A DNA stretch of 64,000 nucleotides from a virus, in the IMG/VR virus record IMGVR_UViG_3300023175_000005, positions 1 through 64,000 of that record, one strand, 5' to 3'. The position numbers and the translations under genes were made by a program. How positions within the stretch are numbered: position 1 is the first letter of the stretch; each line of letters begins with the position of its first letter. Shown here in pieces: positions 1 through 64,000 of the stretch. The notes under the pieces are model-generated. The model worked only from the letters and a program-made list of their open reading frames with translations. It made no database searches and was not told the origin of the DNA.

Positions 1-33
1 AACGGCTTCGATTTCAATGGCTTACACGGTGAT

Positions 34-57
34 CCTCAGGTGGCCCCTGAGGGGCCT
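34..57. repeat. Overlapping alternative hairpins
   Basis: CCTCAGG (34-40) pairs with CCTGAGG (46-52), loop TGGCC. GGCCCC (43-48) pairs with GGGGCC (52-57), loop TGA. The two stems cannot form together. No U-tract follows, so a simple intrinsic terminator is not supported. Confidence 0.55.
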
Positions 58-97
58 CACTGTGGTGTCACTTGTGAATCATCACATGAGGTTCACC

Positions 98-202
98 TGC
101 TAACCGTTTGAATTTATTGAGAAAATCCTCTGCGGGGTCAGAAGGTTACTACCTTACTACTAGACTCTCTACTACTATAAGAGCGTCACCTAACCGTTTG
201 AA
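98..202 (+). repeat. Direct repeat TAACCGTTTGAA pair
   Basis: The word TAACCGTTTGAA occurs at 101-112 and 191-202, each preceded by CACC (directly, or with TG plus one base between). The second copy is flanked by CTACTACTATAAG (169-181), and a similar word ends at 269. Confidence 0.5.
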
Positions 203-401
203 AACCGTGGAAAAAATCTCCCCTAGTACTACTACGCTACTATACACTTAACTACTATACTACTATAAGTTCAAGTTCATCCACTACTACACTATACACA
301 CAACTCATGTCTTTATAAGTCTTTGTTTCTAATGGATTCTTTTGGCCACTAAGTCATTGTTTTTGTTGGATTCTTTTTTTCATTTTTATATAAAATAAAG
401 C

Positions 402-429
402 TTGCGTATATGTGTAGTTGTGTTATATT
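402..429 (+). promoter_or_regulatory. Early promoter P1
   Basis: TTGCGT, 16-nt spacer, TATATT. It lies 40 nt before the start at 469, which has an AGGAGGG ribosome site at 456-462. Confidence 0.6.
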
Positions 430-468
430 AGTAGTATGTTAACAAAAATGCATATAGGAGGGCAACAT

Positions 469-783
469 ATGCTAAATGGACAAGTTTGTTTAACGGAAGC
501 AGTGCGTGTAGTACTAGTAGAAGAAGACGCACAATGGAAGGCGGAGTTTGAAAAATACGGCTACAACACAGACATGTGGGCAACATATGGGGAATTTGAC
601 GAGGAGTGGCGAGAAGACGTTTTTACAATAGACGTATTTGAAGACGAAACATATGGCTTTATATGCGGCAATGCTAGTGACAGGCGTGTATACGGATTTA
701 CAGTAGACGTGTACAAAGCAGAGGAAGCAGACGGCACGTATAGTTTTTGGATAACAAACGAAGACTACGCTACAATAGGATAA
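469..783 (+). CDS. Small early protein, unknown
   Basis: A 104-residue acidic, Tyr/Trp-rich soluble protein with no recognised domain. The frame is open from 418, but that ATG lies in the promoter. The ATG at 469 has an AGGAGGG site 7 nt upstream and is preferred. First of the plus-strand early cassettes, each with its own promoter. Followed by a 14-bp hairpin (792-828) overlapping the next promoter. Host-takeover function is only inferred from position. Confidence 0.75.
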   Translation: MLNGQVCLTEAVRVVLVEEDAQWKAEFEKYGYNTDMWATYGEFDEEWREDVFTIDVFEDETYGFICGNASDRRVYGFTVDVYKAEEADGTYSFWITNEDYATIG

Positions 784-791
784 AAAAAAGT

Positions 792-828
792 TTGCGCACA
801 GTGCATTTTTTGCTTGCATTGTGCGCAA
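792..828 (+). repeat. Hairpin overlapping the next promoter
   Basis: A 14-nt arm at 792-805 pairs with 815-828 with one G-T pair. The loop is T-rich. The right arm contains the -35 box TTGCAT (814-819) of promoter P2. No U-tract follows the stem, so termination is uncertain. Confidence 0.6.
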
Positions 829-841
829 CTTGTGCTATAGT
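814..841 (+). promoter_or_regulatory. Early promoter P2
   Basis: TTGCAT, 16 nt, TATAGT, with extended -10 TGC just before. Drives the gene at 877. Confidence 0.7.
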
Positions 842-876
842 GTAACTACATTAACAACTGCACATAGTGAGGGCTT

Positions 877-1098
877 ATGCAAAAAAAACTTACACGCACA
901 CAAGTAAACGCAATTACACAAACGTTCCGCAATGCAACTACACTGCAACAACAACTGCACTACTTGCAAAACATGCAGTATAAAAATGGAAGCAGAGTGT
1001 ATGACGTAACGCATTGGGAGGAAGCTATTGAAAGTATTATAGAAGAATTGTGTGAGTGCATGGATGAAAGCGTGTTGCAACACTATAAAGTTTTTTAA
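877..1098 (+). CDS. Small early protein, unknown
   Basis: 73 residues, Gln/Thr-rich at the N-terminus and acidic at the C-terminus; no recognised domain. The GAGGGC ribosome site is 6 nt before the ATG and promoter P2 is just upstream. A 117-codon antisense frame over it (835-1188) has no ribosome site and is treated as a shadow. Confidence 0.75.
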   Translation: MQKKLTRTQVNAITQTFRNATTLQQQLHYLQNMQYKNGSRVYDVTHWEEAIESIIEELCECMDESVLQHYKVF

Positions 1099-1117
1099 GC
1101 AAACGCAAAAAAAATGG

Positions 1118-1146
1118 TTGCACTGTAGCACAAGTTGTGCTATAGT
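1118..1146 (+). promoter_or_regulatory. Early promoter P3 with 17-bp dyad
   Basis: TTGCAC, 17 nt, TATAGT. The promoter lies in an inverted repeat: arm 1117-1133 is complementary to arm 1135-1151 with two mismatches (both G-T), so -35 and -10 sit in opposite arms. Confidence 0.75.
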
Positions 1147-1151
1147 GTAAC

Positions 1152-1170
1152 TATAAACTAAACTAGCATA
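1152..1170 (+). repeat. Repeated 5' leader, copy 1
   Basis: TATAAACTAAACTAGCATA is identical to the leader at 1423-1441 before the next gene. Two neighbouring cassettes share promoter, leader and ribosome site but not coding sequence. Confidence 0.8.
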
Positions 1171-1182
1171 GAGAGGGCAATT

Positions 1183-1380
1183 ATGCAAAATGTTTTCGTT
1201 TTACAATTACAGGGCACAGGCGACAGTGAAACTGCTTGGGAAAATTTTGGCGTGTTTGCTACACAACAGGATTTAGAAAAACGCTTGCGAGAAATTAACA
1301 ACGACTATTTGGATACAGACTTACAGTTTTTTAGACTGTTTGACAATGCACGTATGGAAGTTTGGGAATTAAAAAAATAA
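1183..1380 (+). CDS. Small early protein, unknown
   Basis: 65 residues, mixed charge, aromatic-rich, no recognised domain. GAGAGGG ribosome site at 1171-1177; its leader is shared with the gene at 1452. Ends 8 nt before promoter P4. Confidence 0.75.
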   Translation: MQNVFVLQLQGTGDSETAWENFGVFATQQDLEKRLREINNDYLDTDLQFFRLFDNARMEVWELKK

Positions 1381-1388
1381 AAAAACAC

Positions 1389-1417
1389 TTGACAAGCACT
1401 GTAGTACATGCTATAGT
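1389..1417 (+). promoter_or_regulatory. Early promoter P4 with dyad
   Basis: TTGACA, 17 nt, TATAGT. ACAAGCACTGTAG just inside the -35 is complementary to CTATAGTGCTTGT at the -10 with one G-T pair. Confidence 0.8.
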
Positions 1418-1422
1418 GCTTG

Positions 1423-1441
1423 TATAAACTAAACTAGCATA
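1423..1441 (+). repeat. Repeated 5' leader, copy 2
   Basis: Identical 19-nt leader to 1152-1170, followed by GGAGGG and the ATG at 1452. Confidence 0.8.
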
Positions 1442-1451
1442 GGAGGGTTAT

Positions 1452-1799
1452 ATGCTAAAACTTACAAACAAATATGTTGAAATTGAACGTGACGAAGACT
1501 TGCAGGAGACTTGCACTATTACTGAGTATGCTGTGGAAGGCACAGTAAAACTTGCTATGGATAGCATTTGGAATTACACAGGCAGTGACACTGTGCGTGT
1601 GGATGGTATACAGATAAGAGAAACACTGTATGAAGAAGATGGTGATACTAGCATTATGGTGAACGTGGAGCATGATGCTGCATGGAACATATACACAGAC
1701 ACGGGCTTTGAACGTGCAATTAGTGAGGCGCTTGGTATGGATATTACATTTACAGAGCAAGGCATGCAAGACGACAACTATGCAAGCATGGAGGTGTAA
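1452..1799 (+). CDS. Small early protein, unknown
   Basis: 115 residues, acidic, predicted mixed alpha/beta, no recognised domain. The GGAGGG ribosome site is 7 nt upstream and promoter P4 precedes it. A 123-codon antisense frame (1455-1826) lacks a promoter and ribosome site. Followed by a 26-bp near-palindrome and a terminator-like hairpin. Confidence 0.75.
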   Translation: MLKLTNKYVEIERDEDLQETCTITEYAVEGTVKLAMDSIWNYTGSDTVRVDGIQIRETLYEEDGDTSIMVNVEHDAAWNIYTDTGFERAISEALGMDITFTEQGMQDDNYASMEV

Positions 1800-1816
1800 T
1801 AACACACAGTAGAGGA

Positions 1817-1842
1817 AGTACTGCACTGTACAGTGTAGTACT
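1817..1842. repeat. 26-bp near-perfect palindrome
   Basis: Arms 1817-1829 and 1830-1842 are complementary with a single G-T pair and no loop. It follows the stop of the 1452 gene. It could protect an mRNA end or bind a dimeric protein. Confidence 0.6.
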
Positions 1843-1874
1843 TTCGTATACCTCGTCAGGCCCCGCTGTTGGGG

Positions 1875-1899
1875 TCCGGTTACCGGAAGTATTTTTTTT
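1875..1899 (+). terminator. Probable intrinsic terminator
   Basis: TCCGG (1875-1879), loop TTA, CCGGA (1883-1887), then GTA and eight T. Short but G/C-rich, and placed between a gene end and the next promoter. Confidence 0.5.
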
Positions 1900-1909
1900 A
1901 AATTAGGGG

Positions 1910-1938
1910 TTGACAGGTGTGTGAGACTGTGTTATAGT
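1910..1938 (+). promoter_or_regulatory. Early promoter P5
   Basis: TTGACA, 17 nt, TATAGT, preceded by the recurring AATTAGGGG box seen at several later promoters. Confidence 0.8.
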
Positions 1939-1972
1939 ATGTGTATAAGTTAACAAAACGCCGGAGGGCAAG

Positions 1973-2200
1973 ATGGCTACTGACTTACGTACAACAAACG
2001 AAGACTTTACAATGACACGCTTTTGGGCCGGCTTGGAGCAGAAGGTCCAGGTTACACAGCCGCGTGGTAACACTAACTTAGGCAAGTTGCAGCAAACGGA
2101 CGAGTTCTTTACCAGTTTGCAGTTAACACGAGACGAGGCACGTGCATTAGCATTAGACTTGTTTAAGTTTGCTGAAGGACAGGAAACAGAACAATTTTAA
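1973..2200 (+). CDS. Small early protein, unknown
   Basis: 75 residues, no recognised domain. The C-terminal half is Leu/Ala/Glu-rich and probably helical. GGAGGG ribosome site 5 nt before the ATG. Promoter P5 upstream, and the next promoter starts 10 nt after its stop. Confidence 0.75.
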   Translation: MATDLRTTNEDFTMTRFWAGLEQKVQVTQPRGNTNLGKLQQTDEFFTSLQLTRDEARALALDLFKFAEGQETEQF

Positions 2201-2201
2201 C

Positions 2202-2224
2202 ATTAGGGGTTGACAGCCCCTAAT
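2202..2224 (+). repeat. Hairpin presenting the -35 box
   Basis: ATTAGGGG (2202-2209) is perfectly complementary to CCCCTAAT (2217-2224). The 7-nt loop is TTGACAG, so the whole -35 hexamer of promoter P6 is the loop. Confidence 0.75.
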
Positions 2225-2238
2225 TATTATAGTATAGT
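2210..2238 (+). promoter_or_regulatory. Early promoter P6
   Basis: TTGACA, 17 nt, TATAGT. A second TATAGT one turn earlier (2228-2233) would give an unlikely 12-nt spacer. Confidence 0.8.
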
Positions 2239-2269
2239 GTATATACAGTAACGAACAACGAGGGATACA

Positions 2270-2611
2270 ATGTTTGTAATTTACGAAAACTCATCAACAC
2301 TTATCATGGGCAAGCCAGATCGCCACGGCATTGTTCGTCCAGATTATCGTCAGTCTTATAAGACTATGGCAGCGGCTAAGGCAGCCGTCACACGCATGGC
2401 CAAACTGTGGAGAGCCAACTCACTGTCAGTGTACGAGTCACGAGACAATGATCCTGTGTTCAGGTATGCGATAGCCGAGAAGTCACTGTTCCATAACTTA
2501 ATCGAAAAGCGGCGTGTTCGAAAGAACCTGATGAACGATTCAGAGTTCGTCGAACCGGTGAACACACCTGCACACATGTCACCTGCTTGCGAAACCTATT
2601 GGAGTATGTAA
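2270..2611 (+). CDS. Small early protein, unknown
   Basis: 113 residues, basic (many Arg/Lys), soluble, no recognised domain. The N-terminal half could be a small nucleic-acid-associated fold, but nothing proves this. GAGGG ribosome site at 2260-2264. Followed after one base by another small gene, so the two are probably co-transcribed from P6. Confidence 0.75.
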   Translation: MFVIYENSSTLIMGKPDRHGIVRPDYRQSYKTMAAAKAAVTRMAKLWRANSLSVYESRDNDPVFRYAIAEKSLFHNLIEKRRVRKNLMNDSEFVEPVNTPAHMSPACETYWSM

Positions 2612-2612
2612 G

Positions 2613-2792
2613 ATGAAAGATGTAGCATTGAACTTGGAAAAGCTAGACAACACTCTAGACACGGTAGAAGAACTCGTTCGGGGTCTTTCACTTCGGCCGC
2701 AAGATGAAAAGAGATTGACCGATCTAATCTACGACTTTTGGATGGATGTAGAAGAGTCGGTGGAACTGGCTCCTACAGATTTTCCAAATTAG
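2613..2792 (+). CDS. 59-residue acidic early protein
   Basis: Starts one base after the preceding stop, with GGAG (2601-2604) upstream. Acidic and probably all-helical, rich in Leu/Asp/Glu with a Trp-Met core, no recognised domain. Its stop codon TAG (2790-2792) lies inside the TTAGGGGTTGACA element of promoter P7, so gene end and promoter overlap. Confidence 0.7.
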   Translation: MKDVALNLEKLDNTLDTVEELVRGLSLRPQDEKRLTDLIYDFWMDVEESVELAPTDFPN

Positions 2793-2795
2793 GGG

Positions 2796-2824
2796 TTGAC
2801 ACAGTGCAGCCCCTATGCTATAGT
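2796..2824 (+). promoter_or_regulatory. Early promoter P7
   Basis: TTGACA, 17 nt, TATAGT. TAGGGG (2790-2795) and CCCCTA (2810-2815) form an inverted repeat with the -35 box in the loop. Confidence 0.8.
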
Positions 2825-2861
2825 GTATGTATAGTTAGAAACGTACAAACGGAGGGCTCCA

Positions 2862-3074
2862 ATGTACAACATGTTTACTGAAGAAGGCAACACAAAAGTT
2901 GCAGCACTTGTAGCACAAGCACGCCAATTTGCAGATGTAGACGGTCCTTACAATGCCACAGAACAGGCATGGAATTGGCTGCTAAACGAGTTGGATGCAC
3001 TAGCACGTAATCCTGCTTTTGAAGAAGCAACAGATACAGCAGTGCGTGAAGCCTGCTACGACCGTTTCATATAG
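2862..3074 (+). CDS. Small early protein, unknown
   Basis: 70 residues, Ala-rich and helical, no recognised domain. GGAGGG ribosome site 5 nt upstream. The next gene begins 10 nt after its stop with its own GGAGGG, so both probably share P7. Confidence 0.75.
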   Translation: MYNMFTEEGNTKVAALVAQARQFADVDGPYNATEQAWNWLLNELDALARNPAFEEATDTAVREACYDRFI

Positions 3075-3083
3075 GAGGGCAAG

Positions 3084-3383
3084 ATGGACATTTCCGATCT
3101 TCTTCAAATCATCGCAGTGGTAGCAGCACTAGATGGAGTTCAATCTGACTCTAACCACAACGGAGGTTGGCACGGCGATCATGATAACCCGCAACACGAA
3201 AACGTTGTGATCAATCCTTGGCACGGCAACTCGAGCGGTTACCACGACGGCCAGCTTTATGCACCTGCCAGCCAGTGTGCTAGTGTACGTGAACAGGTAA
3301 CCGACCTAGGCGACCGCTGGAAGATCACCACCATCGAGACCTGCCACGACACCGTTCGAGCAACAAGGTATCAGTGGAAGTAA
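3084..3383 (+). CDS. His-rich small early protein
   Basis: 99 residues. A short hydrophobic N-terminus (about residues 5-18) is followed by a His/Gly/Asn-rich segment (about 24-55), with several His spaced as HxxxHxxH-like clusters that could bind metal. The C-terminus has two Cys. No family recognised. GGAGGG ribosome site 6 nt upstream. Confidence 0.7.
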   Translation: MDISDLLQIIAVVAALDGVQSDSNHNGGWHGDHDNPQHENVVINPWHGNSSGYHDGQLYAPASQCASVREQVTDLGDRWKITTIETCHDTVRATRYQWK

Positions 3384-3473
3384 TCAAGACCCCCCTGCTA
3401 AGTCATTGAAAACAAAGAGAAAATTATTTTGCAAAAAAATGCTAAGTGCTTGTTTTTAAACAAAACAAAAAGC

Positions 3474-3502
3474 TTTACAAGTGCGTATACTTGTGCTATT
3501 GT
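3474..3502 (+). promoter_or_regulatory. Early promoter P8
   Basis: TTTACA, 17 nt, TATTGT. ACAAGT (3477-3482) and ACTTGT (3489-3494) form a perfect dyad within it. Confidence 0.7.
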
Positions 3503-3544
3503 GTATGTATAAGTTAACTAATATGTATACAGAGGAGCATTAGT

Positions 3545-3790
3545 ATGCAAAACAAAGTATTTTTAAACGCACAAAACGCTGCAATTGTTGTAACAGTAAA
3601 CAACAAAGTTGTTGCTACAGACGTACAAACTGCAGACGCACTTGTGCAAGTGTTTTTAACACATAACATTAATGTGCTAAAAGACAATATTATGTGTAGC
3701 AGCAGCATAGACTTTGCAAGTGAAGAGGGCTTTGCTAGTGACGCAAGTGCGCATAATATAATAGACGCTGCATTTGACACATTAGCATAG
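3545..3790 (+). CDS. Small early protein, unknown
   Basis: 81 residues, Val/Ala-rich with alternating pattern (probable beta-strands then helices), no recognised domain. GAGGAG ribosome site upstream, promoter P8 and a strong terminator after it make this an isolated single-gene unit. Confidence 0.75.
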   Translation: MQNKVFLNAQNAAIVVTVNNKVVATDVQTADALVQVFLTHNINVLKDNIMCSSSIDFASEEGFASDASAHNIIDAAFDTLA

Positions 3791-3810
3791 CACTGCTATA
3801 CTAAAGTATT

Positions 3811-3844
3811 GCAAGCACTATACATAATAGTGCTTGCTTTTTTT
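3811..3844 (+). terminator. Intrinsic terminator
   Basis: A perfect 11-bp stem (3811-3821 with 3827-3837), loop ACATA, followed by seven T. The right arm also supplies the -35 box TTGCTT (3834-3839) of the next promoter. Confidence 0.85.
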
Positions 3845-3861
3845 GTTTTTTGTGTTATATT
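3834..3861 (+). promoter_or_regulatory. Early promoter P9 overlapping the terminator
   Basis: TTGCTT, 16 nt (T-rich), TATATT. Same architecture as P1. Confidence 0.55.
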
Positions 3862-3899
3862 AATTGTATAACTTTAACAAGCATATAGGAGGGCTTTAT

Positions 3900-4067
3900 A
3901 TGCAAAAACAATATACACTAGAAGACTTTACTAATTTGGAGTACTACAACAAAATGCGCTGTGCAGACGGAGACGTTGTACAGTACATTGCAAAACGTAA
4001 ACGTGCTAAAACACACTGCCTAATTACTGTAAAAAATAACGTAGTACTAAAAGTGCAAAAATATTAA
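3900..4067 (+). CDS. 55-residue basic early protein
   Basis: Basic, with a Lys/Arg-rich central patch (about residues 32-38), no recognised domain; nucleic-acid contact is possible. The ATG at 3900 follows AGGAGGG by 6 nt and is preferred over the in-frame ATG at 3864, which lies in the leader. The leader and first codons (GCATATAGGAGGGCTTTATATGCAAAA-type) closely match those of the next gene. Confidence 0.7.
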   Translation: MQKQYTLEDFTNLEYYNKMRCADGDVVQYIAKRKRAKTHCLITVKNNVVLKVQKY

Positions 4068-4075
4068 AAAAACAC

Positions 4076-4104
4076 TTGACAAGTGCTATAGTGTGTGCTA
4101 TAGT
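4076..4104 (+). promoter_or_regulatory. Early promoter P10 with dyad
   Basis: TTGACA, 17 nt, TATAGT. The segment 4079-4091 is complementary to 4098-4110 with two G-T pairs. A second CTATAGT lies in the spacer. Confidence 0.8.
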
Positions 4105-4139
4105 GCTTGTATAACGTAACAGCATATGGAGGGCTTTAT

Positions 4140-4409
4140 ATGCAAAATACTACTACTAAAACAGCACGTCAAATTGTGCGCAACATCTTAAAGCAAAACA
4201 ATGTTATGTATTCTCCGCACAGTTACACAAACAAATGTGCAAATCCTGCACTGCGTAACATTTGCTTCCTCACTAAAAACTTAACTCCTACAGTAGTGCA
4301 GCAAATTGCTTCTGCGCTTAATGTTAGCAAAGTACATGCTACCAAGCCTATGTTTTACAATGTGCATCCGGATGCACGTTATTTGCGTATAGTACATTGC
4401 GCAAAATAA
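4140..4409 (+). CDS. Small basic early protein, unknown
   Basis: 89 residues, basic, rich in Thr/Asn, three Cys, no recognised domain. The ATG at 4140 has GGAGGG 6 nt upstream; an in-frame ATG at 4107 lies in the leader. Its leader is nearly the same as that of the 3900 gene although the proteins differ after the first residues. Confidence 0.75.
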   Translation: MQNTTTKTARQIVRNILKQNNVMYSPHSYTNKCANPALRNICFLTKNLTPTVVQQIASALNVSKVHATKPMFYNVHPDARYLRIVHCAK

Positions 4410-4432
4410 TTTAAAAAAATGCAAATTAGGGG

Positions 4433-4461
4433 TTGACAAACGGCTCCTAGTTTGCTATACT
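4433..4461 (+). promoter_or_regulatory. Early promoter P11
   Basis: TTGACA, 17 nt, TATACT, preceded by AATTAGGGG. CAAAC and GTTTG form a dyad in the spacer. Confidence 0.8.
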
Positions 4462-4495
4462 ATATGTATAGTTAGACGCAACGGAGGGCAATCCA

Positions 4496-4693
4496 ATGGC
4501 AGCAATCAAAATTTTTAACTCAGCATACCGTGACTCAGAAGAGCGTTGGTTGGAAATGGACGAAGTGAATGTAGTCACTATGAAGATGGACTACGACAAT
4601 GTTCCTTACATTTTGTTTGAGCACCGTGACTTTCCACTAGGCGCACTGAGCGCAACATTCACAGACGGCAACTGGTACTGTGATTTAAATTAG
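4496..4693 (+). CDS. Small early protein, unknown
   Basis: 65 residues, acidic, probably beta-rich, no recognised domain. GGAGGG ribosome site 8 nt upstream. The stop TAG (4691-4693) is part of the AATTAGGGGTTGACA element of the next promoter. Confidence 0.75.
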   Translation: MAAIKIFNSAYRDSEERWLEMDEVNVVTMKMDYDNVPYILFEHRDFPLGALSATFTDGNWYCDLN

Positions 4694-4696
4694 GGG

Positions 4697-4724
4697 TTGA
4701 CAGCATCTACAGAGATGCTATTAT
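4697..4724 (+). promoter_or_regulatory. Early promoter P12 with dyad spacer
   Basis: TTGACA, 16 nt, TATTAT. AGCATCT (4702-4708) and AGATGCT (4713-4719) form a perfect 7-bp hairpin with a 4-nt loop filling the spacer. Confidence 0.8.
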
Positions 4725-4759
4725 ATAAACATAACGAAACAAAGCCATAGGAGGGTAAC

Positions 4760-5236
4760 ATGGCAACTCGTGCAAGAATTGGAATCGAAAACGCAGACGG
4801 TTCAATCACAACTTCATATCATCACTGGGACGGCTACCCAGCAGGCTTGGGTTTCAACCTAGTCAACAACTGGGCAGACGAAGACTTGCTTGGTGAGGCT
4901 ATCGCACTTGGTGACGCATCACATTGGGCAGACACTATTGGTTCAAAGACAGACTTTGACTGCCGTGACGATAACTATTACAAACAGAATGTCTACTACG
5001 GACGTGACCGTGGCGAGACAGGCGTAGATCCAATCATCTATGATACCTATGCTGTGTTTGAGAAATGCTTCCTACGCAACACACCTTGTGGTGAAGAGTA
5101 TGCTTATGTCTTGCGCTTGGACGGCACTTGGACACAGATTTCAGTATACCACAAAGAGGTCAAGCACGATGCGGAGGATTCAATCCGCACTGCCAAGGCT
5201 CAAATGCAACGATTGATTGATCAGGAGGCAGCATAA
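4760..5236 (+). CDS. Conserved-looking early protein, unknown
   Basis: 158 residues. The start has a beta-hairpin-like segment with Gly-rich and Trp/His residues (HHWDGYPAGLG, about residues 21-31), then an acidic central part and a helical C-terminus. This resembles small phage and plasmid proteins of unknown function. No catalytic motif is seen. GGAGGG ribosome site 7 nt upstream. Its last base is the first base of the next gene (TAATG), so they are translationally coupled. Confidence 0.8.
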   Translation: MATRARIGIENADGSITTSYHHWDGYPAGLGFNLVNNWADEDLLGEAIALGDASHWADTIGSKTDFDCRDDNYYKQNVYYGRDRGETGVDPIIYDTYAVFEKCFLRNTPCGEEYAYVLRLDGTWTQISVYHKEVKHDAEDSIRTAKAQMQRLIDQEAA

Positions 5237-5742
5237 TGCCCAATTGGTGCAACAATTCATTCTCAATCACTGGTAACACTGAAAGCATCAAAGACCTTTG
5301 GGAGGCAGCACAGACTGCCGGCCCAGACGGTGGCTTTGGTTTGCTCAATGCAATCGCTCCTATCGGTGACTGGGAGTATGGTAAGGCTGTAGACACTTGG
5401 GGAACCAAGTGGGATGTCACTGACGAAGGTCTAGAGTTCATCGACAATGGTGACGGCACTGCTAGTATCTCAGGTTGGTTTGACTCAGCATGGTCTCCAC
5501 CTATTGGTGCTTACGAACAGTTGGCAGCGGACTTCGACTCGTGTATAATCGAGTGCTCCTACTACGAACCCGGTATGGACTTTGGTGGCTTTTGGTCTAG
5601 TGAGAACGGCGACGAAGAGTTTGACAATCTACAAGAGCGCTTAGAGCAGCCTACAGAAGAATGGGACGAGCGTTTCACAGCGTTCGAAGTAGAATACGAT
5701 CTACTGTCAGAAGAATGGCGTTTTGAAGAGGAGGAAGCGTGA
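5236..5742 (+). CDS. Api92/YubB-like ferredoxin-fold protein
   Basis: 168 residues beginning MPNWCNNSFSITG, the hallmark N-terminus of the DUF1281/Api92-like family, in which an MPNWC start precedes a ferredoxin-like fold. That family is common on phages and plasmids; its function is not established. The middle contains the Trp/Gly-rich segment typical of the family, and the C-terminal 40 residues are strongly acidic. Coupled by TAATG to the upstream gene and overlapping the downstream one, so it sits in a three-gene unit from P12. Confidence 0.8.
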   Translation: MPNWCNNSFSITGNTESIKDLWEAAQTAGPDGGFGLLNAIAPIGDWEYGKAVDTWGTKWDVTDEGLEFIDNGDGTASISGWFDSAWSPPIGAYEQLAADFDSCIIECSYYEPGMDFGGFWSSENGDEEFDNLQERLEQPTEEWDERFTAFEVEYDLLSEEWRFEEEEA

Positions 5743-5744
5743 AG

Positions 5745-5981
5745 ATGTATATTGAAGGTTTAACAGAGGAGCAATGTGAAATGCTCGACAAGCTTTGGTC
5801 AATGGATACGGTAGAAGAAGTCAACGAGTTTCGCAACACTCTTCCTCGTTTCCGCCAACAGCAGATCGATACACTGATGGAATTGGTTATCCATGAGATG
5901 AAAGAAAAAGAACTGTCTCTAATGGAACGCTATCCCGAAGCAGAAGAAATGCTAGAAAGATTGAAAAAAGATTTCCTTTAG
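5745..5981 (+). CDS. Helical acidic early protein
   Basis: 78 residues from the ATG at 5745, or 80 if the GTG at 5739 is used. The AGAGGAGGAA ribosome site at 5728-5737 fits either. Glu/Leu/Met-rich and probably all-helical; no recognised domain. The stop TAG (5979-5981) lies in the TTTAGGGGTTGACA element of the next promoter. Confidence 0.75.
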   Translation: MYIEGLTEEQCEMLDKLWSMDTVEEVNEFRNTLPRFRQQQIDTLMELVIHEMKEKELSLMERYPEAEEMLERLKKDFL

Positions 5982-5984
5982 GGG

Positions 5985-6012
5985 TTGACACTGCTGCTGT
6001 AGATGCTATAGT
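5985..6012 (+). promoter_or_regulatory. Early promoter P13
   Basis: TTGACA, 16 nt, TATAGT. ACACT (5988-5992) and AGTGT (6010-6014) are complementary across the promoter. Confidence 0.8.
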
Positions 6013-6043
6013 GTATGTATAAGTTGAAACGAGGGCAGTTACA

Positions 6044-6193
6044 ATGACAAAAGAAAACACAGGCGAAGCATTTGGTTACTTCCTAATTGTATTATTTGCA
6101 CTAGGATGGATGGATGTGCTTTGGGTATTTGGAATTGAAAACAGCAAGGACTACACATGGTGGAACTTGATACAGTATTTGGGGAATCTCTAG
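6044..6193 (+). CDS. 49-residue membrane peptide
   Basis: Starts after GAGGGC (6031-6036). One hydrophobic segment (about residues 11-30, Phe/Leu/Val/Trp) predicts a single membrane span, followed by an acidic and Trp-rich tail. No family recognised. Expressed from P13 and probably co-transcribed with the gene after it. Small inner-membrane phage peptides often act on host envelope or transport functions, but that is only a possibility here. Confidence 0.65.
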   Translation: MTKENTGEAFGYFLIVLFALGWMDVLWVFGIENSKDYTWWNLIQYLGNL

Positions 6194-6195
6194 GT

Positions 6196-6348
6196 ATGAA
6201 CGATCTAATCGAAATTGTAGAAGACTTGGAATCAATCGAACTGCACGGTGTAGATAGCACTGCGTTCGAAGCAATCATTGAGAAATGGGAACAGCGTAAG
6301 ACAGAAGCCGAAGAGTTTTTGGAACGTCAATTCGAGATGGAGGTATAA
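6196..6348 (+). CDS. 50-residue acidic early protein
   Basis: Strongly acidic, helical, no recognised domain. The ATG at 6196 lies 3 nt after the preceding stop. The same frame is open back to an ATG at 6157 inside the membrane peptide gene, with AAGGA upstream, which would give 63 residues. The choice is uncertain. Confidence 0.6.
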   Translation: MNDLIEIVEDLESIELHGVDSTAFEAIIEKWEQRKTEAEEFLERQFEMEV

Positions 6349-6356
6349 ACGGAACA

Positions 6357-6489
6357 AGGCAATATTGAGTGGTGGTCAAACCCCTGGTTCTAAAGTTCCA
6401 AAAATGACGTAAAGAGATATATTGCCTGTGGTAGCCTGCGCCACGTTAGAAAATAAGATTGGGCTTAGAGGGTCTGTAGCCTGGCGCAG
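6357..6489 (+). ncRNA. Candidate structured RNA upstream of tRNAs
   Basis: A gene-free stretch with two long-range perfect stems. AGGCAATAT (6357-6365) pairs with ATATTGCCT (6419-6427), and CTGCGCCA (6436-6443) pairs with TGGCGCAG (6482-6489). GGAAC (6351-6355) also matches GTTCC inside the first domain. Neither domain has a tRNA T-arm or CCA end, so they are not simply degenerate tRNAs. They may be processing signals of the tRNA transcript or a separate small RNA. Confidence 0.4.
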
Positions 6490-6513
6490 ACGATAAACTT
6501 CGCCCAGGTACTA

Positions 6514-6600
6514 GCCTCCATGGTGGAATAGGTAGACACAAGAGACTTAAAATCTCTCGCTGATTACAGCGTCCCAGTTCGAGTCTGGGTGGAGGCACCA
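6514..6600 (+). tRNA. tRNA-Leu (anticodon UAA)
   Basis: An 87-nt cloverleaf including encoded CCA. The acceptor stem GCCTCCA pairs with TGGAGGC. The anticodon loop is CTTAAAA (anticodon TAA), there is a long variable arm typical of tRNA-Leu, and the T-arm is CCCAG-TTCGAGT-CTGGG. Reads UUA/UUG codons, frequent in this A/T-rich genome. Confidence 0.95.
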
Positions 6601-6613
6601 ATCTTTTTTTGAC

Positions 6614-6690
6614 GGTTGCGTAGCTCAACTGGATAGAGCAACAGACTTCTAATCTGTAGGTTGAGGGTTCGAGTCCTTCCGCAATCGCCA
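6614..6690 (+). tRNA. tRNA-Arg (anticodon UCU)
   Basis: A 77-nt cloverleaf including encoded CCA. The acceptor GGTTGCG pairs with CGCAATC (one G-T). The anticodon stem ACAGA/TCTGT carries loop CTTCTAA (anticodon TCT). It reads AGA/AGG, codons used often in the phage genes. It lies 13 nt after tRNA-Leu, probably on one transcript. Confidence 0.95.
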
Positions 6691-6710
6691 AAAAAAGATT
6701 AAAAAAGTGG

Positions 6711-6738
6711 TTGACAATATATCTACTGATGCTATTGT
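6711..6738 (+). promoter_or_regulatory. Early promoter P14
   Basis: TTGACA, 16 nt, TATTGT, preceded by A-tracts. ACAATA (6714-6719) is complementary to the -10 TATTGT (6733-6738). Confidence 0.8.
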
Positions 6739-6774
6739 ATATGTATAGGGCAACTAAACAACGAGGGCTTAGAA

Positions 6775-7089
6775 ATGTTCGTAGTTAAGACACAGATTTT
6801 AGAAAACTATGGTGCACACAGCGAAGACGGCCGTTTTGCCTCAGGCAATGCGTACTGGAAGATGAAAGGCGGCAACGAGTATATCGTTCGTGACCTTGAT
6901 CGTCCGCAGGATGCTATGGCGTTCGTGGCTGCCAAGTTCATCGAGAACAACATCGCATTCAAGGAGTTTCCAATTGAGGTAATCACTTGGGAAGAATGGC
7001 AAGCGGAACTTAACGATCTCGACGAAGACTATCGCGAGTTCCTAGTAGAGCAGGCTATTGCTTGCTCACCCGTAGCGGAGGCAGCGTAA
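6775..7089 (+). CDS. Early protein, unknown
   Basis: 104 residues. The N-terminal half has a beta-hairpin-like pattern (KTQILENYG, then Gly/Lys/Tyr-rich) and the C-terminal half is an acidic helix. No catalytic motif recognised. GAGGG ribosome site at 6763-6767. Coupled by TAATG to the following membrane protein. Confidence 0.75.
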   Translation: MFVVKTQILENYGAHSEDGRFASGNAYWKMKGGNEYIVRDLDRPQDAMAFVAAKFIENNIAFKEFPIEVITWEEWQAELNDLDEDYREFLVEQAIACSPVAEAA

Positions 7090-7241
7090 TGGAGCAGAGC
7101 GTAATCACAGTCACCATCGTGCTAGCCACACTGCTAGCCGTTGGACTGTTCATTAACGTAGTTCAGTTCGTATCCCGTCCGTGGGTACTGGTATTACTGT
7201 TCGGAGTGCTTGGCTGGTTTTTATTCGCCAGTACACTTTAG
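7089..7241 (+). CDS. 50-residue two-span membrane protein
   Basis: Starts at the TAATG overlap with the upstream gene. Two hydrophobic segments (about residues 6-26 and 32-49) separated by an Arg-Pro turn predict a hairpin in the inner membrane. No family recognised; holin-like or transport-modulating roles are possible but unsupported. The stop TAG (7239-7241) abuts the next -35 box (TTTAGAGGTTGACA). Confidence 0.65.
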   Translation: MEQSVITVTIVLATLLAVGLFINVVQFVSRPWVLVLLFGVLGWFLFASTL

Positions 7242-7244
7242 AGG

Positions 7245-7272
7245 TTGACAAATGCATTTTAGAACGTATACT
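7245..7272 (+). promoter_or_regulatory. Early promoter P15
   Basis: TTGACA, 16 nt, TATACT. The palindrome AATGCATT (7251-7258) starts the spacer. Confidence 0.7.
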
Positions 7273-7302
7273 GATAACAATTGTAAAACACATGAGGGCA
7301 AC

Positions 7303-8298
7303 ATGAATATAGAAATTATCGATGGCGAATACAATATCAAAGGGAAACCAACACCTATGAACGGTTTGATGTTTCCTCTAGTCGAAGAGTTTAAAATTGG
7401 GACGGGGGGCGGCTATGTCACGGTTGACGCTAGACCAGTCGCTGGCTTGCCGGATCGTAACATTAAGATCCGAGTTGCCAATGCAGACGCCTACAAGAAA
7501 GCAGGTGAGTCTACAGTCGCCCCCCAGGCAGAGACCGATGAACAGACCATTGAACGGTTGCGTGAACGGTTCCTAATGCTAGAGGACATGACCAAAGCAG
7601 TCAAGAAAGGCGATGTACGTGCAATGATCGTATCAGGACCTCCAGGTGTCGGTAAGAGTCACGGTATCGAACAAGTACTAGATCGATACAAGACCATGGA
7701 GGCACTTGGCGGTGAGAAGAAGTACGAAGTAGTCAAAGGCGCAATGAGTCCGATCGGCTTGTACTGTAAACTCTACAAGAATTCAGCCAAAGGCAACGTT
7801 ATTGTGTTCGACGACTGCGACTCAGTATTCAACGACGAACTATCGCTGAACATCCTAAAGGCTGCTCTGGATTCAAAGAAGACCAGAACAATCCATTGGA
7901 ACACTGATTCGTTCAAATTGCGCAACGAAGGTGTGCCAGATCAGTTCAAGTTCGAAGCCAGTGCGATCTTTGTTACTAACCTTAAGTTCGACAAAGCCAA
8001 GGGCAAGATCCGTGAGCACTTGCAGGCACTAGAGAGTCGCTGCCACTACATGGATTTGACTATCGATACCGATAGAGAAAAGATGCTCAGAATTCAGCAG
8101 ATCGTCGGTGACGGCATGCTAAATGATTATAAGTTTGCGAAAGAGGTAGTCGCAGATATTGTCGACTTCGTAGACATTAATAAAAATAGACTGAGAGAAC
8201 TGTCACTACGTACAGTGCTCAAAGTCGCAGACCTAGCCAAAGCTTTCCCTACTCGTTGGGAAGCAATGGCAGAGAATACTGTGATGAGACGTGGTTAG
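7303..8298 (+). CDS. AAA+ family ATPase
   Basis: 331 residues from the ATG at 7303, which has GAGGGC upstream; the frame is open from 7252, but that ATG is inside the promoter. Walker A GPPGVGKS lies at about residues 112-119 and Walker B VIVFDDCD at about 166-173. A sensor-1-like VTN and an Arg-rich stretch follow, so the ATPase core appears complete. The N-terminal 80 residues are a separate beta-rich part. The substrate is not readable. It is not the gp44 clamp loader, whose neighbours gp62/gp45 are absent here. The only large protein in the early cassette region; it could be a remodelling ATPase acting on a host complex. Confidence 0.8.
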   Translation: MNIEIIDGEYNIKGKPTPMNGLMFPLVEEFKIGTGGGYVTVDARPVAGLPDRNIKIRVANADAYKKAGESTVAPQAETDEQTIERLRERFLMLEDMTKAVKKGDVRAMIVSGPPGVGKSHGIEQVLDRYKTMEALGGEKKYEVVKGAMSPIGLYCKLYKNSAKGNVIVFDDCDSVFNDELSLNILKAALDSKKTRTIHWNTDSFKLRNEGVPDQFKFEASAIFVTNLKFDKAKGKIREHLQALESRCHYMDLTIDTDREKMLRIQQIVGDGMLNDYKFAKEVVADIVDFVDINKNRLRELSLRTVLKVADLAKAFPTRWEAMAENTVMRRG

Positions 8299-8362
8299 CC
8301 CTCAGCCTTTCCTCTCACAGTTGGTGTAGCAGCGTTGCCCTCACGCTCTGCACATTAGCGCT

Positions 8363-8385
8363 CGCAGGACCGCCCTCATCCTGCG
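8363..8385 (+). repeat. Hairpin after the ATPase gene
   Basis: CGCAGGA (8363-8369) pairs perfectly with TCCTGCG (8379-8385). It is followed by GGCGCATTCATTTT rather than a clean U-tract, so it is a weak terminator or an mRNA-end hairpin. The rest of 8299-8409 shows no gene. Confidence 0.5.
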
Positions 8386-8409
8386 GGCGCATTCATTTTA
8401 AATTTTCGG

Positions 8410-8437
8410 TTGACACAAGTTTGATTGATGCTATTAT
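8410..8437 (+). promoter_or_regulatory. Early promoter P16
   Basis: TTGACA, 16 nt, TATTAT. No clear dyad in the spacer. Confidence 0.8.
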
Positions 8438-8464
8438 AAATGTATAGCAAGAGAGGGCAATCAA

Positions 8465-8833
8465 ATGCTTATTACAAAAGACACCGACGCACAAGCAGCA
8501 CAGCCAAGTTGGATTGTGCTAGAAGACATTGCACGCCGTGCAGCACATGCCTACAACACACACCAAGAGTTGTTTGACAGTGCAGAGCACCAAGAACGTG
8601 TAGCACAAGCAAAAGAAATTTGTCGTGCGTACTTTGCAGGCTGGAGTGCAATATACGAAACAGCACGCCAACAAACAAGCCGCCGTGCAGCACACACTGA
8701 ACTCAAGTTCAATCGAGTTGTACTGCGCAAAACACGCAACAGAGATCGTTGGCTAGAAAGCCTACGTGCAATTGGCATTGACGAAGTTGTCTACAAGCCG
8801 GCAACAGAAAGTTACAGCCTACACATTAGGTAA
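8465..8833 (+). CDS. Basic helical early protein
   Basis: 122 residues, Ala/Arg/Gln-rich, largely helical with a basic C-terminal half (about residues 75-105). Nucleic-acid binding is plausible but no domain is recognised. GAGAGGG ribosome site upstream. Followed by a gene with its own AAGGAG overlapping this stop. Confidence 0.75.
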   Translation: MLITKDTDAQAAQPSWIVLEDIARRAAHAYNTHQELFDSAEHQERVAQAKEICRAYFAGWSAIYETARQQTSRRAAHTELKFNRVVLRKTRNRDRWLESLRAIGIDEVVYKPATESYSLHIR

Positions 8834-8844
8834 GGAGTTACTGT

Positions 8845-9051
8845 ATGACTTGGGAAGTTAGAGCACAAAGAAGCACAAGAGAAGCCTGCGTCAACAGTGA
8901 AGAGTTGGGCTGGAGCAGTGTTTTTGTTGATACACAAGCGGAAGCGGAAGCATGGTTCGAGTGCAGAACTAGAGGCAGAAGATTGGAAAGAAGTGTTCAT
9001 GTCTTGTTCGATCCCACAGGTGCTGTTCAAAGAGTTGCATTTTGTGGTTGA
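8845..9051 (+). CDS. Small early protein, unknown
   Basis: 68 residues, mixed alpha/beta, no recognised domain. AAGGAG (8833-8838) lies 6 nt before the ATG. Its stop TGA (9049-9051) is inside the TTGACA -35 box of the next promoter. A longer frame crossing it (from 8897) belongs to the gene that really starts at 9113. Confidence 0.7.
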   Translation: MTWEVRAQRSTREACVNSEELGWSSVFVDTQAEAEAWFECRTRGRRLERSVHVLFDPTGAVQRVAFCG

Positions 9052-9076
9052 CACGGGTTGCCCTGTGTGCTATATT
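9048..9076 (+). promoter_or_regulatory. Early promoter P17
   Basis: TTGACA, 17 nt, TATATT. ACACGGG (9051-9057) and CCCTGTGT (9061-9068) form an inverted repeat with one bulged base. Confidence 0.75.
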
Positions 9077-9112
9077 ATAAACATAGGGCAACAGCAAAAG
9101 AGGGTTTTGCAA

Positions 9113-9271
9113 ATGGACTACAGAGACTTCGCAATTGAACTAGTAGAAGATATGGGCTACGATGCCAAAGACATGTTGATTGCTGCGCTTAAATATATGT
9201 CGCAAGACGATGTAGAAGACATGCTATACATCAACGAATATCCACTTGCACCGTGTGAGGAGGCAGCGTAA
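9113..9271 (+). CDS. 52-residue acidic early protein
   Basis: Acidic, helical, no recognised domain. GAGGG ribosome site at 9100-9104. Open upstream to 8897, but that start lies in another gene and before the promoter. Coupled by TAATG to the next gene. Confidence 0.7.
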   Translation: MDYRDFAIELVEDMGYDAKDMLIAALKYMSQDDVEDMLYINEYPLAPCEEAA

Positions 9272-9465
9272 TGGGCTATCGCATTCTAAACATTGATCCG
9301 GAATTCCGTGCTAAGTTTGAAGAACGCAAAGGACTGGAAGGTCCGTTCTTCTACGATGGCAACGATGTGTTGTATTATGATCCTCGTGAAGGTGCTTACC
9401 TAGATCCCCGCACAGATCAATATCTAACCTACACAGAATATCAGGAGCGCACATGTACTACGTAA
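9271..9465 (+). CDS. Small early protein, unknown
   Basis: 64 residues with a Tyr/Asp-rich C-terminus in which YDP/DPR words recur (about residues 34-46). No recognised domain. Starts at TAATG and overlaps the next small gene by 13 nt. Confidence 0.7.
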   Translation: MGYRILNIDPEFRAKFEERKGLEGPFFYDGNDVLYYDPREGAYLDPRTDQYLTYTEYQERTCTT

Positions 9466-9572
9466 TGGAACCCGACGGCACTGTTTTTGCTATATGTTCA
9501 CGACTCAAAGACGCAGAAGCAATGTGTCATCGAGTAGGAAAAGAATCAAAAAAATACATCAAAAAAGGTTGA
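9453..9572 (+). CDS. 39-residue early peptide
   Basis: The ATG has AGGAG 8 nt upstream, inside the end of the preceding gene. Basic Lys-rich C-terminus, no recognised domain. The stop TGA (9570-9572) lies inside the next TTGACA box. Confidence 0.6.
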   Translation: MYYVMEPDGTVFAICSRLKDAEAMCHRVGKESKKYIKKG

Positions 9573-9596
9573 CAACACATCTAGTGATGTTAATAT
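9569..9596 (+). promoter_or_regulatory. Early promoter P18
   Basis: TTGACA, 16 nt, TAATAT. ACATC (9577-9581) and GATGT (9586-9590) form a hairpin filling the spacer. Confidence 0.75.
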
Positions 9597-9628
9597 AAAT
9601 GTATAGGGCAACAACACAAGAGGGTGTT

Positions 9629-9901
9629 ATGAAAAATCTAAAACAATACGTTGAACAGCAGAACTCATGGAATGCAATCTTTGGTCAGTCACCACTGCCA
9701 ATGCCACTGAGTCAAGCAGGTGTTAACTCAATTGCAAACTCAATTGACGCAGGCTTGTCACCAGAGAACTTGCACTGCGATGGAGAGATTTCAGCAACAG
9801 AAGCACGTAAGAAATACAATCGCTATCACCAAGTGCTGAAAGAACTGCGTGAATACGCACGTAAGAACTCAATGACCTTACCAGAGATGTGGTGCGCATA
9901 A
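9629..9901 (+). CDS. Small early protein, unknown
   Basis: 90 residues, mixed charge and largely helical, no recognised domain. GAGGG ribosome site just upstream; the in-frame ATG at 9599 lies in the leader. TAATG coupling to the next gene. Confidence 0.75.
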   Translation: MKNLKQYVEQQNSWNAIFGQSPLPMPLSQAGVNSIANSIDAGLSPENLHCDGEISATEARKKYNRYHQVLKELREYARKNSMTLPEMWCA

Positions 9902-10122
9902 TGGAAAACTATGAAGCAATCTATCGCTTGGAAGCAATCCAAGAACAGTTAAACGAACTAGGCAACGAAGCAGCCGAGATCTTCCGCGAGCACTTCCCTA
10001 GGCAATATCAAACAGGAGATGCATACGGTGCATTTTCATTCGGCTCTAGCTGGAACTCATATAACACTACACTGGAGACACTGATTGAAAGTGCTCGCAA
10101 TCAAGAGGAGGAGTTGGCATGA
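9901..10122 (+). CDS. Small helical early protein
   Basis: 73 residues. Helical N-terminus, a Gly/Ser/aromatic middle (about residues 38-53) and an acidic C-terminus; no recognised domain. The middle resembles the GWGACGFAW segment of the 10265 protein in being Gly/aromatic-rich after a helical start. Its last bases overlap the next start (ATGA). Confidence 0.7.
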   Translation: MENYEAIYRLEAIQEQLNELGNEAAEIFREHFPRQYQTGDAYGAFSFGSSWNSYNTTLETLIESARNQEEELA

Positions 10123-10205
10123 AGCTGCATCTAATCAATCTTGCAAGTTCAGCAATGAGTGCAGCCGTAATCCTGGGCACGATCTTTTTGGCAGTAATTG
10201 GTTGA
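10119..10205 (+). CDS. 28-residue membrane peptide
   Basis: Overlaps the preceding stop by ATGA, with GGAGGAG 8 nt upstream. Residues 8-27 are hydrophobic, predicting one membrane span. Its stop TGA is inside the TTGACA box of the next promoter. Very short, but the coupling and ribosome site support it. Confidence 0.5.
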   Translation: MKLHLINLASSAMSAAVILGTIFLAVIG

Positions 10206-10229
10206 CACTATCTCTAGAGATGTTAATAT
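10202..10229 (+). promoter_or_regulatory. Early promoter P19
   Basis: TTGACA, 16 nt, TAATAT. The 12-bp palindrome ATCTCTAGAGAT (10210-10221) fills the spacer. Confidence 0.75.
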
Positions 10230-10264
10230 AAGATATAGAAACAATAGCAAGAGGGTAACACGCT

Positions 10265-10609
10265 ATGAACTACACTGTAACAGAACTTAAAGCAATCCTA
10301 ACAGAAGCACAAGAAGCAGCATACACTGCGGCTGACGCTTTTGAAAAGAAATACTTTCCGGACAACGGCTGGGGAGCATGTGGCTTTGCTTGGGTAGACA
10401 TTTGGGGCATTAAAGGCAACACCAAACTAGGTCGTGCTATGAAGGCAGCAGGCATAGAGAAAGACTACAAAGGTGCACACTCTATTTGGAACCCCAGCAA
10501 GTATCCTACACAGAACATAGACACGCTAGAAGCAGGTGCACGAGCAGCCGCTGATGTGTTTAAGCGTTACGGCTTTGACCGAGCATACGCAGGATCTAGA
10601 CTAGACTAA
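10265..10609 (+). CDS. Early protein, unknown
   Basis: 114 residues. Helical N-terminus, then a Gly/Trp-rich segment (about 36-52) and a Lys/Gly-rich part with GNTKLGRAMKAAGI, which may be a short helix-turn segment. No family recognised. GAGGG ribosome site upstream, promoter P19, and a terminator after it mark the end of the early plus-strand block. Confidence 0.75.
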   Translation: MNYTVTELKAILTEAQEAAYTAADAFEKKYFPDNGWGACGFAWVDIWGIKGNTKLGRAMKAAGIEKDYKGAHSIWNPSKYPTQNIDTLEAGARAAADVFKRYGFDRAYAGSRLD

Positions 10610-10649
10610 GGTCATACATAATTCGCACAAGACGGCGTATGATCCAAGG

Positions 10650-10676
10650 AGGCAATCAGAAATGGTTGCCTTTTTT
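10650..10676 (+). terminator. Intrinsic terminator of the early block
   Basis: AGGCAA (10650-10655) pairs with TTGCCT (10666-10671), followed by a T-run. A second weak stem, TCATAC (10612-10617) with GTATGA (10636-10641), precedes it. Confidence 0.75.
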
Positions 10677-10870
10677 CTTTTCGAAAAAAATAAAAAAAAA
10701 TTTTCTCGAGGGGTGGGGAGAATATATATAAAAAATTTGACAACTACAGCACGTAGCGTAGCGCAAAAAATCATGGTGATGTAGAATCACCACCCAGAAT
10801 CTGTAAGTACTTTCCTTAAATTTTTCGCGCAGCAGATTTTTTACTCTACAGGACCCTTTTGGGCAATAAA
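10677..10870. other. Gene-free switch region
   Basis: A/T-rich with A-tracts (10680-10705), a G-rich patch and a minus-strand terminator hairpin. No gene is seen on either strand. Confidence 0.6.
10763..10792 (-). terminator. Minus-strand terminator
   Basis: TGGTGAT (10774-10780) pairs with ATCACCA (10786-10792). Read on the minus strand it is followed after three bases by a six-T run. It would end the transcript of the 10871-11059 gene. Confidence 0.65.
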
Positions 10871-11059
10871 CTATTCACTAGTTTGTTGCTCTGGCAAATT
10901 CCATTTATCCGGTCCTGTATACCATGAATCTATCCAATCAGGAGGATTCTGCATTATATCGCATATGTTGCATCCACTGCTTATTACGTACAGTATCGTC
11001 AACATCAGTATGGCTAGTGCTACCACTGCTATAGCATGTTTCGCATGTTCGTCCAACAT
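10871..11059 (-). CDS. Small membrane protein, unknown
   Basis: 62 residues. Residues 9-29 are hydrophobic (one membrane span); the C-terminal half is soluble, with two Cys and several Trp/Pro. TATATATACAGT lies directly before the ATG, matching the late-promoter/start layout of structural genes (TATAAATACAGT-ATG) except for one base; there is no ribosome site. A terminator follows. The role is unknown; a lysis accessory is conceivable. Confidence 0.6.
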   Translation of the reverse strand: MLDEHAKHAIAVVALAILMLTILYVISSGCNICDIMQNPPDWIDSWYTGPDKWNLPEQQTSE

Positions 11060-11062
11060 ACT

Positions 11063-11071
11063 GTATATATA
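11063..11071 (-). promoter_or_regulatory. Late-type promoter for the 11059 gene
   Basis: Minus-strand TATATATAC four bases before the ATG. One base differs from the TATAAATAC form seen before other late genes. Confidence 0.45.
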
Positions 11072-11113
11072 ACCTCGACAAATAACGAGTCACGAAGTAT
11101 GAGTGCTACGAGT

Positions 11114-11153
11114 TATCGAGTGTAGCGAGATATTATCAAGTGTAACAAGATAT
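11114..11153 (+). repeat. 20-bp tandem repeat, two copies
   Basis: 11114-11133 and 11134-11153 are adjacent 20-nt copies differing at three positions, all G in copy 1 and A in copy 2. They lie in the gene-free 11072-11283 stretch between the two transcription blocks, followed by CTAAATA at 11161-11167, a possible plus-strand late motif. Confidence 0.7.
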
Positions 11154-11283
11154 ATCAACGCTAAATAAAATCACTGCGTACAGTGCTTACTCGCAGTTTG
11201 AACACTCTAGTTAGTTTTGGAATAGTCATAGACCCAATTCGAAAAAAACAAACTAGCCGACACACTGTACGCATAATTACTAT

Positions 11284-11526
11284 ATGTTTCCAAGAAGACT
11301 ATATCCAGAAACGCATCGTACTGCGTATCAAATTCAAATATCATACGCTACAGCACCAATGGCTTGGGAATCACAAACACAGTATTGGGTACTACACTTG
11401 TACACTCAACACGGTGTAGATTCCTATCAGACTTCGGAGCGTACTATAGCATTTACGTGCGAGCGTGATAGAGCTTTTGCGAGTATGGTTATACAGGATA
11501 AGAACCGTTATTTAGTTACCCTTTGA
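11284..11526 (+). CDS. Possible small protein
   Basis: 80 residues, no recognised domain and no clear ribosome site. Composition (aromatic and Thr/Gln-rich, plausible alternating strands) looks protein-like and better than the overlapping frame at 11183. The nearest promoter-like word is CTAAATA at 11161. Low certainty. Confidence 0.35.
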   Translation: MFPRRLYPETHRTAYQIQISYATAPMAWESQTQYWVLHLYTQHGVDSYQTSERTIAFTCERDRAFASMVIQDKNRYLVTL

Positions 11527-11707
11527 TTTCGACACCGTTTAGCAGGTCGTTTGGTATCGTTTTACACGGTATCTAGGAAATTGTTTTGTTATAGTCATCA
11601 AGTACTGTGATACTCTAACTGAAATTTTTGCGTAGCAAACGCTTCGCGCTGTTAGAAAAATCTGCGTACCGTTTCACGGCTTTTGGGAATCGCGCACCGC
11701 TTCGCGG
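11527..11707. other. Convergent gene-free region with small hairpins
   Basis: Contains two related short hairpins, around CCGTTTCACGG (11670s) and CCGCTTCGCGG (11697-11709 area), plus GCGTAGCAAACGC-like inverted words. It lies between a plus-strand and a minus-strand gene end and may terminate both. Confidence 0.4.
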
Positions 11708-11989
11708 CTATACGGGCTTGATGTGACTGTGTTGTAGTGCGAATATAGTGTGTTCTGGTTCAGTTGAGTCACAGTCTACATATATGTCACAACGGCAGTA
11801 TACATCACCGGGCAGTGTTTGTGAGTTGGATCTTTGTAATACCCACTCCCATGCATTTTCTTCTATGGTTTTGTAAACTGCTTCGCCAACTGCTCTGCGT
11901 ACCCATAACTGTTCTAGATTGGTGTTACGGTGCGACCATTTGTACTCACACTGAGCGAGATAGTAACGAACGATTGTGCCATTGTTCAA
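11708..11989 (-). CDS. Hypothetical protein
   Basis: 93 residues, no recognised domain. Trp/Glu-rich N-terminal helix region, then a Cys/Asp-rich stretch (CRCDIYVDCD, about residues 65-74) that might bind metal. Last gene of the minus-strand replication block. No strong ribosome site directly upstream. Confidence 0.55.
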   Translation of the reverse strand: MNNGTIVRYYLAQCEYKWSHRNTNLEQLWVRRAVGEAVYKTIEENAWEWVLQRSNSQTLPGDVYCRCDIYVDCDSTEPEHTIFALQHSHIKPV

Positions 11990-12026
11990 AAGTATATACT
12001 CCTAACTTATATAGTTAGCAAACCGT

Positions 12027-12446
12027 CTAGAGGGGATATTCGAAATTCTGGCAACTTTCTCCTTTGCGTAGAAATGTTGCACCGTTTGAAATATGGAAGC
12101 GTTCTGCCATTTCAGTTAACGGTGATAGTGTAACCATTCGAGAATATAGATCTTGTGCATTGTCTCTTAGTTGGTTAATTATAGTCCTACCTGCACCTTT
12201 GTTATAACTCCAAACAGTATATGCAACACATACCGTACCTTCAGGATCAGATAATTCAAACATTTCTTGTTCTGTAATAGGAACATCTTTACACAGTGCA
12301 AAACACACAACAGCATCTACACGATCGTTGTTTTCAAGCACCACTATGCTTCGACCACCGCCCACACGTTTTTCAAATGGGATATGAGGACGTACTGGAT
12401 CCTCTGTAATTAAATCACGTTCATTAAATGTGATGTTTCTTATCAT
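12027..12446 (-). CDS. GNAT-like acetyltransferase-type protein
   Basis: 139 residues. The pattern of beta-strands (RSIVVLENNDRVDAVVCFAL), then CVAYTVWSYNKGAGRTIINQL followed by a helix, is that of the GNAT acyl-CoA binding core, with KGAGR in the place of the pyrophosphate loop. The C-terminal NGATFLRKGE resembles the last GNAT strand. Substrate unknown. It overlaps gene 41 by ATGA and is translated from the gene 41 mRNA. Family assignment is by pattern only. Confidence 0.5.
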   Translation of the reverse strand: MIRNITFNERDLITEDPVRPHIPFEKRVGGGRSIVVLENNDRVDAVVCFALCKDVPITEQEMFELSDPEGTVCVAYTVWSYNKGAGRTIINQLRDNAQDLYSRMVTLSPLTEMAERFHISNGATFLRKGESCQNFEYPL

Positions 12447-13870
12447 TCCTCTGTACCTAAATTATTAATAAATGCTCTAAGCCGAGTTGAATCTGTTTCG
12501 GCTCGAATCTTTCCTACAGTATCACCTTCACTTGGATCTTGTGATACTTCGTCTGGTGCAGTTGGCGAATTGCCACGCTTGAGTTGATCATAGATAGTTG
12601 CTTTGCGTTTGTCAAATTCTTTATAGTCTTCGTCGTCGCCTAAGTCGCGAATACGTAAACTGTCTATGTCAAATTCTAGATCAATTTTTTGTCCAACACC
12701 GCTTGAACTTCTAGTTTTCATTAACTGTATCTGATAGCGCCCACGCTCACGCATTGCTCTACTTGTAAAGATACCTATGAGGTTGTCCGCCGTGTTAATT
12801 TTCGATATACCGCCACTAATATGACTATGGTCAAATTCTATCTCCTCTACTGAACTTCTATTCAACTGAGATGCTGTAACAAAGATACAATTAAGTTCCA
12901 TTGCCAAGTTGCGTAGTTCTTCTGATACATACTTGTCTTTAACAAACAAGTTTTCTGCTGAAATCTTTTGTCCAATTGGATGCATTAGATCCAAATAGTC
13001 TACAAGCACAACATCTACTTTTTTGCCTGTTTTGATTTCATATTCTTTTATATATGCACGTAAGTCATTTGCATTCTTGCCTGTAGGCATATACTTAACT
13101 TGGAATGCACCTGACTTTTTACCAATCATTTTAACTTTCATTTCAACATCATCAATGCTCTTGAAAATGTCTCTGCTTGGAATGTCAGTTGTCATTGAAT
13201 CAAGTCGCATACTAACCAATGCTTCTGAAAGTTCAAATGTAAGATACAATACATTCATTCCTGCTTCACACCAGTTTACACCCATGTTAGCCAAGAACAA
13301 ACTCTTACCTGAACCAGAGCCGCCTGCAAAGATATTCAGTTCGCCTCTGTTGAATCCGCCAAACAGTTTCTTGTCTAGACTTGGCCAACCTGTGCTTACC
13401 TGTCCGTTTTTATCTTTGATGCCTTCTAATCTGCTTCTAGGGTCTGCAAAATAATCTGTACCTAAATCTTTTTGTAGTCCAATCTGTACAGCCTTCTTAA
13501 CTAGGTCTTCAACTGGTCCATACTCACCTTTTTCAAGCAAGTCTGCACTCTTTAAAATTGCTGTCTCTAGTGCTTTGTGTCTTGAAAATGTTTCAAATTC
13601 TGCCAATAACCAATCATAGTGATTTTCTTGTAGTTGCCCTGGATCTTTTAAATTTTGATCTGTTGCTGCGTTGATCATATCAAATGTAGGCAGAGCATTG
13701 TGTTCTTCTACATAGTCTTTGATAAACTTTGCTGGTTCTTGTAAACGTCTGTCAAATGTCTGTGGATCAAATACACCTTGACAGCGCACAAAACTTTCTG
13801 CGTCTGTCATAAACATTTCTAGATATACCTTTTGTATATCATAACCATAATCTGTGTTCTGTCTTGTCAT
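12443..13870 (-). CDS. 41: Replicative DNA helicase gp41 (DnaB-like)
   Basis: 475 residues, the normal length for T4 gp41, the hexameric 5'-3' helicase of the replication fork that partners primase gp61. N-terminal helical domain about residues 1-150, then a RecA-like motor with Walker A GGSGSGKS (183-190), Walker B VVLVDYLDLM (about 285-295) and the Gln/Arg motor motifs SQLNRSS and RGRYQIQLMKTRSS. A perfect TTGACA-17-TATAAT promoter precedes it, placing the predicted transcription start at the ATG, so the mRNA may be leaderless. Confidence 0.93.
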   Translation of the reverse strand: MTRQNTDYGYDIQKVYLEMFMTDAESFVRCQGVFDPQTFDRRLQEPAKFIKDYVEEHNALPTFDMINAATDQNLKDPGQLQENHYDWLLAEFETFSRHKALETAILKSADLLEKGEYGPVEDLVKKAVQIGLQKDLGTDYFADPRSRLEGIKDKNGQVSTGWPSLDKKLFGGFNRGELNIFAGGSGSGKSLFLANMGVNWCEAGMNVLYLTFELSEALVSMRLDSMTTDIPSRDIFKSIDDVEMKVKMIGKKSGAFQVKYMPTGKNANDLRAYIKEYEIKTGKKVDVVLVDYLDLMHPIGQKISAENLFVKDKYVSEELRNLAMELNCIFVTASQLNRSSVEEIEFDHSHISGGISKINTADNLIGIFTSRAMRERGRYQIQLMKTRSSSGVGQKIDLEFDIDSLRIRDLGDDEDYKEFDKRKATIYDQLKRGNSPTAPDEVSQDPSEGDTVGKIRAETDSTRLRAFINNLGTEE

Positions 13871-13876
13871 ACGTTA

Positions 13877-13905
13877 ATTATACTCGCAAAATTAAAAATT
13901 GTCAA
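13877..13905 (-). promoter_or_regulatory. Consensus early promoter for gene 41
   Basis: Minus strand TTGACA (13900-13905), 17 nt, TATAAT (13877-13882). Six bases separate the -10 box from the ATG at 13870. Confidence 0.85.
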
Positions 13906-14201
13906 GCCCAACCCATTACTAATTTTGTATCTTCAGGTACCATGTCTAGACTAAACGGTGGGTCAAACACCAGTGTAGTGTTAGCAGTTTCTATACCATC
14001 AACACCGAGGATTGCTTCTCTAATATCTTCACATATTTGATCAGCAAAAGGACACATCATACTTGTTAGTGTATGTCTAACTTCACAGTGTGAATCTACA
14101 ACATCAAGTTCATAAATTAGTCCTAGATCTACTACGTTGATACTTATTTCTGGATCATGCACTTGCCTTAGTGCTTCAATTACTTGCTCTTTTAATTCCA
14201 T
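13902..14201 (-). CDS. DUF59/MIP18 family Fe-S maturation-like protein
   Basis: 99 residues of the MIP18/PaaD/SufT-type fold. VHDPEISINVVDLGLIYELDV (split around residues 15-35) carries the family's DPE...N..DLGL signature. The TSMMCPFAD segment holds the conserved Cys (about residue 50), followed by a DPPFS motif. Cellular relatives help assemble Fe-S clusters. It may serve an Fe-S enzyme of host or phage, but no Fe-S enzyme is obvious nearby. Overlaps the SGNH gene upstream by 26 nt. Confidence 0.8.
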   Translation of the reverse strand: MELKEQVIEALRQVHDPEISINVVDLGLIYELDVVDSHCEVRHTLTSMMCPFADQICEDIREAILGVDGIETANTTLVFDPPFSLDMVPEDTKLVMGWA

Positions 14202-14877
14202 ATTCTTTCCTTAAAAACGGTAATATGATTCTTTTTGTATAGAATCGTTGCTGCTTAGGTGATGGATGATCGTCTCCTGGTACAGTAAACGGTGTGCCTT
14301 GAGATAATGAGAACTCATAGATACTAGGTAAAAATTTACTATGATCTAACATGTCATAAAGATGTTTACATGCAGGATGATCTACAAATTCAAATACTGC
14401 GTCTTTGTAGTTAGTAAAAAAGTATTTTATATTGTTTGCTTGCAAATACCATTGCACTCTCAACATGTGTTCCAGAGTTTCTATTTGGTGTTGTATTTCG
14501 TTGGCCTGTCTAAAATAATCTCTGCACATTTTGTTTTGCCAAAATGCATTAAGCAGTGTCCATGCACCAGTATCGTCCGGATTAAACTTATAGGGATTTG
14601 TAACCCATCCGTCTGCTGGATCACGCCAGTCTTCCATGTTATTGCCATACTTTTCTTTTCTATCAATTCCACTCCACATAACACCAACTAATATATCTCC
14701 ATAGTTGTGATTGTGTAATTTAAAAAGCAAGTCTCTTGATATAATGCCATTTCCTGCGCTAGGCAATCCACAGTGTGTAAGAGGCACATCTAGTGCTATA
14801 GATAACCACTGTGGCCATGTTCGTGGATCCTCACTTGTAGCATCACTAAAACTACAACCGCTACTAATCAATCGCAT
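14176..14877 (-). CDS. SGNH/GDSL-type hydrolase or transferase
   Basis: 233 residues. The N-terminal SSGCSFSDA (about 5-13) holds the nucleophile-Ser block I of SGNH hydrolases. AGNGIISRD (about 41-49) fits the Gly/Asn blocks, and the C-terminal GDDHPS (about 203-208) gives the catalytic Asp-x-His. The family includes esterases and O-acetyl/acyl-modifying enzymes acting on sugars. Its neighbour is a carbamoyltransferase, with which it overlaps by 10 nt, so it may act on the same decorated sugar or nucleotide. Substrate unproven. Confidence 0.75.
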   Translation of the reverse strand: MRLISSGCSFSDATSEDPRTWPQWLSIALDVPLTHCGLPSAGNGIISRDLLFKLHNHNYGDILVGVMWSGIDRKEKYGNNMEDWRDPADGWVTNPYKFNPDDTGAWTLLNAFWQNKMCRDYFRQANEIQHQIETLEHMLRVQWYLQANNIKYFFTNYKDAVFEFVDHPACKHLYDMLDHSKFLPSIYEFSLSQGTPFTVPGDDHPSPKQQRFYTKRIILPFLRKEYGIKRASN

Positions 14878-16328
14878 GTGAAAACTTTTACTCCGTAGTG
14901 CTGTTCAAATTCTTGTGCATCTTCAATTGTATTAACAATAGGTTTGCCTTTGATGTTTAGGCTTGTGTTTAAAAGTATAGGACAGCCTGTTTCTTCATAC
15001 CAACGTTCTAGCAGTTTTCTAAAGCCCACGCTTTGATCTGCAGAAACTGTCTGAACCCTACTGGTGCCGTCCCCGTGGATGATTGCAGGTAGTCCAGTAT
15101 CCTTGCAAGTTGCAGTGTATTGCATAAAGGGTCCGACATGTCCGTCGAAATAGGTAGGCGCATGTTCCTCCAGTACTGCTGGTGCAAATGGTCTAAACTT
15201 CTGTCTTCGTTTGATTTCGTTAACTCTGTCTTTGATGTCTGTACCTCTTGGATCTGCGAGTAGACTTCTGTGTCCAAAGGCTCTAGGGCCAAACTCGGCC
15301 CTGCCATTAGCCACACCAACAATACCAGTAGTAAGTAATTCTTGTAGTGCTTTTTCAACAGGATATTCTCCTTCAATATTATACCCTGTGTACACATGCT
15401 TCAGGGGCATAAATTCTTTTTTGTGTGCAAGTACACACCCAACGCTAGACCCTGCATCACCTGGATTAGGCATTATCCATACGTTGTTAAAAAAGTCATG
15501 GGTAATGTGATTGGCTGAGCAATTTAATGCACACCCTCCCATTAATACAAGATTTTTGCTATCAACTAGGTTGCTGGCTACATCTAATACGCCTTTAAAT
15601 ATCTGCTCATATGCTTTCTGGGTAGCAGCAGCAATGTCAAACATGTCTTGTTCACTAGTAAGATCAGGACGCCACCATAGGCATCCTCTGTGTAAATTTT
15701 GTTTAAAACTTACAGGGTCACCTTTTAAATCAATAAAGTCTTCAACAATATCCTTTAACAATCGATTAGGGTCGCCATAAGCAGCCATACCCATAAGAAT
15801 ATATTCATCTTCTTGAGGCTTTAATCCTAGTCTTTGTGTGAGTGCCGAGTACCATAATCCAACGGAGTTAGGGTACGATCTAGAATAGACCTTTGTGAGT
15901 TTTGTTTCATTTGCTTCCCAGATTGTGAGTGTGTCAAATTCTCCAATACTGTCGATACTAACAACACAGGCTTCTGTAAAAGGACTAGTATAATAACCGG
16001 CAGCAGCATGGGAAAGATGATGATCAGTATACCTAATAGGAACAGATATCCCATAAGATCTAAGATAACGTTTAATATTGTTTTCCCTAAATTTGATCCC
16101 TTGCCCTGCTCGAAACTGTCTAAGAGTTTTGACAAGGGGTCTTTCATACCAAATAACTTCATCTGGTTCTCCCCAACGTTTTGCATACTCTATTAATTTA
16201 TCATTTAAATGCGCATCGTTTTTTACACCACTAAAGCGTTCGCTGTGGCTTGCAAACTCTAATCCGTCATCTGTAAATACTGCTAATGCAGCATCATGGC
16301 TGTTAGCACTTATACCCCATGTAATCAT
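14868..16328 (-). CDS. Carbamoyltransferase (NodU/TobZ-like)
   Basis: 486 residues. Transfers a carbamoyl group from carbamoyl phosphate, through carbamoyl-adenylate, to a hydroxyl of a sugar or antibiotic in known relatives. The N-terminal Kae1-like ASKHA domain has SANSHDAALAVF (about 7-18), the HHLSHAAAGYY metal motif (103-113) and MGGCALN (263-269). The C-terminal domain has GRAEFGPRAFGHRS (342-355). All key motifs are intact. The acceptor here could be an envelope sugar or a modified nucleotide. Overlaps the 16325 gene start/stop region by 4 nt. Confidence 0.9.
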   Translation of the reverse strand: MITWGISANSHDAALAVFTDDGLEFASHSERFSGVKNDAHLNDKLIEYAKRWGEPDEVIWYERPLVKTLRQFRAGQGIKFRENNIKRYLRSYGISVPIRYTDHHLSHAAAGYYTSPFTEACVVSIDSIGEFDTLTIWEANETKLTKVYSRSYPNSVGLWYSALTQRLGLKPQEDEYILMGMAAYGDPNRLLKDIVEDFIDLKGDPVSFKQNLHRGCLWWRPDLTSEQDMFDIAAATQKAYEQIFKGVLDVASNLVDSKNLVLMGGCALNCSANHITHDFFNNVWIMPNPGDAGSSVGCVLAHKKEFMPLKHVYTGYNIEGEYPVEKALQELLTTGIVGVANGRAEFGPRAFGHRSLLADPRGTDIKDRVNEIKRRQKFRPFAPAVLEEHAPTYFDGHVGPFMQYTATCKDTGLPAIIHGDGTSRVQTVSADQSVGFRKLLERWYEETGCPILLNTSLNIKGKPIVNTIEDAQEFEQHYGVKVFTCD

Positions 16329-16630
16329 ACTTCTATATCTATAATTTGTCCTTGGACTTCTAATTCGCTGACTGTGCTTAGATCTCTGTTGTATCTAAGA
16401 GCAGCCTGTTGTCTAAGATCGGCAATTTCTTGCAATCGATCTTCTATTGCTTTTTGCCAAGCTAGTTTTACTTCTGTTCTGCTTGCTGCTTCAACTACAC
16501 GCCTACGATCTTTTTCTATAGGAGGTGTAATGTTTTCACTGTTTGCGTAAACATGTTGATGCCCGTATAGTTGTGCTTGTATTTGTTGTTGCACATCAAA
16601 GGGCATCCCATTGGTTGGTAATGCTTTCAT
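16325..16630 (-). CDS. Hypothetical coiled-coil protein
   Basis: 101 residues from the ATG at 16630, with AGGAG 6 nt upstream. A TTG five codons earlier is less likely. Gln/Glu/Arg-rich helix across about residues 40-85, probably coiled coil. No domain recognised. Overlaps the carbamoyltransferase start (ATGA). Confidence 0.65.
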   Translation of the reverse strand: MKALPTNGMPFDVQQQIQAQLYGHQHVYANSENITPPIEKDRRRVVEAASRTEVKLAWQKAIEDRLQEIADLRQQAALRYNRDLSTVSELEVQGQIIDIEV

Positions 16631-16631
16631 A

Positions 16632-16733
16632 TCAACTCCTGTCAATTGCCATCTGCATTAGTTTTTCTGGTAAACTGCATACCCAAATATATGGTACCCA
16701 AAATAGTATGTTATAGATTATTAGTTCTATCAT
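16632..16733 (-). CDS. 33-residue membrane peptide
   Basis: The ATG overlaps the end of the 16711-16884 gene. Residues 2-20 are hydrophobic (Ile/Leu/Trp/Val), followed by a charged tail. Its stop is 1 nt before the start of the next gene. The tight chain of overlapping starts and stops supports it; function unknown. Confidence 0.5.
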   Translation of the reverse strand: MIELIIYNILFWVPYIWVCSLPEKLMQMAIDRS

Positions 16734-16884
16734 TGTGTACTTTCTCCCAATACTGTTCTGTGTCTAACTGTGGCATAGTCTTTTGTTTCTCTTCATATGC
16801 TATTCTGCGTTTACGTGCTTGGCGTATACCCCACCAAAAATATAGACGCCAAAACAATTTTGTACCCATTAACCATTTTTTCAT
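16711..16884 (-). CDS. 57-residue basic protein
   Basis: Starts by ATGA overlap with the stop of the 16881-17003 gene. Aromatic-rich, very basic N-terminus (Trp/Phe/Arg, about residues 3-30), possibly membrane-associated, then a polar acidic tail. No family recognised. Confidence 0.6.
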   Translation of the reverse strand: MKKWLMGTKLFWRLYFWWGIRQARKRRIAYEEKQKTMPQLDTEQYWEKVHNDRTNNL

Positions 16885-17003
16885 TTGTAGATGAACGGAT
16901 CTCGTTTCTTCATCTCTGCAAGTTTCTTTTTGAACTCGCGTTCTTCTTTATACCATGTAATAGGCCAAATAATAAATGACCAAATCTTTTTTAAGTAAAC
17001 CAT
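16881..17003 (-). CDS. 40-residue membrane-anchored peptide
   Basis: Starts inside the last codons of the primase gene in another frame. Residues 4-18 are Ile/Trp/Phe-rich, followed by a basic/acidic helix (KEEREFKKKLAEMKKRD). Probably an inner-membrane peptide translated by coupling to primase. Unknown function. Confidence 0.55.
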   Translation of the reverse strand: MVYLKKIWSFIIWPITWYKEEREFKKKLAEMKKRDPFIYK

Positions 17004-17986
17004 TTCTTTGCTTTCAATCTTATTTTTAAAGGACTGCTTTCGGCAGCAGAAGTAATACTGTATAGCGTATATAACCTACCGTACTTATCGACTGCATCTC
17101 CTATATCATTTATGTCCTGACTCCAGTCTGGCATACTCACAGACCATCCTAATTCTATTGCACGTTCGACAAGTTTGCTGCCTGCTTTATCTCTATCTGG
17201 AACAACATATATATCTTTTTGAAGTCTATTGAGAAGTAGTGCTTGTGCGTCATTTATATCACTTCCTCCTATAGCACAACCTTCTACGTGTAGTGCATCG
17301 ATCTGTCCTTCACATAATATACAGAATACTTTGTTAGGACCTTGTTCATCTAAATTAAACACATAACCAGGTTGCATGGTAGTTAGGTACTTACTTTTGC
17401 TTTCCCCTATTGCACGGGCTGTATATCCAACTACACGACCTTCGTAGTAGAAAGGTATAATAAGCCTATCACGGTAACCTAAACTAGGCGACCAATAATA
17501 TTCAATATCATCTACACGCAGATTACGTTCTAGCATATATTGAAATACACGCACCATGCGCTGATCTAACTGTCCTGCTTCGACCCACTGGTGCTCTGAT
17601 AGTTTAACGGCATCATCTGGCAACGAGACAGTTTTGAATGAAGGCATTTCGGCAATACGTGTTTTTGCTTCTACGCCTTCATTCTCTCGCATCACTTCAA
17701 GTGCTACCTTGTTGATTATATCGTCAGGTGTACCCATCCATTGTAGTAACTTACGCATCTTGTGTGAAAATGGTCGTCCTGGTTGCCATGAAGCTTTGTA
17801 ACCACAGTTAAAGCAATGATAACTTATACCGCCATCTGTGTTACTTATAAGGCCGCCTCGGCCTCTAGTATCTGCACTATGACCGTTATGATGACAACAA
17901 GACGCATTAAAGGATAGCCACCCGCTAGGCGTTGTTTTACGCTTTTGCGGCAAGAATGTCAGAACTGTATCAGCGACTATACTCAT
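16991..17986 (-). CDS. 61: DNA primase gp61 (DnaG-type)
   Basis: 331 residues, the length of T4 gp61. Makes RNA primers for lagging-strand synthesis with helicase gp41. The N-terminal zinc-binding part has CCHHNGH (about residues 30-36) and YHCFNCGY (about 57-64). The middle has the Toprim core with CEGQIDALHVEG (about 225-236) and the acidic VVPDRDKAG motif (about 261-269). Its promoter (TTGACT, 17 nt, TATTAT) ends 6 nt before the ATG with no ribosome site, so the transcript may begin at the AUG. Confidence 0.92.
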   Translation of the reverse strand: MSIVADTVLTFLPQKRKTTPSGWLSFNASCCHHNGHSADTRGRGGLISNTDGGISYHCFNCGYKASWQPGRPFSHKMRKLLQWMGTPDDIINKVALEVMRENEGVEAKTRIAEMPSFKTVSLPDDAVKLSEHQWVEAGQLDQRMVRVFQYMLERNLRVDDIEYYWSPSLGYRDRLIIPFYYEGRVVGYTARAIGESKSKYLTTMQPGYVFNLDEQGPNKVFCILCEGQIDALHVEGCAIGGSDINDAQALLLNRLQKDIYVVPDRDKAGSKLVERAIELGWSVSMPDWSQDINDIGDAVDKYGRLYTLYSITSAAESSPLKIRLKAKKWFT

Positions 17987-17992
17987 ACAATT

Positions 17993-18021
17993 ATAATAGC
18001 ATCAAGCTAGGTTAAAGTCAA
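17993..18021 (-). promoter_or_regulatory. Early promoter for gene 61
   Basis: Minus strand TTGACT (18016-18021), 17 nt, TATTAT (17993-17998); ATG at 17986. Confidence 0.7.
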
Positions 18022-18383
18022 TGATTTAATTTAATACTGCCAATAGAACCATCTGTCCAACTGTTGACAGTTGCTCTTACCCATACATAATTACCTGTAA
18101 AGTTTTTGATAAAACTACCATCGCTTTCTGTTGTGTCAGTAGCAGTGCTTTCGTGTTCTGTTGTATCTAATGTAAACCAGTCGGCTGTGCTTGGATCTAC
18201 AGCAAGTGTTGCTTGCATAACGATTTTGCCAATAAAACCTGTAACAGTATATTGCACACTATGGAAGCCATCACTACGTCCATAGTATCCGTCACCTCTG
18301 TATTTGTCTCCAGTGACAGTTTCAGTTGTGCTATCGCCCGGATGCACTTGATTTGATAATATTGTTTCACTATTACTTGGCAT
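18018..18383 (-). CDS. Putative virion protein, beta-rich
   Basis: 121 residues, rich in Thr/Ser/Gly/Asp and alternating hydrophobics, with no Cys. Typical of small phage head-decoration or tail-fibre beta-sandwich proteins. The late motif GGTAAATA lies four bases before its ATG, supporting late expression. Its end overlaps the gene 61 promoter by 4 nt. Exact role unknown. Confidence 0.65.
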   Translation of the reverse strand: MPSNSETILSNQVHPGDSTTETVTGDKYRGDGYYGRSDGFHSVQYTVTGFIGKIVMQATLAVDPSTADWFTLDTTEHESTATDTTESDGSFIKNFTGNYVWVRATVNSWTDGSIGSIKLNH

Positions 18384-18386
18384 AAT

Positions 18387-18395
18387 GTATTTACC
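18387..18395 (-). promoter_or_regulatory. Late promoter abutting the 18383 start
   Basis: Minus strand GGTAAATAC, then ATT and ATG: 4 nt between the motif core and the start codon. No ribosome site. Confidence 0.6.
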
Positions 18396-19190
18396 TTAAT
18401 TACGTACTAAAATTTTAGATATACTTGTTGTAGGATTGCTAGTTGTCTTAAATCTAAGATAACTAAACACACCATTAAAGTTTGTTGGTACAGGTTCTGT
18501 TTCGCTACCTGTAAGTGTTATTGTAGATACAGTTGTCCAATTATTTGTACCTGTAATTTGATTATCGAGTGTTGCTTGTACTTCTACATCACCAGCATAT
18601 CCGTTGTTATATATTGCTACAGTATGTAATGCTTCGTTGCCATTTAAACCAGGGTGTGCTGTAATCTTATCTGCATCGTCATTACCTGCAAACCATTCGT
18701 CTGTAACTTCTTGCCAGTTAGTTACAGTAATACTATCTTTAGGACCAGGCATAGCATTGCCATCTAAATAAATTGTTCCAGCAGCACCAAAGTCTCTATC
18801 ATTATAAGTTACTGTTCTAGTTTGATTAGACTCTAGAATCCAAACAGTGTATGACAAGTACTGTTGATTTACATTTAGTGTATCTGCATCAGTAAATGTA
18901 AAAGTAAAGGTTCCTTTTGTACTTGCTGTTGTGCCGTCGTCTGTAACTGTTGCTGCACGTTCTATAATTTTTGTATTTTCTCTATCAAAAACTGAAACAT
19001 ATACTGACTTTCCAAATACGTTTACTGGTTTTTGATCTGCATTAAGCATACGGAATTGAACTGTATTGTCAACTCCTCTATAAATTTTTACTGTTCGTTG
19101 ATACACTGGTCTATACTCCACGTTAAACCCGGCATCGTTTGAGATGACTAAAATTTGATCATTTACTAAATATCTAGGTATAAGTTGCAT
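18396..19190 (-). CDS. Putative virion structural protein
   Basis: 264 residues, beta-rich throughout. About residues 30-130 look like a BppU/fibre N-terminal immunoglobulin-like domain (repeated strands with DNTVQFRMLNADQKPVNV). Residues about 165-264 resemble the 18018 protein, with a receptor-binding-like Thr-rich fold and related segments (VEVQATLDNQ against IVMQATLAVD). Late motif GATAAATA upstream with a short leader and AGGACC site. Probably a tail or fibre-associated component. Confidence 0.65.
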   Translation of the reverse strand: MQLIPRYLVNDQILVISNDAGFNVEYRPVYQRTVKIYRGVDNTVQFRMLNADQKPVNVFGKSVYVSVFDRENTKIIERAATVTDDGTTASTKGTFTFTFTDADTLNVNQQYLSYTVWILESNQTRTVTYNDRDFGAAGTIYLDGNAMPGPKDSITVTNWQEVTDEWFAGNDDADKITAHPGLNGNEALHTVAIYNNGYAGDVEVQATLDNQITGTNNWTTVSTITLTGSETEPVPTNFNGVFSYLRFKTTSNPTTSISKILVRN

Positions 19191-19208
19191 TACCAGGTCC
19201 TTTACTAA

Positions 19209-19219
19209 GTATATTTATC
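19209..19219 (-). promoter_or_regulatory. Late promoter for the 19190 gene
   Basis: Minus strand GATAAATATAC, 18 nt before the ATG, with an AGGACC site between. Confidence 0.6.
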
Positions 19220-19227
19220 GAGAGCAC

Positions 19228-19596
19228 ATGTTATTAAAAGAGATAGAAAAACAATTTCCATATATTAGCGTTGTAGCATACGGCGGAAAAGAGTATGTTG
19301 GTATAATCACGAATCAAGATCAAACTGTTACTACAATGTTTGTATATACTGATTTAAAAACAGATAACGATAAAAAACTGTTACTTGATTTAGGAGAAAT
19401 TTGGTGGTGGGAGTCAAATAGAATGTTACCAATTACAACATTCTTAAGAGAAGAAATTTCACCGTTAAAATATTCAATGATGACAATGAATACAAAAGAT
19501 GTAAAAGTTAGTGTCGGACCTTGTGTTAATGTAAACAATTTGACAATTAAAAGAGTCAAAAGAAAAAGTGTTCAATTAATTAAAAAAGTTACTTAA
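19228..19596 (+). CDS. Hypothetical plus-strand protein
   Basis: 122 residues, mixed alpha/beta, with a DLGEIWWWESNRMLPI segment around residues 52-67 and a basic C-terminus. No domain recognised. One of the few plus-strand genes in this block. Its 3' end overlaps the convergent DnaE-like gene by 4 nt. GAGAG precedes the ATG. Confidence 0.65.
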   Translation: MLLKEIEKQFPYISVVAYGGKEYVGIITNQDQTVTTMFVYTDLKTDNDKKLLLDLGEIWWWESNRMLPITTFLREEISPLKYSMMTMNTKDVKVSVGPCVNVNNLTIKRVKRKSVQLIKKVT

Positions 19597-20150
19597 CTTA
19601 GTTGTTCACAAAATAAGTTCATGTGTACAACAACACTTACAGCATATGCAATAGCATGTGCCTTCTTAAAGTAGTAACTACCGTCAGTGGGTGCGATCCA
19701 CACATTTTCTAATATCGTTGGCCAAGTTTCGTTGACAAGATGGCGTTTGGCAGGCCGTATTATCGCTAGTACTGCTGCTAACTGCTCTATGCTCTGCGGC
19801 TTTGTTGTACGGAGTATATCGCCGTGTCCGGAGATATGAAAGATATTGTCTGTAAAATCGTCGTGCTGTAAAAGTTCCCATTGTGGTTCTCTTTCCATTA
19901 GTGTGTGTAAGTGTGTTTCATCTTTTACATCATTATAGATACTAACATTTAAAAAGTCTAGTTTAAAGTAGCCTCTATCTTCTGCTGTTTTGTAATCAAT
20001 AGTAGACAGATTATTCACAGGATTGTGTGGACACTCTGTAACGTATACACCTGTGTTGTGTTTTTTACCTGTATCTAATTTTGCCACACGGTGTTTAATT
20101 TGAGATAATAATACGTCTCGGTTTGCAAAGTCTATATCAATATCAGGCAT
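19593..20150 (-). CDS. Miniature DnaE-like (Pol III alpha) protein
   Basis: 185 residues from the ATG at 20150 (GGAG 8 nt upstream, ATGCCTGA overlap with the preceding gene). The order of motifs matches the palm and surrounding parts of bacterial DNA polymerase III alpha. PDIDIDF (residues 2-8) matches the catalytic P-D-x-D-x-D-F, FKLDFLN (62-68) the third-Asp motif, LAIIRPAKRH (128-137) the ALxRPG block and YYFKKAHAIAYA (159-170) the FNKSHAxAYA block. Full DnaE exceeds 1000 residues, so this is a stripped core. It may be an inactive regulator, decoy or minimal nucleotidyltransferase. Confidence 0.7.
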   Translation of the reverse strand: MPDIDIDFANRDVLLSQIKHRVAKLDTGKKHNTGVYVTECPHNPVNNLSTIDYKTAEDRGYFKLDFLNVSIYNDVKDETHLHTLMEREPQWELLQHDDFTDNIFHISGHGDILRTTKPQSIEQLAAVLAIIRPAKRHLVNETWPTILENVWIAPTDGSYYFKKAHAIAYAVSVVVHMNLFCEQLS

Positions 20151-20361
20151 CTTCACGCTCCATTGCATATCTCCACATTTCACTTTCAGGAACACGATTC
20201 CAATGCTTTTCGTCCTCTTTAGGAGTAGCACCGATATACTGTTCACCTGTCTCTCTGTCAATCAATAACCACTTTGCTGGGGCTCTTGTTTTTACAACTA
20301 GTTCAACAGGTTCATCAAGTTCGTAAACTTGTACACCATCTTGTAATTTTCTAAAATTCAT
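20143..20361 (-). CDS. Hypothetical protein
   Basis: 72 residues, mixed alpha/beta with a KWLLIDRETGEQYIGAT beta-hairpin-like middle, no family recognised. Coupled at both ends (ATGA upstream; 8-nt overlap with the DnaE-like gene). Confidence 0.7.
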   Translation of the reverse strand: MNFRKLQDGVQVYELDEPVELVVKTRAPAKWLLIDRETGEQYIGATPKEDEKHWNRVPESEMWRYAMEREDA

Positions 20362-21056
20362 AAACTACTTTCTTTAGCAACATCTTTTGCTAATTGTACA
20401 TCTTGTGGTTTACGCTTAAAACGCATTGCCCAGTGTTCTGGGTTTATAACATGATAGACCATTTCAAGTTGTTCGTCATTTAATTTACTTAGCATTTCCT
20501 TGCCACTATTACAATTCAATATTAGCCAAGGACTTATTTTACCGTCTTTTATTTGCCATACTGCTCTGTTTAAACTTACATGTTGAAAGTAATGATTCCA
20601 TGGTGCAGGTTCATTTTCGGCTGCCCATTCCATCATAGTTTTTACACTACGTTCTAGTGCTGTAATTGCATCTTCTTTGAGAATAAATTCTAATGCATAT
20701 TTTTCATACATTTCTTCTCTACACCAATGATCAAGTTTTACATTACTAGTAACAACATAATCAATATACTTGTCAGGGTATAAAGGTCGAACATTATTAA
20801 CAAAACTTCCAAACTTAACAAAAGCATTATAGAAACTGCTTTTGACAAAACCTTCATATGTTTTTTCTTTTCTATGCCCAGCACTTAGTTTGTAAAATCT
20901 TTGAAATGCATAAAATCCTAATTGCACACGTTTTTCATCTTTTTGCAACCATCTACGTTTAGGCTCGCACATATGAGCAAGTAAAGTTTTTTCTCTAGTA
21001 TAGCCTGTGTTACAGTACTCACAAACATATGGCTTAGGGTTTGTATTCGACGCCAT
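20358..21056 (-). CDS. Zinc-finger protein, unknown
   Basis: 232 residues from the ATG at 21056, the likeliest start. An N-terminal C2H2-type finger, YVCEYCNTGYTREKTLLAHMC (split at about residues 10-30), has CxxC then HxxC spacing. The rest is helical and aromatic-rich with no recognised domain. Its position among replication genes hints at DNA or RNA binding. Overlaps the upstream gene by 23 nt. Confidence 0.7.
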   Translation of the reverse strand: MASNTNPKPYVCEYCNTGYTREKTLLAHMCEPKRRWLQKDEKRVQLGFYAFQRFYKLSAGHRKEKTYEGFVKSSFYNAFVKFGSFVNNVRPLYPDKYIDYVVTSNVKLDHWCREEMYEKYALEFILKEDAITALERSVKTMMEWAAENEPAPWNHYFQHVSLNRAVWQIKDGKISPWLILNCNSGKEMLSKLNDEQLEMVYHVINPEHWAMRFKRKPQDVQLAKDVAKESSL

Positions 21057-21501
21057 GTTCTTTAGCCAATTCTTTGAGTTCTTTTTTTGTAGATATTCTA
21101 GCAAGTAATTCTACCTCGTCCATCTTCATTTCAGGATATATTTGCGATAGCATTTTTACTGCCTTGCTACTATCATCCTTTTTCTTTTTCAATCCAATCC
21201 AAGGATGAAATTCTTTTTTTCCTGTTTTACCTGCGACACATAAAAGCTGCCATTGCAGTTTAATATGGTTAGTACCGCCTAGCACATTCCAATTTTTGTT
21301 ATAGTATTCATTAACTTTGAAAACTGCTAATGCTTGCTTTTCATAACTGCCTTTGACACTGCTTATATAACGATTAAGATTCCACAAGTCAAGTTTAATA
21401 TCTTTCTTACCATCGTCGCCGGCAGCATCATAAAGTTCTTTAATTCCCATATCAATAGCAGGAATTAACTCCTTAAATAAATCTAGTTCTTTGTTTGCCA
21501 A
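21034..21501 (-). CDS. Hypothetical replication-region protein
   Basis: 155 residues, mostly helical and Lys-rich. The last 40 residues form a charged helical segment (MDEVELLARISTKKELKELAKEHG), like a small helical adaptor. Size and place are similar to a gp62 clamp-loader small subunit, but no clear signature is seen, so that is not called. Confidence 0.65.
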   Translation of the reverse strand: MANKELDLFKELIPAIDMGIKELYDAAGDDGKKDIKLDLWNLNRYISSVKGSYEKQALAVFKVNEYYNKNWNVLGGTNHIKLQWQLLCVAGKTGKKEFHPWIGLKKKKDDSSKAVKMLSQIYPEMKMDEVELLARISTKKELKELAKEHGVEYKP

Positions 21502-22157
21502 AGTTCAACATCCTCAGGTGAGTTTATCTCTACACCATTAAATTGTACACTAGAACAATGGATTTGCCAACCATTTTTTAACCAACGTAATTGTTCAAGA
21601 CCCTCTAGTTCTTCTTCTATAGGAACATCTAATGTTGGATATTGTTCTAATGCTTCTCTTGTATATCCATATATTCCTATATGCCAATCGCCATATCCAG
21701 TTGTTCCTCTGCCAAACCATAATGCACGATCACCAGTTCTAATAAGTTTGACACTATTAGGATCGTTTTTCATTTCATCTGGCATTTCTGTATAAGCAGT
21801 TACTACATTATAATTTTCTAATTGTTGTTTTACAGATAATATTATATCCTCTGTAATATCGGGCATATCACCTTGTACATTTATAAAATGTGTGTAGTCT
21901 TTTAATTTTTCTTGTCTTAAAGATATACCGCATCTTTCAGTTCCATTCATTGCATCATCAGTGTAAATTACGTTAGCATAGGGAATTTGGTGTGCAACTT
22001 TTCTACTATCTGTTATAACATATGTATCAATACCTGTTGCAGTACACTTGTTGTAAACTCTATTTACTAGCGGCACACCATTTAACATTGCAAGTGGTTT
22101 GTTTGGAAATCGTGTGCTGCCTATTCTAGCGGGTATAAGAATAGCGTACGATGTCAT
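21483..22157 (-). CDS. kdsB: CMP-Kdo synthetase-like cytidylyltransferase
   Basis: 224 residues (family about 250). Activates Kdo with CTP to CMP-Kdo. The N-terminus ILIPARIGSTRFPNKPLAML (about 5-24) is the nucleotide-binding loop of KdsB, with INVQGDMP (about 90-97) as the QGD metal/nucleotide motif. The ATG at 22157 sits behind a strong AGGAGGTGG site within the end of kdsA, so translation is coupled. kdsA lies directly upstream; no kdsC or kdsD is seen, so arabinose-5-phosphate and Kdo-8-phosphate phosphatase must come from the host. Other CMP-ulosonate specificity is possible. Confidence 0.88.
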   Translation of the reverse strand: MTSYAILIPARIGSTRFPNKPLAMLNGVPLVNRVYNKCTATGIDTYVITDSRKVAHQIPYANVIYTDDAMNGTERCGISLRQEKLKDYTHFINVQGDMPDITEDIILSVKQQLENYNVVTAYTEMPDEMKNDPNSVKLIRTGDRALWFGRGTTGYGDWHIGIYGYTREALEQYPTLDVPIEEELEGLEQLRWLKNGWQIHCSSVQFNGVEINSPEDVELWQTKN

Positions 22158-22890
22158 ATACCACCTCCTCAAAATCATCTAGTCGAAGCATATTCGGACC
22201 GTCGCTTGGTGCGTTATCAGGCAGTTTGTGAACTTCGAGGAAGAAATTTGATATCCCGAGAGCAGCCCCGCTACGACTGAAGCCAGGCACAAGATCACGA
22301 TTGCCGCCACTGCTAGTACCCTGTCCTCCGGGTTTTTGGGCAGCGTGAGTACAATCCAACACGATAGGAACAGGAAGATTGTTGAGCATCCAATCAAGGC
22401 CGCTGTAATCAACAACAAGGGTGTTATATCCAAAACTTGTTCCTCTTTCTGTGATCCAAACTTCTTTTGCTTCCGCACACTTACTTAGTATTCCTTTGAC
22501 ATCCCAAGGCGCTAAAAACTGTCCTTTTTTAATATTTACAATGCAATCTGTTGCACATGCTGCTTGAATTAAATCTGTTTGACGACATAAGAATGCAGGA
22601 ATTTGTAAGACATCTACAATGTGTGTCAAGTATTGTATTTGATCTCTTTCATGTATATCTGTTACAATTTTTAGATTAGGAATTTCTTCTTTCATATCAA
22701 GAAAATCTCTAACTGTATCATGTAAGCCTCTGCCTCGCTTACCATCTACACTTGTGCGATTTGCTTTATCAAAACTGGCTTTGAAATAATAATCAATACC
22801 TAGTTTATTGCATACACGTTTACATTCTTTTGCAATTTCTAAACTTTGTTCTAGTGTTTCGTGCTGACACGGACCTGCAATTATTCTCAT
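22126..22890 (-). CDS. kdsA: Kdo-8-phosphate synthase
   Basis: 254 residues (bacterial KdsA about 280; slightly trimmed N-terminus). Condenses PEP with arabinose-5-phosphate. AGPCQHE (about 5-11), FKASFDKANRTS (about 37-48), PAFLCRQTDL (about 97-106), VNIKKGQF (about 118-125) and DCTHAAQKPGG (about 178-188) are the substrate-binding blocks of the family and look complete. The Cys in AGPC and the His/Glu of the C-terminal part leave the metal class open. Overlaps kdsB by 32 nt and the upstream gene by ATGA, in an operon with a cupin. Confidence 0.92.
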   Translation of the reverse strand: MRIIAGPCQHETLEQSLEIAKECKRVCNKLGIDYYFKASFDKANRTSVDGKRGRGLHDTVRDFLDMKEEIPNLKIVTDIHERDQIQYLTHIVDVLQIPAFLCRQTDLIQAACATDCIVNIKKGQFLAPWDVKGILSKCAEAKEVWITERGTSFGYNTLVVDYSGLDWMLNNLPVPIVLDCTHAAQKPGGQGTSSGGNRDLVPGFSRSGAALGISNFFLEVHKLPDNAPSDGPNMLRLDDFEEVVYDIVRYSYTR

Positions 22891-23159
22891 TTTGCATCCT
22901 TTATAATATAATACATTGTAACTGTTTTATCAAGTTGCTTCATCAAACTTTTATTTTGCATTGCTAATTCACATAATTCTTTCCAACTACCATAATCCAA
23001 CAACTCGCCTTGTGCTCGTGCAATTGCTCCAGGATCGCCACCAACAATCCATTTTGGATATTTGTTATATGGTGCATCTCGATACCTTGCCCATACAACT
23101 CCGTTAGTACGTTCGTATATTAGTGCAGCACCGGGAACAAGCTTATGTTGCTGAGCCAA
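22887..23159 (-). CDS. Hypothetical protein
   Basis: 90 residues. A beta-rich, aromatic N-terminus (YERTNGVVWARYRDAPYNKY, about 15-34), then a helical, Leu/Gln/Lys-rich part. No family recognised. Coupled to kdsA (ATGA) and overlapping the cupin gene by 17 nt. Confidence 0.7.
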   Translation of the reverse strand: MAQQHKLVPGAALIYERTNGVVWARYRDAPYNKYPKWIVGGDPGAIARAQGELLDYGSWKELCELAMQNKSLMKQLDKTVTMYYIIKDAK

Positions 23160-23487
23160 CAGTCTTCCTTACTATATCATTATGATTAAACTCTGCCCAG
23201 TATAGTTCAAATGCTACACCGTCTTCAAGTCCTTCAAACTGATGAATTACACCTGGCTTGACTTGCGTAAAGTCTCCTGGCCCAAGGATAGTTTCATCTA
23301 TTAGATCATAATCTTTTTGCCATACACGAACAAGCATTTTGCCTGACTCTACAAAGAAGCCATTCCATTTAAATCTATGTTCGTGCTCGCTACATTTGTA
23401 GCCACCTTTAAACTCAATACGGTGAAACTCTAACACACCGTTAGCGTGGATAAGTTCAGTTTGTCCCCAAATCTTTCCTGCTTTCAT
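23143..23487 (-). CDS. Cupin-domain protein
   Basis: 114 residues from the ATG at 23487, with AAGGAG 7 nt upstream; the frame is open further but without a site. A single small beta-barrel cupin: YKCSEHEHRFKWNGFFVESG (about 29-48) is cupin motif 1 with its His ligands, and PGDFTQVKPGVIHQFEG (about 71-87) is motif 2. Such small cupins include sugar isomerases/epimerases and regulators. Next to kdsA/kdsB it may act on a sugar precursor, but this is inference. Confidence 0.8.
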   Translation of the reverse strand: MKAGKIWGQTELIHANGVLEFHRIEFKGGYKCSEHEHRFKWNGFFVESGKMLVRVWQKDYDLIDETILGPGDFTQVKPGVIHQFEGLEDGVAFELYWAEFNHNDIVRKTVGSAT

Positions 23488-23497
23488 TTTAGTCTCC

Positions 23498-24004
23498 TTA
23501 TAATAATTTTCCGTGATCAATAATTTCACTTTGTCTACTGATATCTTTAACAAAGAATGCACACAGGCTGTTTTCTTTTTCCTCGATAGGTACAGCAAGC
23601 AACTGACCTGATTTCATTTTAGGAAAAAACCATTTTACATCATTATAAAAGTTTACAGTTTCTATATGTAAAAATTGAGGCAAAGTGCCTGTAATAGGAT
23701 TGAAAACAAACGCTTCAAATCCTCTATCATTTAAACTTGTTAACGGTAACACTTCTAAGTCGCTACCTGCTTGATTACATCCTACAGCAATGCACCAATC
23801 TAAAGGCATTGTGACTTCGCTTTCGCCTATTTGTAAAACTATAGCAGGTGAATTAAAAGATTCTAAAAAAATCATAGGATTAAAAAAGAAGTCCGGATCT
23901 GCTGGATTGCTATTATCTAGCACTGCAAATCTAATAGCATCGTCTACAGTATTAGGCACATTATTCATATCAAAGGTTGTATTGTCTAGTGTAAGTATTC
24001 TCAT
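23498..24004 (-). CDS. Hypothetical protein
   Basis: 168 residues, acidic, beta-rich with a clustered Pro/Phe/Asp loop (about 33-50). No catalytic motif recognised. Lies 1 nt after uvsW and is co-transcribed with it. It has no membrane segment. Confidence 0.7.
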   Translation of the reverse strand: MRILTLDNTTFDMNNVPNTVDDAIRFAVLDNSNPADPDFFFNPMIFLESFNSPAIVLQIGESEVTMPLDWCIAVGCNQAGSDLEVLPLTSLNDRGFEAFVFNPITGTLPQFLHIETVNFYNDVKWFFPKMKSGQLLAVPIEEKENSLCAFFVKDISRQSEIIDHGKLL

Positions 24005-24005
24005 T

Positions 24006-25469
24006 TTATTTCCAATCTACTTTTTCTATAGTGAAAGGATATTGTGCTTCCTTATAGAATTTTTTGCGCTGTGTTAAATGTCTCTTTGCAAATTTGCACG
24101 TTGAAGTGATATCCCAAATTTGTACAAAGTCTTTGTCCTTTGCCTTTCTTACGCCTCTGCCTATAGATTGAATAACTCTTACGAATGATTTGCCTGGTTC
24201 TATGAGAACAAGATTAAAAATACGAGGAATATTAATGCCGACGGCAGCAACGCCATACGTAGCAATGACCACGTGATTTGTTCCTTCGTTAATTTCGTCA
24301 TATGCGTCCTTTCTATCTTTTAATTTTACATCGCCTTTAACAAAAACTGATCCTGGAATAAGTTCTTGTAACATTTCGCCTGCACTAATTCTATCTACTA
24401 GAATAAGTGTATTGCCTGATTCTTTTACACTGTTTAATATTTTGCCTATATATTCTACTCTTTCTTTATTTGTAACTAGATATTTTAATTCTTCTTGATA
24501 GTTACTATGTGCAACAGTATCCATTAGTTGCACAATATTAACATGACACTGCGCAAGTACGCCCTTGTCTTGTAATTCTTTTGCTGATATTTCACCGATA
24601 ACTGGACCTAAACTTGCATGTATACTTTCAAATTCAAACTTTTCTTTAGGTATAGTTCCTGTTAGTCCCCAACGTATTGGTGCATTTTTTAAGTTACGTG
24701 TTAATAAATTTTTCAATACTTCCGCTTTTGCTTGATGAACCTCATCAACAATAACGGTGCTCACACCATCTAAGAACTCTGCAAGCGATAGTACTGCGGA
24801 ACCGTCCTTGTGCTTCTTGTCAAGTATATTCAAACTTTGCCAAGTGCAGATGGTGTGAGTCTTACCCAACTCTTTTCTATCTCCAAAATAAACCCCTACA
24901 TCAAGTCCGCAATTAATGTAATCTTCTTCTGTTTGTGTTACAAGAGATTTGTTTGGTACAATAACAAGACTGCGTCCATACTTTTCACTCATATGTGATA
25001 GTGTAGCAGTTGTAATAGTTTTGCCAGCGCCTGTTGCAATCTGTTGTAGGCTTTGTGGATTGTTTGCAAAGTTGTTGATTGCTTCTACTTGATAGTCACG
25101 CAGAATAATTTCTTCACCTTCAGCAGGATGTCCTTTGGGCCAACGCACACCTTGGTCAGCCCAGTAGCGTTCCGTTACTTGATCAAAACTTAAATCAATA
25201 GGATGTCGTCTGTCTTCAATGTCAACTATTTGAACATTGTTTTTTGCAAGCACTTCGGTAACAGTATCTAAATGATTAACATAGCCAGTACCGCCGATAC
25301 CAAAGAAAGCAACTTTGCCGTCCCACCTGCCAAGTTTATACTGTGGCATATATCGTGCGTATGGCACTTCAAACTTGAGAGCGTTGGAAAGTTTACGGCG
25401 TACATCTACGTCTAAACCTTCTAGTTTGATGTTTACTTCATCTTCAATAATTAATTTGCAACTAGCCAT
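24006..25469 (-). CDS. uvsW: UvsW-type DNA/RNA helicase
   Basis: 487 residues (T4 UvsW 503). A superfamily 2 helicase that unwinds branched DNA and R-loops, switching T4 from origin- to recombination-driven replication. Walker A ATGAGKT (about 148-154), DEVH box VIVDEVHQ (about 241-248), motif III GLTGTIP and motif VI IQSIGRGVRK are all present. The N-terminal 100 residues match the small UvsW DNA-binding domain region. TAATG-coupled to the upstream 403-residue gene. Confidence 0.92.
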   Translation of the reverse strand: MASCKLIIEDEVNIKLEGLDVDVRRKLSNALKFEVPYARYMPQYKLGRWDGKVAFFGIGGTGYVNHLDTVTEVLAKNNVQIVDIEDRRHPIDLSFDQVTERYWADQGVRWPKGHPAEGEEIILRDYQVEAINNFANNPQSLQQIATGAGKTITTATLSHMSEKYGRSLVIVPNKSLVTQTEEDYINCGLDVGVYFGDRKELGKTHTICTWQSLNILDKKHKDGSAVLSLAEFLDGVSTVIVDEVHQAKAEVLKNLLTRNLKNAPIRWGLTGTIPKEKFEFESIHASLGPVIGEISAKELQDKGVLAQCHVNIVQLMDTVAHSNYQEELKYLVTNKERVEYIGKILNSVKESGNTLILVDRISAGEMLQELIPGSVFVKGDVKLKDRKDAYDEINEGTNHVVIATYGVAAVGINIPRIFNLVLIEPGKSFVRVIQSIGRGVRKAKDKDFVQIWDITSTCKFAKRHLTQRKKFYKEAQYPFTIEKVDWK

Positions 25470-26680
25470 TAATAGTTTCTTCCTGCAAAATATGAAACAC
25501 GCTCATCGTGAAGTATAATTAAATCGCTTATACTAGTGCAATATGTTTGTACTAATGTGTGAGGTCTATGAGACGTTATGCAATACACGCTAGAAGGTTT
25601 CCAATCTGTTTTTAACAATAGTTTAGGTAATTTGTTTTTAGCAATATACACAACTTTTGTGTTTTTGTCAAGCCAGTTGTTTAAGGTGTTTTCTGAGATG
25701 TAATTATTAAGATCTGATTGTGCTGAATTTTTTTCTACACGGAACAAAATAGTTTGATCTGAATCAGCAAAAACATATTTTAGACTCTTATGTACTTTGG
25801 TTACTTGATTGTAAGCCTCATGTTCATCGATTAAAACTAAAAGTGGAAATCTTTCTAATTGTATTAAAGATTCTACAATAGAATCAAAGTTATGTTGGCT
25901 AGGCTGTATTAATACACTTGTACTATTTCTATACGCAATTTTTTCTATTAAATGCCCATCAGAACTTTTTTCTGGCAAGTGATATTGATGTATAAATCTG
26001 TTATCATATGCTTTTAATTCTGTAAAAATTTTATCATCTAAATTTGCACTTTTTGGTGCATTTAAAATTTTACCATCTTTGTAATAGGGCAAATATTTAT
26101 GAATACCTTCTTCTTTTATATGTACAATTTCTTCGTATGCATCTAAAATTTCTTGTTGTATTGAAAAGTTTTTTGATTTAAATACAGACACTAATTCAAA
26201 GATATTGTTTTCTGTAAGTCGTACAAAGTGTACTTGTGTAGATTTTATATGGTGTTTTTGTTGATAGGGAATGTTACAACTATCTAGTGCAACTATTAAT
26301 TTTTTAGAAAAAGGAAATCTAATTTTCATCCACTTCCATTTTTCTTTGCTAGACTCATATACTTGATCTACGTAAACATCTTTAGTATCAACAAGTTTAA
26401 TACTTTGTTCTCTGTTAATTGTCCGCAAAGGATACTTCAAACTTTCTACTACTGTTTGAAAGTTTGTTATACCACTCTCAATAAATTGATCTTGCATGTC
26501 AAACATTTTTTGTTTCATAAGATTAAACTGTCTATCAGTAAGTGCAGTGCCTTGAAAGGTTTGTCTAGCAATACTATAAATAATCTTAGAATCAGACGGA
26601 TTTATACTGTATTTAAAATCTGTTTGTTTTAATCCTGTGACAAGATGCAATAAATCTTCAATGTTTTCAACTGTATCCAT
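25469..26680 (-). CDS. Unknown protein coupled to UvsW
   Basis: 403 residues, no family recognised. The middle (about residues 245-300) has PLLVLIDEHEAYNQV, which looks like a DExH-type strand, and later segments resemble helicase motor strands (TKVVYIAKNKLPKLLL; VYCITSHRPHTL). No Walker A is seen, so it may be a degenerate helicase-like partner of UvsW. An early promoter overlapping the upstream gene's end has its -10 box six bases from the ATG, again without a ribosome site. Confidence 0.7.
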   Translation of the reverse strand: MDTVENIEDLLHLVTGLKQTDFKYSINPSDSKIIYSIARQTFQGTALTDRQFNLMKQKMFDMQDQFIESGITNFQTVVESLKYPLRTINREQSIKLVDTKDVYVDQVYESSKEKWKWMKIRFPFSKKLIVALDSCNIPYQQKHHIKSTQVHFVRLTENNIFELVSVFKSKNFSIQQEILDAYEEIVHIKEEGIHKYLPYYKDGKILNAPKSANLDDKIFTELKAYDNRFIHQYHLPEKSSDGHLIEKIAYRNSTSVLIQPSQHNFDSIVESLIQLERFPLLVLIDEHEAYNQVTKVHKSLKYVFADSDQTILFRVEKNSAQSDLNNYISENTLNNWLDKNTKVVYIAKNKLPKLLLKTDWKPSSVYCITSHRPHTLVQTYCTSISDLIILHDERVSYFAGRNY

Positions 26681-26686
26681 GTTATT

Positions 26687-26714
26687 AATATAACATCTAT
26701 AGTTTGTTTGTCAA
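26687..26714 (-). promoter_or_regulatory. Early promoter for the 26680-uvsW operon
   Basis: Minus strand TTGACA (26709-26714), 16 nt, TATATT (26687-26692). The -35 box is made of Leu-Thr codons of the upstream gene. It separates uvsW from the glycan island. Confidence 0.75.
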
Positions 26715-27548
26715 GTTTTTAAAAGGTAATCCGTTTGCAATTTCAGTAATTGTGTATTCTGTCCAAGCATAATCGTTACGCCATTGTATTCTATCAGGCA
26801 TTAAAGGATTTTCTATATCATGTAAAAAGTCTATATCATTGGCTACAGGATAAGCAAGACTAGAAGGACTAACAAAAGCAGGAACACCTTGAAGTATAGA
26901 ATGACAGCCAGGATTACTACTATGGCTAATAGTAGCCCATATGTTATCAAAGCCCATATCAAAATCATCATAAGTCCCGGCAATGTGTCTTGGCTCCTGT
27001 CTTACTACATATCGCAAACCACGTTCTATATGTTCAAGTCTACATCTTGGATGAGGACGGAATATAATAGGACGATTGGTATGTTTGCGTACTTCGTCAT
27101 ATGTATTTAAGAACCAATTGCTCATACGTGGCATGTCTTGCCATTGTAGACTTTTATCATGCTGTCCGCATATCAATATGTATTCGCCGTCTTTGCGCCA
27201 AGGCTTTAACGCCATTCCAAATGCACTAGCACGATGATTAGAGTTATCTGGTTCACCAAAATAAGCGTCTCTGTTTATACCGTCTAATCCTACTTTCCAA
27301 GTTGTGCCTCTTTGTATACCACCAACTTCTAAAACAACAACGGGTCTATTTTTTCTTTTTGCTGCTTCCCAGATTTTTTGGTTAGGAGCCATCCTGCCAT
27401 TGAATAAGACACTCCATATGACATCGATACCATCAGTGCTATTATCAACACACTTATGACCATTAGCAATAGCGCCAACACGAAAGGCATCAAAAATAGG
27501 CTTAGAATTAAGTGCGCCATAATTTGTCCATAAATTAAATAGGGCCAT
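26697..27548 (-). CDS. GT-B-like glycosyltransferase, paralogue 1
   Basis: 283 residues. Shares with the 29282 protein the LKPWRK-x-G-x-(H/Y)ILIC block (about 113-126), a RPIIFRPHPR/RQIIVRGHPG loop and the ISHSSNPG / TYNSSPGV segment followed by G(V/I)PVFV. That order (nucleotide-binding half with a SSPG/GVPAF loop) resembles the C-terminal half of capsule polysaccharide KpsS/KpsC-like GT-B enzymes, some of which transfer Kdo. The donor is not proven. First gene of the island after the uvsW operon. Confidence 0.65.
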   Translation of the reverse strand: MALFNLWTNYGALNSKPIFDAFRVGAIANGHKCVDNSTDGIDVIWSVLFNGRMAPNQKIWEAAKRKNRPVVVLEVGGIQRGTTWKVGLDGINRDAYFGEPDNSNHRASAFGMALKPWRKDGEYILICGQHDKSLQWQDMPRMSNWFLNTYDEVRKHTNRPIIFRPHPRCRLEHIERGLRYVVRQEPRHIAGTYDDFDMGFDNIWATISHSSNPGCHSILQGVPAFVSPSSLAYPVANDIDFLHDIENPLMPDRIQWRNDYAWTEYTITEIANGLPFKNLTNKL

Positions 27549-28446
27549 CCGGTCCTAGTTTCCTTGCTATTGTGCCGTAATCTATTTCGTCTTTTAATCC
27601 TGCCTTGTAATGTTTCATATAAGGGTCTAGAACGCTTCTAGGCATACATGTTTTGTGTACATGTTCAGGATTTAAATCTAGCATTTGTGCTCCTGCGGCT
27701 TGCATTACCTCTACAGTTTTACCATAAACTTCTCCGTCATAAAATCTACGGATATCTTTATGATCGTCATTGTAGTAGATGTTTTTATATGTTTCCTTAA
27801 AATCGTTAAATTGTTTATGATTTTTATTTAGAATAAAAAATCCTGTTTCACAACTAAACCATCTTTTGCCTTCTACATTATGCACTACGCCTAAGTGAGT
27901 GCTTAGATATCTGTCGTCTGAAAGTAAATCTAACAATTGAGGGTGTATAGGTGCATTGATAATTAAGTCTGCATCTAACCAAATTAGTCTATCACAATCA
28001 ATGTTTTCCATTGCATCAATAATAGTAAAACCTTTTTTTGCAAATGTTGCAACTTTTTTATTTACAGGCCACCAGCGTTCTTGAAACTTATTATATTCTT
28101 CTCCTAAGTCAAAGCCTCTTAATCTAATTCTAGATTTAACTTTAGGACGAAAAGCTTCATTATACAATTCAAAACGTATTCCTTTATTAAGATTATGGAT
28201 TACACTTTTTAAAAAGTATCTTCCGTATTTGTTGAAATACTTATGATCCATACTACTGATTGCAGTAAAACGTTTAGCACCTCCACGTTTATTTTGTACA
28301 ACTTCATTTACAATATGTTTAATCCATCTTTTCTTTTCAAATGTATTAATAGATACATGTCCTTCTCTACATACATAAACTATTTCTTCATATTTTACAA
28401 CCACACCTTTATCGTAAGTTGTATTTGGTTGCCAAATGTGTGCCAT
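27535..28446 (-). CDS. Carbohydrate-binding module fused to GT-A glycosyltransferase
   Basis: 303 residues from the ATG at 28446 (TAATG overlap). Residues about 1-45, with HIWQPNTTYDKGVVVKYEE, match a chitin-binding type 5/12-like module (W-x4-Y-x-x-G-x-x-V-x-Y). The rest is a GT-A domain with the DxD motif IWLDADLIIN (about 153-162) and a Gly/Asp-rich acceptor region. Probably transfers a sugar from a nucleotide donor, with the N-terminal module holding the glycan. Overlaps the downstream GT by 14 nt. Confidence 0.7.
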   Translation of the reverse strand: MAHIWQPNTTYDKGVVVKYEEIVYVCREGHVSINTFEKKRWIKHIVNEVVQNKRGGAKRFTAISSMDHKYFNKYGRYFLKSVIHNLNKGIRFELYNEAFRPKVKSRIRLRGFDLGEEYNKFQERWWPVNKKVATFAKKGFTIIDAMENIDCDRLIWLDADLIINAPIHPQLLDLLSDDRYLSTHLGVVHNVEGKRWFSCETGFFILNKNHKQFNDFKETYKNIYYNDDHKDIRRFYDGEVYGKTVEVMQAAGAQMLDLNPEHVHKTCMPRSVLDPYMKHYKAGLKDEIDYGTIARKLGPDGPI

Positions 28447-29285
28447 TATATTGCTCCCCAATATGCTTCTTGTCGTTTTTCTATCAAGTCTTTAGATAAA
28501 CTTTTTCCAGTATTCTTTCTTGCGCCTTTCATATGGTCTATCCAGCGTCCTAATTCTGTATTAATTAAAGGATGGCCGCCGCCACCTGTGTGTGCAGTTT
28601 TCATCATAAATCCTTCGGTATAATCATAAACATTAGGATGATCTATTTTGATTCTGTTTAGTATTATTCCAAACACATAACTGTCATGCCATTCTTCCAT
28701 TTGAAATATACCTGTTTCTGCATTTTCGTAAACATGCTCAAATTGACGTAAAAATTCTGTACAAACTTGGTTGTTTAGATTCATACCATAAAACCCACAC
28801 TCTGGCCATGTTGCTGCTTTTTTACCTCTGCCTACATATGTCATCCATTTATCATCTGGCAACAGTTCTTTAAATTGTTCGTATGACCACGGACTATGCA
28901 CGTATGTATCTGCATCCATCCATACACACCAGTCATCACAACGTTCGGCTGCGTCAAATACTGCATATACTTTGTTAGCAAATCTAACTGCGTCCCATTT
29001 AAATTCTTTATGATGGTCTCTTGGACGCTTTTGAGGCCATGGACATTTGCCATTTGCCTTGGGAACATTCTTCCAAGTTTCTTTAAACTTGTTTAGTTTT
29101 GGTAACACTTGTTTTGCATCTAAAACTATAATTTGATCAGTATCTTTGACAATAGGATTACAGTCTTCTGCATATACATACATTTTAATTTTTTTGTCTA
29201 CATTATCTTCAAAAGAAGTTATAAAGCGTTGACCATATTTTTCTAAACCTTCTTTATGAAATGTTGTTAGCACATTTATATTCAT
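28446..29285 (-). CDS. GT-A glycosyltransferase
   Basis: 279 residues from the ATG at 29285 (ATGA overlap with the upstream gene). DxD motif VWMDADTYVH (about 119-128), FKWDAVRFANKVYAV before it and a C-terminal His-rich TAHTGGGGHP segment (about 235-244). GT-A family by pattern; substrate unknown. No signal peptide, so cytoplasmic. Confidence 0.7.
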   Translation of the reverse strand: MNINVLTTFHKEGLEKYGQRFITSFEDNVDKKIKMYVYAEDCNPIVKDTDQIIVLDAKQVLPKLNKFKETWKNVPKANGKCPWPQKRPRDHHKEFKWDAVRFANKVYAVFDAAERCDDWCVWMDADTYVHSPWSYEQFKELLPDDKWMTYVGRGKKAATWPECGFYGMNLNNQVCTEFLRQFEHVYENAETGIFQMEEWHDSYVFGIILNRIKIDHPNVYDYTEGFMMKTAHTGGGGHPLINTELGRWIDHMKGARKNTGKSLSKDLIEKRQEAYWGAI

Positions 29286-30196
29286 TTTAAATAATCCTTC
29301 ATTACTGACCACGCTTTACCCGATTGTAAATCATCAAAGTTATAATGACTCATTGCAATCTTTTCAATCCATTGTTCTCTCACAGGCATCAAAGGATATT
29401 CTATTTTACTAAGATCAAAATTTGCAACTTTATATGCTTGACTTTTGTTAGGTGACGGGTCTGTTACAAACACAGGAATTCCATCAATTGCTGCTGCTAC
29501 ACCAGGAGAACTATTATATGTTACCACTGCCCAACATTTATGAAAGTCTGCAAGTATACTTGCTTGTTTACTTATTTTTACACCAGGTATGTTTATTTTT
29601 TGCCATCTAGTGTTTTTCTTATCTCCAGGATGTCCTCGTACAATAATTTGTCTATCAGTATGTTGTCTTAATTGATGTATAGTTGCCATTAGCCATTTAT
29701 TAGCATCTTGTCCGCCCATACTCCAACCGCCGTTACGTTGCATACAAATAAGAATATGTTTACCAGTTTTACGCCAAGGTTTCAACCCAATATTTAGATC
29801 TCTTTGTATTTGCTGCCATCTTTCAGGATCTGGATTATCAGTAAAATATTGTCCTGTGTTAGGAAATACATCATTTAAACTAAATCTCAAATACGATTTA
29901 GTATTGCCGGGATCTCTATAAAGAAACAAATTACTATCAATTGCTAGTGTGTGTTTGCCTATTGCTTTTTGGTTATCTATTATAAGCCGTCTAAATTGTA
30001 GATGTGGTGAACGCTGGCTTCCAGGATGCACCCAGCCTTGTATGACAGCAAGATCGGAAGGCTGCCAGTGTTTAGTGTGAATTTGTTCGCTCCAAGGCTT
30101 AGGCACACCTTCGTGGAAATTATCAAGAACTTTAACCTTTTCTTGGTTTTTATTTCTTGGCGGTATGCCTGCATAATAAACTCTAACTTTTTTCAT
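29282..30196 (-). CDS. GT-B-like glycosyltransferase, paralogue 2
   Basis: 304 residues. Same blocks as the 26697 protein: LKPWRKTGKHILICMQ (about 137-152), DRQIIVRGHPGDKK, VVTYNSSPGVAAAIDGIPVFV (split near 220-240). Similar also to 30183. The three adjacent or near-adjacent paralogues point to duplication within the island. Reaction inferred from fold only. Confidence 0.65.
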   Translation of the reverse strand: MKKVRVYYAGIPPRNKNQEKVKVLDNFHEGVPKPWSEQIHTKHWQPSDLAVIQGWVHPGSQRSPHLQFRRLIIDNQKAIGKHTLAIDSNLFLYRDPGNTKSYLRFSLNDVFPNTGQYFTDNPDPERWQQIQRDLNIGLKPWRKTGKHILICMQRNGGWSMGGQDANKWLMATIHQLRQHTDRQIIVRGHPGDKKNTRWQKINIPGVKISKQASILADFHKCWAVVTYNSSPGVAAAIDGIPVFVTDPSPNKSQAYKVANFDLSKIEYPLMPVREQWIEKIAMSHYNFDDLQSGKAWSVMKDYLK

Positions 30197-30953
30197 CTAC
30201 CAACATCCTGTATGCTTTGCCACTCTTAAGTTCATCTGTATGGAATTGTCCGTAAGCTAAGTGACATGCCCATTTATATATCTTTTCTTCCTCTTGTATT
30301 GTAGGGTTTTCTAATAAACTTATATCTTGATCACATACAACGTCTGCTGCTGTTGGTGCTAGTGTAAAGGCAGGTACCCCATATAACACACTTTCTACTG
30401 CTGCTATACTTTGATATGTAACTAATGCATGGCAATTGTTTAAATCATCATATATTGTTTTTATGATGCGTTCCGGTCTAGATGCTTTGTCTCTAATTAC
30501 TATAGGTCGATCTGTGTATTGTTTGATTTTTTCTACTGTTTCTCTAACCCAGTTGTCTCTATCTATGCCGTAAAACTTACAAGGTTTTTCACTTGGTGTT
30601 ACTAACAATATATGTTTGCCTTTTTTAGGTTTATGTATTTCTTGCCCTAGTCTTCGCCATCTATCATCAGGTCTATCTATAATATGCTTGTGCTGTAAGT
30701 CGTTTTTTACAATTCTATGCCAAACTTTCCAACCTAATGGATTGCCTGGAGATTTATAATTTCCTATATACCCACTATCCATGTAATAAAACTGTCTACC
30801 TGTTTCCCAACATTCTTTTATTAATTTTCTTTTTGCCATAGATCTAAATATAATATCTCCCTTTGTTCCGGGTGATGTAACAATATCTAATCCAGATCCC
30901 TTTGCAAATAAATTAATAAATTGATCAGTTTTATTTTTAGAGAGACATATCAT
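30183..30953 (-). CDS. GT-B-like glycosyltransferase, paralogue 3
   Basis: 256 residues, more diverged: KKGKHILLVTPSEKP (about 131-145), DRPIVIRDKASRPER, ALVTYQSIAAVESVLYGVPAF. The C-terminal ELKSGKAYRMLVDE matches the DLQSGKAWSVMKD end of paralogue 2. Overlaps neighbours by 14-17 nt. Confidence 0.6.
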   Translation of the reverse strand: MICLSKNKTDQFINLFAKGSGLDIVTSPGTKGDIIFRSMAKRKLIKECWETGRQFYYMDSGYIGNYKSPGNPLGWKVWHRIVKNDLQHKHIIDRPDDRWRRLGQEIHKPKKGKHILLVTPSEKPCKFYGIDRDNWVRETVEKIKQYTDRPIVIRDKASRPERIIKTIYDDLNNCHALVTYQSIAAVESVLYGVPAFTLAPTAADVVCDQDISLLENPTIQEEEKIYKWACHLAYGQFHTDELKSGKAYRMLVDEKS

Positions 30954-31620
30954 CCATCATCTCGTATAATTCGTTTTTCCATAGATCGGCAAATTCACAA
31001 TTACGATAATTTTCAAACCATGGACCGCCTTCGGTATAATGAATTAATTTTGGAACATCAATGTCATCGTAAACACCAACAAGATAATTCCAAGTATGAT
31101 CTAATTCTCCAATTTCTTCATCATTTAACCAACTAAATCTGTGTAAGTATGCTCCGTTAATTTCTGGATCATTTACTAAGTCTTGTGTAAGTGTAGCATT
31201 ACTAGGATGTGAACAGTTGAACAACATAACACTTGACCAATTTTTACGTGGATAGATAGTTTGTTTTTGCCCGTCCATCTTTGTACCTTCTTTAGGTGTG
31301 TAATCATGCTTTACACACATTACAGCATATTTGTCATCTGCTTGATCGAATAGTTCTTTAATGTCTGTTGTAAGGATCATGTCGCAATCCATAAACAGTG
31401 CCCAGCCTTTAAAATCTGTAAGTTCAGGGATTAGAAATCTTGTAAATGTAAATTCTGTACTAGCAAGTTTATCTGCCTTTCTTTTATACCAGCCCGAATC
31501 TCTTAATTCTTGCTGTTTTAGCGGGCGTACATCCGCTCCTGGCTGTTTGCTTAGTATACTATGCTTGCAAACTTGATATGCAATATCTTCTCTAGTATCA
31601 TAACCTACAAATATCTTCAT
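30937..31620 (-). CDS. GT8-like GT-A glycosyltransferase
   Basis: 227 residues. IFVGYDTREDIAYQV start, DxD-type ALFMDCDMILTTDI (about 73-86) and a C-terminal LIHYTEGGPWF (about 193-203), matching the His-x-x-G-x-x-x-P motif of GT8-type enzymes. No membrane segment. Substrate unknown. Confidence 0.75.
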   Translation of the reverse strand: MKIFVGYDTREDIAYQVCKHSILSKQPGADVRPLKQQELRDSGWYKRKADKLASTEFTFTRFLIPELTDFKGWALFMDCDMILTTDIKELFDQADDKYAVMCVKHDYTPKEGTKMDGQKQTIYPRKNWSSVMLFNCSHPSNATLTQDLVNDPEINGAYLHRFSWLNDEEIGELDHTWNYLVGVYDDIDVPKLIHYTEGGPWFENYRNCEFADLWKNELYEMMDDMSL

Positions 31621-32390
31621 TAATCTCTTCTTTCAATATCATCTTCAGTTAGTTCGTCTCCCATCCATACTTCGATAACTTTTGCAGTAATATCGCCTAC
31701 ATTTGTGGCTTTGTGCCAAGTGTTTACAGGGATATCAATACTGTCTCCTGAGTAGTATGTTTTGTTTTCTCTATCCCCATTTGGATATTCTAAACTCATC
31801 ATTATTGTACCTTGTACAATATGCCAATGCTCTGAGCGTACTAAGTGTCTTTGATCGCTAAGGCTTTTACCAACGTCAAACGCAAGTTCTTTTACTTGCC
31901 AGCCGCCGTTTTTATCTAAAATCTTATAAGTGCCCCATGCACGTTGAGTGATTGGTTTATCCCAATTACTAAGAATCCAACTACTTGAATTTTTCTTATT
32001 TGTGCCTCCTACGCCCCAAACAAATTCTACATCTTTTCGATCGCCATATGTTTTCCATTCTGGAGTATTTGTAGCACTGTCTCTATCGCCGCCGTTTGCA
32101 AATATAATTTTAGAATTTTCAGTTGTTGCCATAGTTTTAAAAATTGCACCACATGCACTGTTATCGCTGTCATCAAATGCAACAATTCTATCAACAAAAG
32201 AAAGTTCGTCTATAATTGCTGCACGTTCTTCAAACGGCATAAAAGGTCTTCCTTTTTTACGTGTTAACCATTCGTCACTATTAATTCCAACAAATAACTT
32301 ATCACCTAGTTCTTTTGCTGCTTTCATATAATCAATATGACCTGAATGTAGTGGATCAAAACCACCTGTTACTAATACAATTTTTTCCAT
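31620..32390 (-). CDS. Sugar-phosphate nucleotidyltransferase fused to cupin
   Basis: 256 residues. The N-terminal half is a cytidylyltransferase-like domain with TGGFDPLHSGH (about 8-18) containing the HxGH nucleotide motif, as in HldE/RfaE C-terminal and glycerol-3-phosphate cytidylyltransferases. The C-terminal half is a cupin (HWHIVQGTIMM, about 190-200; GDSIDIPVNTWHKATN, about 215-230), like that of mannose-6-phosphate isomerase type II. A TATAAATAC-type late promoter lies 4 nt before its ATG, so it and downstream genes can be expressed late. Confidence 0.8.
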   Translation of the reverse strand: MEKIVLVTGGFDPLHSGHIDYMKAAKELGDKLFVGINSDEWLTRKKGRPFMPFEERAAIIDELSFVDRIVAFDDSDNSACGAIFKTMATTENSKIIFANGGDRDSATNTPEWKTYGDRKDVEFVWGVGGTNKKNSSSWILSNWDKPITQRAWGTYKILDKNGGWQVKELAFDVGKSLSDQRHLVRSEHWHIVQGTIMMSLEYPNGDRENKTYYSGDSIDIPVNTWHKATNVGDITAKVIEVWMGDELTEDDIERRD

Positions 32391-32393
32391 ACT

Positions 32394-32402
32394 GTATTTA
32401 TA
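32394..32402 (-). promoter_or_regulatory. Late promoter abutting the 32390 start
   Basis: Minus strand TATAAATAC, AGT, ATG. No ribosome site between. Confidence 0.65.
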
Positions 32403-32425
32403 TACGTATATAACTTAAAAAAAGT

Positions 32426-32995
32426 TTATTGGTTGTATCCTAGTATATCAAAGTCTTTGTAAAAATATTCTTTGACGATTTCTTTACTAGATTTATCATA
32501 ATCATTTTGCCATATACTTTTTTTATTACTTTTATTACTTAAAGGCAAATCTGCTTCTATATTCAAGTATCTTTTTACTGGAATTATATCTTCGTGAATG
32601 TTTTCTAAATAACATAAGAATTTTACTTTATGATTAAAAAATTCTGTTTGGGTTTTTCCCATATCACCTTGCATCCAATTAGTATTTTGGATAAACCAAT
32701 TGAATCCTTTTCTTTCATAATCTAGCCAGTACGACCATCTATTAGGTTTATGGCTCCATTTTTTTGCTATACCTACATGATAATAAAACCAACTATGAAT
32801 TCTTGCATATGGATTCCTTACAACAACAAAATGATCTTTTACAGTATATTTTTTTTCTATATCTAAAAGAGTATCATGCTTATCTCCTACATCATCGAAG
32901 GAAATATTATTTTGAATCCATCCTCTTACACTGGTGCCTCCTGCTTTAGGTATGTGTAAAAAATAAATATCTTTTTTCGGTATATATAATGCCAT
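32426..32995 (-). CDS. Sulfotransferase-family protein
   Basis: 189 residues. FLHIPKAGGTSVRGW (about 12-26) is the PAPS 5'-phosphosulfate loop, and VVRNPYARIHSWFYYH (about 57-72) the 3'-phosphate-binding motif of membrane-type carbohydrate sulfotransferases (Sulfotransfer_2 type). It would move sulfate from PAPS to a sugar hydroxyl. No transmembrane segment. Part of the glycan island; acceptor unknown. Confidence 0.82.
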   Translation of the reverse strand: MALYIPKKDIYFLHIPKAGGTSVRGWIQNNISFDDVGDKHDTLLDIEKKYTVKDHFVVVRNPYARIHSWFYYHVGIAKKWSHKPNRWSYWLDYERKGFNWFIQNTNWMQGDMGKTQTEFFNHKVKFLCYLENIHEDIIPVKRYLNIEADLPLSNKSNKKSIWQNDYDKSSKEIVKEYFYKDFDILGYNQ

Positions 32996-33006
32996 ACTAT
33001 ATTTCT

Positions 33007-33555
33007 TTAAACAAAACGTATTCGATATTTTCTACTTTTTTGTTGTGCAACAATTTCGTCTAAAATCTGTATGTTCTCTTGAGATTCTATATTACGTATG
33101 TCCATAATAATAAAACTGTTTTCATTTGTATGTTTGTTAACAATTTCCATGTATGTATTTGCAGGATAATGAAATCCACAACTTAAAAAACTATAAACAA
33201 GATCAAATGTTACATTTTCATCTATTTGAATATTGTTTGCATCTACAAAATTATATTGCATATTTTGACTATCGTAATAACGTTTTAAGTCTGTAATTTT
33301 ATTATAAAAAGACATGTTTTCAACAGACCCGTATCTAACTTGTCTAGTGCCATTGCTTTCAGAAAATTCACCATCTAGTAAATATAATTCACTTCCGTAT
33401 TTTTCTTGAAATAATTTTGATTCAGTAGCAAAGCCACATCCTATATCAAGGATACATTTAGGTTTAAATTTAATATAGGAATCAACTATATTAAAATTTA
33501 CAGTCTTTCCGTGAATGTAATCATCACGTGTCCAAAATTCTTGCCAAGTAATCAT
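33007..33555 (-). CDS. SAM-dependent methyltransferase
   Basis: 182 residues. Class I Rossmann methyltransferase: CILDIGCGFATESKLF (about 34-49) is the SAM glycine-rich motif I, YLLDGE follows as the acidic motif II, and FDLVYSFLSCGFHYP (about 115-129) sits at motif IV. Short for the family. Acceptor probably a sugar of the island product. Confidence 0.8.
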   Translation of the reverse strand: MITWQEFWTRDDYIHGKTVNFNIVDSYIKFKPKCILDIGCGFATESKLFQEKYGSELYLLDGEFSESNGTRQVRYGSVENMSFYNKITDLKRYYDSQNMQYNFVDANNIQIDENVTFDLVYSFLSCGFHYPANTYMEIVNKHTNENSFIIMDIRNIESQENIQILDEIVAQQKSRKYRIRFV

Positions 33556-33558
33556 ATT

Positions 33559-34317
33559 CTATTTACGCCTATTTTTACGTAAAAAATCATTTATTTGCTG
33601 ATGTGTCATGTCAAATTTTTCTTTAAATCTTTGAAAATATTCTTTTTTATTTGCTTTGAAATATTCTTTTTGTGTATGCTCGCCTCTACCTTCTCTAAAT
33701 GTGCTATTTCTATACCAATCTATACTTAATAATGGCGTAGTAAATTCATCCCAACCTGCATTTAAATTATACATACGCATATCTTCAGTTGCACCTTGAC
33801 CGTGATGATATGTAACATCATACCAGCCGTGTTTTTTTCTTTTTAATTCACTAATATATTTTGTATTCCATATAGTAAATATAGGCTGTGCAAACATAGG
33901 ATTTTTAATAAAATTATCAACGCCTATTTGTTCAGGTATAGCAACATCTATCCAACCATCAACATTTTCTATTTTAGAATATATTGCACTCCATTTTTCT
34001 TTCTTTAGAGATTTTGTAGTCTTTACAATAGTTTTTTTATAGTTTTGTTTTAATAATGTTGCACTAGTGGTAATAGTAACAAAGAAAGATTTTCTTTGAT
34101 TTATTTCCCTATCAAAAATTACTCTATAAGCGCCGCTTACTTTCCTATTTGTTGGTAATGGAATTCTAGTTTTAGGATGCATGGGTTCTTTGTCAGAACC
34201 GTTATCTAGTATATAGATATCTTCTTCTAACATTGATCTACAAAGCATACGATATATTTTATCTGTATGCTCTGGCATATTATAGTTTATGATATAGGTA
34301 TTAAAAGAGTCCGACAT
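33559..34317 (-). CDS. GT2-like glycosyltransferase
   Basis: 252 residues. The N-terminus SFNTYIINYNMPEHTDKI (about 4-21) and IYILDNGSD (about 35-43) fit the nucleotide-binding start of family 2 GT-A enzymes. The DxD is unclear; GATEDMRMY (about 176-184) may serve the acceptor/catalytic ED region. Start overlaps the fused CMP-synthetase gene's stop by 17 nt. Confidence 0.6.
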   Translation of the reverse strand: MSDSFNTYIINYNMPEHTDKIYRMLCRSMLEEDIYILDNGSDKEPMHPKTRIPLPTNRKVSGAYRVIFDREINQRKSFFVTITTSATLLKQNYKKTIVKTTKSLKKEKWSAIYSKIENVDGWIDVAIPEQIGVDNFIKNPMFAQPIFTIWNTKYISELKRKKHGWYDVTYHHGQGATEDMRMYNLNAGWDEFTTPLLSIDWYRNSTFREGRGEHTQKEYFKANKKEYFQRFKEKFDMTHQQINDFLRKNRRK

Positions 34318-35605
34318 TGTTTAGTACATCAAAAGGATCTGAGCCAAAGGTTGCTTCAAATTTTACAAGCATTTCTTTTTTAAGTGCTGCTTTTACTTCT
34401 TCAAAAACAAACTGCCATTTTTCTGCTGGTATGCACACAACACCGTCAGGATCACCAAAAATAATATCATTGTTGCGTACTCTTACACCGTTAACAGTTA
34501 CTGGCATATTCATTTCTTCAAGTGTACCTTCGTATCTAATATCGTCAGGCATTCTTGTATGTGCAAACAATGGTAAACCGATTTGTGTAACCCTATCTAC
34601 ATCACGTGTGGGGCCATCTACAACAACACCCACTGCACCGCTTCTATATGCAAAGTGTGCGTTTAAATCGCCAAAGTATGCTTTGTCTTTTACATCTGTG
34701 GAAACTATAATTACATCACCTGGTGCAACAAATTCATAACTTCCTAAGGCGTCAAATATACCTTCCCAATGTGGTAATGCAGGGTCTTTTTGATCTTGTG
34801 GTAATTCTTTTAATTTAAGCGTTTTTGCATATCCTAAAAATGTACCGTTGTTCATAGATTTTATTTCACTACTTAAAAAATGATCAATACCGTTTTCTTT
34901 GCAAATATCACTTAACAAACAACTACTAATACTTTTGCTTAACATTTTAAGTTGTTGTACTTTTTTTGCTCGTTGTCCTGCACAAATATCTCTTGCAAAT
35001 ACAAGATCTTCTTGATTGTTGATATCTACAAGTTGTAAAGGTGTGACAGGCCATAGCATTACATTATCTGTATAACGTTTTTCAACAGGATTTCCGTTTG
35101 TTTTTACAGCATAAAAACTCATTGCTTCGATAATATGATTTGGTAAGTCTACACTGTTAGGAATACTATTACCATATGCAGGTTGATGATCGTCCCATAA
35201 GTATAATTTTTGCTCAGATACAGCAACTAAACTTGTAGTAGGACTTTCCTTTAAATCTCTTAATGCAGGATCAATTACAGATTTATCTATAAACGGTGCT
35301 GTACATAATACTTGCACTACTATATCTGCATCTGTAACTCTTGATTCGTTAGCAAACATTGCATGTCCATCAGTTTTGTTGTTTGCTAGGTTAGGATCTC
35401 TATAGTGATGTTTAATCGGTAAGTCTCTTGCTAATCTGTGTAATTCTTCACTTTCACTATCTAGCCAAACCTCGTCTATTTCTTCACATTCTAATAACTG
35501 TCTTAATTTACGCTTAAACAAATACTCTCCGTCTAATACTTGTAAATTTTTATTTTCAATTCTTTCACTAGTTCCTTTTGCAGGTACAAATGCTACTGTT
35601 TTCAT
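34301..35605 (-). CDS. CMP-acylneuraminate-type synthetase fused to RraA-like aldolase
   Basis: 434 residues. Residues about 1-230 are a NeuA-like CTP:ulosonate cytidylyltransferase (VAFVPAKGTSERIENKNL near the start, IVVQVLCTAPFIDKS about 94-108). Residues about 255-400 are an RraA/HMG-aldolase-type domain with GDVIIVSTDVKDKAYFGDLN (about 307-326) and VVDGPTRDVDR (about 339-349), whose Arg-Asp pair binds metal and substrate in aldolases. Known relatives of this domain make or cleave C-C bonds to pyruvate. The fusion suggests one protein forming (or clearing) and activating an ulosonic acid. That is inference. Confidence 0.78.
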   Translation of the reverse strand: MKTVAFVPAKGTSERIENKNLQVLDGEYLFKRKLRQLLECEEIDEVWLDSESEELHRLARDLPIKHHYRDPNLANNKTDGHAMFANESRVTDADIVVQVLCTAPFIDKSVIDPALRDLKESPTTSLVAVSEQKLYLWDDHQPAYGNSIPNSVDLPNHIIEAMSFYAVKTNGNPVEKRYTDNVMLWPVTPLQLVDINNQEDLVFARDICAGQRAKKVQQLKMLSKSISSCLLSDICKENGIDHFLSSEIKSMNNGTFLGYAKTLKLKELPQDQKDPALPHWEGIFDALGSYEFVAPGDVIIVSTDVKDKAYFGDLNAHFAYRSGAVGVVVDGPTRDVDRVTQIGLPLFAHTRMPDDIRYEGTLEEMNMPVTVNGVRVRNNDIIFGDPDGVVCIPAEKWQFVFEEVKAALKKEMLVKFEATFGSDPFDVLNNVGLF

Positions 35606-36366
35606 AATTTCTCCTCTATGGTAACTTCTTTGCCTTTTTTATAGTTGCTCTTATTAGCTTTAGTCACCCAGTGTCTTAAATATTCTTTTAATTCTGTGTG
35701 CATAAAAGGTACAATACTATCAACTGCTGTTGCAAGATGTTTCAATTTAGAGCCTTTCTTTTCAGCAGTATGTATGGCATCCCACCATACACCTGTATCC
35801 AATCTCCTACTGACTTTTAATATCTGTAGGGAATTATGACACAATTTATAAAAGTCAATAACATGTTGTGTATTTTTATCTTTCATGTTAAGCATAAAAA
35901 ATCCAGTTTCTGCTTCTTTTCCTTTTACTTTGCCGCCTGCTGGAATATCAACAGAAAGTGTGTCTTCTGGTAATAAGTTTTCTATAAACTCTAAAGGTAT
36001 TTTTTTATTAGTAATTACATCACTATCTAACCATATAAAAACATCTTGTTCACATTCTTGTAATGCTGCTGTAATTACATGGCCTTTAATCCAACTAAAT
36101 TTGTATCTAGAAAATAAATCTTTTCCCTTAGGATCATGCGGTACATGTGGATATATTAATTCTAAAAATTTATCTAAGTCATTACGAACCTTTTCAAAAT
36201 CTTTTACAATCAATCTAGGATTATCAATGTCAGGTACAAACCCTTCAGCCCATAATTCTATTGAAATATTTTTAGGCCAGTATTCTAAAAAACTAGTAAT
36301 ACAATCTTTTCCAATTTGATTGTAGTACGGTTCGTGTTGTGATGTAACTACTCTAAAAGTTCGCAT
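35602..36366 (-). CDS. GT-A glycosyltransferase
   Basis: 254 residues. DxD motif VFIWLDSDVIT (about 108-118), FSWIKGHVITAAL before it and a C-terminal HTELKEYLRHW. Same general type as the 27535 and 28446 enzymes. Starts behind a CTAAATA late motif with a short leader. Confidence 0.7.
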   Translation of the reverse strand: MRTFRVVTSQHEPYYNQIGKDCITSFLEYWPKNISIELWAEGFVPDIDNPRLIVKDFEKVRNDLDKFLELIYPHVPHDPKGKDLFSRYKFSWIKGHVITAALQECEQDVFIWLDSDVITNKKIPLEFIENLLPEDTLSVDIPAGGKVKGKEAETGFFMLNMKDKNTQHVIDFYKLCHNSLQILKVSRRLDTGVWWDAIHTAEKKGSKLKHLATAVDSIVPFMHTELKEYLRHWVTKANKSNYKKGKEVTIEEKL

Positions 36367-36393
36367 GAGAATCCTTATTCAATTAAGTACGTA

Positions 36394-36400
36394 TATTTAG
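36394..36400 (-). promoter_or_regulatory. Late motif for the 36366 gene
   Basis: Minus strand CTAAATA with about 27 nt leader containing AAGGA. Confidence 0.5.
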
Positions 36401-36401
36401 T

Positions 36402-36410
36402 AAATAAATA
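36402..36410 (+). promoter_or_regulatory. Late motif for gmd
   Basis: Plus strand AAATAAATA, divergent from the minus-strand motif, about 30 nt before the gmd ATG with CGGAG between. Confidence 0.45.
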
Positions 36411-36439
36411 ACTGCGTATTTAAAAGTTCGGAGCATAAC

Positions 36440-37414
36440 ATGAAAAAACGTGCATTAGTAACAGGCATCACAGGACAAGACGGTGCTTATCTAGCAAAAT
36501 TATTATTAGAAAAAGACTATGAAGTATATGGTTTTGCAAGTAGACGAGTCAACCAAAATTATTCAAACACCGATTACTTAGGAATCACTGGAAAAATTAA
36601 CTTTGTACACGGTGATGTAACAGATATTAGCAGTGTTAATCATGCTATTAAAGTTTCTAGACCACACGAACTGTATAATCTTGCTGCAATGAGTTTTGTA
36701 GGACTAAGTTGGCAAGAACCAATTCATACAGCAAATGTTGATGCTATGGGTCCATTGTATATTATGGAGTCTTTAAGACAACATTCACCAGATACAAAAT
36801 TTTATCAAGCAAGCACAAGCGAAATGTATGGAAATAGTTATGAAGAAAATCATACACAAAACGAACTTACACCTATGCGTCCTAGATCACCTTACGGTTT
36901 TAGTAAAGTATTTGCACACAATGCTGTTGTAAACTATAGAGATAGTTATAGTTTATATGCAACTAGTGGCATTTTGTTTAATCATGAATCGCCTATTAGA
37001 GGTAAAGAATTTGTTACACGTAAAATTACAGACGGTGTTGCTCGTATCAAAGCAGGACTACAAGATACAATTGAGTTAGGAAATTTAGATCCTAGAAGAG
37101 ACTGGGGATTTGCAGGTGATTATGTTGAAGCAATGTGGTTGATGATGCAACAAGATACACCAGAAGATTATGTAATTTCAACAGGCAAAACTTGGAGTAT
37201 TAAAGAACTCTGCAATGCTGCATTTAGTGCTGCTGGAATAGATAATTGGGAAGATAAAATCGTAACAAATCCTGCATTTGTAAGACCTGCAGAACTTTAT
37301 TATCTAAAAGGCGATAGTACAAAAGCAAAAGAAAAACTAGGATGGGAGCCTAGTGTAAGTTTTGAAGAATTAATTACAATGATGGTACAAGCCGATTTGG
37401 AAAGATACAGTTAA
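36440..37414 (+). CDS. gmd: GDP-mannose 4,6-dehydratase
   Basis: 324 residues (family about 340-370). Converts GDP-mannose to GDP-4-keto-6-deoxymannose, precursor of GDP-fucose, GDP-perosamine and related sugars. Rossmann start ALVTGITGQDGAYLAKLL (about 5-22), active-site FYQASTSEMYG (about 120-130), YxxxK in SPYGFSKVFAHN (about 149-160) and substrate motif GNLDPRRDWGFAGDYVEAMW (split around 215-235) are complete. No fucose synthase or aminotransferase partner is in the window. Faces the opposite strand to the island. Confidence 0.92.
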   Translation: MKKRALVTGITGQDGAYLAKLLLEKDYEVYGFASRRVNQNYSNTDYLGITGKINFVHGDVTDISSVNHAIKVSRPHELYNLAAMSFVGLSWQEPIHTANVDAMGPLYIMESLRQHSPDTKFYQASTSEMYGNSYEENHTQNELTPMRPRSPYGFSKVFAHNAVVNYRDSYSLYATSGILFNHESPIRGKEFVTRKITDGVARIKAGLQDTIELGNLDPRRDWGFAGDYVEAMWLMMQQDTPEDYVISTGKTWSIKELCNAAFSAAGIDNWEDKIVTNPAFVRPAELYYLKGDSTKAKEKLGWEPSVSFEELITMMVQADLERYS

Positions 37415-37971
37415 CCTTTCCAATAAATTTTATCTTGTGCGACAGAAAAAATTAATTTATATCCCCAATCAGTCATAAAATTATGATACGTATTATCATT
37501 ATTTCGTACACCTGCATTATCTTCTATACAAATATAATCTATTGTATAATCATCTTCAATCGCACCTAGTATTTCTAGTTCACTACCTTCTGTATCAATT
37601 TGCAAGTAGTTGATATGTTTAGGAATAGGCAAACTACTAAATTTATAACTTTTTGCTTTTATTGTCTTAATTGCTTTTTCAGGATGAGCATGTGTTTCTT
37701 TTATACCTGTGTGTCCTCTTAGTCCTACATCGATAATATCAACATACCCATCTTCTTTCCACACAGCACCTTGAATAACTGGTGTTGTTCTATTTTTCTT
37801 AATTGCTCTTACATTTGAAGGAACGGGTTCAATTAGTAAACCTTGCCATCCTTTAAATTCTAAAACCTTTGTAGTGTTTTGAGTTTTGCCGTTCATTACG
37901 CCAATTTCAATAAAATATCCATCTTTGATATCTTTACCAATTTCTTTATAAAACCATTCAGTTGCCTTCAA
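37411..37971 (-). CDS. FkbM-family methyltransferase
   Basis: 186 residues. GYFIEIGVMNGKTQNTTKVL (about 18-37) is SAM motif I; INYLQIDTEGSELEIL (about 118-133) is the QIDTEG signature of FkbM enzymes, which methylate sugar and polyketide hydroxyls. Its 3' end overlaps the convergent gmd by 4 nt, and its start overlaps uvsY (ATGA). Confidence 0.85.
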   Translation of the reverse strand: MKATEWFYKEIGKDIKDGYFIEIGVMNGKTQNTTKVLEFKGWQGLLIEPVPSNVRAIKKNRTTPVIQGAVWKEDGYVDIIDVGLRGHTGIKETHAHPEKAIKTIKAKSYKFSSLPIPKHINYLQIDTEGSELEILGAIEDDYTIDYICIEDNAGVRNNDNTYHNFMTDWGYKLIFSVAQDKIYWKG

Positions 37972-38423
37972 AGTGTTGCATCCTCCATACCTGCTACACG
38001 TAACTTTACAACATTAGTGATTTGCCATTGTTTTTGATCAAGTGCTTTTAAAACACCTAACCACTTGTTACGCATTAATGCAAATTCATTAATAATTTTT
38101 TCGTAGTCAACAACATCAGATTCGCCGTCGACGTATTTTTCAACATCGCGACTTGATAGAGCACGTTGATAATTTTCAAGATATTTTTTGAAAAATGAGC
38201 TACGCAATCTACGTAGCTCAATATTCAAGTAGTTGAGTATTGCTTCAATTTCTTGAAGTTGATTAAATCTATGCTCAACAATACCAGGCATAGCCGCTGC
38301 TGACTTTTCAACATTTCCTACAAGTTTACATTCTCGACGTGCATCTTGTAGTTCTTTTTCAAAGTACAAGATTGCGTCTGGAATTTTAGAAATATCTCTT
38401 GATACCTCTGAGTACCATCCCAT
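37968..38423 (-). CDS. uvsY: UvsY-type recombination mediator
   Basis: 151 residues (T4 UvsY 137), acidic and basic helices, no Cys motif. T4 UvsY loads UvsX onto gp32-coated DNA. The C-terminal WQITNVVKLRVAGMEDATL corresponds to the end of T4 UvsY, and the gene is in the uvsX-uvsY order. The small 38426 gene lies between. Assigned by size, composition and context. Confidence 0.75.
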   Translation of the reverse strand: MGWYSEVSRDISKIPDAILYFEKELQDARRECKLVGNVEKSAAAMPGIVEHRFNQLQEIEAILNYLNIELRRLRSSFFKKYLENYQRALSSRDVEKYVDGESDVVDYEKIINEFALMRNKWLGVLKALDQKQWQITNVVKLRVAGMEDATL

Positions 38424-38425
38424 AT

Positions 38426-38650
38426 CTATTCCTCATATTCATCGTAATGATCTTCTTCGTCCATTTCAAGGAAATAATAGATAGCGTTGTCTAATATTTT
38501 ATCATGCCCTAGAATTTCTTCTAATTGCACATCATCAAACCCGTAGTCCACTAGAAGATCAACATATCGCTCTGCGGCTGCTTCTACTTCTTTTTTGTCT
38601 AAGTGTATCTTAAAAACATCCCAAATGTCGCATGCCTGCTCTTCATTCAT
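38426..38650 (-). CDS. Small acidic protein between uvsX and uvsY
   Basis: 74 residues, very acidic (net strongly negative), helical; a possible DNA-mimic. No domain recognised. Overlaps the end of uvsX by 8 nt. Confidence 0.7.
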   Translation of the reverse strand: MNEEQACDIWDVFKIHLDKKEVEAAAERYVDLLVDYGFDDVQLEEILGHDKILDNAIYYFLEMDEEDHYDEYEE

Positions 38651-39725
38651 TTTCGACTAACTCCTCGTGGTCATCTACTTCTTCTGTAGTGCCGGTATTT
38701 ACCACATTACGTTCTTTTTCGAGGTAATCCGTCATGACCTTGTCGAGTAATTCGCCTTTCCAGTTTTTACGATATTCTAACAATTCTTCGCCTGCTATTG
38801 TTGTATATTTTAATCTATTGCCTTGTTTTTCGATCATGCCTTTTGCTTCAAATAACTCAACAAGTCCGCTGTAAGGATTCATACCTGTTTCATATGGAAT
38901 CTTTACTTGTACACCTTCGAAAGGTTTAGCGTAACGTGTTTTCATTACCTTACAACCAGCACGAATACCACGTACATCACTTACTTTGTTACCATCTTCA
39001 TCTTCTTTTAGTTTTAGTTTTTTCATTGCTACAACAATTGAAGATGCATAGATAAATCCTTGACCACCTGAGATTTTGTCATCTGGATCAAACATATCTT
39101 GCGATGCATAAGTATGATTAGTACAAACAAGTCCTACATTATGTGAACCAATCATATTAACTGTGTTACGAACAAGTGCAGTAAGTTGCTTAGGTTTGCG
39201 ACCCATATCACCTTTCATATCACCTTTGTTAAACTGATCAATATCAGTAGGAGTAAGTAACATGCCTAATGAGTCAACAACAAACAATACTTTAGGACGA
39301 TCTTCTTCAGACATATCTTTATAGTCTGCCATAAACGTACTAATAGTTTTAGCAACGTCATCGATCATTGACATGTTTAGTTTTAGAAGTTTTTCTTCTG
39401 AAGTATCTACATCAAGTGCTTGTAACCACGACTCGTCAAGTGCATTCTCTGAGTCAATAAGAACTACAAAGATACCCTGGTCTTGTGCTGCCTTGACAAT
39501 GTTACCCGAACAGATATAAGATTTGCCTGCGCCAGACTCACCGGCGAAAACAGTAACTTTTCCCAATGGGACTCCCTTATGGAAGTCCCCTGAGATCAAA
39601 TAGTTGAGTGCAAAGTTTCCTGTGCTGATCCAATCAGTTGGATCATTAAAACCTGCACTCATTCCGCTAATCGACTTTGTTAAATCTTTACGGAATTTAC
39701 TTGGATCAAATGCCTTAATTGCCAT
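38643..39725 (-). CDS. uvsX: UvsX RecA-like recombinase
   Basis: 360 residues (T4 UvsX 391). ATP-driven strand exchange in recombination-dependent replication. Walker A GESGAGKSY (about 61-69), Walker B KVLFVVDSLGML (about 145-156) and CTNHTYAS (about 202-209). Acidic C-terminal tail typical of RecA proteins. Operon with gene 32, a small gene, the 38426 gene and uvsY. Confidence 0.93.
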   Translation of the reverse strand: MAIKAFDPSKFRKDLTKSISGMSAGFNDPTDWISTGNFALNYLISGDFHKGVPLGKVTVFAGESGAGKSYICSGNIVKAAQDQGIFVVLIDSENALDESWLQALDVDTSEEKLLKLNMSMIDDVAKTISTFMADYKDMSEEDRPKVLFVVDSLGMLLTPTDIDQFNKGDMKGDMGRKPKQLTALVRNTVNMIGSHNVGLVCTNHTYASQDMFDPDDKISGGQGFIYASSIVVAMKKLKLKEDEDGNKVSDVRGIRAGCKVMKTRYAKPFEGVQVKIPYETGMNPYSGLVELFEAKGMIEKQGNRLKYTTIAGEELLEYRKNWKGELLDKVMTDYLEKERNVVNTGTTEEVDDHEELVENE

Positions 39726-39916
39726 TAGTCACTCAAGTCCATTGATGTAAGTGAACGTACACCTTCGATCATTTCATCGGCAGTATTGTACATTACTTTG
39801 GCTGTAGAATAATCATCTTCATGATTTCTACCTGATACTTCAATGAAATATCCGTTATCTAGAATATTCACACTGAAATAATTGTCAATAGATTTTAATT
39901 TGTCAGATACTTGCAT
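39725..39916 (-). CDS. Small protein between gene 32 and uvsX
   Basis: 63 residues, mixed alpha/beta, no recognised domain. Last codons overlap the uvsX start by 1 nt. Confidence 0.7.
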   Translation of the reverse strand: MQVSDKLKSIDNYFSVNILDNGYFIEVSGRNHEDDYSTAKVMYNTADEMIEGVRSLTSMDLSD

Positions 39917-39930
39917 CCTTATCTCCTATT

Positions 39931-40956
39931 TTATTGGTTTTGTCTTGCACGGATCATTGCAAGAATGTCCTGTGCGCTTCCGCTTTCTTCTGCAGGTGCT
40001 GCTTCTGCTGCTGGAGCAGGTTCTGGCGTTGCTGCCGGAGCAGGATCTTGCCAACCTGTGTCAGTTACAGTTTCAGCAACTGGTGCTGCTGGTGCTGCTG
40101 GTGCCGGAGCACTTTGACTTACCGCAGTTGCTTGTGGACTTGCTTTTACGTTAGGATCACCTGTACGTGCTTGCATACCCGCTGGACGGAAGTATTGTGA
40201 CCAACGTTCTGCATCGTATGCTTCACCGTCTACACTTGCTTCAAACATTTCAGTCAAAACCTTAACTTCAACTTCGCCTGGTTTTTTAGGCAGGAAGTCA
40301 TTAAGATTAAACAATCCATGTTCATTGACTGCATTCATTTCACTATCACTTAGTGGACGTTCGCGACGTGCCCAAGTTGACGTGCCATAATCAGCATAAC
40401 CACCTTTTGAAGTTTTGTTAAGACGGAAATCTACACCAGCAGTATAGTCCGTTGGTAGTTCTTCCATATCAGGATCCATAAGAGCCTGTTTAATAATTTG
40501 GAAAATTTGTGGACCAATAATAAACCTACGAATTGGATTATTAGGAGTAGTATCTTCACTCAAAGGATTATCTGATACAAATCCTTGGAAGATATAAGAA
40601 CGTTTCTTCCAATACTTACGACCCATATCTTCTAGACTTGGATCCTTAAACCAACCACGCACTTCTGCTAGAATTGGACATGATTCTCCATACATTTCCA
40701 TACATGGAACTTGTACCTGTACTGGACGTGAATCTGTTTCGCCTTTTACGCCAGCAAACGGAAGTTTAATCATCAAACGTTCTTTCCAAAAGAAAGTATT
40801 TGAATCATCGCCGTCTGGCAAGAAACGCATAGTTACACTATCGCCTTCCTTGATATTCCAAAATGGGTAAATTGCGTTATCGCCACCTGATGTCGTGCCA
40901 CTTGAGCGATTTTCTTGTTCTTTTAACTTTGCACGAATTTCTGCTAATGATGCCAT
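39931..40956 (-). CDS. 32: Single-stranded DNA-binding protein gp32
   Basis: 341 residues (T4 gp32 301). Coats ssDNA at the fork and in recombination. The N-terminus MASLAEIRAKLKEQENR is the basic cooperativity segment. A core OB-fold follows (about 30-250), with YPFWNIKEGDSVTMRFLPDG and the VPCMEMYGESCPI Cys segment in the zinc-binding region. The Ala/Pro/Glu-rich linker (about 275-325) is longer than in T4 and ends in a short DILAMIRARQ helix rather than an acidic tail. Strong early promoter and AAGGAGG site upstream. Confidence 0.9.
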   Translation of the reverse strand: MASLAEIRAKLKEQENRSSGTTSGGDNAIYPFWNIKEGDSVTMRFLPDGDDSNTFFWKERLMIKLPFAGVKGETDSRPVQVQVPCMEMYGESCPILAEVRGWFKDPSLEDMGRKYWKKRSYIFQGFVSDNPLSEDTTPNNPIRRFIIGPQIFQIIKQALMDPDMEELPTDYTAGVDFRLNKTSKGGYADYGTSTWARRERPLSDSEMNAVNEHGLFNLNDFLPKKPGEVEVKVLTEMFEASVDGEAYDAERWSQYFRPAGMQARTGDPNVKASPQATAVSQSAPAPAAPAAPVAETVTDTGWQDPAPAATPEPAPAAEAAPAEESGSAQDILAMIRARQNQ

Positions 40957-41203
40957 AGTAATGCCTCCTTATATATGCCTATGTTCTATGTGCCTTTATG
41001 TGTAGCACATTATCTTTATACTACACAAAGTTATTTATCTTGTCAACTGTTTTTTTTATTTTTTTTGGACTCGGACTACGCCGGGGCCCACTTGTCTACC
41101 TAGGCAGACGGTTGGATGCCCCAAGGCGCTGTCACTGTTTCTACAAAGGGTCTTGCTAACCTTCGGTTAGGATCGTTAACAAGAGTATCTTTGCTCGAAA
41201 ATC
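40957..41203 (-). promoter_or_regulatory. Gene 32 leader and upstream structured region
   Basis: No gene. The minus-strand leader holds a 6-bp hairpin (ATGTGC with GCACAT, about 40986-41010) before AAGGAGG. Upstream of the promoter are an A-tract UP-like stretch (41047-41066 on the minus strand), a GGGGC...GCCCC long stem (about 41093-41122), and CTAACC (41156-41161) with GGTTAG (41165-41170). The last probably terminates or processes mRNA from the gene at 41204. Confidence 0.55.
41018..41046 (-). promoter_or_regulatory. Early promoter for gene 32
   Basis: Minus strand TTGACA (41041-41046), 17 nt, TAGTAT (41018-41023), with a run of A just upstream acting as UP element. A late-type GATAAATA lies inside the spacer, so it could be read early and late. 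Confidence 0.8.
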
Positions 41204-42760
41204 TTATACTCCTGCTAACGCTTTAATTGCGTCTGTTTCAGGATGCATACTATTGTTTAATTCTTCAGCCTTACGTTGCGCAACCATAGCCTCTACTTTT
41301 TTAATCATTTTAGCGGCAGGTTTGACATATTCGTCGCCGTAATCTTTTTGCACCGCAGTTAATACTGCTGTCTCGCCTTTTGGAAATTTGCCTGTTTCTC
41401 TGTCAAAATAACTTAGAATAAATTCTCCAATTGGTGTTTTTGGTTTTTGTTGCATAGGCTCTTGATCGGGCGGAGCAATAGTCATTGTTGGCATATCATC
41501 TGATTCTGGAACGGCACTTGCCATTTCTTTACAATCTGAACATCTACCATGCCCGTCATAAACATCCATAATCGGAGCGCCGCAACAATTGCTTACCATT
41601 CCTTCTTCGTTTTCATCGCCTGGTGAATATGCTTCTTTTTCATCATCATCATTGCCTTCAGCAAATTGTCCCATTAGGGCATTAATTGCTGCTTCTAACA
41701 TATCATTGATTGATTCTTGTTTTGCTTTTTCCTTACGTTCTTCAGCCTCTACACTAGCACTTTCTTCGCCTAGTAAATCATCTGGACCTAATTCTTCTGG
41801 CTTCATTGATTCGCCTACTAAGTTATAGATATAAGGAAATACATCTTTTAGTTCTTCGTTGAACTGTTTGATTGTAAGTTGATCAATCCAGCTATCTGCA
41901 ATATCTTCCGGAACTTCTTTTGCTTCTGTTTCTACAAAATTTTCTTTAGCCTGTAAATAGTGTGATTCTTTTTGTAAATTTTGTATTGTTTTTCTAACTT
42001 CGTTTACTCTTTCACTTACTACATCCATGTAGCCTGCTAAACTTTCAGCCATTACACTTGAACGATTCATATACTTTTTAAATGAATTAAGTTTACTTAA
42101 TTCTTCTGACAAACCGGAGATATATTTGCCAAACGAATCATACGCATTACCACCTTCACTAACATGTCTTGCCATTGCTCTTGCACCGCTTAGATGTATA
42201 AAAGGATATTTAAATCTTTCTCCATCTGCACTTTCAATGTAGATTGCGCCAATCTTTTTTGTACGATTTTCACCTTCTTCAATTGGTGCTGTATGTTTAA
42301 TAGCAAGTCTTGCATTACCTATTTTTTGATAACTTGTTTTGTTAGTTCCATACATTCTTGATTCTGACATGGGATTCTCCGATTTGCGATTTGTGGCTAA
42401 AAAGTCATAATCTCTTTTGTTTAGATTTGATTTATTAATGTCTCTTACTGAAAACTTCATGAGCCTTTTTTTAGCAAAAGTACGTAATTCTTTAAGAAAA
42501 TTATACCATTCTGTTTGTACATTTTGCTCTTCGTTTGATACAATATCTCTGCCTACAATTACTACCAGTCCTTCGTCAGTATCTAAATTGATACTTACTT
42601 TGCCTAAATCACGTCCTTCATTATAATAACCAAAATCAAAAAAACGTGCTTCTGTAGGTTCGTTGGTTATTTCACCGTTTTCGTTGCCAATTGTTACGCT
42701 AGGAAAACGACCTCTAATTTTATTAAATAGGTCAGATGCTATATTGTCAAAGTTCTGCAT
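41204..42760 (-). CDS. Virion-region protein with zinc ribbon, unknown
   Basis: 518 residues from the ATG at 42760. The N-terminal 250 residues are mixed alpha/beta; the middle is coiled-coil and Glu-rich (about 255-375). A zinc ribbon has CCGAPI and CSDC pairs (about 392-412), followed by a Pro/Met linker and a helical C-terminus. No family recognised. GATAAATAATACT immediately precedes the ATG and overlaps the terminase stop. Position after the terminase suggests head or packaging function, but this is unproven. Confidence 0.65.
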   Translation of the reverse strand: MQNFDNIASDLFNKIRGRFPSVTIGNENGEITNEPTEARFFDFGYYNEGRDLGKVSINLDTDEGLVVIVGRDIVSNEEQNVQTEWYNFLKELRTFAKKRLMKFSVRDINKSNLNKRDYDFLATNRKSENPMSESRMYGTNKTSYQKIGNARLAIKHTAPIEEGENRTKKIGAIYIESADGERFKYPFIHLSGARAMARHVSEGGNAYDSFGKYISGLSEELSKLNSFKKYMNRSSVMAESLAGYMDVVSERVNEVRKTIQNLQKESHYLQAKENFVETEAKEVPEDIADSWIDQLTIKQFNEELKDVFPYIYNLVGESMKPEELGPDDLLGEESASVEAEERKEKAKQESINDMLEAAINALMGQFAEGNDDDEKEAYSPGDENEEGMVSNCCGAPIMDVYDGHGRCSDCKEMASAVPESDDMPTMTIAPPDQEPMQQKPKTPIGEFILSYFDRETGKFPKGETAVLTAVQKDYGDEYVKPAAKMIKKVEAMVAQRKAEELNNSMHPETDAIKALAGV

Positions 42761-42765
42761 AGTAT

Positions 42766-42773
42766 TATTTATC
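42766..42773 (-). promoter_or_regulatory. Late promoter abutting the 42760 start
   Basis: Minus strand GATAAATA, ATACT, ATG; its first bases include the TGA of the terminase gene. Confidence 0.65.
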
Positions 42774-44358
42774 AATAGTTGCTGCTAATAAAGATAGGCA
42801 TTGGGGGTTCGTAATCTTCTTCTCCAGCCCCGTCCATTTGTGAAAAAGAATTATAAATGTTTACATCCCAATCTTTCATTACATTTATCATACGTAATGC
42901 AAGAAGCATACTGCTGACTAAGTCATCTGTTTGACCCGGCTTTGCTTGATAACTGCTTCCTGTTGCAACATAGTTTTTTAGTTCTGATATAAATGGTTTA
43001 CTACGAACAATAAGTTTATTATTTTCTATCATAGTTTTCATTCTAGCACATGCAGTAACTTTTGCACTGTGCGTTGTATTAAATCCTTTACGGAATTTAC
43101 GAACATGTCCTTTTCTAATAGGTTCACTAATAAACAACCCAGGTATCTGCTCTTCACCTAGATCAGCAATAACAAGTAGTGCTGCTTCACCTAATCCGTT
43201 ATTTTCAACACTCCAATATATACCGTTATCAGTTTTTCTTTCTGTTTCTAAGTACGTGCAAATATCTCGAAGCACTCTAATTTGTCCAGGAATACCTGTT
43301 GTATTATGTTGCCATTCTCCTACTTGTTCGTATGTAGGTAATTCTACGATCTGTATTGCTGCATTATCACCTCCTGTGCCCATTGAAGGATCTAATGCAA
43401 TAGCATAATTATACTTGGCATTAGGTTTTTTATACCAACGAGTTTGCCCCATATTAATTGTAGGCGAAACGCCTTCCATGGTTGCAAGATGTAAACTTGC
43501 TATAAGTGTTTCGTCAAATACTAAGAATTCACAACCATATTCTCTACGGAAGCGCTCTTCTCCAATACGTCCAATTTCGTCTTCTTTCCATTTTTCATCA
43601 CGGTCAGGATGCTCGTCCCAGTTTGCAAGAAAACTATGAAATCCGTTTCTTCCTGTTTCGCTTTCGTTTCCGAACTCGTCAAATTTATCTTCTGCTAGTT
43701 TCCAAATATTAGCAAACGTATCTTCGTCTGAGTTTGGCGTGCTTGTTATAATAGCACGACCACCTGTTGCTAGTGTAGGTGATATTGAAGTCCAAAATTC
43801 ATCTGCAATGTTAGGTTGCACAAATGCAAACTCGTCACAATATAGTAACGAAATAGACATACCGCGTCCAGTAGTGCCTGTTGTTGTTTGGCTTACTATA
43901 CGTGATCCATTTTCAAATTCTATTGAGCCCTTATTATAGGATACAACACCTGCTCTAATATGATCAGGACATAATTCATATACATAACGAATACGCTGCA
44001 TAATTTCTTGTGCACCTGTATATTTGTGTGCAGCAATTAGAATAGTTTGATCAGGATTAAACATTGCATACCAAGCAAGATAGATAGCAGCACAAGTAGT
44101 TTTTCCTGTTTGTCTAGGCATCATGTTTATATTAAATCTATAACTGTGATAGGAATGCATTAAGCGCAATTGATACTCATAGGGTTCAAATAACAATTTG
44201 CCTTTTACAGGATGTTGAATGTAAGCAAATTGTCTTGCAAAGTACAGATATCCTTCATCAGGATCCATGCAATTCATGAGATCCTGTATTTGGTTTTCGT
44301 TAAATGTTTCTTGCTTATTAGCCTTTTTGACTAATACTCCGTCAAGTGATTTACTCAT
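42772..44358 (-). CDS. 17: Terminase large subunit gp17
   Basis: 528 residues from the ATG at 44358 (a GTG five codons earlier is inside the promoter). DNA packaging motor ATPase and nuclease. Walker A MPRQTGKT (about 81-88), Walker B SLLYCDEFAF (about 168-177), TSTPNSDED coupling motif (about 206-214), and the RNase H-like nuclease with ALDPSMGTGGDNAA (about 308-321). All normal. No ribosome site; CTAAATA sits four bases before the ATG. Confidence 0.95.
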   Translation of the reverse strand: MSKSLDGVLVKKANKQETFNENQIQDLMNCMDPDEGYLYFARQFAYIQHPVKGKLLFEPYEYQLRLMHSYHSYRFNINMMPRQTGKTTCAAIYLAWYAMFNPDQTILIAAHKYTGAQEIMQRIRYVYELCPDHIRAGVVSYNKGSIEFENGSRIVSQTTTGTTGRGMSISLLYCDEFAFVQPNIADEFWTSISPTLATGGRAIITSTPNSDEDTFANIWKLAEDKFDEFGNESETGRNGFHSFLANWDEHPDRDEKWKEDEIGRIGEERFRREYGCEFLVFDETLIASLHLATMEGVSPTINMGQTRWYKKPNAKYNYAIALDPSMGTGGDNAAIQIVELPTYEQVGEWQHNTTGIPGQIRVLRDICTYLETERKTDNGIYWSVENNGLGEAALLVIADLGEEQIPGLFISEPIRKGHVRKFRKGFNTTHSAKVTACARMKTMIENNKLIVRSKPFISELKNYVATGSSYQAKPGQTDDLVSSMLLALRMINVMKDWDVNIYNSFSQMDGAGEEDYEPPMPIFISSNY

Positions 44359-44362
44359 ACAA

Positions 44363-44369
44363 TATTTAG
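44363..44369 (-). promoter_or_regulatory. Late promoter abutting gene 17
   Basis: Minus strand CTAAATA, TTGT, ATG. Confidence 0.65.
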
Positions 44370-44372
44370 TCA

Positions 44373-44398
44373 CAAAAATAGCGCCCTAAGGCGCTATT
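44373..44398 (-). terminator. Intrinsic terminator before gene 17
   Basis: A perfect 9-bp stem, AATAGCGCC (44377-44385) with GGCGCTATT (44390-44398), loop of 4; minus-strand reading ends in a T-run. It separates the 45522 gene from gene 17's own promoter. Confidence 0.85.
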
Positions 44399-44412
44399 GA
44401 TGTCTGGGGGGT

Positions 44413-45522
44413 TTAAAGACCTGCTAGTTTTGTTAGCAAGTTCAATGCTTGTTGTTCGTTTTTCTGTGGTTTATCTTTAGAAATAGCTTTCGCTACTTTT
44501 TCACGACGATTCTTTAGATAGTCATCGGTTTTGTCTTTTTTACCATCATTGTTAACATCATCGTCTTCTTTACCTACTGGATCAAGTTTGTTTTTCTTTT
44601 CATTTAATGCTGCTAATAGTCTGGCTTTCATTTCTGTTGCCATTGGATTATCTCCTCCTGCTGCCGGCTTATACATTTTTTTGGCTCTGTTTAAGCCATG
44701 TGATAGTGACTTTGTCATATACTTTGTATCCATATATGATTCTTCACCTTCCGAACCTGCTGGAGTGTTTTCCCATTCTTCAACTGATTCTTCATCTTTG
44801 TCTTTTTTCATTAATGCTGCTGCACCTGCTGCACCGGCACCTGCTGCTGCCGCTGCTGGAGCATACTTACCAATTTTTGCACCAATTTCTGCACCTTTTG
44901 TGGCACCCATTGATGCACCTGCTGCGCCGCCCATTGGACCTGCTTTTGTAGCACCATATGCTGCGCCTGCTGCTTGGCCTACTGATTTTCCAACATTGCT
45001 ACCGATTTCAGCACCTTTGTCCATTACGCCTTTTGCAAAGTCTGAAATTGCACCTGCTGCAAGATCTTGATCATCTGGATCTCCATCTCTTCCTGGAATG
45101 CTTGGATCGTCATAATCAACATCAGTAATCTCGTCACCTGCTGCTGCGCCGCCCAATGCTCCTAATGCTGCACCAGGTACGCCGCCTAATGCGCCGCCTG
45201 CTAGTCCACCAACTGCTGCACCACCTAATTTGCCCAACAATCCTGCTTTTAGATCCATGTCTCCTGGCACATCGTCGATACCCGGAATGGTCGGATCATC
45301 ATCCATTGCTGCTGGCATACGCATTGATCCACCTTTAATGCCTGCTAGTGCTTGCATTACTTGTGCCATCGAATCTGTATCGCCTGAAATATTAATAGTA
45401 AGCGGGCCTTCTGCTTCAGCCATGTCTGGTGGACATTCTACAACAAATGACTCGTTTAAGTTTTCTTTCTTTTCAACACTGTCAAAACCTTGTAAAATGT
45501 TCAGCATATTTTGATCAGCCAT
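44413..45522 (-). CDS. Gly/Ala-rich glycine-zipper and EF-hand-like protein
   Basis: 369 residues. A long Ala/Gly tract (about 92-235) with repeated GxxxG words, of the glycine-zipper kind that can insert in membranes or pack helices. An acidic DDxIPG repeat occurs three times in the N-terminal half. A C-terminal [19 protein letters not shown] (about 326-344) has the Asp pattern of a Ca-binding EF-hand/dockerin loop. Possibly an internal head or injected protein; function unproven. Strong GGAGG site. Confidence 0.65.
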
Positions 45523-45523
45523 A

Positions 45524-46069
45524 TTAACCTCCTATAACACTTTCTGTGTTTTGTGGCTCTTCTTTAACTGGTTCTGCTTTGTGTGCATTACCTTCTTGTT
45601 TTTCTTTACGAGCAGTTTCTAATTCTTTTAAAAGATCCATTATTCTTTTTTCGCCTACTTGATCTTGTGCAGATTCGCCTTCTAATTCTTCTGTAGTTAG
45701 CATAGGCTCATATGTTTTTTCTTCTACTTGTTCTTGATATGCTTCTTGTGCTTCTCCTGGACTGCGTACAATTACGTATCCTGGCTGACATGCACAGCAT
45801 TGTTCAATATATTCCTGTAATATTAAAGTAGTAGTTGGGTAGCCTAATTCACACTCCCAATAAGTTACTTCCATATTTTCTAGTTGTGGGAAATCTAATG
45901 GACGTTCTTGAATAGGTGTTTTTTTACCTGAACTGCAATTTGCTACTTCAAATTTTCCTAAACACGCTTTCATTTGAGATTCAAAATCGTCAGCCAAATC
46001 ACCTGCTACTCCTATTTTAAAAGGATAGGTTTTCTTGGCTTCTGTTAAATATTCTTTAAATTGTTTCAT
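45524..46069 (-). CDS. Conserved-type virion-region protein
   Basis: 181 residues. The N-terminus [20 protein letters not shown] is the kind of basic start also used by prohead-core proteins. The middle has five Cys including CCAC (about 91-94), and the C-terminal 60 residues are Glu/Lys/Gln-rich coil. No recognised domain. Late promoter at 46094-46101 with a leader. Confidence 0.6.
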
Positions 46070-46092
46070 AGTAATGGATCCTGTTACTAGTA

Positions 46093-46590
46093 TTATTTAT
46101 CCTTATCCATGCCTTTTAACTTTTCTAGTAGGCTATTTCTGTCAGTTACAACATAGCCGTCACCTTCTGTAAATCCATGGTCGATAGTATCGCTATCTAG
46201 TTTTTGTTTCTTAAGTTGCAATTCTATCATTTTTAATTTTTTATCAATTTTAGCAGTCTTTGCATCTAGGTTTGTTTTAAGCATTGTGCCTGCAACTTCA
46301 AATACTCTACCAGAATAACGTGACTCAACATTCATACCTAAATCCATTAGATCTTCATATGCTTGCATTGCTTTATCAGCAACCTCATTAAGTTCAGTAT
46401 CTGCCATTTCCCCTAGTCCTTTTACAGCGGGTAATGCACTTGCTATCTTATCAAATTCTTCTATGTCTCGAAAAGTTTGCTCTTGTTGTACAAGTGCTTG
46501 CTTATCTTCTTTTCTTTGTTGACGTTCTTGCTCTTTGATTATTTCTTTTGAATCTGGCAAGTTTAAAAGATCTTCTAGTTTTTTACTCAT
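46093..46590 (-). CDS. 16: Terminase small subunit gp16
   Basis: 165 residues (T4 gp16 164). Recognises DNA for packaging with gp17. Charged helical N-terminus, then the central ring-forming two-helix segment (about 65-130), matching gp16 helices in length and spacing, and a C-terminal Asp/Lys tail. Assigned by size, helical pattern and position near gene 17. CTAAATA sits four bases before the ATG, no ribosome site. Confidence 0.72.
   Translation of the reverse strand: MSKKLEDLLNLPDSKEIIKEQERQQRKEDKQALVQQEQTFRDIEEFDKIASALPAVKGLGEMADTELNEVADKAMQAYEDLMDLGMNVESRYSGRVFEVAGTMLKTNLDAKTAKIDKKLKMIELQLKKQKLDSDTIDHGFTEGDGYVVTDRNSLLEKLKGMDKDK
46094..46101 (-). promoter_or_regulatory. Late promoter for the 46069 gene
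   Basis: Minus strand GATAAATA, about 24 nt before the ATG, with AGGATC between; overlaps the gp16 stop codon. Confidence 0.55.
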
Positions 46591-46594
46591 ATAA

Positions 46595-46601
46595 TATTTA
46601 G
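46595..46601 (-). promoter_or_regulatory. Late promoter abutting gene 16
   Basis: Minus strand CTAAATA, TTAT, ATG; the TAA inside it is the stop codon of gene 4. Confidence 0.65.
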
Positions 46602-47032
46602 CGCCCGCCTGTGTGGAACATATCTTTTTCAGTTATGATTCTAAAAGCAATACCTTTAGATTTACACCAGTTTCTAGCCGCTTCCCATTTTACTTGATTC
46701 AATGCCCAATGCAATTGATTTCTTCTGTTACGTCCTGTCTTTTCTTTTAATGTATGCATTTCAGGCTTTATTTCTATTACTTCAGTTTTTTGTTTACCAT
46801 TTTGATCTACATAGTGTATAAAAAAGTCAGGTACATAAATTGTTTGTTTGCCAGTAAAAGGATTTCTATAAGGAATCTTAATCGCTTCACTGGCCCACTT
46901 GTATATACTTGGATTCTCGTCACAAAACTTCATAAAGTGAAATTCCCAACTGCTACGATATGTAGGCATACTACCGCCTATATATTTGTCAGGGTTTTTT
47001 GGTCTGAATTTACCCTGAGCATACTTGGTCAT
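46598..47032 (-). CDS. 4: Head completion protein gp4 (nuclease-like)
   Basis: 144 residues (T4 gp4 about 150). PTYRSSWEFHFMKFCDENPSI (split about 24-44) and VPDFFIHYVDQNGKQKTEVIEIKP (split about 67-90) show the PD-(D/E)xK-type nuclease pattern with D and E-x-K typical of gp4 and TnsA-like folds. Needed for head completion before tail joining in T4. TAATG-coupled to the subtilase gene. Confidence 0.8.
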   Translation of the reverse strand: MTKYAQGKFRPKNPDKYIGGSMPTYRSSWEFHFMKFCDENPSIYKWASEAIKIPYRNPFTGKQTIYVPDFFIHYVDQNGKQKTEVIEIKPEMHTLKEKTGRNRRNQLHWALNQVKWEAARNWCKSKGIAFRIITEKDMFHTGGR

Positions 47033-48591
47033 TATCTTCTACCTATTTGTCCTACAATAGATAGGTTGAACGGTGTAAATAGATATCTATTTGGGCCATT
47101 TAAGATCCCAGATGTGTCTTGGTAATTATCTGTAGTACCATCAGTATAAAGTTTTCCAGTCTGTGCGTTATTATGAATATATGTTCTAATTTGTTCAGGT
47201 GTTGCTCCTGGATTTGCCTGTAGTATAGTAGCAATTACACCACAAACTTGTGGTGAAGCCATACTTGTACCGCTTATATTCATTTGTCTAAAAGAACTGT
47301 TTAGATGATAAGCACCTGTTGTAAATTCATTTGTATTACTACTAGCACTCATAATGTCTGAACCTGGTGCATAGATATCAACTCCTGGACCTTTTTCGGA
47401 AGAGGATCTTAATCTTTCTAATGTATCGTTGTGCATATCTGCTTCAATGTTTCCAGTCATTAATGCTCGTGTACTGTATGGTGAACTTCCTCTATGATAG
47501 TATGTTGTACCGCTACTAAGCACAGCAAAATTATCATAATCTAAACCACCACTTACATCTACTTTATGTGCTCTATTTCCTGCTGCAATACAAACATGAA
47601 CTCCTGCATCAATTAATTCTTCTACATCTGTGTCAACGCTTGCAATACGTACATTTGTTTGGTATGTGCTAAGTCCTACCAAATTCGGCACTAGCCCAAA
47701 ATCGTACCATTGATCAGTTGTTGCTATTGCTGTGCCTGTTTCTGATACACCTCTATAGTTTATTTCACTTACGCTTGTATAACTTCTACCATAACCCCAA
47801 CTCATATTTACAACAGTTGGTCTTTTCTTTCCAGTAGTAGGACTTACTGGCTTTGCATTATGCCATTCTTTAATAACATCAAAGCAATCAGTGACACTGA
47901 TACCAGTGCCACTGTCGCCTGAACCTTCCAAGCCACTAACCTTTACACTATAAATTTCTGCTGCTTTTGCCCAGCCGTATGTTTTACCTGCTGCAATACC
48001 TCCACAGTGTGTGCCATGCCCATTGTAATCTCTATAATGATTTGCGTTTTGTGTACCGCCGCCGCTAAATCCATCATACCAATCAATTGCTTGTGTTCTA
48101 TACCCGCCAAATTCATCTGTAAATTCAGGATGATCCATTTGCAATCCACTGTCTTGAATAACAACATCTACACCTGATCCATCTAAACTATATCTAAACG
48201 GTTCGGTAGAATTAGGTGTTGCGTTCAATGTGTTAGGATAAGGATTATTTGCAAAATGACAACGATACAATCCCCAGTTTGTGTAATCACCTGTGTCGCT
48301 ACTTGTCTTTTGCCAGTTAGCATCTTGTGTTGCAAAATGTCCAATTTCTAAAGTATCATCCTGATCAGGTGGCACTGCTACATCCATTACTCTAGAATCA
48401 TTTTTAAGTGCTTCTGCTTCTGCTTCAGACAAAGCATAGTGAGTATTACGGTTACTTGCTAATCTTGCATTTGCAACATCAACACTTCTATTAGGAACAG
48501 TTGATGAGCCTGTACTTTGTGTCATTTCTGCTGCAAAACTAGCAGGATCTACACCTTTGTTTAGTGTTACAATATATTCTTTTTCACTCAT
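47032..48591 (-). CDS. Subtilisin-like serine protease (S8)
   Basis: 519 residues. Complete catalytic triad: VIQDSGL (Asp147), NGHGTHCGG (His192) and NISGTSMASPQ (Ser443), with oxyanion Asn in AAGNRAH (Asn339). The N-terminal 90 residues look like an I9-type propeptide. No signal peptide, so it probably acts in the cell or is packaged. It may cleave a virion or host protein; not a homologue of T4 prohead protease gp21. Lies between gp4 and a fibre gene under late control. Confidence 0.92.
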   Translation of the reverse strand: MSEKEYIVTLNKGVDPASFAAEMTQSTGSSTVPNRSVDVANARLASNRNTHYALSEAEAEALKNDSRVMDVAVPPDQDDTLEIGHFATQDANWQKTSSDTGDYTNWGLYRCHFANNPYPNTLNATPNSTEPFRYSLDGSGVDVVIQDSGLQMDHPEFTDEFGGYRTQAIDWYDGFSGGGTQNANHYRDYNGHGTHCGGIAAGKTYGWAKAAEIYSVKVSGLEGSGDSGTGISVTDCFDVIKEWHNAKPVSPTTGKKRPTVVNMSWGYGRSYTSVSEINYRGVSETGTAIATTDQWYDFGLVPNLVGLSTYQTNVRIASVDTDVEELIDAGVHVCIAAGNRAHKVDVSGGLDYDNFAVLSSGTTYYHRGSSPYSTRALMTGNIEADMHNDTLERLRSSSEKGPGVDIYAPGSDIMSASSNTNEFTTGAYHLNSSFRQMNISGTSMASPQVCGVIATILQANPGATPEQIRTYIHNNAQTGKLYTDGTTDNYQDTSGILNGPNRYLFTPFNLSIVGQIGRR

Positions 48592-48600
48592 GATATGTCC

Positions 48601-50322
48601 TTAAACTATGTTTATTGTGTTACCCATTACAGAATGGATTTGACATTGATAGTAAAGTGTGCTAGGAGCACTCATTGGAACTGTAAAACTAACAGTTCCT
48701 ACTGCTGCACCGTTGTTAGTAACACCTGTGTTATATTGTGCACCGCCGTTGCTTACTCTAATATCAAATGGATGTCCTGTTGCATCTACTGCAAAATCAT
48801 ATCTTTCACCACGTCTTAGATATAATACAGGATTATCTTCTGCTATCGGAAACCAATTATTTCCAGTGTCACTAACTGTAAATGCTGTATTAAGGCCGTT
48901 GTCTTGTACATCAAAAATATGTTTAATTACAGCACCATCCATAGTAATGTCATTTGTTACAGTTGGAGATGATGCACTAACATATCCTCCTGTGCTGTGA
49001 TCTCCCCAACTAACCGCAGTGTCCCACTGACCTACTTTTGCATCAGTAATTGTGTTTGTACCCATGTCAATATCGTTTAGGTTGGCATCTAGTGTGCCAC
49101 CTAATTGTGGACTTGTATCTTGTACAATATCAGTTAAGCCGCCGCCTGATGCACCTAGTGCTACCCATGAAAGTCCATCATACACTTCTACTGCTTGTGT
49201 AGACGTATTATAAATTAAATCACCATCTGTTGGTAATAATGCATTTCTTTCTGTGGTAGTAACATTATTTAAATTCAACGGAGAAGTTACTTGTGTTCTA
49301 TTTGTAGCTTCTAAAATAAGATCATTACCTGCTCTAAGATAGAATGGTCCAGTACCTTGAATTTCTAAATCTGCACAGTTTACAACATCATCGACATATA
49401 TTCCGCTTTGGAAGTTTACACTAGGAACAACAACAATTTGACTAGAGTCGTCTGTATCAATTGTGTTTGCAGAAAATTCAAAATTTGCAATGTCAGGAAC
49501 TACAGGCTGGTCTGTTAGATCATTGTACGATCCACTGAAAAGTAAATTACTGTCGTCTGTTAAATCATTAACGTCAGTAGGAATATCAGGAACATTTACA
49601 AAGTTTGTATAATCAATGTAATAACTTCCCGGTTGTCCGTTTAATGTAGTAGCATCTAAGCCGCCGCCTCCTGATGTTGCATCATCTGCTGCTGCCCATT
49701 CAAACCCATTCCATTTTAAAACTTGTCCTGAAACTGCTGATGTACTTGCATCACCTGCAACATCACTTAAATCTTGTATACTTGTAGGAACAGTAGGTCT
49801 TCCGGTTAAACTAGAATAAGCACCGTCAAATAACAGTACGTCTGCATCAGTAAGTTGATTTATGTCTGTAGGAATAGTAGGAGCACCAGTAAGACTGCTA
49901 TACAGTCCGTCAAATAACAAATCACCTTGGTCGGTAAGTTGGTTGATATCCGAAGGAACAACAGGAGCGCCTGTCAAATCGTTATATTGTCCGCTGAACA
50001 ATAAACTAGATGCATCTGCCAATTGGTTAATGTCTGTAGGAATTGCAGGGGCGCCTGTTACATTTAACCAATCTAAATAGTATGATCCGTCTTGTCCGTC
50101 TAGCGTATCTGCATCAGATGTTCCGCCTACTGCCGGTGCCCATTCGTCTCCGTTCCATTGTAAAACTTCACCTACATTCGGTGTTACACTTGCTACATCT
50201 GATAAACTTGCTAGTGTACCGCTTTCTAATGCAACAATACGAGTATCAAGATCGGTAAAGTTACCGTCTAATTCGTCAAATGTAAGTGTTGATCCTTTGA
50301 CTGTTCTTAACGTAATTGCCAT
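48601..50322 (-). CDS. Tail-fibre-like protein with C-terminal cupredoxin-like domain
   Basis: 573 residues. The N-terminus MAITLRTVKGSTLTFDELDGN is the usual fibre/collar start. About five copies of a ~31-residue module (IPTDINQLTD...LLFDGxYSSLTG) follow from about residue 80, then 'LKWNGFEWAAAD'-type modules. The last 75 residues (about 495-573) have the cupredoxin pattern with H517 (GHPFD), C560 (YYQC), H563 and M566, positioned like type-1 copper ligands. Probably a host-contact or decoration fibre. Copper binding is unproven. AGGAGAA site upstream. Confidence 0.78.
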   Translation of the reverse strand: MAITLRTVKGSTLTFDELDGNFTDLDTRIVALESGTLASLSDVASVTPNVGEVLQWNGDEWAPAVGGTSDADTLDGQDGSYYLDWLNVTGAPAIPTDINQLADASSLLFSGQYNDLTGAPVVPSDINQLTDQGDLLFDGLYSSLTGAPTIPTDINQLTDADVLLFDGAYSSLTGRPTVPTSIQDLSDVAGDASTSAVSGQVLKWNGFEWAAADDATSGGGGLDATTLNGQPGSYYIDYTNFVNVPDIPTDVNDLTDDSNLLFSGSYNDLTDQPVVPDIANFEFSANTIDTDDSSQIVVVPSVNFQSGIYVDDVVNCADLEIQGTGPFYLRAGNDLILEATNRTQVTSPLNLNNVTTTERNALLPTDGDLIYNTSTQAVEVYDGLSWVALGASGGGLTDIVQDTSPQLGGTLDANLNDIDMGTNTITDAKVGQWDTAVSWGDHSTGGYVSASSPTVTNDITMDGAVIKHIFDVQDNGLNTAFTVSDTGNNWFPIAEDNPVLYLRRGERYDFAVDATGHPFDIRVSNGGAQYNTGVTNNGAAVGTVSFTVPMSAPSTLYYQCQIHSVMGNTINIV

Positions 50323-50332
50323 TGTATTTCTC

Positions 50333-50788
50333 CTACGCTACATATCCAGGGGCAACATATCCCGGAGTTATGTATCCACTTGTTTCTTCTGTTGGTTCTG
50401 GTAACAATGGAAAATCAAAGCCGTCGACGTTTCGTGCTTCAAAATTATTTGTTACGTCTACATCTGCTTTGAATCCTAATTTTGTTATAGAACTTCTACT
50501 GTTATTTAATATGACTGCTACTAAATTTGTTAATTGTACTTTATCATAGCCTTTTAAAGTATCTAATAAATCAAAAACAGGTATTCCATCTGCTTTTGCT
50601 TGTGAAAGTATGACTGATGCTATGCTTATAGAAGCAACTTCTTCAAATCCTCTTTTGACAAAAAATCCTACTACTGCATCGATATCTGCCGCATTATAAT
50701 GAAGTGATCTATCAAAGAATGAATTAAAAGTTCTTCTTGTGTCTAAATTACTATCATTTACTACTGTTATGTTTTCATAAGTAGACAT
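50333..50788 (-). CDS. Small virion-region protein
   Basis: 151 residues. A helical, beta-poor core of about 120 residues, then a Pro/Gly/Tyr tail with repeated (G-Y-(I/V)-(T/A)-P). No family recognised. Overlaps the next gene by TAATG-type coupling, so likely made with it. Confidence 0.65.
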   Translation of the reverse strand: MSTYENITVVNDSNLDTRRTFNSFFDRSLHYNAADIDAVVGFFVKRGFEEVASISIASVILSQAKADGIPVFDLLDTLKGYDKVQLTNLVAVILNNSRSSITKLGFKADVDVTNNFEARNVDGFDFPLLPEPTEETSGYITPGYVAPGYVA

Positions 50789-51999
50789 TATGCAGATTCC
50801 TGTCTAGGAACAACATAAGTTTTTCCGTTTACATTTACTAATTTTTCATTTTTGTTATCGTAACTGCCCTTAAAGGGTCTTGAGTTAGCAGGTAAATTAT
50901 CTGTTAAATCGGTTCTTTGTTGTGCAGATCTTTGTTCTGCTCCTGCTGCTTTTATATCTGCCCAATTAATACCACCTTGACCTTGCTGATTTATTCCTCT
51001 AGATGTAAGTCCTTGATTTACAATAGGTTGTAAACCTAATCTATCTAGATTTAATTTATCTCCTAAAAATTTAGAAGCAGATGTTTTTATAAAATTTTGT
51101 GCAAATGCTTCTATAGAATTAGTTCTTCCTTTTTGCGGAGACACACTTCCAAACGGTGTAGTTGTAACTCTACTGGTGCCAAAACTACTGCCTCCTTCTT
51201 GTATAGGACTTGGTCTAGTATCATAGTGTCTTTGATCTCCAAAAGATGTAGGTGCTACACCTTCTAATAGTTCTCCTCTTTCGTAATGAACTGTTTCGTA
51301 TGCTACTGTCATTGAATTAGTTGAAAATTCACTTCCTTCTGATTGCACATTATCGTGTTGGAAATCTTCTACTAATGGATTAATTAGTGTAAAGCATGTA
51401 TAGTGTGTTTTTTTATTCAAAGGATGCAATTGGAAAATTTGAATAGAATCAAAAAATTGATACATTTTATTTGGTTTATCTAAACCATATCTGTAATTAA
51501 AGTTTTGAAAATATGTATTATTAGATCCAAATGCACTTCTTCTATATCTTTCGTCTGGAGCAATATCTGGTGCTGCTGAAGCACTTTGTTTTTGATGATC
51601 GCCGTCTGCATAATAATATCTAAAATATGCTTCCCACAACAATGTTGTTAGCCCTGCATTATCATCATGAAATTCAATTCTTACTGGCTGATAATCTATT
51701 CTTGTTTGTAAAAGTTTTTTTCTATTATACTGATTTAAAACTTCTACTTGTGGTCTATATTTTGGCAGTTCTGCACTTTTTGCTAAAATATGAATGTCTT
51801 CTTGTGTAAAATTATCAATGAGCGTGTCTGGTCTAACATCTGGGTTTATATTCAAAACTACATGATAGAGAAACTTGTGCTTAGGAGCAAGACGCATATT
51901 GTTAGAGCGGAATACTCTAGATGCATGATCATAATCGCCTAAATTACCTTTAGGACCATTATAGCTTTTAATATTATCAAAAAATCCTGTGAACGCCAT
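50788..51999 (-). CDS. Tail tube/baseplate-like structural protein
   Basis: 403 residues. N-terminal about 230 residues: APKHKFLYHVVLNINPDV, AKSAELPKYRPQVEVLNQYNR and the SMTVAYETVHYERG turn resemble gp19-type tail-tube folds (compare YRFRVNFINFGV in the real gp19). The C-terminal 150 residues are low-complexity Ser/Gln/Gly. May be a tube initiator (T4 gp54/gp48 role) or hub. TATAAATAC-type motif 4 nt before the ATG. Confidence 0.65.
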   Translation of the reverse strand: MAFTGFFDNIKSYNGPKGNLGDYDHASRVFRSNNMRLAPKHKFLYHVVLNINPDVRPDTLIDNFTQEDIHILAKSAELPKYRPQVEVLNQYNRKKLLQTRIDYQPVRIEFHDDNAGLTTLLWEAYFRYYYADGDHQKQSASAAPDIAPDERYRRSAFGSNNTYFQNFNYRYGLDKPNKMYQFFDSIQIFQLHPLNKKTHYTCFTLINPLVEDFQHDNVQSEGSEFSTNSMTVAYETVHYERGELLEGVAPTSFGDQRHYDTRPSPIQEGGSSFGTSRVTTTPFGSVSPQKGRTNSIEAFAQNFIKTSASKFLGDKLNLDRLGLQPIVNQGLTSRGINQQGQGGINWADIKAAGAEQRSAQQRTDLTDNLPANSRPFKGSYDNKNEKLVNVNGKTYVVPRQESA

Positions 52000-52002
52000 A
52001 CT

Positions 52003-52011
52003 GTATTTATC
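52003..52011 (-). promoter_or_regulatory. Late promoter abutting the 51999 start
   Basis: Minus strand GATAAATAC, AGT, ATG. Confidence 0.65.
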
Positions 52012-52034
52012 GTTTATGTAAAGTGTGTGGATAA

Positions 52035-52061
52035 TAAAAAAGGGAACCGAAGTTCCCTTTT
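52035..52061 (-). terminator. Terminator after gene 19
   Basis: A 10-bp stem 52038-52047 with 52052-52061. On the minus strand the loop is TTCG (stable UUCG tetraloop) and it ends in a T-run. Works in either direction. Confidence 0.88.
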
Positions 52062-52084
52062 CTAAAGCAATCTCTTATTTGCTA

Positions 52085-52702
52085 TTAACCAGTTGTACCA
52101 GTTCCAATTGTTCTAGGAACTGCTGCTCCTACTCCTTCACCATTTGGTGTTTGTACAGCATTATCATACTGTATTGTAACTGATGTTTGTACTGGTTCAC
52201 TGTTTGCATATGCTAAGGAATTATAGTTGACTTCTGTTAAGTAGCAACCATAAATTTCCCAAGTTTCTAACACACCTGCTTCTGCTGCTCCATTACCGCC
52301 ATCTAAAATTTCAATGTTAGTTTGGAACTTATAATCAATACCAGATGCAGCACTTGCTTGATTAATAAAGTCAAATTGTTTCTGAAGTTGTTCGCCAACT
52401 AGTTTTTGCACACTGTTGTTTACATCTTCACGTAATGTAATTGTAATTGGGTTCCATGTGTGTTTACCTGCCAAATGTACAGTTGAATTGTATACCGGAA
52501 TTGGCATGTTTTCGAACGTCAAGTTCGGTCTTGCAGCATCGATAACTTGTTTGGTTAATTCAGTAGTTGATGCAGTAACGCCAAAGTTAATAAAGTTTAC
52601 TCTAAAACGGTATTGTAGTTTTGGCATTAACAAGCCTTCAGATGTTGCACTCTGGTCGCTTGCTAATGGAACACTTAATTTTGTTAATGATGAGATTGCC
52701 AT
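52085..52702 (-). CDS. 19: Tail tube protein gp19
   Basis: 205 residues (T4 gp19 163). The major subunit of the inner tail tube. LQYRFRVNFINFGV (about 29-42), a PIPVYNSTVHLAGKHTWNPITI stretch (split about 69-90) and a YGCYLTEVNYNSLAYANSEPVQ region (about 158-179) match the tube fold. Sits after the sheath gene as in T4. AGGAGAA site and late motif at 52725. Confidence 0.9.
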   Translation of the reverse strand: MAISSLTKLSVPLASDQSATSEGLLMPKLQYRFRVNFINFGVTASTTELTKQVIDAARPNLTFENMPIPVYNSTVHLAGKHTWNPITITLREDVNNSVQKLVGEQLQKQFDFINQASAASGIDYKFQTNIEILDGGNGAAEAGVLETWEIYGCYLTEVNYNSLAYANSEPVQTSVTIQYDNAVQTPNGEGVGAAVPRTIGTGTTG

Positions 52703-52724
52703 TTAATATTTCTCCTATTCACAA

Positions 52725-52733
52725 GTATTTATC
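52725..52733 (-). promoter_or_regulatory. Late promoter for gene 19
   Basis: Minus strand GATAAATAC, about 22 nt before the ATG with AGGAG between. Confidence 0.6.
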
Positions 52734-52735
52734 AG

Positions 52736-52763
52736 TTTAGGGTCAACTTTCGCTGACCCTAAA
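52736..52763 (-). repeat. Hairpin between genes 18 and 19
   Basis: TTTAGGGTCA (52736-52745) pairs perfectly with TGACCCTAAA (52754-52763), loop of 8. There is no U-tract on the minus strand, so attenuator or processing site rather than a full terminator. Confidence 0.6.
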
Positions 52764-52771
52764 TTCAGTGA

Positions 52772-55700
52772 TTATAAACTTGCAATTTCTCCTGTGTTTT
52801 TAAGACGTAGTGGAATGTAAATAAACTCAACACTCTTAACTGGTTCGATAGCAACGTCCACATATAGTTCGTTTTTATCAATTCTTGTTGGAGTATTGTT
52901 TGTTTCATCACATACAACTAGATAGTCAAAAATTGCTCTCAATGATGTAAGTTCAATTAGTAGACTTTCAACTTGTCCTTTAATGCTATCTCTTGTAATC
53001 TTATCATTTGGTTCAAAGACGAAAGGTTTAGCAAGTGTTTTAAGTTGACTACGTAAGTAAACTACAAGTCTAGCAACATTTACTCTATCTAGTGAACTTG
53101 CATTTGCTGCACGAGTTTTCTGTCCAAAGATAACAAGTCCTGCTCCGTTAATAAACGAAATTGGGTTAATATTCTTAGAATATAGTGTATCTCTTTGTCC
53201 TTCGTTTAGTGCAACACTAGTAAATTCTCCTTCACTATCAATGTAACCTGATGCTGTTGCATTAGTTACACTACCACGTCTTGTACCTGCTGGAGCAAAC
53301 CAGGGGAATGCAACTTGGTCGTTAAGTGCAATAGTTCTTAGTGCCATGTGCGATGCTGGAACAACAATATTGTTACCTGCATTGTCACTTGTAAATCCTG
53401 CTGGATAGTACATGCCTAAGTATTCATCACTTGTAACTGCACCGTCATCATTATCTTCTACTGCGCCTGCAATGTTGTTTGCCCAGTTTGTTAATGATGT
53501 GCTATCAGGTGTTAGTCTCATCGGAGTATCACCTACAACAAACGCTGTTAATCCACGATCGTTGTTTAGTGTTACCATTTCACCAATTAGTTCCGGATAA
53601 CCTGGAGTTGAAATCAAGTTAAAGATTCTTGATTCATCATCGCGGATATCTTGGTTGCTGTTCATTTCTGCTTGTAACGCTTGTACAACAATTTTACGCT
53701 GTGCTTTGCGTCCAAATGATCCTGAACCATCTTCGTTGTTTGCTGATTTTGTTACCCAACGGTTAGCATAGTAGCCTGCCATTGATTCGTCGCCATTACG
53801 ACCATTTTCAGCATTGATATCAATATGATCACGCTTGAATTCTTTTACGTTGAATCCACTTCTACGTGTATTCCATAGCAACATACCTTTTGGATATAGT
53901 GCTGGATCTGGAGCATCTGGATCTAAATAGTTGCTTACTAGTAGATCTGCAATATCACCTGCTTCGTCACTGTTTGCGCCTGCTGTGTTATAACGTGCAT
54001 CTGCAAATAGTACACCATTTTCAGTTGTTTGATCTGTGCTGTCTAGTAATGCCCAAACACCTGCTGCTGTCCATCTGTAAACTTGTGGATAGTTTTCTAA
54101 GTCTGCTGTTGAAATCCAAAGATCGCCAACAACTAGCGCACTTCCGTCTGACTGTTCTGTTGGAGCACTTGCTGCAACAATCGGTCCTGCTGGATCGTTT
54201 GTGCTACTTGCACCGACTAATCCGCCACCTGTGTGATCAAAATTATGATAACCAACCCATGATGTACCATTATGAATCATCATATCTACTTCATCTACTA
54301 CGCTGCTATACCATAGCGCACCATCTGCTGGTGTACTTGTAGGTGCACCTTCTGAAGCAGTGTATGATAATGTTTTCCACCATGTAACAATATATTGCTT
54401 AGGTGATGTGCTTGAGTCAGTACCCGGTGTGTAATAGAAGTTTGTAGTAGTTGTAGGATCTGTTGAATCAAACACTGTATATGCATTATCAACAATACCA
54501 TCTGTATCAACAATACGAATTTCGCCACCTAGTGCATGTGAAATTACAACTCTGTTTTGTGAATCTACGTTTGCACTTACATTTGTAAATCCTGCTGAGT
54601 TAATATCACCTGCTAGTGTATCTGCATCAGCAGTTGCACCTGTTGCTGTAAACGAAATTGTTTTTGCACTATCCATTGAGTTTTGTCCTGATAAACTTTC
54701 TGACATTGTAAATGAATATGTGCCTGCTGGGAACGTAGATGCTGTAATTTTTGTTGATGTAATTGTAACCGCACCGCTTCCACTCTTACGATAAATCTTA
54801 AAGTTTGCTAAGTTGTCGTAAGCTTCTTCGCTTGTGTTACTTTGTACATAGATAGAACCTTCTGCAATACCAGCACCGCCACCTGATGTATCCATTTCAT
54901 AAATTGCTGTGTGGTTATTTGCATAGATTGGAGCATTTACAGTTGTCCAAGCATCTGTTGCTGAACTGTACTGTTTTACACTCCAGTTTGCACCCAAATT
55001 AGGTGTTGTTGTTTTAACCCAAATAGAACCTGTTGGTCTTGGTTCTGTGTCATTTGTTTTATACTCTGGAACACTTGTATGTGCAGCAATAGTTAGTTCT
55101 GGTGAGTAATATTCGCCAGCTGTTATGCCTAAAGCACTTAACAATGCTGCATCACCAAAAACATCGATCAAGTCGCCTTGGCCGCCAGTTGTACCACCAG
55201 CATTATATAGTGAAAGTCTTCCGTTGTTATTTTTTGCAGTTACGCCTGCACTTGCAAGTCCTGCATCTACGTTAATTTGTCCAACTAAAGATGTAACAGT
55301 TGTACCTGTAAGTGTAATTGTATGCTCTGTTGAAGTACTGTTTGCTTCTTCAACACGAATAATTAATTCTTGACCAATTGTAAGTGTTGGATTTGCTGCT
55401 GTACCAGTTACTGCTGGCCAACTTTTTCTCCATGCAGCGCCACCTACTTCTACCCAAGTACCGTCTGCATTTTTATACCATAGTTTGTTAGTAGTTGTAA
55501 CTGCTACTAATGCATAGTCGCCTACAGCACCTACTGATGTTTTTGGTGTGTAGTCTGCACCTGCATAATCAACAACTTTTGTTGTATCTGTAATTACAGT
55601 AGGAACTCTGTTAGTAAAAGTTTGTCCACCTGTTGTTGTCGCTGCTGCGCCATTCCATTCAAATATACCGTAGAATGAATCATTTGTATCAAACCACCAT

Positions 55701-56101
55701 GCACCATTAGCAGGCTTGCCTGCTGTTTCTGTTGCACTTGCTGTGATTGCATCCATGTCTACTGGTGCTCTAACAACATACGCTCTATTTGCTACGCCTA
55801 AGAAACTGTATGCTGCTTGTAAACCATATTCGTTTTGCTCGCCCCCATGAATCGAAGCACCATTGTTATCTGTGTAGAACAATGGATCGCCGAATGTTTC
55901 TGATAGTTCACGCTGTGAACTCATCAAATATACTTTGCCAGCATTTGCTGCTGTTGTACCTGGGGCAATACCTGTGCCTGCAGGATTTGATTTATCTTGT
56001 TTTGTTGCCACAAAAATTAGTGGTGTTGTACCTGGTTCAGCAGGAGTGTAAAAACTCTCGTCTATAACGCTGACCTGTACGCCTGGTGATGTTAAAGCCA
56101 T
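52772..56101 (-). CDS. 18: Tail sheath protein gp18, enlarged
   Basis: 1109 residues; T4 gp18 has 659. Contractile sheath subunit. The N-terminus (SPGVQVSVIDESFYTPAE, about 5-22; AYVVRAPVDM about 111-120) and C-terminal third (FNVKEFKRD; SIKGQVESLLIELTSLRAIFDYL; LYVDVAIEPVKSVEFIYIPLRL) are the conserved sheath core. In between, about 130-700, sits an inserted Thr/Gly/Asp-rich region of several G-x-x-W modules (GKPANGAWWFDT; PADGALWYSS; VGDLWIS). These probably decorate the outside of the tail. Confidence 0.92.
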   Translation of the reverse strand: MALTSPGVQVSVIDESFYTPAEPGTTPLIFVATKQDKSNPAGTGIAPGTTAANAGKVYLMSSQRELSETFGDPLFYTDNNGASIHGGEQNEYGLQAAYSFLGVANRAYVVRAPVDMDAITASATETAGKPANGAWWFDTNDSFYGIFEWNGAAATTTGGQTFTNRVPTVITDTTKVVDYAGADYTPKTSVGAVGDYALVAVTTTNKLWYKNADGTWVEVGGAAWRKSWPAVTGTAANPTLTIGQELIIRVEEANSTSTEHTITLTGTTVTSLVGQINVDAGLASAGVTAKNNNGRLSLYNAGGTTGGQGDLIDVFGDAALLSALGITAGEYYSPELTIAAHTSVPEYKTNDTEPRPTGSIWVKTTTPNLGANWSVKQYSSATDAWTTVNAPIYANNHTAIYEMDTSGGGAGIAEGSIYVQSNTSEEAYDNLANFKIYRKSGSGAVTITSTKITASTFPAGTYSFTMSESLSGQNSMDSAKTISFTATGATADADTLAGDINSAGFTNVSANVDSQNRVVISHALGGEIRIVDTDGIVDNAYTVFDSTDPTTTTNFYYTPGTDSSTSPKQYIVTWWKTLSYTASEGAPTSTPADGALWYSSVVDEVDMMIHNGTSWVGYHNFDHTGGGLVGASSTNDPAGPIVAASAPTEQSDGSALVVGDLWISTADLENYPQVYRWTAAGVWALLDSTDQTTENGVLFADARYNTAGANSDEAGDIADLLVSNYLDPDAPDPALYPKGMLLWNTRRSGFNVKEFKRDHIDINAENGRNGDESMAGYYANRWVTKSANNEDGSGSFGRKAQRKIVVQALQAEMNSNQDIRDDESRIFNLISTPGYPELIGEMVTLNNDRGLTAFVVGDTPMRLTPDSTSLTNWANNIAGAVEDNDDGAVTSDEYLGMYYPAGFTSDNAGNNIVVPASHMALRTIALNDQVAFPWFAPAGTRRGSVTNATASGYIDSEGEFTSVALNEGQRDTLYSKNINPISFINGAGLVIFGQKTRAANASSLDRVNVARLVVYLRSQLKTLAKPFVFEPNDKITRDSIKGQVESLLIELTSLRAIFDYLVVCDETNNTPTRIDKNELYVDVAIEPVKSVEFIYIPLRLKNTGEIASL

Positions 56102-56140
56102 TTTTTTAATCTCCTTTGGGATTTCACTATTGCTATATTA

Positions 56141-56148
56141 TATTTACC
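56141..56148 (-). promoter_or_regulatory. Late promoter for gene 18
   Basis: Minus strand GGTAAATA, about 39 nt before the ATG with AAAGGAG between. Confidence 0.5.
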
Positions 56149-56199
56149 AGTATGCATAGAAATATACCTAAAATACATGGTAAAACACGCATTTTATAC

Positions 56200-56228
56200 T
56201 TGACAAATATAATATTTTTTGTTATTAT
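56200..56228 (+). promoter_or_regulatory. Early promoter for the 56251 gene
   Basis: TTGACA, 17 nt, TATTAT. Same class as the early promoters of the left block, isolated in the late region. Confidence 0.75.
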
Positions 56229-56250
56229 CAAGGATAACTTAGGAGGCATC

Positions 56251-56526
56251 ATGAGCATAGATTATAAATTTGACGAAAACCAATATATTGAAGAATTTGC
56301 AAAATATATCGATTCAACATATGGTCAACATTATGCAAAGGACAAATTCCAAGCCACTGAGTTTATTGTTGATGGCGGACACGGAACAGGCTTTTGTATT
56401 GGTAATGTTTTAAAGTATGCACAAAGATATGGCAAAAAAGGTACACGCGAAGATGCACGTAAAGATTTAATGAAAGTTTTACATTATGCATTAATGCAAA
56501 TGTATGTTCACGATAACAATCTATAG
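56251..56526 (+). CDS. DUF3310-like small protein
   Basis: 91 residues from the ATG at 56251 (AGGAGGC 4 nt upstream; open to 56116 but that start lies before the promoter). FCIGNVLKYAQRYGKKGTREDARKDLMKVLHYALMQ (split about 50-85) is the helical core of DUF3310-type phage proteins, whose function is unsettled. A plus-strand early gene overlapping convergent methyltransferase 56521 by 6 nt. Confidence 0.75.
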   Translation: MSIDYKFDENQYIEEFAKYIDSTYGQHYAKDKFQATEFIVDGGHGTGFCIGNVLKYAQRYGKKGTREDARKDLMKVLHYALMQMYVHDNNL

Positions 56527-57003
56527 TTGTTTAAGCCAAACATTGTTTGTACCAACATCGTAATCTACTATCAGTTCGTTTACTGCTTGATAAACACCTG
56601 CATAATCAATATCATGACCAGTTAACCAGCCACCTTTTTTAACCTTAGGTGTATATGCTCTTATGTCTCTGCACACCCAAGGATAACTGTGATCTGCATC
56701 TATAAAAACTAAATCTTGAGAATTATCAGGAATATTTTTTGCACAATAATCGCTTAATCCTGCAAACGGTTTTAGCCTATCTCCGTACTTTTCTTGGATT
56801 TGTTTATTATAAAACCCTCTAATACTTTTATCTATTGCGTAAATCACAAGATCGGGATTATTATCTAATAAATGAAATGTTGTTCTGCCATCTCTTACAC
56901 CTACTTCGGTCATTGTTTTAATATTGTGTTTTTTTATCCACCAATTTAAAAAATGTTTTCTATTAGGTTTTCCTGTGTATTCAATTGTCTGATCTAAATT
57001 CAT
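56521..57003 (-). CDS. Methyltransf_24-like SAM methyltransferase
   Basis: 160 residues. TMTEVGVRDGRTTFHLLD (about 30-47) is motif I, and DLVFIDADHSYPWVCRDIRAY (split about 97-117) the Asp-rich DADHSY motif of these methyltransferases, with GGWLTGHD after. Acceptor unknown; may act on glycan or peptide. ATGA-coupled to the gene at 57000. Confidence 0.75.
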   Translation of the reverse strand: MNLDQTIEYTGKPNRKHFLNWWIKKHNIKTMTEVGVRDGRTTFHLLDNNPDLVIYAIDKSIRGFYNKQIQEKYGDRLKPFAGLSDYCAKNIPDNSQDLVFIDADHSYPWVCRDIRAYTPKVKKGGWLTGHDIDYAGVYQAVNELIVDYDVGTNNVWLKQL

Positions 57004-57692
57004 TTCATACCTATCCGCATAAATCTTGTATATTTTGTTAAAGATAATTCTCCTTCATAAAAAACGTGCATAGGTGTTTGTTCAGCAAATGTTTGTAAAT
57101 TAGAAACACAATTTATATGCTGTTCGTGTTCGTAATAGTTATTATTTTGTAATGCAACTATTGTGCCTGATGGAATGTCGTCATACCATTGCGTAAAATC
57201 TTCTATATGTTCACAACTTGTATTGATAATTGTATTAGGCATTTCAGTTAGTTCTAAACTTGTACCGTTTGCCCTAAAAGTTTCATGTGTAGTAGGATAT
57301 GTCATTTTTCTAATATCTAATGTGCTTGCTTTAAATTGCCAGCCATCCATTACATATGGTCGATTAATATTATCAGCAACATCTGCACAACTTGGATCTA
57401 TATCAAAGCTTCTAATCTTTTCAAACTTATCAGGAATGTATTCAAACATCATACCTGCAAGGGTGCCAAACCAGCCTGCACATATAAAAACTGTACCCAT
57501 ATCATTGGGTAAGTTTTCTACCATCCATTTTTTACTTTTCAATTGTCCTAAACTATACGCATCTACCATTGCATATTCAACTTCAGGAAATTTATGTAAA
57601 GTCCTTTTAAGTTGAGACACAGTTACGTTTTCAGGGTATAAAAATTCTAAACCGTTTAGGAATTGAATTACACTGCTGCTAAATTGTTGCAT
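57000..57692 (-). CDS. Methyltransferase-like protein
   Basis: 230 residues. FICAGWFGTLAGMMFEYIP (about 69-87) looks like a SAM glycine-loop, followed by IRSFDIDPSCADVA (about 93-106) as acidic motif II and TIINTSCEHIEDF at motif IV. TATAAATAC with ACT before the ATG and no ribosome site. Confidence 0.65.
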   Translation of the reverse strand: MQQFSSSVIQFLNGLEFLYPENVTVSQLKRTLHKFPEVEYAMVDAYSLGQLKSKKWMVENLPNDMGTVFICAGWFGTLAGMMFEYIPDKFEKIRSFDIDPSCADVADNINRPYVMDGWQFKASTLDIRKMTYPTTHETFRANGTSLELTEMPNTIINTSCEHIEDFTQWYDDIPSGTIVALQNNNYYEHEQHINCVSNLQTFAEQTPMHVFYEGELSLTKYTRFMRIGMK

Positions 57693-57695
57693 AGT

Positions 57696-57704
57696 GTATT
57701 TATA
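57696..57704 (-). promoter_or_regulatory. Late promoter abutting the 57692 start
   Basis: Minus strand TATAAATAC, ACT, ATG. Confidence 0.65.
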
Positions 57705-57717
57705 TTAAATGCGTAGT

Positions 57718-58479
57718 TTATCCTATAACAAAACTATAACCTGTGCCGCCTGCAACATTTAATGCTGCTTCTGCGTCAAGTTTTTCCATTTCTGCTTGCG
57801 CTTCTGCTTTTAAACTTGCACCGTTTAAACTAGTACCACCTTGTGGTCCTGCAATTGTTGCAAACTTTTCACGTGCTTCGCCTAACATATACTTACATGC
57901 TGCTAATGTATAATCTTTGATCCATTGCTTTGAAAGATAGTCTTCTAGCAATTGCGAGTCAGGACGGAAATTGTAGCAATACAACAAAATTTCTTCATCT
58001 GCTCTTGGACGTTGTAGTATTGTTAACTTTTTTGTAGGACTATTCCATGTAAATTCTATAAAGGAACCAAACATTCTACCTACCAATTCTTGATAACTTG
58101 CAAACATGTAGTAAGTTGCGAGGCCGCCTACAGCAGAACTTGCTAACAAATATGTATTAGTATATGCAAGATTAAATGGCTCGTATAGTGTTCCGCCATC
58201 ACCTCCAGCAGATCTACTACCTACACTTCTTCTAAAACACTGTCTTACTTCTTGTATTTCATTTGGAAGAATATAATCATTTTGATCTTCAACTAAAGTT
58301 AATGTGACATAACTTTCTTCTACACTATGATCAACACGCTGTCTATACCTACTAAGTGCCTTTGTTAAAGCAGTTTCATAGTGTATTGGATCAAGTTCAA
58401 CATCGACCATACCGCCACCTAAAAAGGCTTTTACATAGTCGAAAATTTCTTGTTTTTGTTCAATGTAGTTTGCTGCCAT
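57718..58479 (-). CDS. 13: Neck protein gp13
   Basis: 253 residues from the ATG at 58479 (GGAGAAC upstream). MAANYIEQKQEIFDYVKAFLG start, then DVELDPIHYETALTKALSRYRQR and a TLVEDQNDYILPNEIQEVRQCFRRS segment. These fit T4-like gp13, which with gp14 closes the filled head. Lies divergent from gene 14 here (in T4 they are co-directional). Assigned by pattern and position. Confidence 0.75.
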   Translation of the reverse strand: MAANYIEQKQEIFDYVKAFLGGGMVDVELDPIHYETALTKALSRYRQRVDHSVEESYVTLTLVEDQNDYILPNEIQEVRQCFRRSVGSRSAGGDGGTLYEPFNLAYTNTYLLASSAVGGLATYYMFASYQELVGRMFGSFIEFTWNSPTKKLTILQRPRADEEILLYCYNFRPDSQLLEDYLSKQWIKDYTLAACKYMLGEAREKFATIAGPQGGTSLNGASLKAEAQAEMEKLDAEAALNVAGGTGYSFVIG

Positions 58480-58495
58480 AAAAGTTCTCCGTATT

Positions 58496-58504
58496 GTATT
58501 TATT
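58496..58504 (-). promoter_or_regulatory. Late promoter for gene 13
   Basis: Minus strand AATAAATAC with a short leader carrying GGAGAA. Confidence 0.6.
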
Positions 58505-58510
58505 CGTTGC

Positions 58511-58518
58511 GATAAATA
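58511..58518 (+). promoter_or_regulatory. Late promoter abutting gene 14
   Basis: Plus strand GATAAATA, TATGT, ATG; back to back with the gene 13 promoter. Confidence 0.65.
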
Positions 58519-58523
58519 TATGT

Positions 58524-59678
58524 ATGCCACGCTTAAGCTTATATAGACCAAATAAAACAAATGATTATACATTTTTAGATGATGTAATTAGAGAACAATT
58601 TTACATCGGTGGCACCGACGTGAATGTACACAAATATCTAGGACCAAGAAATCCTACAGAAGAAGAAGCAACAGCAGAACAGCCACGTTATGATGCAGTT
58701 AAAGAGACTAACATTCAAGATATGCTGTTCTTGGAAAACAGAGATAGAAAATACGATCAAGATATCTACACAATACGTGGCATTTATAATGTAATAGATA
58801 ACGATTTTAATCTAAGTCAGTTTGGATTGTTTTTAAGCAATGATACATTGTTTATGACTATACACATAAATGAAAGTGTAAAAACACTTGGTAGAAAAAT
58901 TATGGCAGGTGATGTATTTGAACTGCCTCACTTAAAAGACGAATATGCTGCAAATGACTATAGTGTTGCACTAAAACGTTTTTATGTAGTTGATGAAATT
59001 ACTCGTGCAGCAGAAGGTTTTTCACAGACTTGGTATCCTCATTTATATAGAGTTAAACTAAAACAAATATTTGATTCACAAGAGTTTAAAGATATACTGG
59101 ATTTACCTGCAGGTGATGATGCTGATAATACTTTACGTGATGTACTAAGCACATTTGAAACTGAAATGAATATTAATAATGCTATTGTACAACAAGCAGA
59201 AGCAAATGCAAAAGCCGCAGGATATGAAACAAGTCACTTTTTTACAGTAGCAGTAGATGATGACGGCGTACCTACATTGAGGACAGCAGATTCAACAGAA
59301 ATAGATGCAAGTGGCAGTGAACTTTCAGATTCTATCTTAGATACTCCTATACGTGATGGTTATGACGGCTATCTAATAGGAGACGGACTTGCACCAAATG
59401 GTTCGCCTTTTGGTAGTGGGTTATCATTTCCTGACGCAAGTGCATCAGGAGATTACTTTTTGAGAACAGACTTTTTTCCAAATAGACTATTTAGATATGA
59501 TGGGAGAAGATGGGTGAAAGTTGAAGATAACGTAAGACAAACACTAACTAACACATCAACAAGAGCGCATCAGAAAGGTACGTTCATTAATAACACAAAC
59601 ACAAGCACTATTGGCGGTGAAGTTGTTGAAGAAAGACAATCACTATCAAAAGCATTAAAGATAAAGACGGATAACTGA
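58524..59678 (+). CDS. 14: Neck protein gp14
   Basis: 384 residues from the ATG at 58524 (T4 gp14 256). Residues about 1-190 match gp14: NIQDMLFLENRDRKY / IYTIRGIYNVIDNDFNLSQFGLFLSNDTLF / GRKIMAGDVFELPHLKDEY follow the family order of 'FGLF.S...F' and 'GD...P' blocks. The C-terminal about 190 residues are an extra Asp/Ser/Gly part with a LFRYDGRRWVKVED module like those in gp15 and gp18. Joined to gene 15 by a 1-nt overlap. Confidence 0.82.
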   Translation: MPRLSLYRPNKTNDYTFLDDVIREQFYIGGTDVNVHKYLGPRNPTEEEATAEQPRYDAVKETNIQDMLFLENRDRKYDQDIYTIRGIYNVIDNDFNLSQFGLFLSNDTLFMTIHINESVKTLGRKIMAGDVFELPHLKDEYAANDYSVALKRFYVVDEITRAAEGFSQTWYPHLYRVKLKQIFDSQEFKDILDLPAGDDADNTLRDVLSTFETEMNINNAIVQQAEANAKAAGYETSHFFTVAVDDDGVPTLRTADSTEIDASGSELSDSILDTPIRDGYDGYLIGDGLAPNGSPFGSGLSFPDASASGDYFLRTDFFPNRLFRYDGRRWVKVEDNVRQTLTNTSTRAHQKGTFINNTNTSTIGGEVVEERQSLSKALKIKTDN

Positions 59679-61162
59679 TGCAGTTTTTTTATGACGGACA
59701 AATACGTAGATATCTAACACAGATTATACGCTTATTAAGTAATTTTAGTTACCAAGACGGTGATGGTCAATTACGTCAAATACCTGTAACATATGGTGAT
59801 TTGACAAGACAAGTTGCGAGCATTATACGTGACAATAGTGAAAATAAGGTTCCTAGTGCGCCACGAATGGCAGTTTATATTACAGGAATCGAATTAGATA
59901 GACAAAGATTAAGCGATGCAAGTTATGTTAACAAAGTTAATATTAGAGAACGTGCATATGATTCCGATGGACAAGAATACCTAAACGAACAAGGCAAAAA
60001 CTATACAGTTGAAAGACTACATCCTGCTCCATACACATTAAGTGTAAATGCTGATATATGGGCAACAAATACAGAAATGAAGTTGCAAATTATGGAGCAA
60101 ATTTTAACATTATTCAATCCTAGTTTAGAAATTCAAACAACAGACAATTTTGTTGATTGGACAAGTTTAAGCGTAGTAAACTTAGAATTAGTAAACTTTA
60201 GTAACAGGAATGTACCTGTAGGTGTTGATAGTGAGATAGATATTGCAACTTTAGGTTTTTCTACTCCTATCTATCTAAGTGCTCCTGCAAAAGTTAAACG
60301 TTTAGGCGTTATTACAAATATCATTGCAAACATATTTAATGAAGAAAGTGGTGATATTGATTTGGGTAATAGTGAAGCAGAACTTGGTGCATATGAAGAT
60401 TCATTACATCCTATAGAACAAACTACACAATCAACAGATGCTTCAGGCGAAGTTGATATTGAAACACAAAGATCGGTAGATCCACTATTGAATGAAAGAG
60501 TTACACAAAGTACAACATTTAAAGATTATGGATTGTATGTTGAAGGTACACAAGCACGTATTGTTTATAATCGTGAAGTAGGAACAACTAACTGGAGAGT
60601 ATTATTAGAAGCATATCCAGGAACATATACAGCAGGGTTAAGCCAAATTAGAATGCGAACTGAAGGATCTGATAATTTTATTATTGGTACATTTGCTCTA
60701 AATCCGCTCGATGAAAGAATTATTAGTATTACATGGGATTCAGATACATTGCCTAGCAATGATGTAATAACAGGGCCTGCTAGAAATCCTGCAAGTTATA
60801 CAAGTATTGATTATGTTATAGAGCCTTCAAAATGGAATCCAAGTTCATATAAAACACCAGGACTTAGAGTGTTAGTAGTAAGCAATATTAATCCAAGTAA
60901 TCAAGTTGGTGAAGCAGGATACGACGGACCCGATGCATGGAAAAATACAGACACAAGTGATCCTGTTGCAGAAGCAAACGATATTATTGAATGGACTGGC
61001 ACAGAATGGCAAGTTATATTTGACGCTAGTGCAACAACTGATATAACACATATTAAAAATCTTAATACAGGTGTCCAATACAAATGGACAGGATCTGATT
61101 GGATTAAGAGTTGGGAAGGTGAGTATTCAGGAGGTAACTGGATGCTATTCTTAGACGGCTAA
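59678..61162 (+). CDS. 15: Tail completion/sheath stabiliser gp15
   Basis: 494 residues (T4 gp15 272). The N-terminus FFYDGQIRRYLTQIIRLLSNFSYQ, IPVTYGD and TEMKLQIMEQILTLFNPSL match gp15, which caps the tail tube and binds the neck. The extra C-terminal 240 residues contain Trp/Gly modules (IIEWTGTEWQVIFDA; YKWTGSDWIKSW) shared with the sheath and gp14. Follows gene 14 directly (TGATG). Confidence 0.85.
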   Translation: MQFFYDGQIRRYLTQIIRLLSNFSYQDGDGQLRQIPVTYGDLTRQVASIIRDNSENKVPSAPRMAVYITGIELDRQRLSDASYVNKVNIRERAYDSDGQEYLNEQGKNYTVERLHPAPYTLSVNADIWATNTEMKLQIMEQILTLFNPSLEIQTTDNFVDWTSLSVVNLELVNFSNRNVPVGVDSEIDIATLGFSTPIYLSAPAKVKRLGVITNIIANIFNEESGDIDLGNSEAELGAYEDSLHPIEQTTQSTDASGEVDIETQRSVDPLLNERVTQSTTFKDYGLYVEGTQARIVYNREVGTTNWRVLLEAYPGTYTAGLSQIRMRTEGSDNFIIGTFALNPLDERIISITWDSDTLPSNDVITGPARNPASYTSIDYVIEPSKWNPSSYKTPGLRVLVVSNINPSNQVGEAGYDGPDAWKNTDTSDPVAEANDIIEWTGTEWQVIFDASATTDITHIKNLNTGVQYKWTGSDWIKSWEGEYSGGNWMLFLDG

Positions 61163-61170
61163 TTATTTTT

Positions 61171-61602
61171 ATGAAAAAGATAATATGTAGTGGTGCATTA
61201 TTTTATACCCTCTCCACTAAAAGATTTTTAACTTTACATAGAACAGCAAAGAAAAATGCAGTATGGGGTCTTGTAGGCGGCACTAATGAAGAAAACGAAA
61301 CCGCATGGGAAGGTTTGAAGAGAGAAATAGAAGAAGAAATAGGATTTATTCCAAAAATAAAGAAAACTATTCCTCTAGAAACTTTTGTAAGCAATGACGA
61401 ACATTTTCATTTCCATACTTATCTTTGTGTAGTTGAAGATGAATTTTTGCCTATTTTAAATAATGAACATGATGGATATGCATGGGTACAATTTGGAAAA
61501 TGGCCTAAGCCTTTACACCAAGGCTTGGCCAATACTCTACGTAGTAAAACTAACCAAAACAAATTACAAACTGTGTTTGAATTAATTAACCTTATCTCTT
61601 GA
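61171..61602 (+). CDS. Nudix hydrolase
   Basis: 143 residues. Nudix box at about residues 36-58: GGTNEENETAWEGLKREIEEEIG follows G-x5-E-x7-R-E-U-x-E-E-x-G-U, with metal-binding Glu present. Cleaves nucleoside diphosphates linked to another group (substrate unknown; GDP-sugar or ADP-ribose types possible). Plus-strand, 8 nt after gene 15; its end overlaps the convergent repeat gene by 21 nt. Confidence 0.88.
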   Translation: MKKIICSGALFYTLSTKRFLTLHRTAKKNAVWGLVGGTNEENETAWEGLKREIEEEIGFIPKIKKTIPLETFVSNDEHFHFHTYLCVVEDEFLPILNNEHDGYAWVQFGKWPKPLHQGLANTLRSKTNQNKLQTVFELINLIS

Positions 61603-64000
61603 AACATTTTTTGGCAGTAAGAAAATACCATTATGGTATTGCTTACCCTCAACTTCATGTATAAACGAATGAGATGTACTTCTATCATACTCATTATCAT
61701 GTGTAAAGTAAACATCAAAGTCAAAATTACTTGTATCGACGTTTGACGAAATAGCCCAAAACATTTCTGTTTTAGATTCGTCTAGTGCTTTTAAATAATC
61801 TTCGTATGTATCAACAATAAATCTGTCGTATTCTACTGGTCCGCTTGCAACCGTATTCCATTCTTTTCTAGTAACAAGATGTCTGTGTTCAATTTCTTTT
61901 TTGCTTACAGGTTTGTTTTTGCTCATCAAGAACACACCGTTATAATATTCTTTATCTCCTACTTTGTGTACAAAGACATGATTTTCGTTTCTTTCGTATT
62001 CAAATTCATCATCTCTGTCATCAAAGAACAGATCAAACTTAAAGTTAGGATTAATTTCAACATTTCTGCTTTTAATCCAAAACATTTCTGTTGTAGACTT
62101 ACTAAGTGCCTCTAAGTATTCATCATAATTATCTACTTCAAAAATATTGTAAAGAACAGGTCCAGTTACTATTTGTTCATACTCTTTTCTTTCAACAATA
62201 TGTTTGTAATCAATTTCTTTTTTAGTTACAGGCTTATGCTTTGAAAACAAATATAGTCCGTCATAAGTTAGTTTATCGTTGACTTTGTGTAAAAACGCAT
62301 GATTCATTTTTCTATCAAACGTATTGTCATGTTTAAAATATAAATCAAAAATTGATTCATCGATAATTGTTAAATTTTGTAACTTACCCCAAAACATCTC
62401 TGTTTTAGATTTTTGCATTGCATCTAAATAATCATCATAAGATCCGATATCAAATACGTCATATCTAGTTTTTGTACTTGCAATTTCATTCCATTCTTTG
62501 CGTTTTACTGGATGTCTAAATTCTATTTCTTTTTTAGAAATCTTTGAGTGTTTACTACATAAAAATACACCACTATAAAGTTTTTCACCGTCAACATCGT
62601 GTAAAAACGCATGATTAATTTTTCTATCAAAAGCATTGTCGTGTGTGAAATACTTGTCAAATTTGAAGTTTTTCTTTATCTTTACATTTCTACTTAATGC
62701 CCAAAACATTTCTGTCTTGCTTTGTTCTAATGCATTTAGATATTCACCGTAAGTGTCAATATAAAATTTTTCATATTCTACTTGTGTTGAGCCAATGACT
62801 TTCCATTCTTTTCTTTCAATAATGTGTCTGTGTTCGATTTCTTTTTTGTTAAGAGGTTTTTTCGTTGAACAAAGGAATAAGCCGTTGTATAATTGCCTTC
62901 CATCAGCATCATGTATAAAGGCATGGTTTGTCTGTCTATCATACTCGTTTTCAAAGTCAAAATATATCTCCGGTATATTGCTACTAATGTTTCTACTATC
63001 CATCCAAAACATTTCTGTTTTAGAATTATTCAATGCATATTCGTATTCTTCATATGAATCAATATAGAATCTATCATAAATTACTGGACCAGTTGCTACA
63101 ATATCATGCTCAATACGTTCTACAGGAAATCTGTAAGTAACTTCCTTTTCTGAAAGTATTTTGTTTTTAGAACACAAAAATAATCCGTTGTACTTGTTAT
63201 TGCTATGCAAAAATGCATGTGTTTTGTTTTTAAGATCTTTTTCATGATGTGGAATATAAAAGTCAAGATCGATGTTAACTTTTATATTTTTACTGCTCAT
63301 CCAAAACATTTCTGTTGTAGATGATTCAAGTGCAGTTTTATATTCATTATAATTATCAATTTCAAAAAAGTCATACTGCTTTGGTGTACTTGCAATCATA
63401 CGTACTTCTTTTTTGTTAACTAAAAATCTATAGTCAATCTCTCTATCTGAGGGATTATAAAATTTGTTACACAAAAATATGCCATCAAATTGATTTCTTT
63501 TTCCATTTCCGAACACATGATTATATTTGTAACTCCATTCGTCTGGTTCAAAAGAAAAGTCAAAGTTTTCTGATACATTAACATCATTTGGTATTAACCA
63601 AAACATATCAGTTGAGGTTAGTTCTTGTGCTTGACTATAAGTGTCAACAATTTGTATATTATATTTTTCTTTTAATTTTTTGTATTCGCTATCTTTACGG
63701 CTACCTAAGAAAAATATATCAAATTTTTCTTTGCCATAATATGGATCATATACGCCACAAATATTGCTGTGTGTATATTTCTTTTTTGCATCAAACTTTG
63801 TTGGAACTAGTTGTACTTTATTCCAACTTTTAGGATGTCTACTTTTTTTTCTTACGTAAGGAAATAAGTGAATACCGTTACTTTGTTCAGCACTTGGTCT
63901 AAAATGCCAAGGAAATGTATCTAATACTTTAATTGACTTATCAACAAGCCAAACATAATCAGCAACTTCTGCATAATCTTTTACTTGTTCATAATCTTCT
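61582..64000 (-). CDS. Long tandem-repeat protein, 5' end outside the window
   Basis: At least 805 residues; the frame stays open to the right edge, so the start lies beyond 64000. It consists of about eight repeats of 85-95 residues. Each contains a (S/T)(K/T)TEMFW core, then (D/N)-rich strands, NHAFLH, (Y)xGxxLxSK, KKEIxxRHxVxRKEW and IDTYxxYLxAL. One unit at the right end has FDIFFLGSRKDSEYKKL before STDMFW. The TEMFW core with preceding helix resembles the donor-binding segment of some phage GT-A-like proteins. Function unknown; structural or enzymatic roles are both possible. Confidence 0.8.
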   Translation of the reverse strand, partial: EDYEQVKDYAEVADYVWLVDKSIKVLDTFPWHFRPSAEQSNGIHLFPYVRKKSRHPKSWNKVQLVPTKFDAKKKYTHSNICGVYDPYYGKEKFDIFFLGSRKDSEYKKLKEKYNIQIVDTYSQAQELTSTDMFWLIPNDVNVSENFDFSFEPDEWSYKYNHVFGNGKRNQFDGIFLCNKFYNPSDREIDYRFLVNKKEVRMIASTPKQYDFFEIDNYNEYKTALESSTTEMFWMSSKNIKVNIDLDFYIPHHEKDLKNKTHAFLHSNNKYNGLFLCSKNKILSEKEVTYRFPVERIEHDIVATGPVIYDRFYIDSYEEYEYALNNSKTEMFWMDSRNISSNIPEIYFDFENEYDRQTNHAFIHDADGRQLYNGLFLCSTKKPLNKKEIEHRHIIERKEWKVIGSTQVEYEKFYIDTYGEYLNALEQSKTEMFWALSRNVKIKKNFKFDKYFTHDNAFDRKINHAFLHDVDGEKLYSGVFLCSKHSKISKKEIEFRHPVKRKEWNEIASTKTRYDVFDIGSYDDYLDAMQKSKTEMFWGKLQNLTIIDESIFDLYFKHDNTFDRKMNHAFLHKVNDKLTYDGLYLFSKHKPVTKKEIDYKHIVERKEYEQIVTGPVLYNIFEVDNYDEYLEALSKSTTEMFWIKSRNVEINPNFKFDLFFDDRDDEFEYERNENHVFVHKVGDKEYYNGVFLMSKNKPVSKKEIEHRHLVTRKEWNTVASGPVEYDRFIVDTYEDYLKALDESKTEMFWAISSNVDTSNFDFDVYFTHDNEYDRSTSHSFIHEVEGKQYHNGIFLLPKNVSRDKVN

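Follow-up and report, generated by a model that had tools for sequence, protein, structure and literature searches.

GT-A glycosyltransferases (GT2-like enzymes such as RmlT, WrtF, ppGalNAc-T and chondroitin polymerase) carry a DxD motif where the third strand ends; the xED catalytic base and the C-His of this fold have been defined previously (PMC7185993). Catalytic motifs can be lost from a GT-A protein that is nevertheless retained: COSMC (C1GALT1C1), a GT31 pseudoenzyme, has lost both DxD and xED and acts as a chaperone for T-synthase (PMC7185993). Marine myophages carry glycosyltransferases that are thought to modify host O-chains (PMC7029224), and virion glycosylation is known in mycobacteriophages through earlier work that is cited in PMC12619734.

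Here we describe a protein made of tandem units from a phage of aquatic bacteria, encoded at one end of a 64,000-nucleotide stretch of viral DNA (the window). Like COSMC, it appears to be a GT-A protein whose catalytic motifs are lost and which, by analogy, may persist as the helper of an active transferase; COSMC, however, is a single full-length eukaryotic domain, whereas such phage arrays string together as many as 16 shortened domains. The intact domain found in its relatives resembles the GT-A glycosyltransferases in fold and in the placing of DxD. In contrast to those enzymes, the array units correspond to the DxD-side half only, lack the DxD itself and stand in tandem, and an intact domain is absent from the window protein. 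Long multi-domain glycosyltransferases of giant viruses, CeV-01B and ChoanoV1 among them, are weak structural matches (E 0.01–0.02), but these are annotated as glycosyltransferase domains, and the array units are reduced half-domains. Better structural matches to a three-unit model came from two uncharacterised proteins of uncultured Caudovirales phages in BFVD, A0A6J5LK21 and A0A6J5L5L5 (E 2e-8 and 5e-8), with 10–12% identity over the match. A partial literature search found no published description of such arrays, although one may exist.

The array gene and its units

The minus strand of the window, a strand that the preliminary description left unstated, carries an 805-codon frame that is open at the window edge and stops at 61582. 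The window is bases 1–64000 of a parent record of 256,558 bp, in which the complete gene spans 61582–64110 and encodes 842 aa, in agreement with the preliminary description of at least 805 residues running on past the window. Seven units were detected at residues 148–836, at 93–133 bits each, using an independent profile made from 431 units of other phages, with the window phage and its near-identical relatives left out. The best of 200 shuffled versions of the protein reached 2.3 bits with the same profile, so the tandem repeat is real. The eighth of the eight units originally counted is a divergent N-terminal unit visible by profile–profile comparison only, in which its E was about 1e-5 against the intact GT-A-like domain and about 1e-6 against the unit profile. 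The repeat period is 99–107 aa, rather than the ~90 residues first given. Unit 7 is cut short at its C-terminus, where orthologs run on into further units and the intact domain.

Table 1. Coordinates of the array gene, its units and nearby genes in the window
Feature	Position	Residues	Strand	Remarks or evidence
Array gene, in-window part	61582..64000		-	ATG start beyond window edge
Divergent N-terminal unit, 'ADYVWLVDKSIKVLDTFPWHF'	63784..64000, DNA on to 64026	about 29-109	-	profile-profile
Unit 1, TDMFW	63382..63669	148-243	-	98 bits, independent unit profile
Unit 2, TEMFW	63085..63375	246-342	-	114 bits, independent unit profile
Unit 3, TEMFW	62785..63078	345-442	-	117 bits, independent unit profile
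Unit 4, TEMFW	62473..62775	446-546	-	133 bits, independent unit profile
Unit 5, TEMFW	62161..62463	550-650	-	117 bits, independent unit profile
Unit 6, TEMFW	61837..62151	654-758	-	125 bits, independent unit profile
Unit 7, TEMFW	61603..61830	761-836	-	93 bits, independent unit profile
NUDIX hydrolase, convergent, conserved neighbour	61171..61602		+	Pfam PF00293 9e-16
T4 gp15-like tail sheath stabiliser, conserved neighbour	59678..61162		+	Pfam PF16724 1.5e-22
Paralog of Rossmann 'MT' gene	57000..57692		-	51% identity, E 8e-72

The motifs named at the outset are kept well beyond this protein. Across 463 distinct units, including those of relatives, W25 of TEMFW is conserved at 95%, H55 of NHxF at 99%, G66 at 99%, L69 at 100%, E80 at 98%, K90 at 94% and S97 at 97%. 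Selection on the repeat, as earlier supposed, is borne out by comparison of the window gene with a 95%-identical relative, which gave dN 0.025 and dS 0.39 (dN/dS 0.065), spread over all units, with the units all similar.

The protein could not be placed in a named family, as the preliminary description had stated, and no known repeat family emerged: searches of Pfam, PHROGs and NCBIfam gave no match to the array family above thresholds. Neither the window protein nor the intact domain nor a relative had a real match at E<=10 among 50,697 phage records, and a profile of the intact domain retrieved nothing at E<=10 from the sequences of the PDB. A stretch matching Pfam DUF6697 scored 20.6 bits, below the gathering score of 23.9 (E 4e-4); it was confined to one unit of the window protein, was missing in the paralog described below and was taken as chance. 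No T4 late promoter box TATAAATA was found near the array gene, and scans for sigma-70 promoters and terminators gave nothing clearly above chance.

Relation of the units to the GT-A fold

The unit profile aligns to residues 43–110 of the intact-domain profile, which is the DxD-containing side, with a profile–profile E of 6e-12, or 2e-10 with separately made alignments, both being E-values for a single comparison. The intact domain has the DxD, with D57 and D59 invariant in 32 sequences; DxD is present in 0 of the 463 distinct units. Other features of the intact domain are YGYGG, a candidate glycine loop, and an FRE that is invariant; its C-terminal part has no invariant His.

Structure models, built on 31–36 sequences, point the same way. 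A model of the last unit together with the intact domain (pLDDT 90) matched 46 PDB chains at E<=1e-3, nearly all of them GT-A glycosyltransferases or nucleotidyltransferases, with RmlT, WrtF, ppGalNAc-T and chondroitin polymerase at the top; TM-scores for these matches were low (0.2–0.4), and the query contained a unit as well as the domain. As modelled, the intact domain of the paralog and its relatives is a GT-A fold. An AF2 model of three units of the window protein (pLDDT 93) had GT-A enzymes as its best PDB matches, which were weak, at E 0.01 and above. This model has the strand–helix–strand order of the core with the first beta-alpha element missing. The elements of a unit are, in order, a strand, a helix, the strand of the DxD site, two more strands and a long last strand; missing from it are the first strand–helix element and the entire C-terminal helical part, and with the latter the xED catalytic base and the C-His.

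These comparisons support descent of the units from that half of a GT-A-like domain which lies on the donor side, and on sequence grounds we regard the units as reduced, non-catalytic GT-A half-domains. The resemblance to GT-A proteins that had been proposed therefore stands as ancestry and not as enzymatic activity.

Relatives, neighbouring genes and the domain-less form

The same phage carries a second array gene at 155.7–158.3 kb, whose 854-aa product has six units and then, at the C-terminus, a domain of about 225 residues containing TEMFWIVDGDAQIVDDF, and a third related locus with a single related domain at 139 kb. A search of IMG/VR for further phage copies found 507 stretches related to the units and 171 related to the intact domain. 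The architectures include the free domain (224–236 aa) and arrays of 1 to 16 units followed by the domain, in proteins of up to 2,013 aa.

Bacteria have the intact domain without tandem units (Streptomyces, Bdellovibrio-like bacteria, Rhodobacterales, Bacteroidota and several metagenome assemblies), and no tandem units were found among the 160 genomes tested. The few single unit matches in bacterial genomes are not part of tandem arrays; in at least three cases the open frame includes the intact domain too. Many actinomycetes (L113–L155; Streptomyces, Kitasatospora) have an intact-domain homolog with conserved neighbours, and the homologs scanned received no name from Pfam (two members) or NCBIfam (one). 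An Oligoflexia assembly (L108:6747-8708) encodes a fusion of Radical SAM/SPASM with the intact GT-A-like domain; elsewhere, no neighbours are as common as radical-SAM genes, which suggests a linked pathway.

The array gene of the window lies in a T4-like tail module, a context that is fixed by the nearby gp15-like tail sheath stabiliser. Gene order at this tail locus is kept among relatives: fibre, small gene, GT2-like gene and array, then the convergent NUDIX and gp15-like genes. The fibre is a protein of 3,367 residues with an S74 chaperone end. The GT2-like product has a Pfam Anp1 match above cut-off, and its gene stands directly upstream of the array in 17 of the 18 distinct tail-locus cases that have an upstream gene, a count made on mechanically called frames from contigs that are often partial. 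The GT2-like and array genes overlap by 14 bases, the end of the former lying over the start of the latter, and the 3' end of the NUDIX gene overlaps the end of the array gene by 21 bases.

Array-plus-domain genes at the second type of locus sit with radical-SAM and UDP-glucose-dehydrogenase-like genes and a Rossmann gene, labelled 'MT' by motif only, that has no Pfam or PHROG match. By the same mechanical calling, 51 of the 57 distinct full-domain cases at loci of this type have 'MT' no more than three genes downstream. In viruses and bacteria together, 'MT' (L009:8272-9180) is a conserved neighbour of the intact domain at 123 loci.

Some other genes of the window were assigned by reading of the sequence only. 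KdsA/KdsB-like and GDP-mannose-dehydratase-like genes occur at 21483–22890 and 36440–37414, and the phage seems, from these, to carry genes for surface-sugar synthesis. A subtilase-like protease, recognized by motif (HGTHCGG, GTSMASP), lies among the tail genes at 47032–48591. The terminase (42772–44373), for its part, is nearest, at 52%, to those of PA5oct-type Pseudomonas jumbo phages.

We compared 29 distinct tail-locus proteins. Complete proteins that bear the domain, from uncultured phages, have 9–16 units; over all tail-locus proteins the counts range from 5 to 16, the lowest coming from genes cut by contig ends. Only three distinct sequences lack the domain (the window type, L011 and L184), with seven units each. 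The window protein and L184 are about 53% identical, with synonymous sites near saturation (dS 1.7), and both end at the same point within the last unit; no remnant of the catalytic domain was seen downstream of the array in any of the three frames. The common end point in so diverged a protein and the lack of a downstream remnant indicate that the domain-less form is probably old and selected. A gene fragment or pseudogene was considered and is ruled out by the dN/dS of 0.065 together with the end point common to L184. Our reading of these sequences is that the array was amplified in phages ahead of one intact, DxD-bearing GT-A domain, and that the window lineage later lost the catalytic domain while the array was kept under selection. 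In one relative, a single in-frame TAA (L233:9944-9946) splits the array gene after the seventh unit and before the eighth; it may be genuine, programmed or due to a sequencing error.

Proposed function and alternatives

Our preferred reading, favoured with some reserve, is that the array of non-catalytic GT-A half-domains is a scaffold or acceptor-binding arm that works with a glycosyltransferase. Such a protein would probably hold or position sugar-bearing molecules for an enzyme; it would bind an acceptor, either a glycan chain or a repetitive protein, and present it to the active transferase. In most phages the array's own C-terminal domain would be this enzyme. The window phage would use a separate one, for which gene order proposes the GT2/Anp1-like protein whose gene lies upstream and overlaps that of the array; the array-plus-domain paralog is the other candidate. 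The likely target would be the tail fibre encoded just upstream, again as judged from gene order, or a glycan of the host or phage surface. A glycan-modifying role is argued for by the overlap with the GT2 gene and the fibre neighbour, and by the radical-SAM and UDP-glucose-dehydrogenase-like genes of the second locus. A more specific version, in which the arm is a virus-specific repeat module, unit number (0–16) tunes the reach or the product length of one catalytic domain and the window array acts in trans, is put forward tentatively. The domain-less form is rare and array plus domain is the rule, so the window protein could also be a relic with some other use. The residues conserved in the units may, moreover, serve structure alone.

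The position of the gene in the tail module, after a large tail fibre, a small protein and the GT2 gene and adjoining gp15-like and neck genes, would equally suit a virion component, that is, a fibre or adhesin of GT-A-derived, lectin-like modules whose copy number sets length or avidity, and the variation from 5 to 16 units at the tail locus (contig-cut genes included) could be read in the same way. The same arrays, however, also occur at the second locus among sugar-biosynthesis and radical-SAM genes, most of them end in an intact DxD domain, which is a better fit to an enzyme than to a fibre, and no structural PHROG or Pfam family was matched; we therefore consider a virion role unlikely, if conceivable. 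Binding to successive sugars of a polymer, with unit number setting chain length for the C-terminal transferase as a ruler or processivity clamp, would account for the presence of 0 to 16 units ahead of a single conserved transferase domain and for the near-invariance of polar H55, E80, K90 and R84. The window protein nevertheless has no transferase domain, and the conserved residues may be purely structural, which makes a ruler quite improbable.

COSMC and the overlap with the GT2 gene could together be taken to mean that the array is a chaperone or scaffold that stabilizes a specific transferase and does not bind glycans, but the retention of up to 16 units would then be left unexplained, and we give this little credence. 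The 'array of enzymatic modules' suggested in the preliminary description would be favoured by the GT-A ancestry and by the fact that some GT-A families work without DxD (PMC7185993). Against it, DxD is lost from all 463 units, and the first beta-alpha element is missing along with the entire C-terminal half; active glycosyltransferases are thus largely excluded, and there is hardly any probability left for them. Binding modules, the other half of that suggestion, remain compatible with the arm that we propose.

The array illustrates how an enzyme fold may be turned into a tandem repeat module. The intermediates are still present, from the free domain, through one and up to sixteen units joined to the domain, to units alone, so that the descent of a repeat protein from an enzyme can be followed directly. 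The family is common in IMG/VR and yet is invisible to Pfam, PHROGs, NCBIfam and the records of cultured phages. Its pairing with a conserved set of radical-SAM and Rossmann genes suggests that aquatic phages, and some bacteria, have a glycan chemistry not yet characterised.
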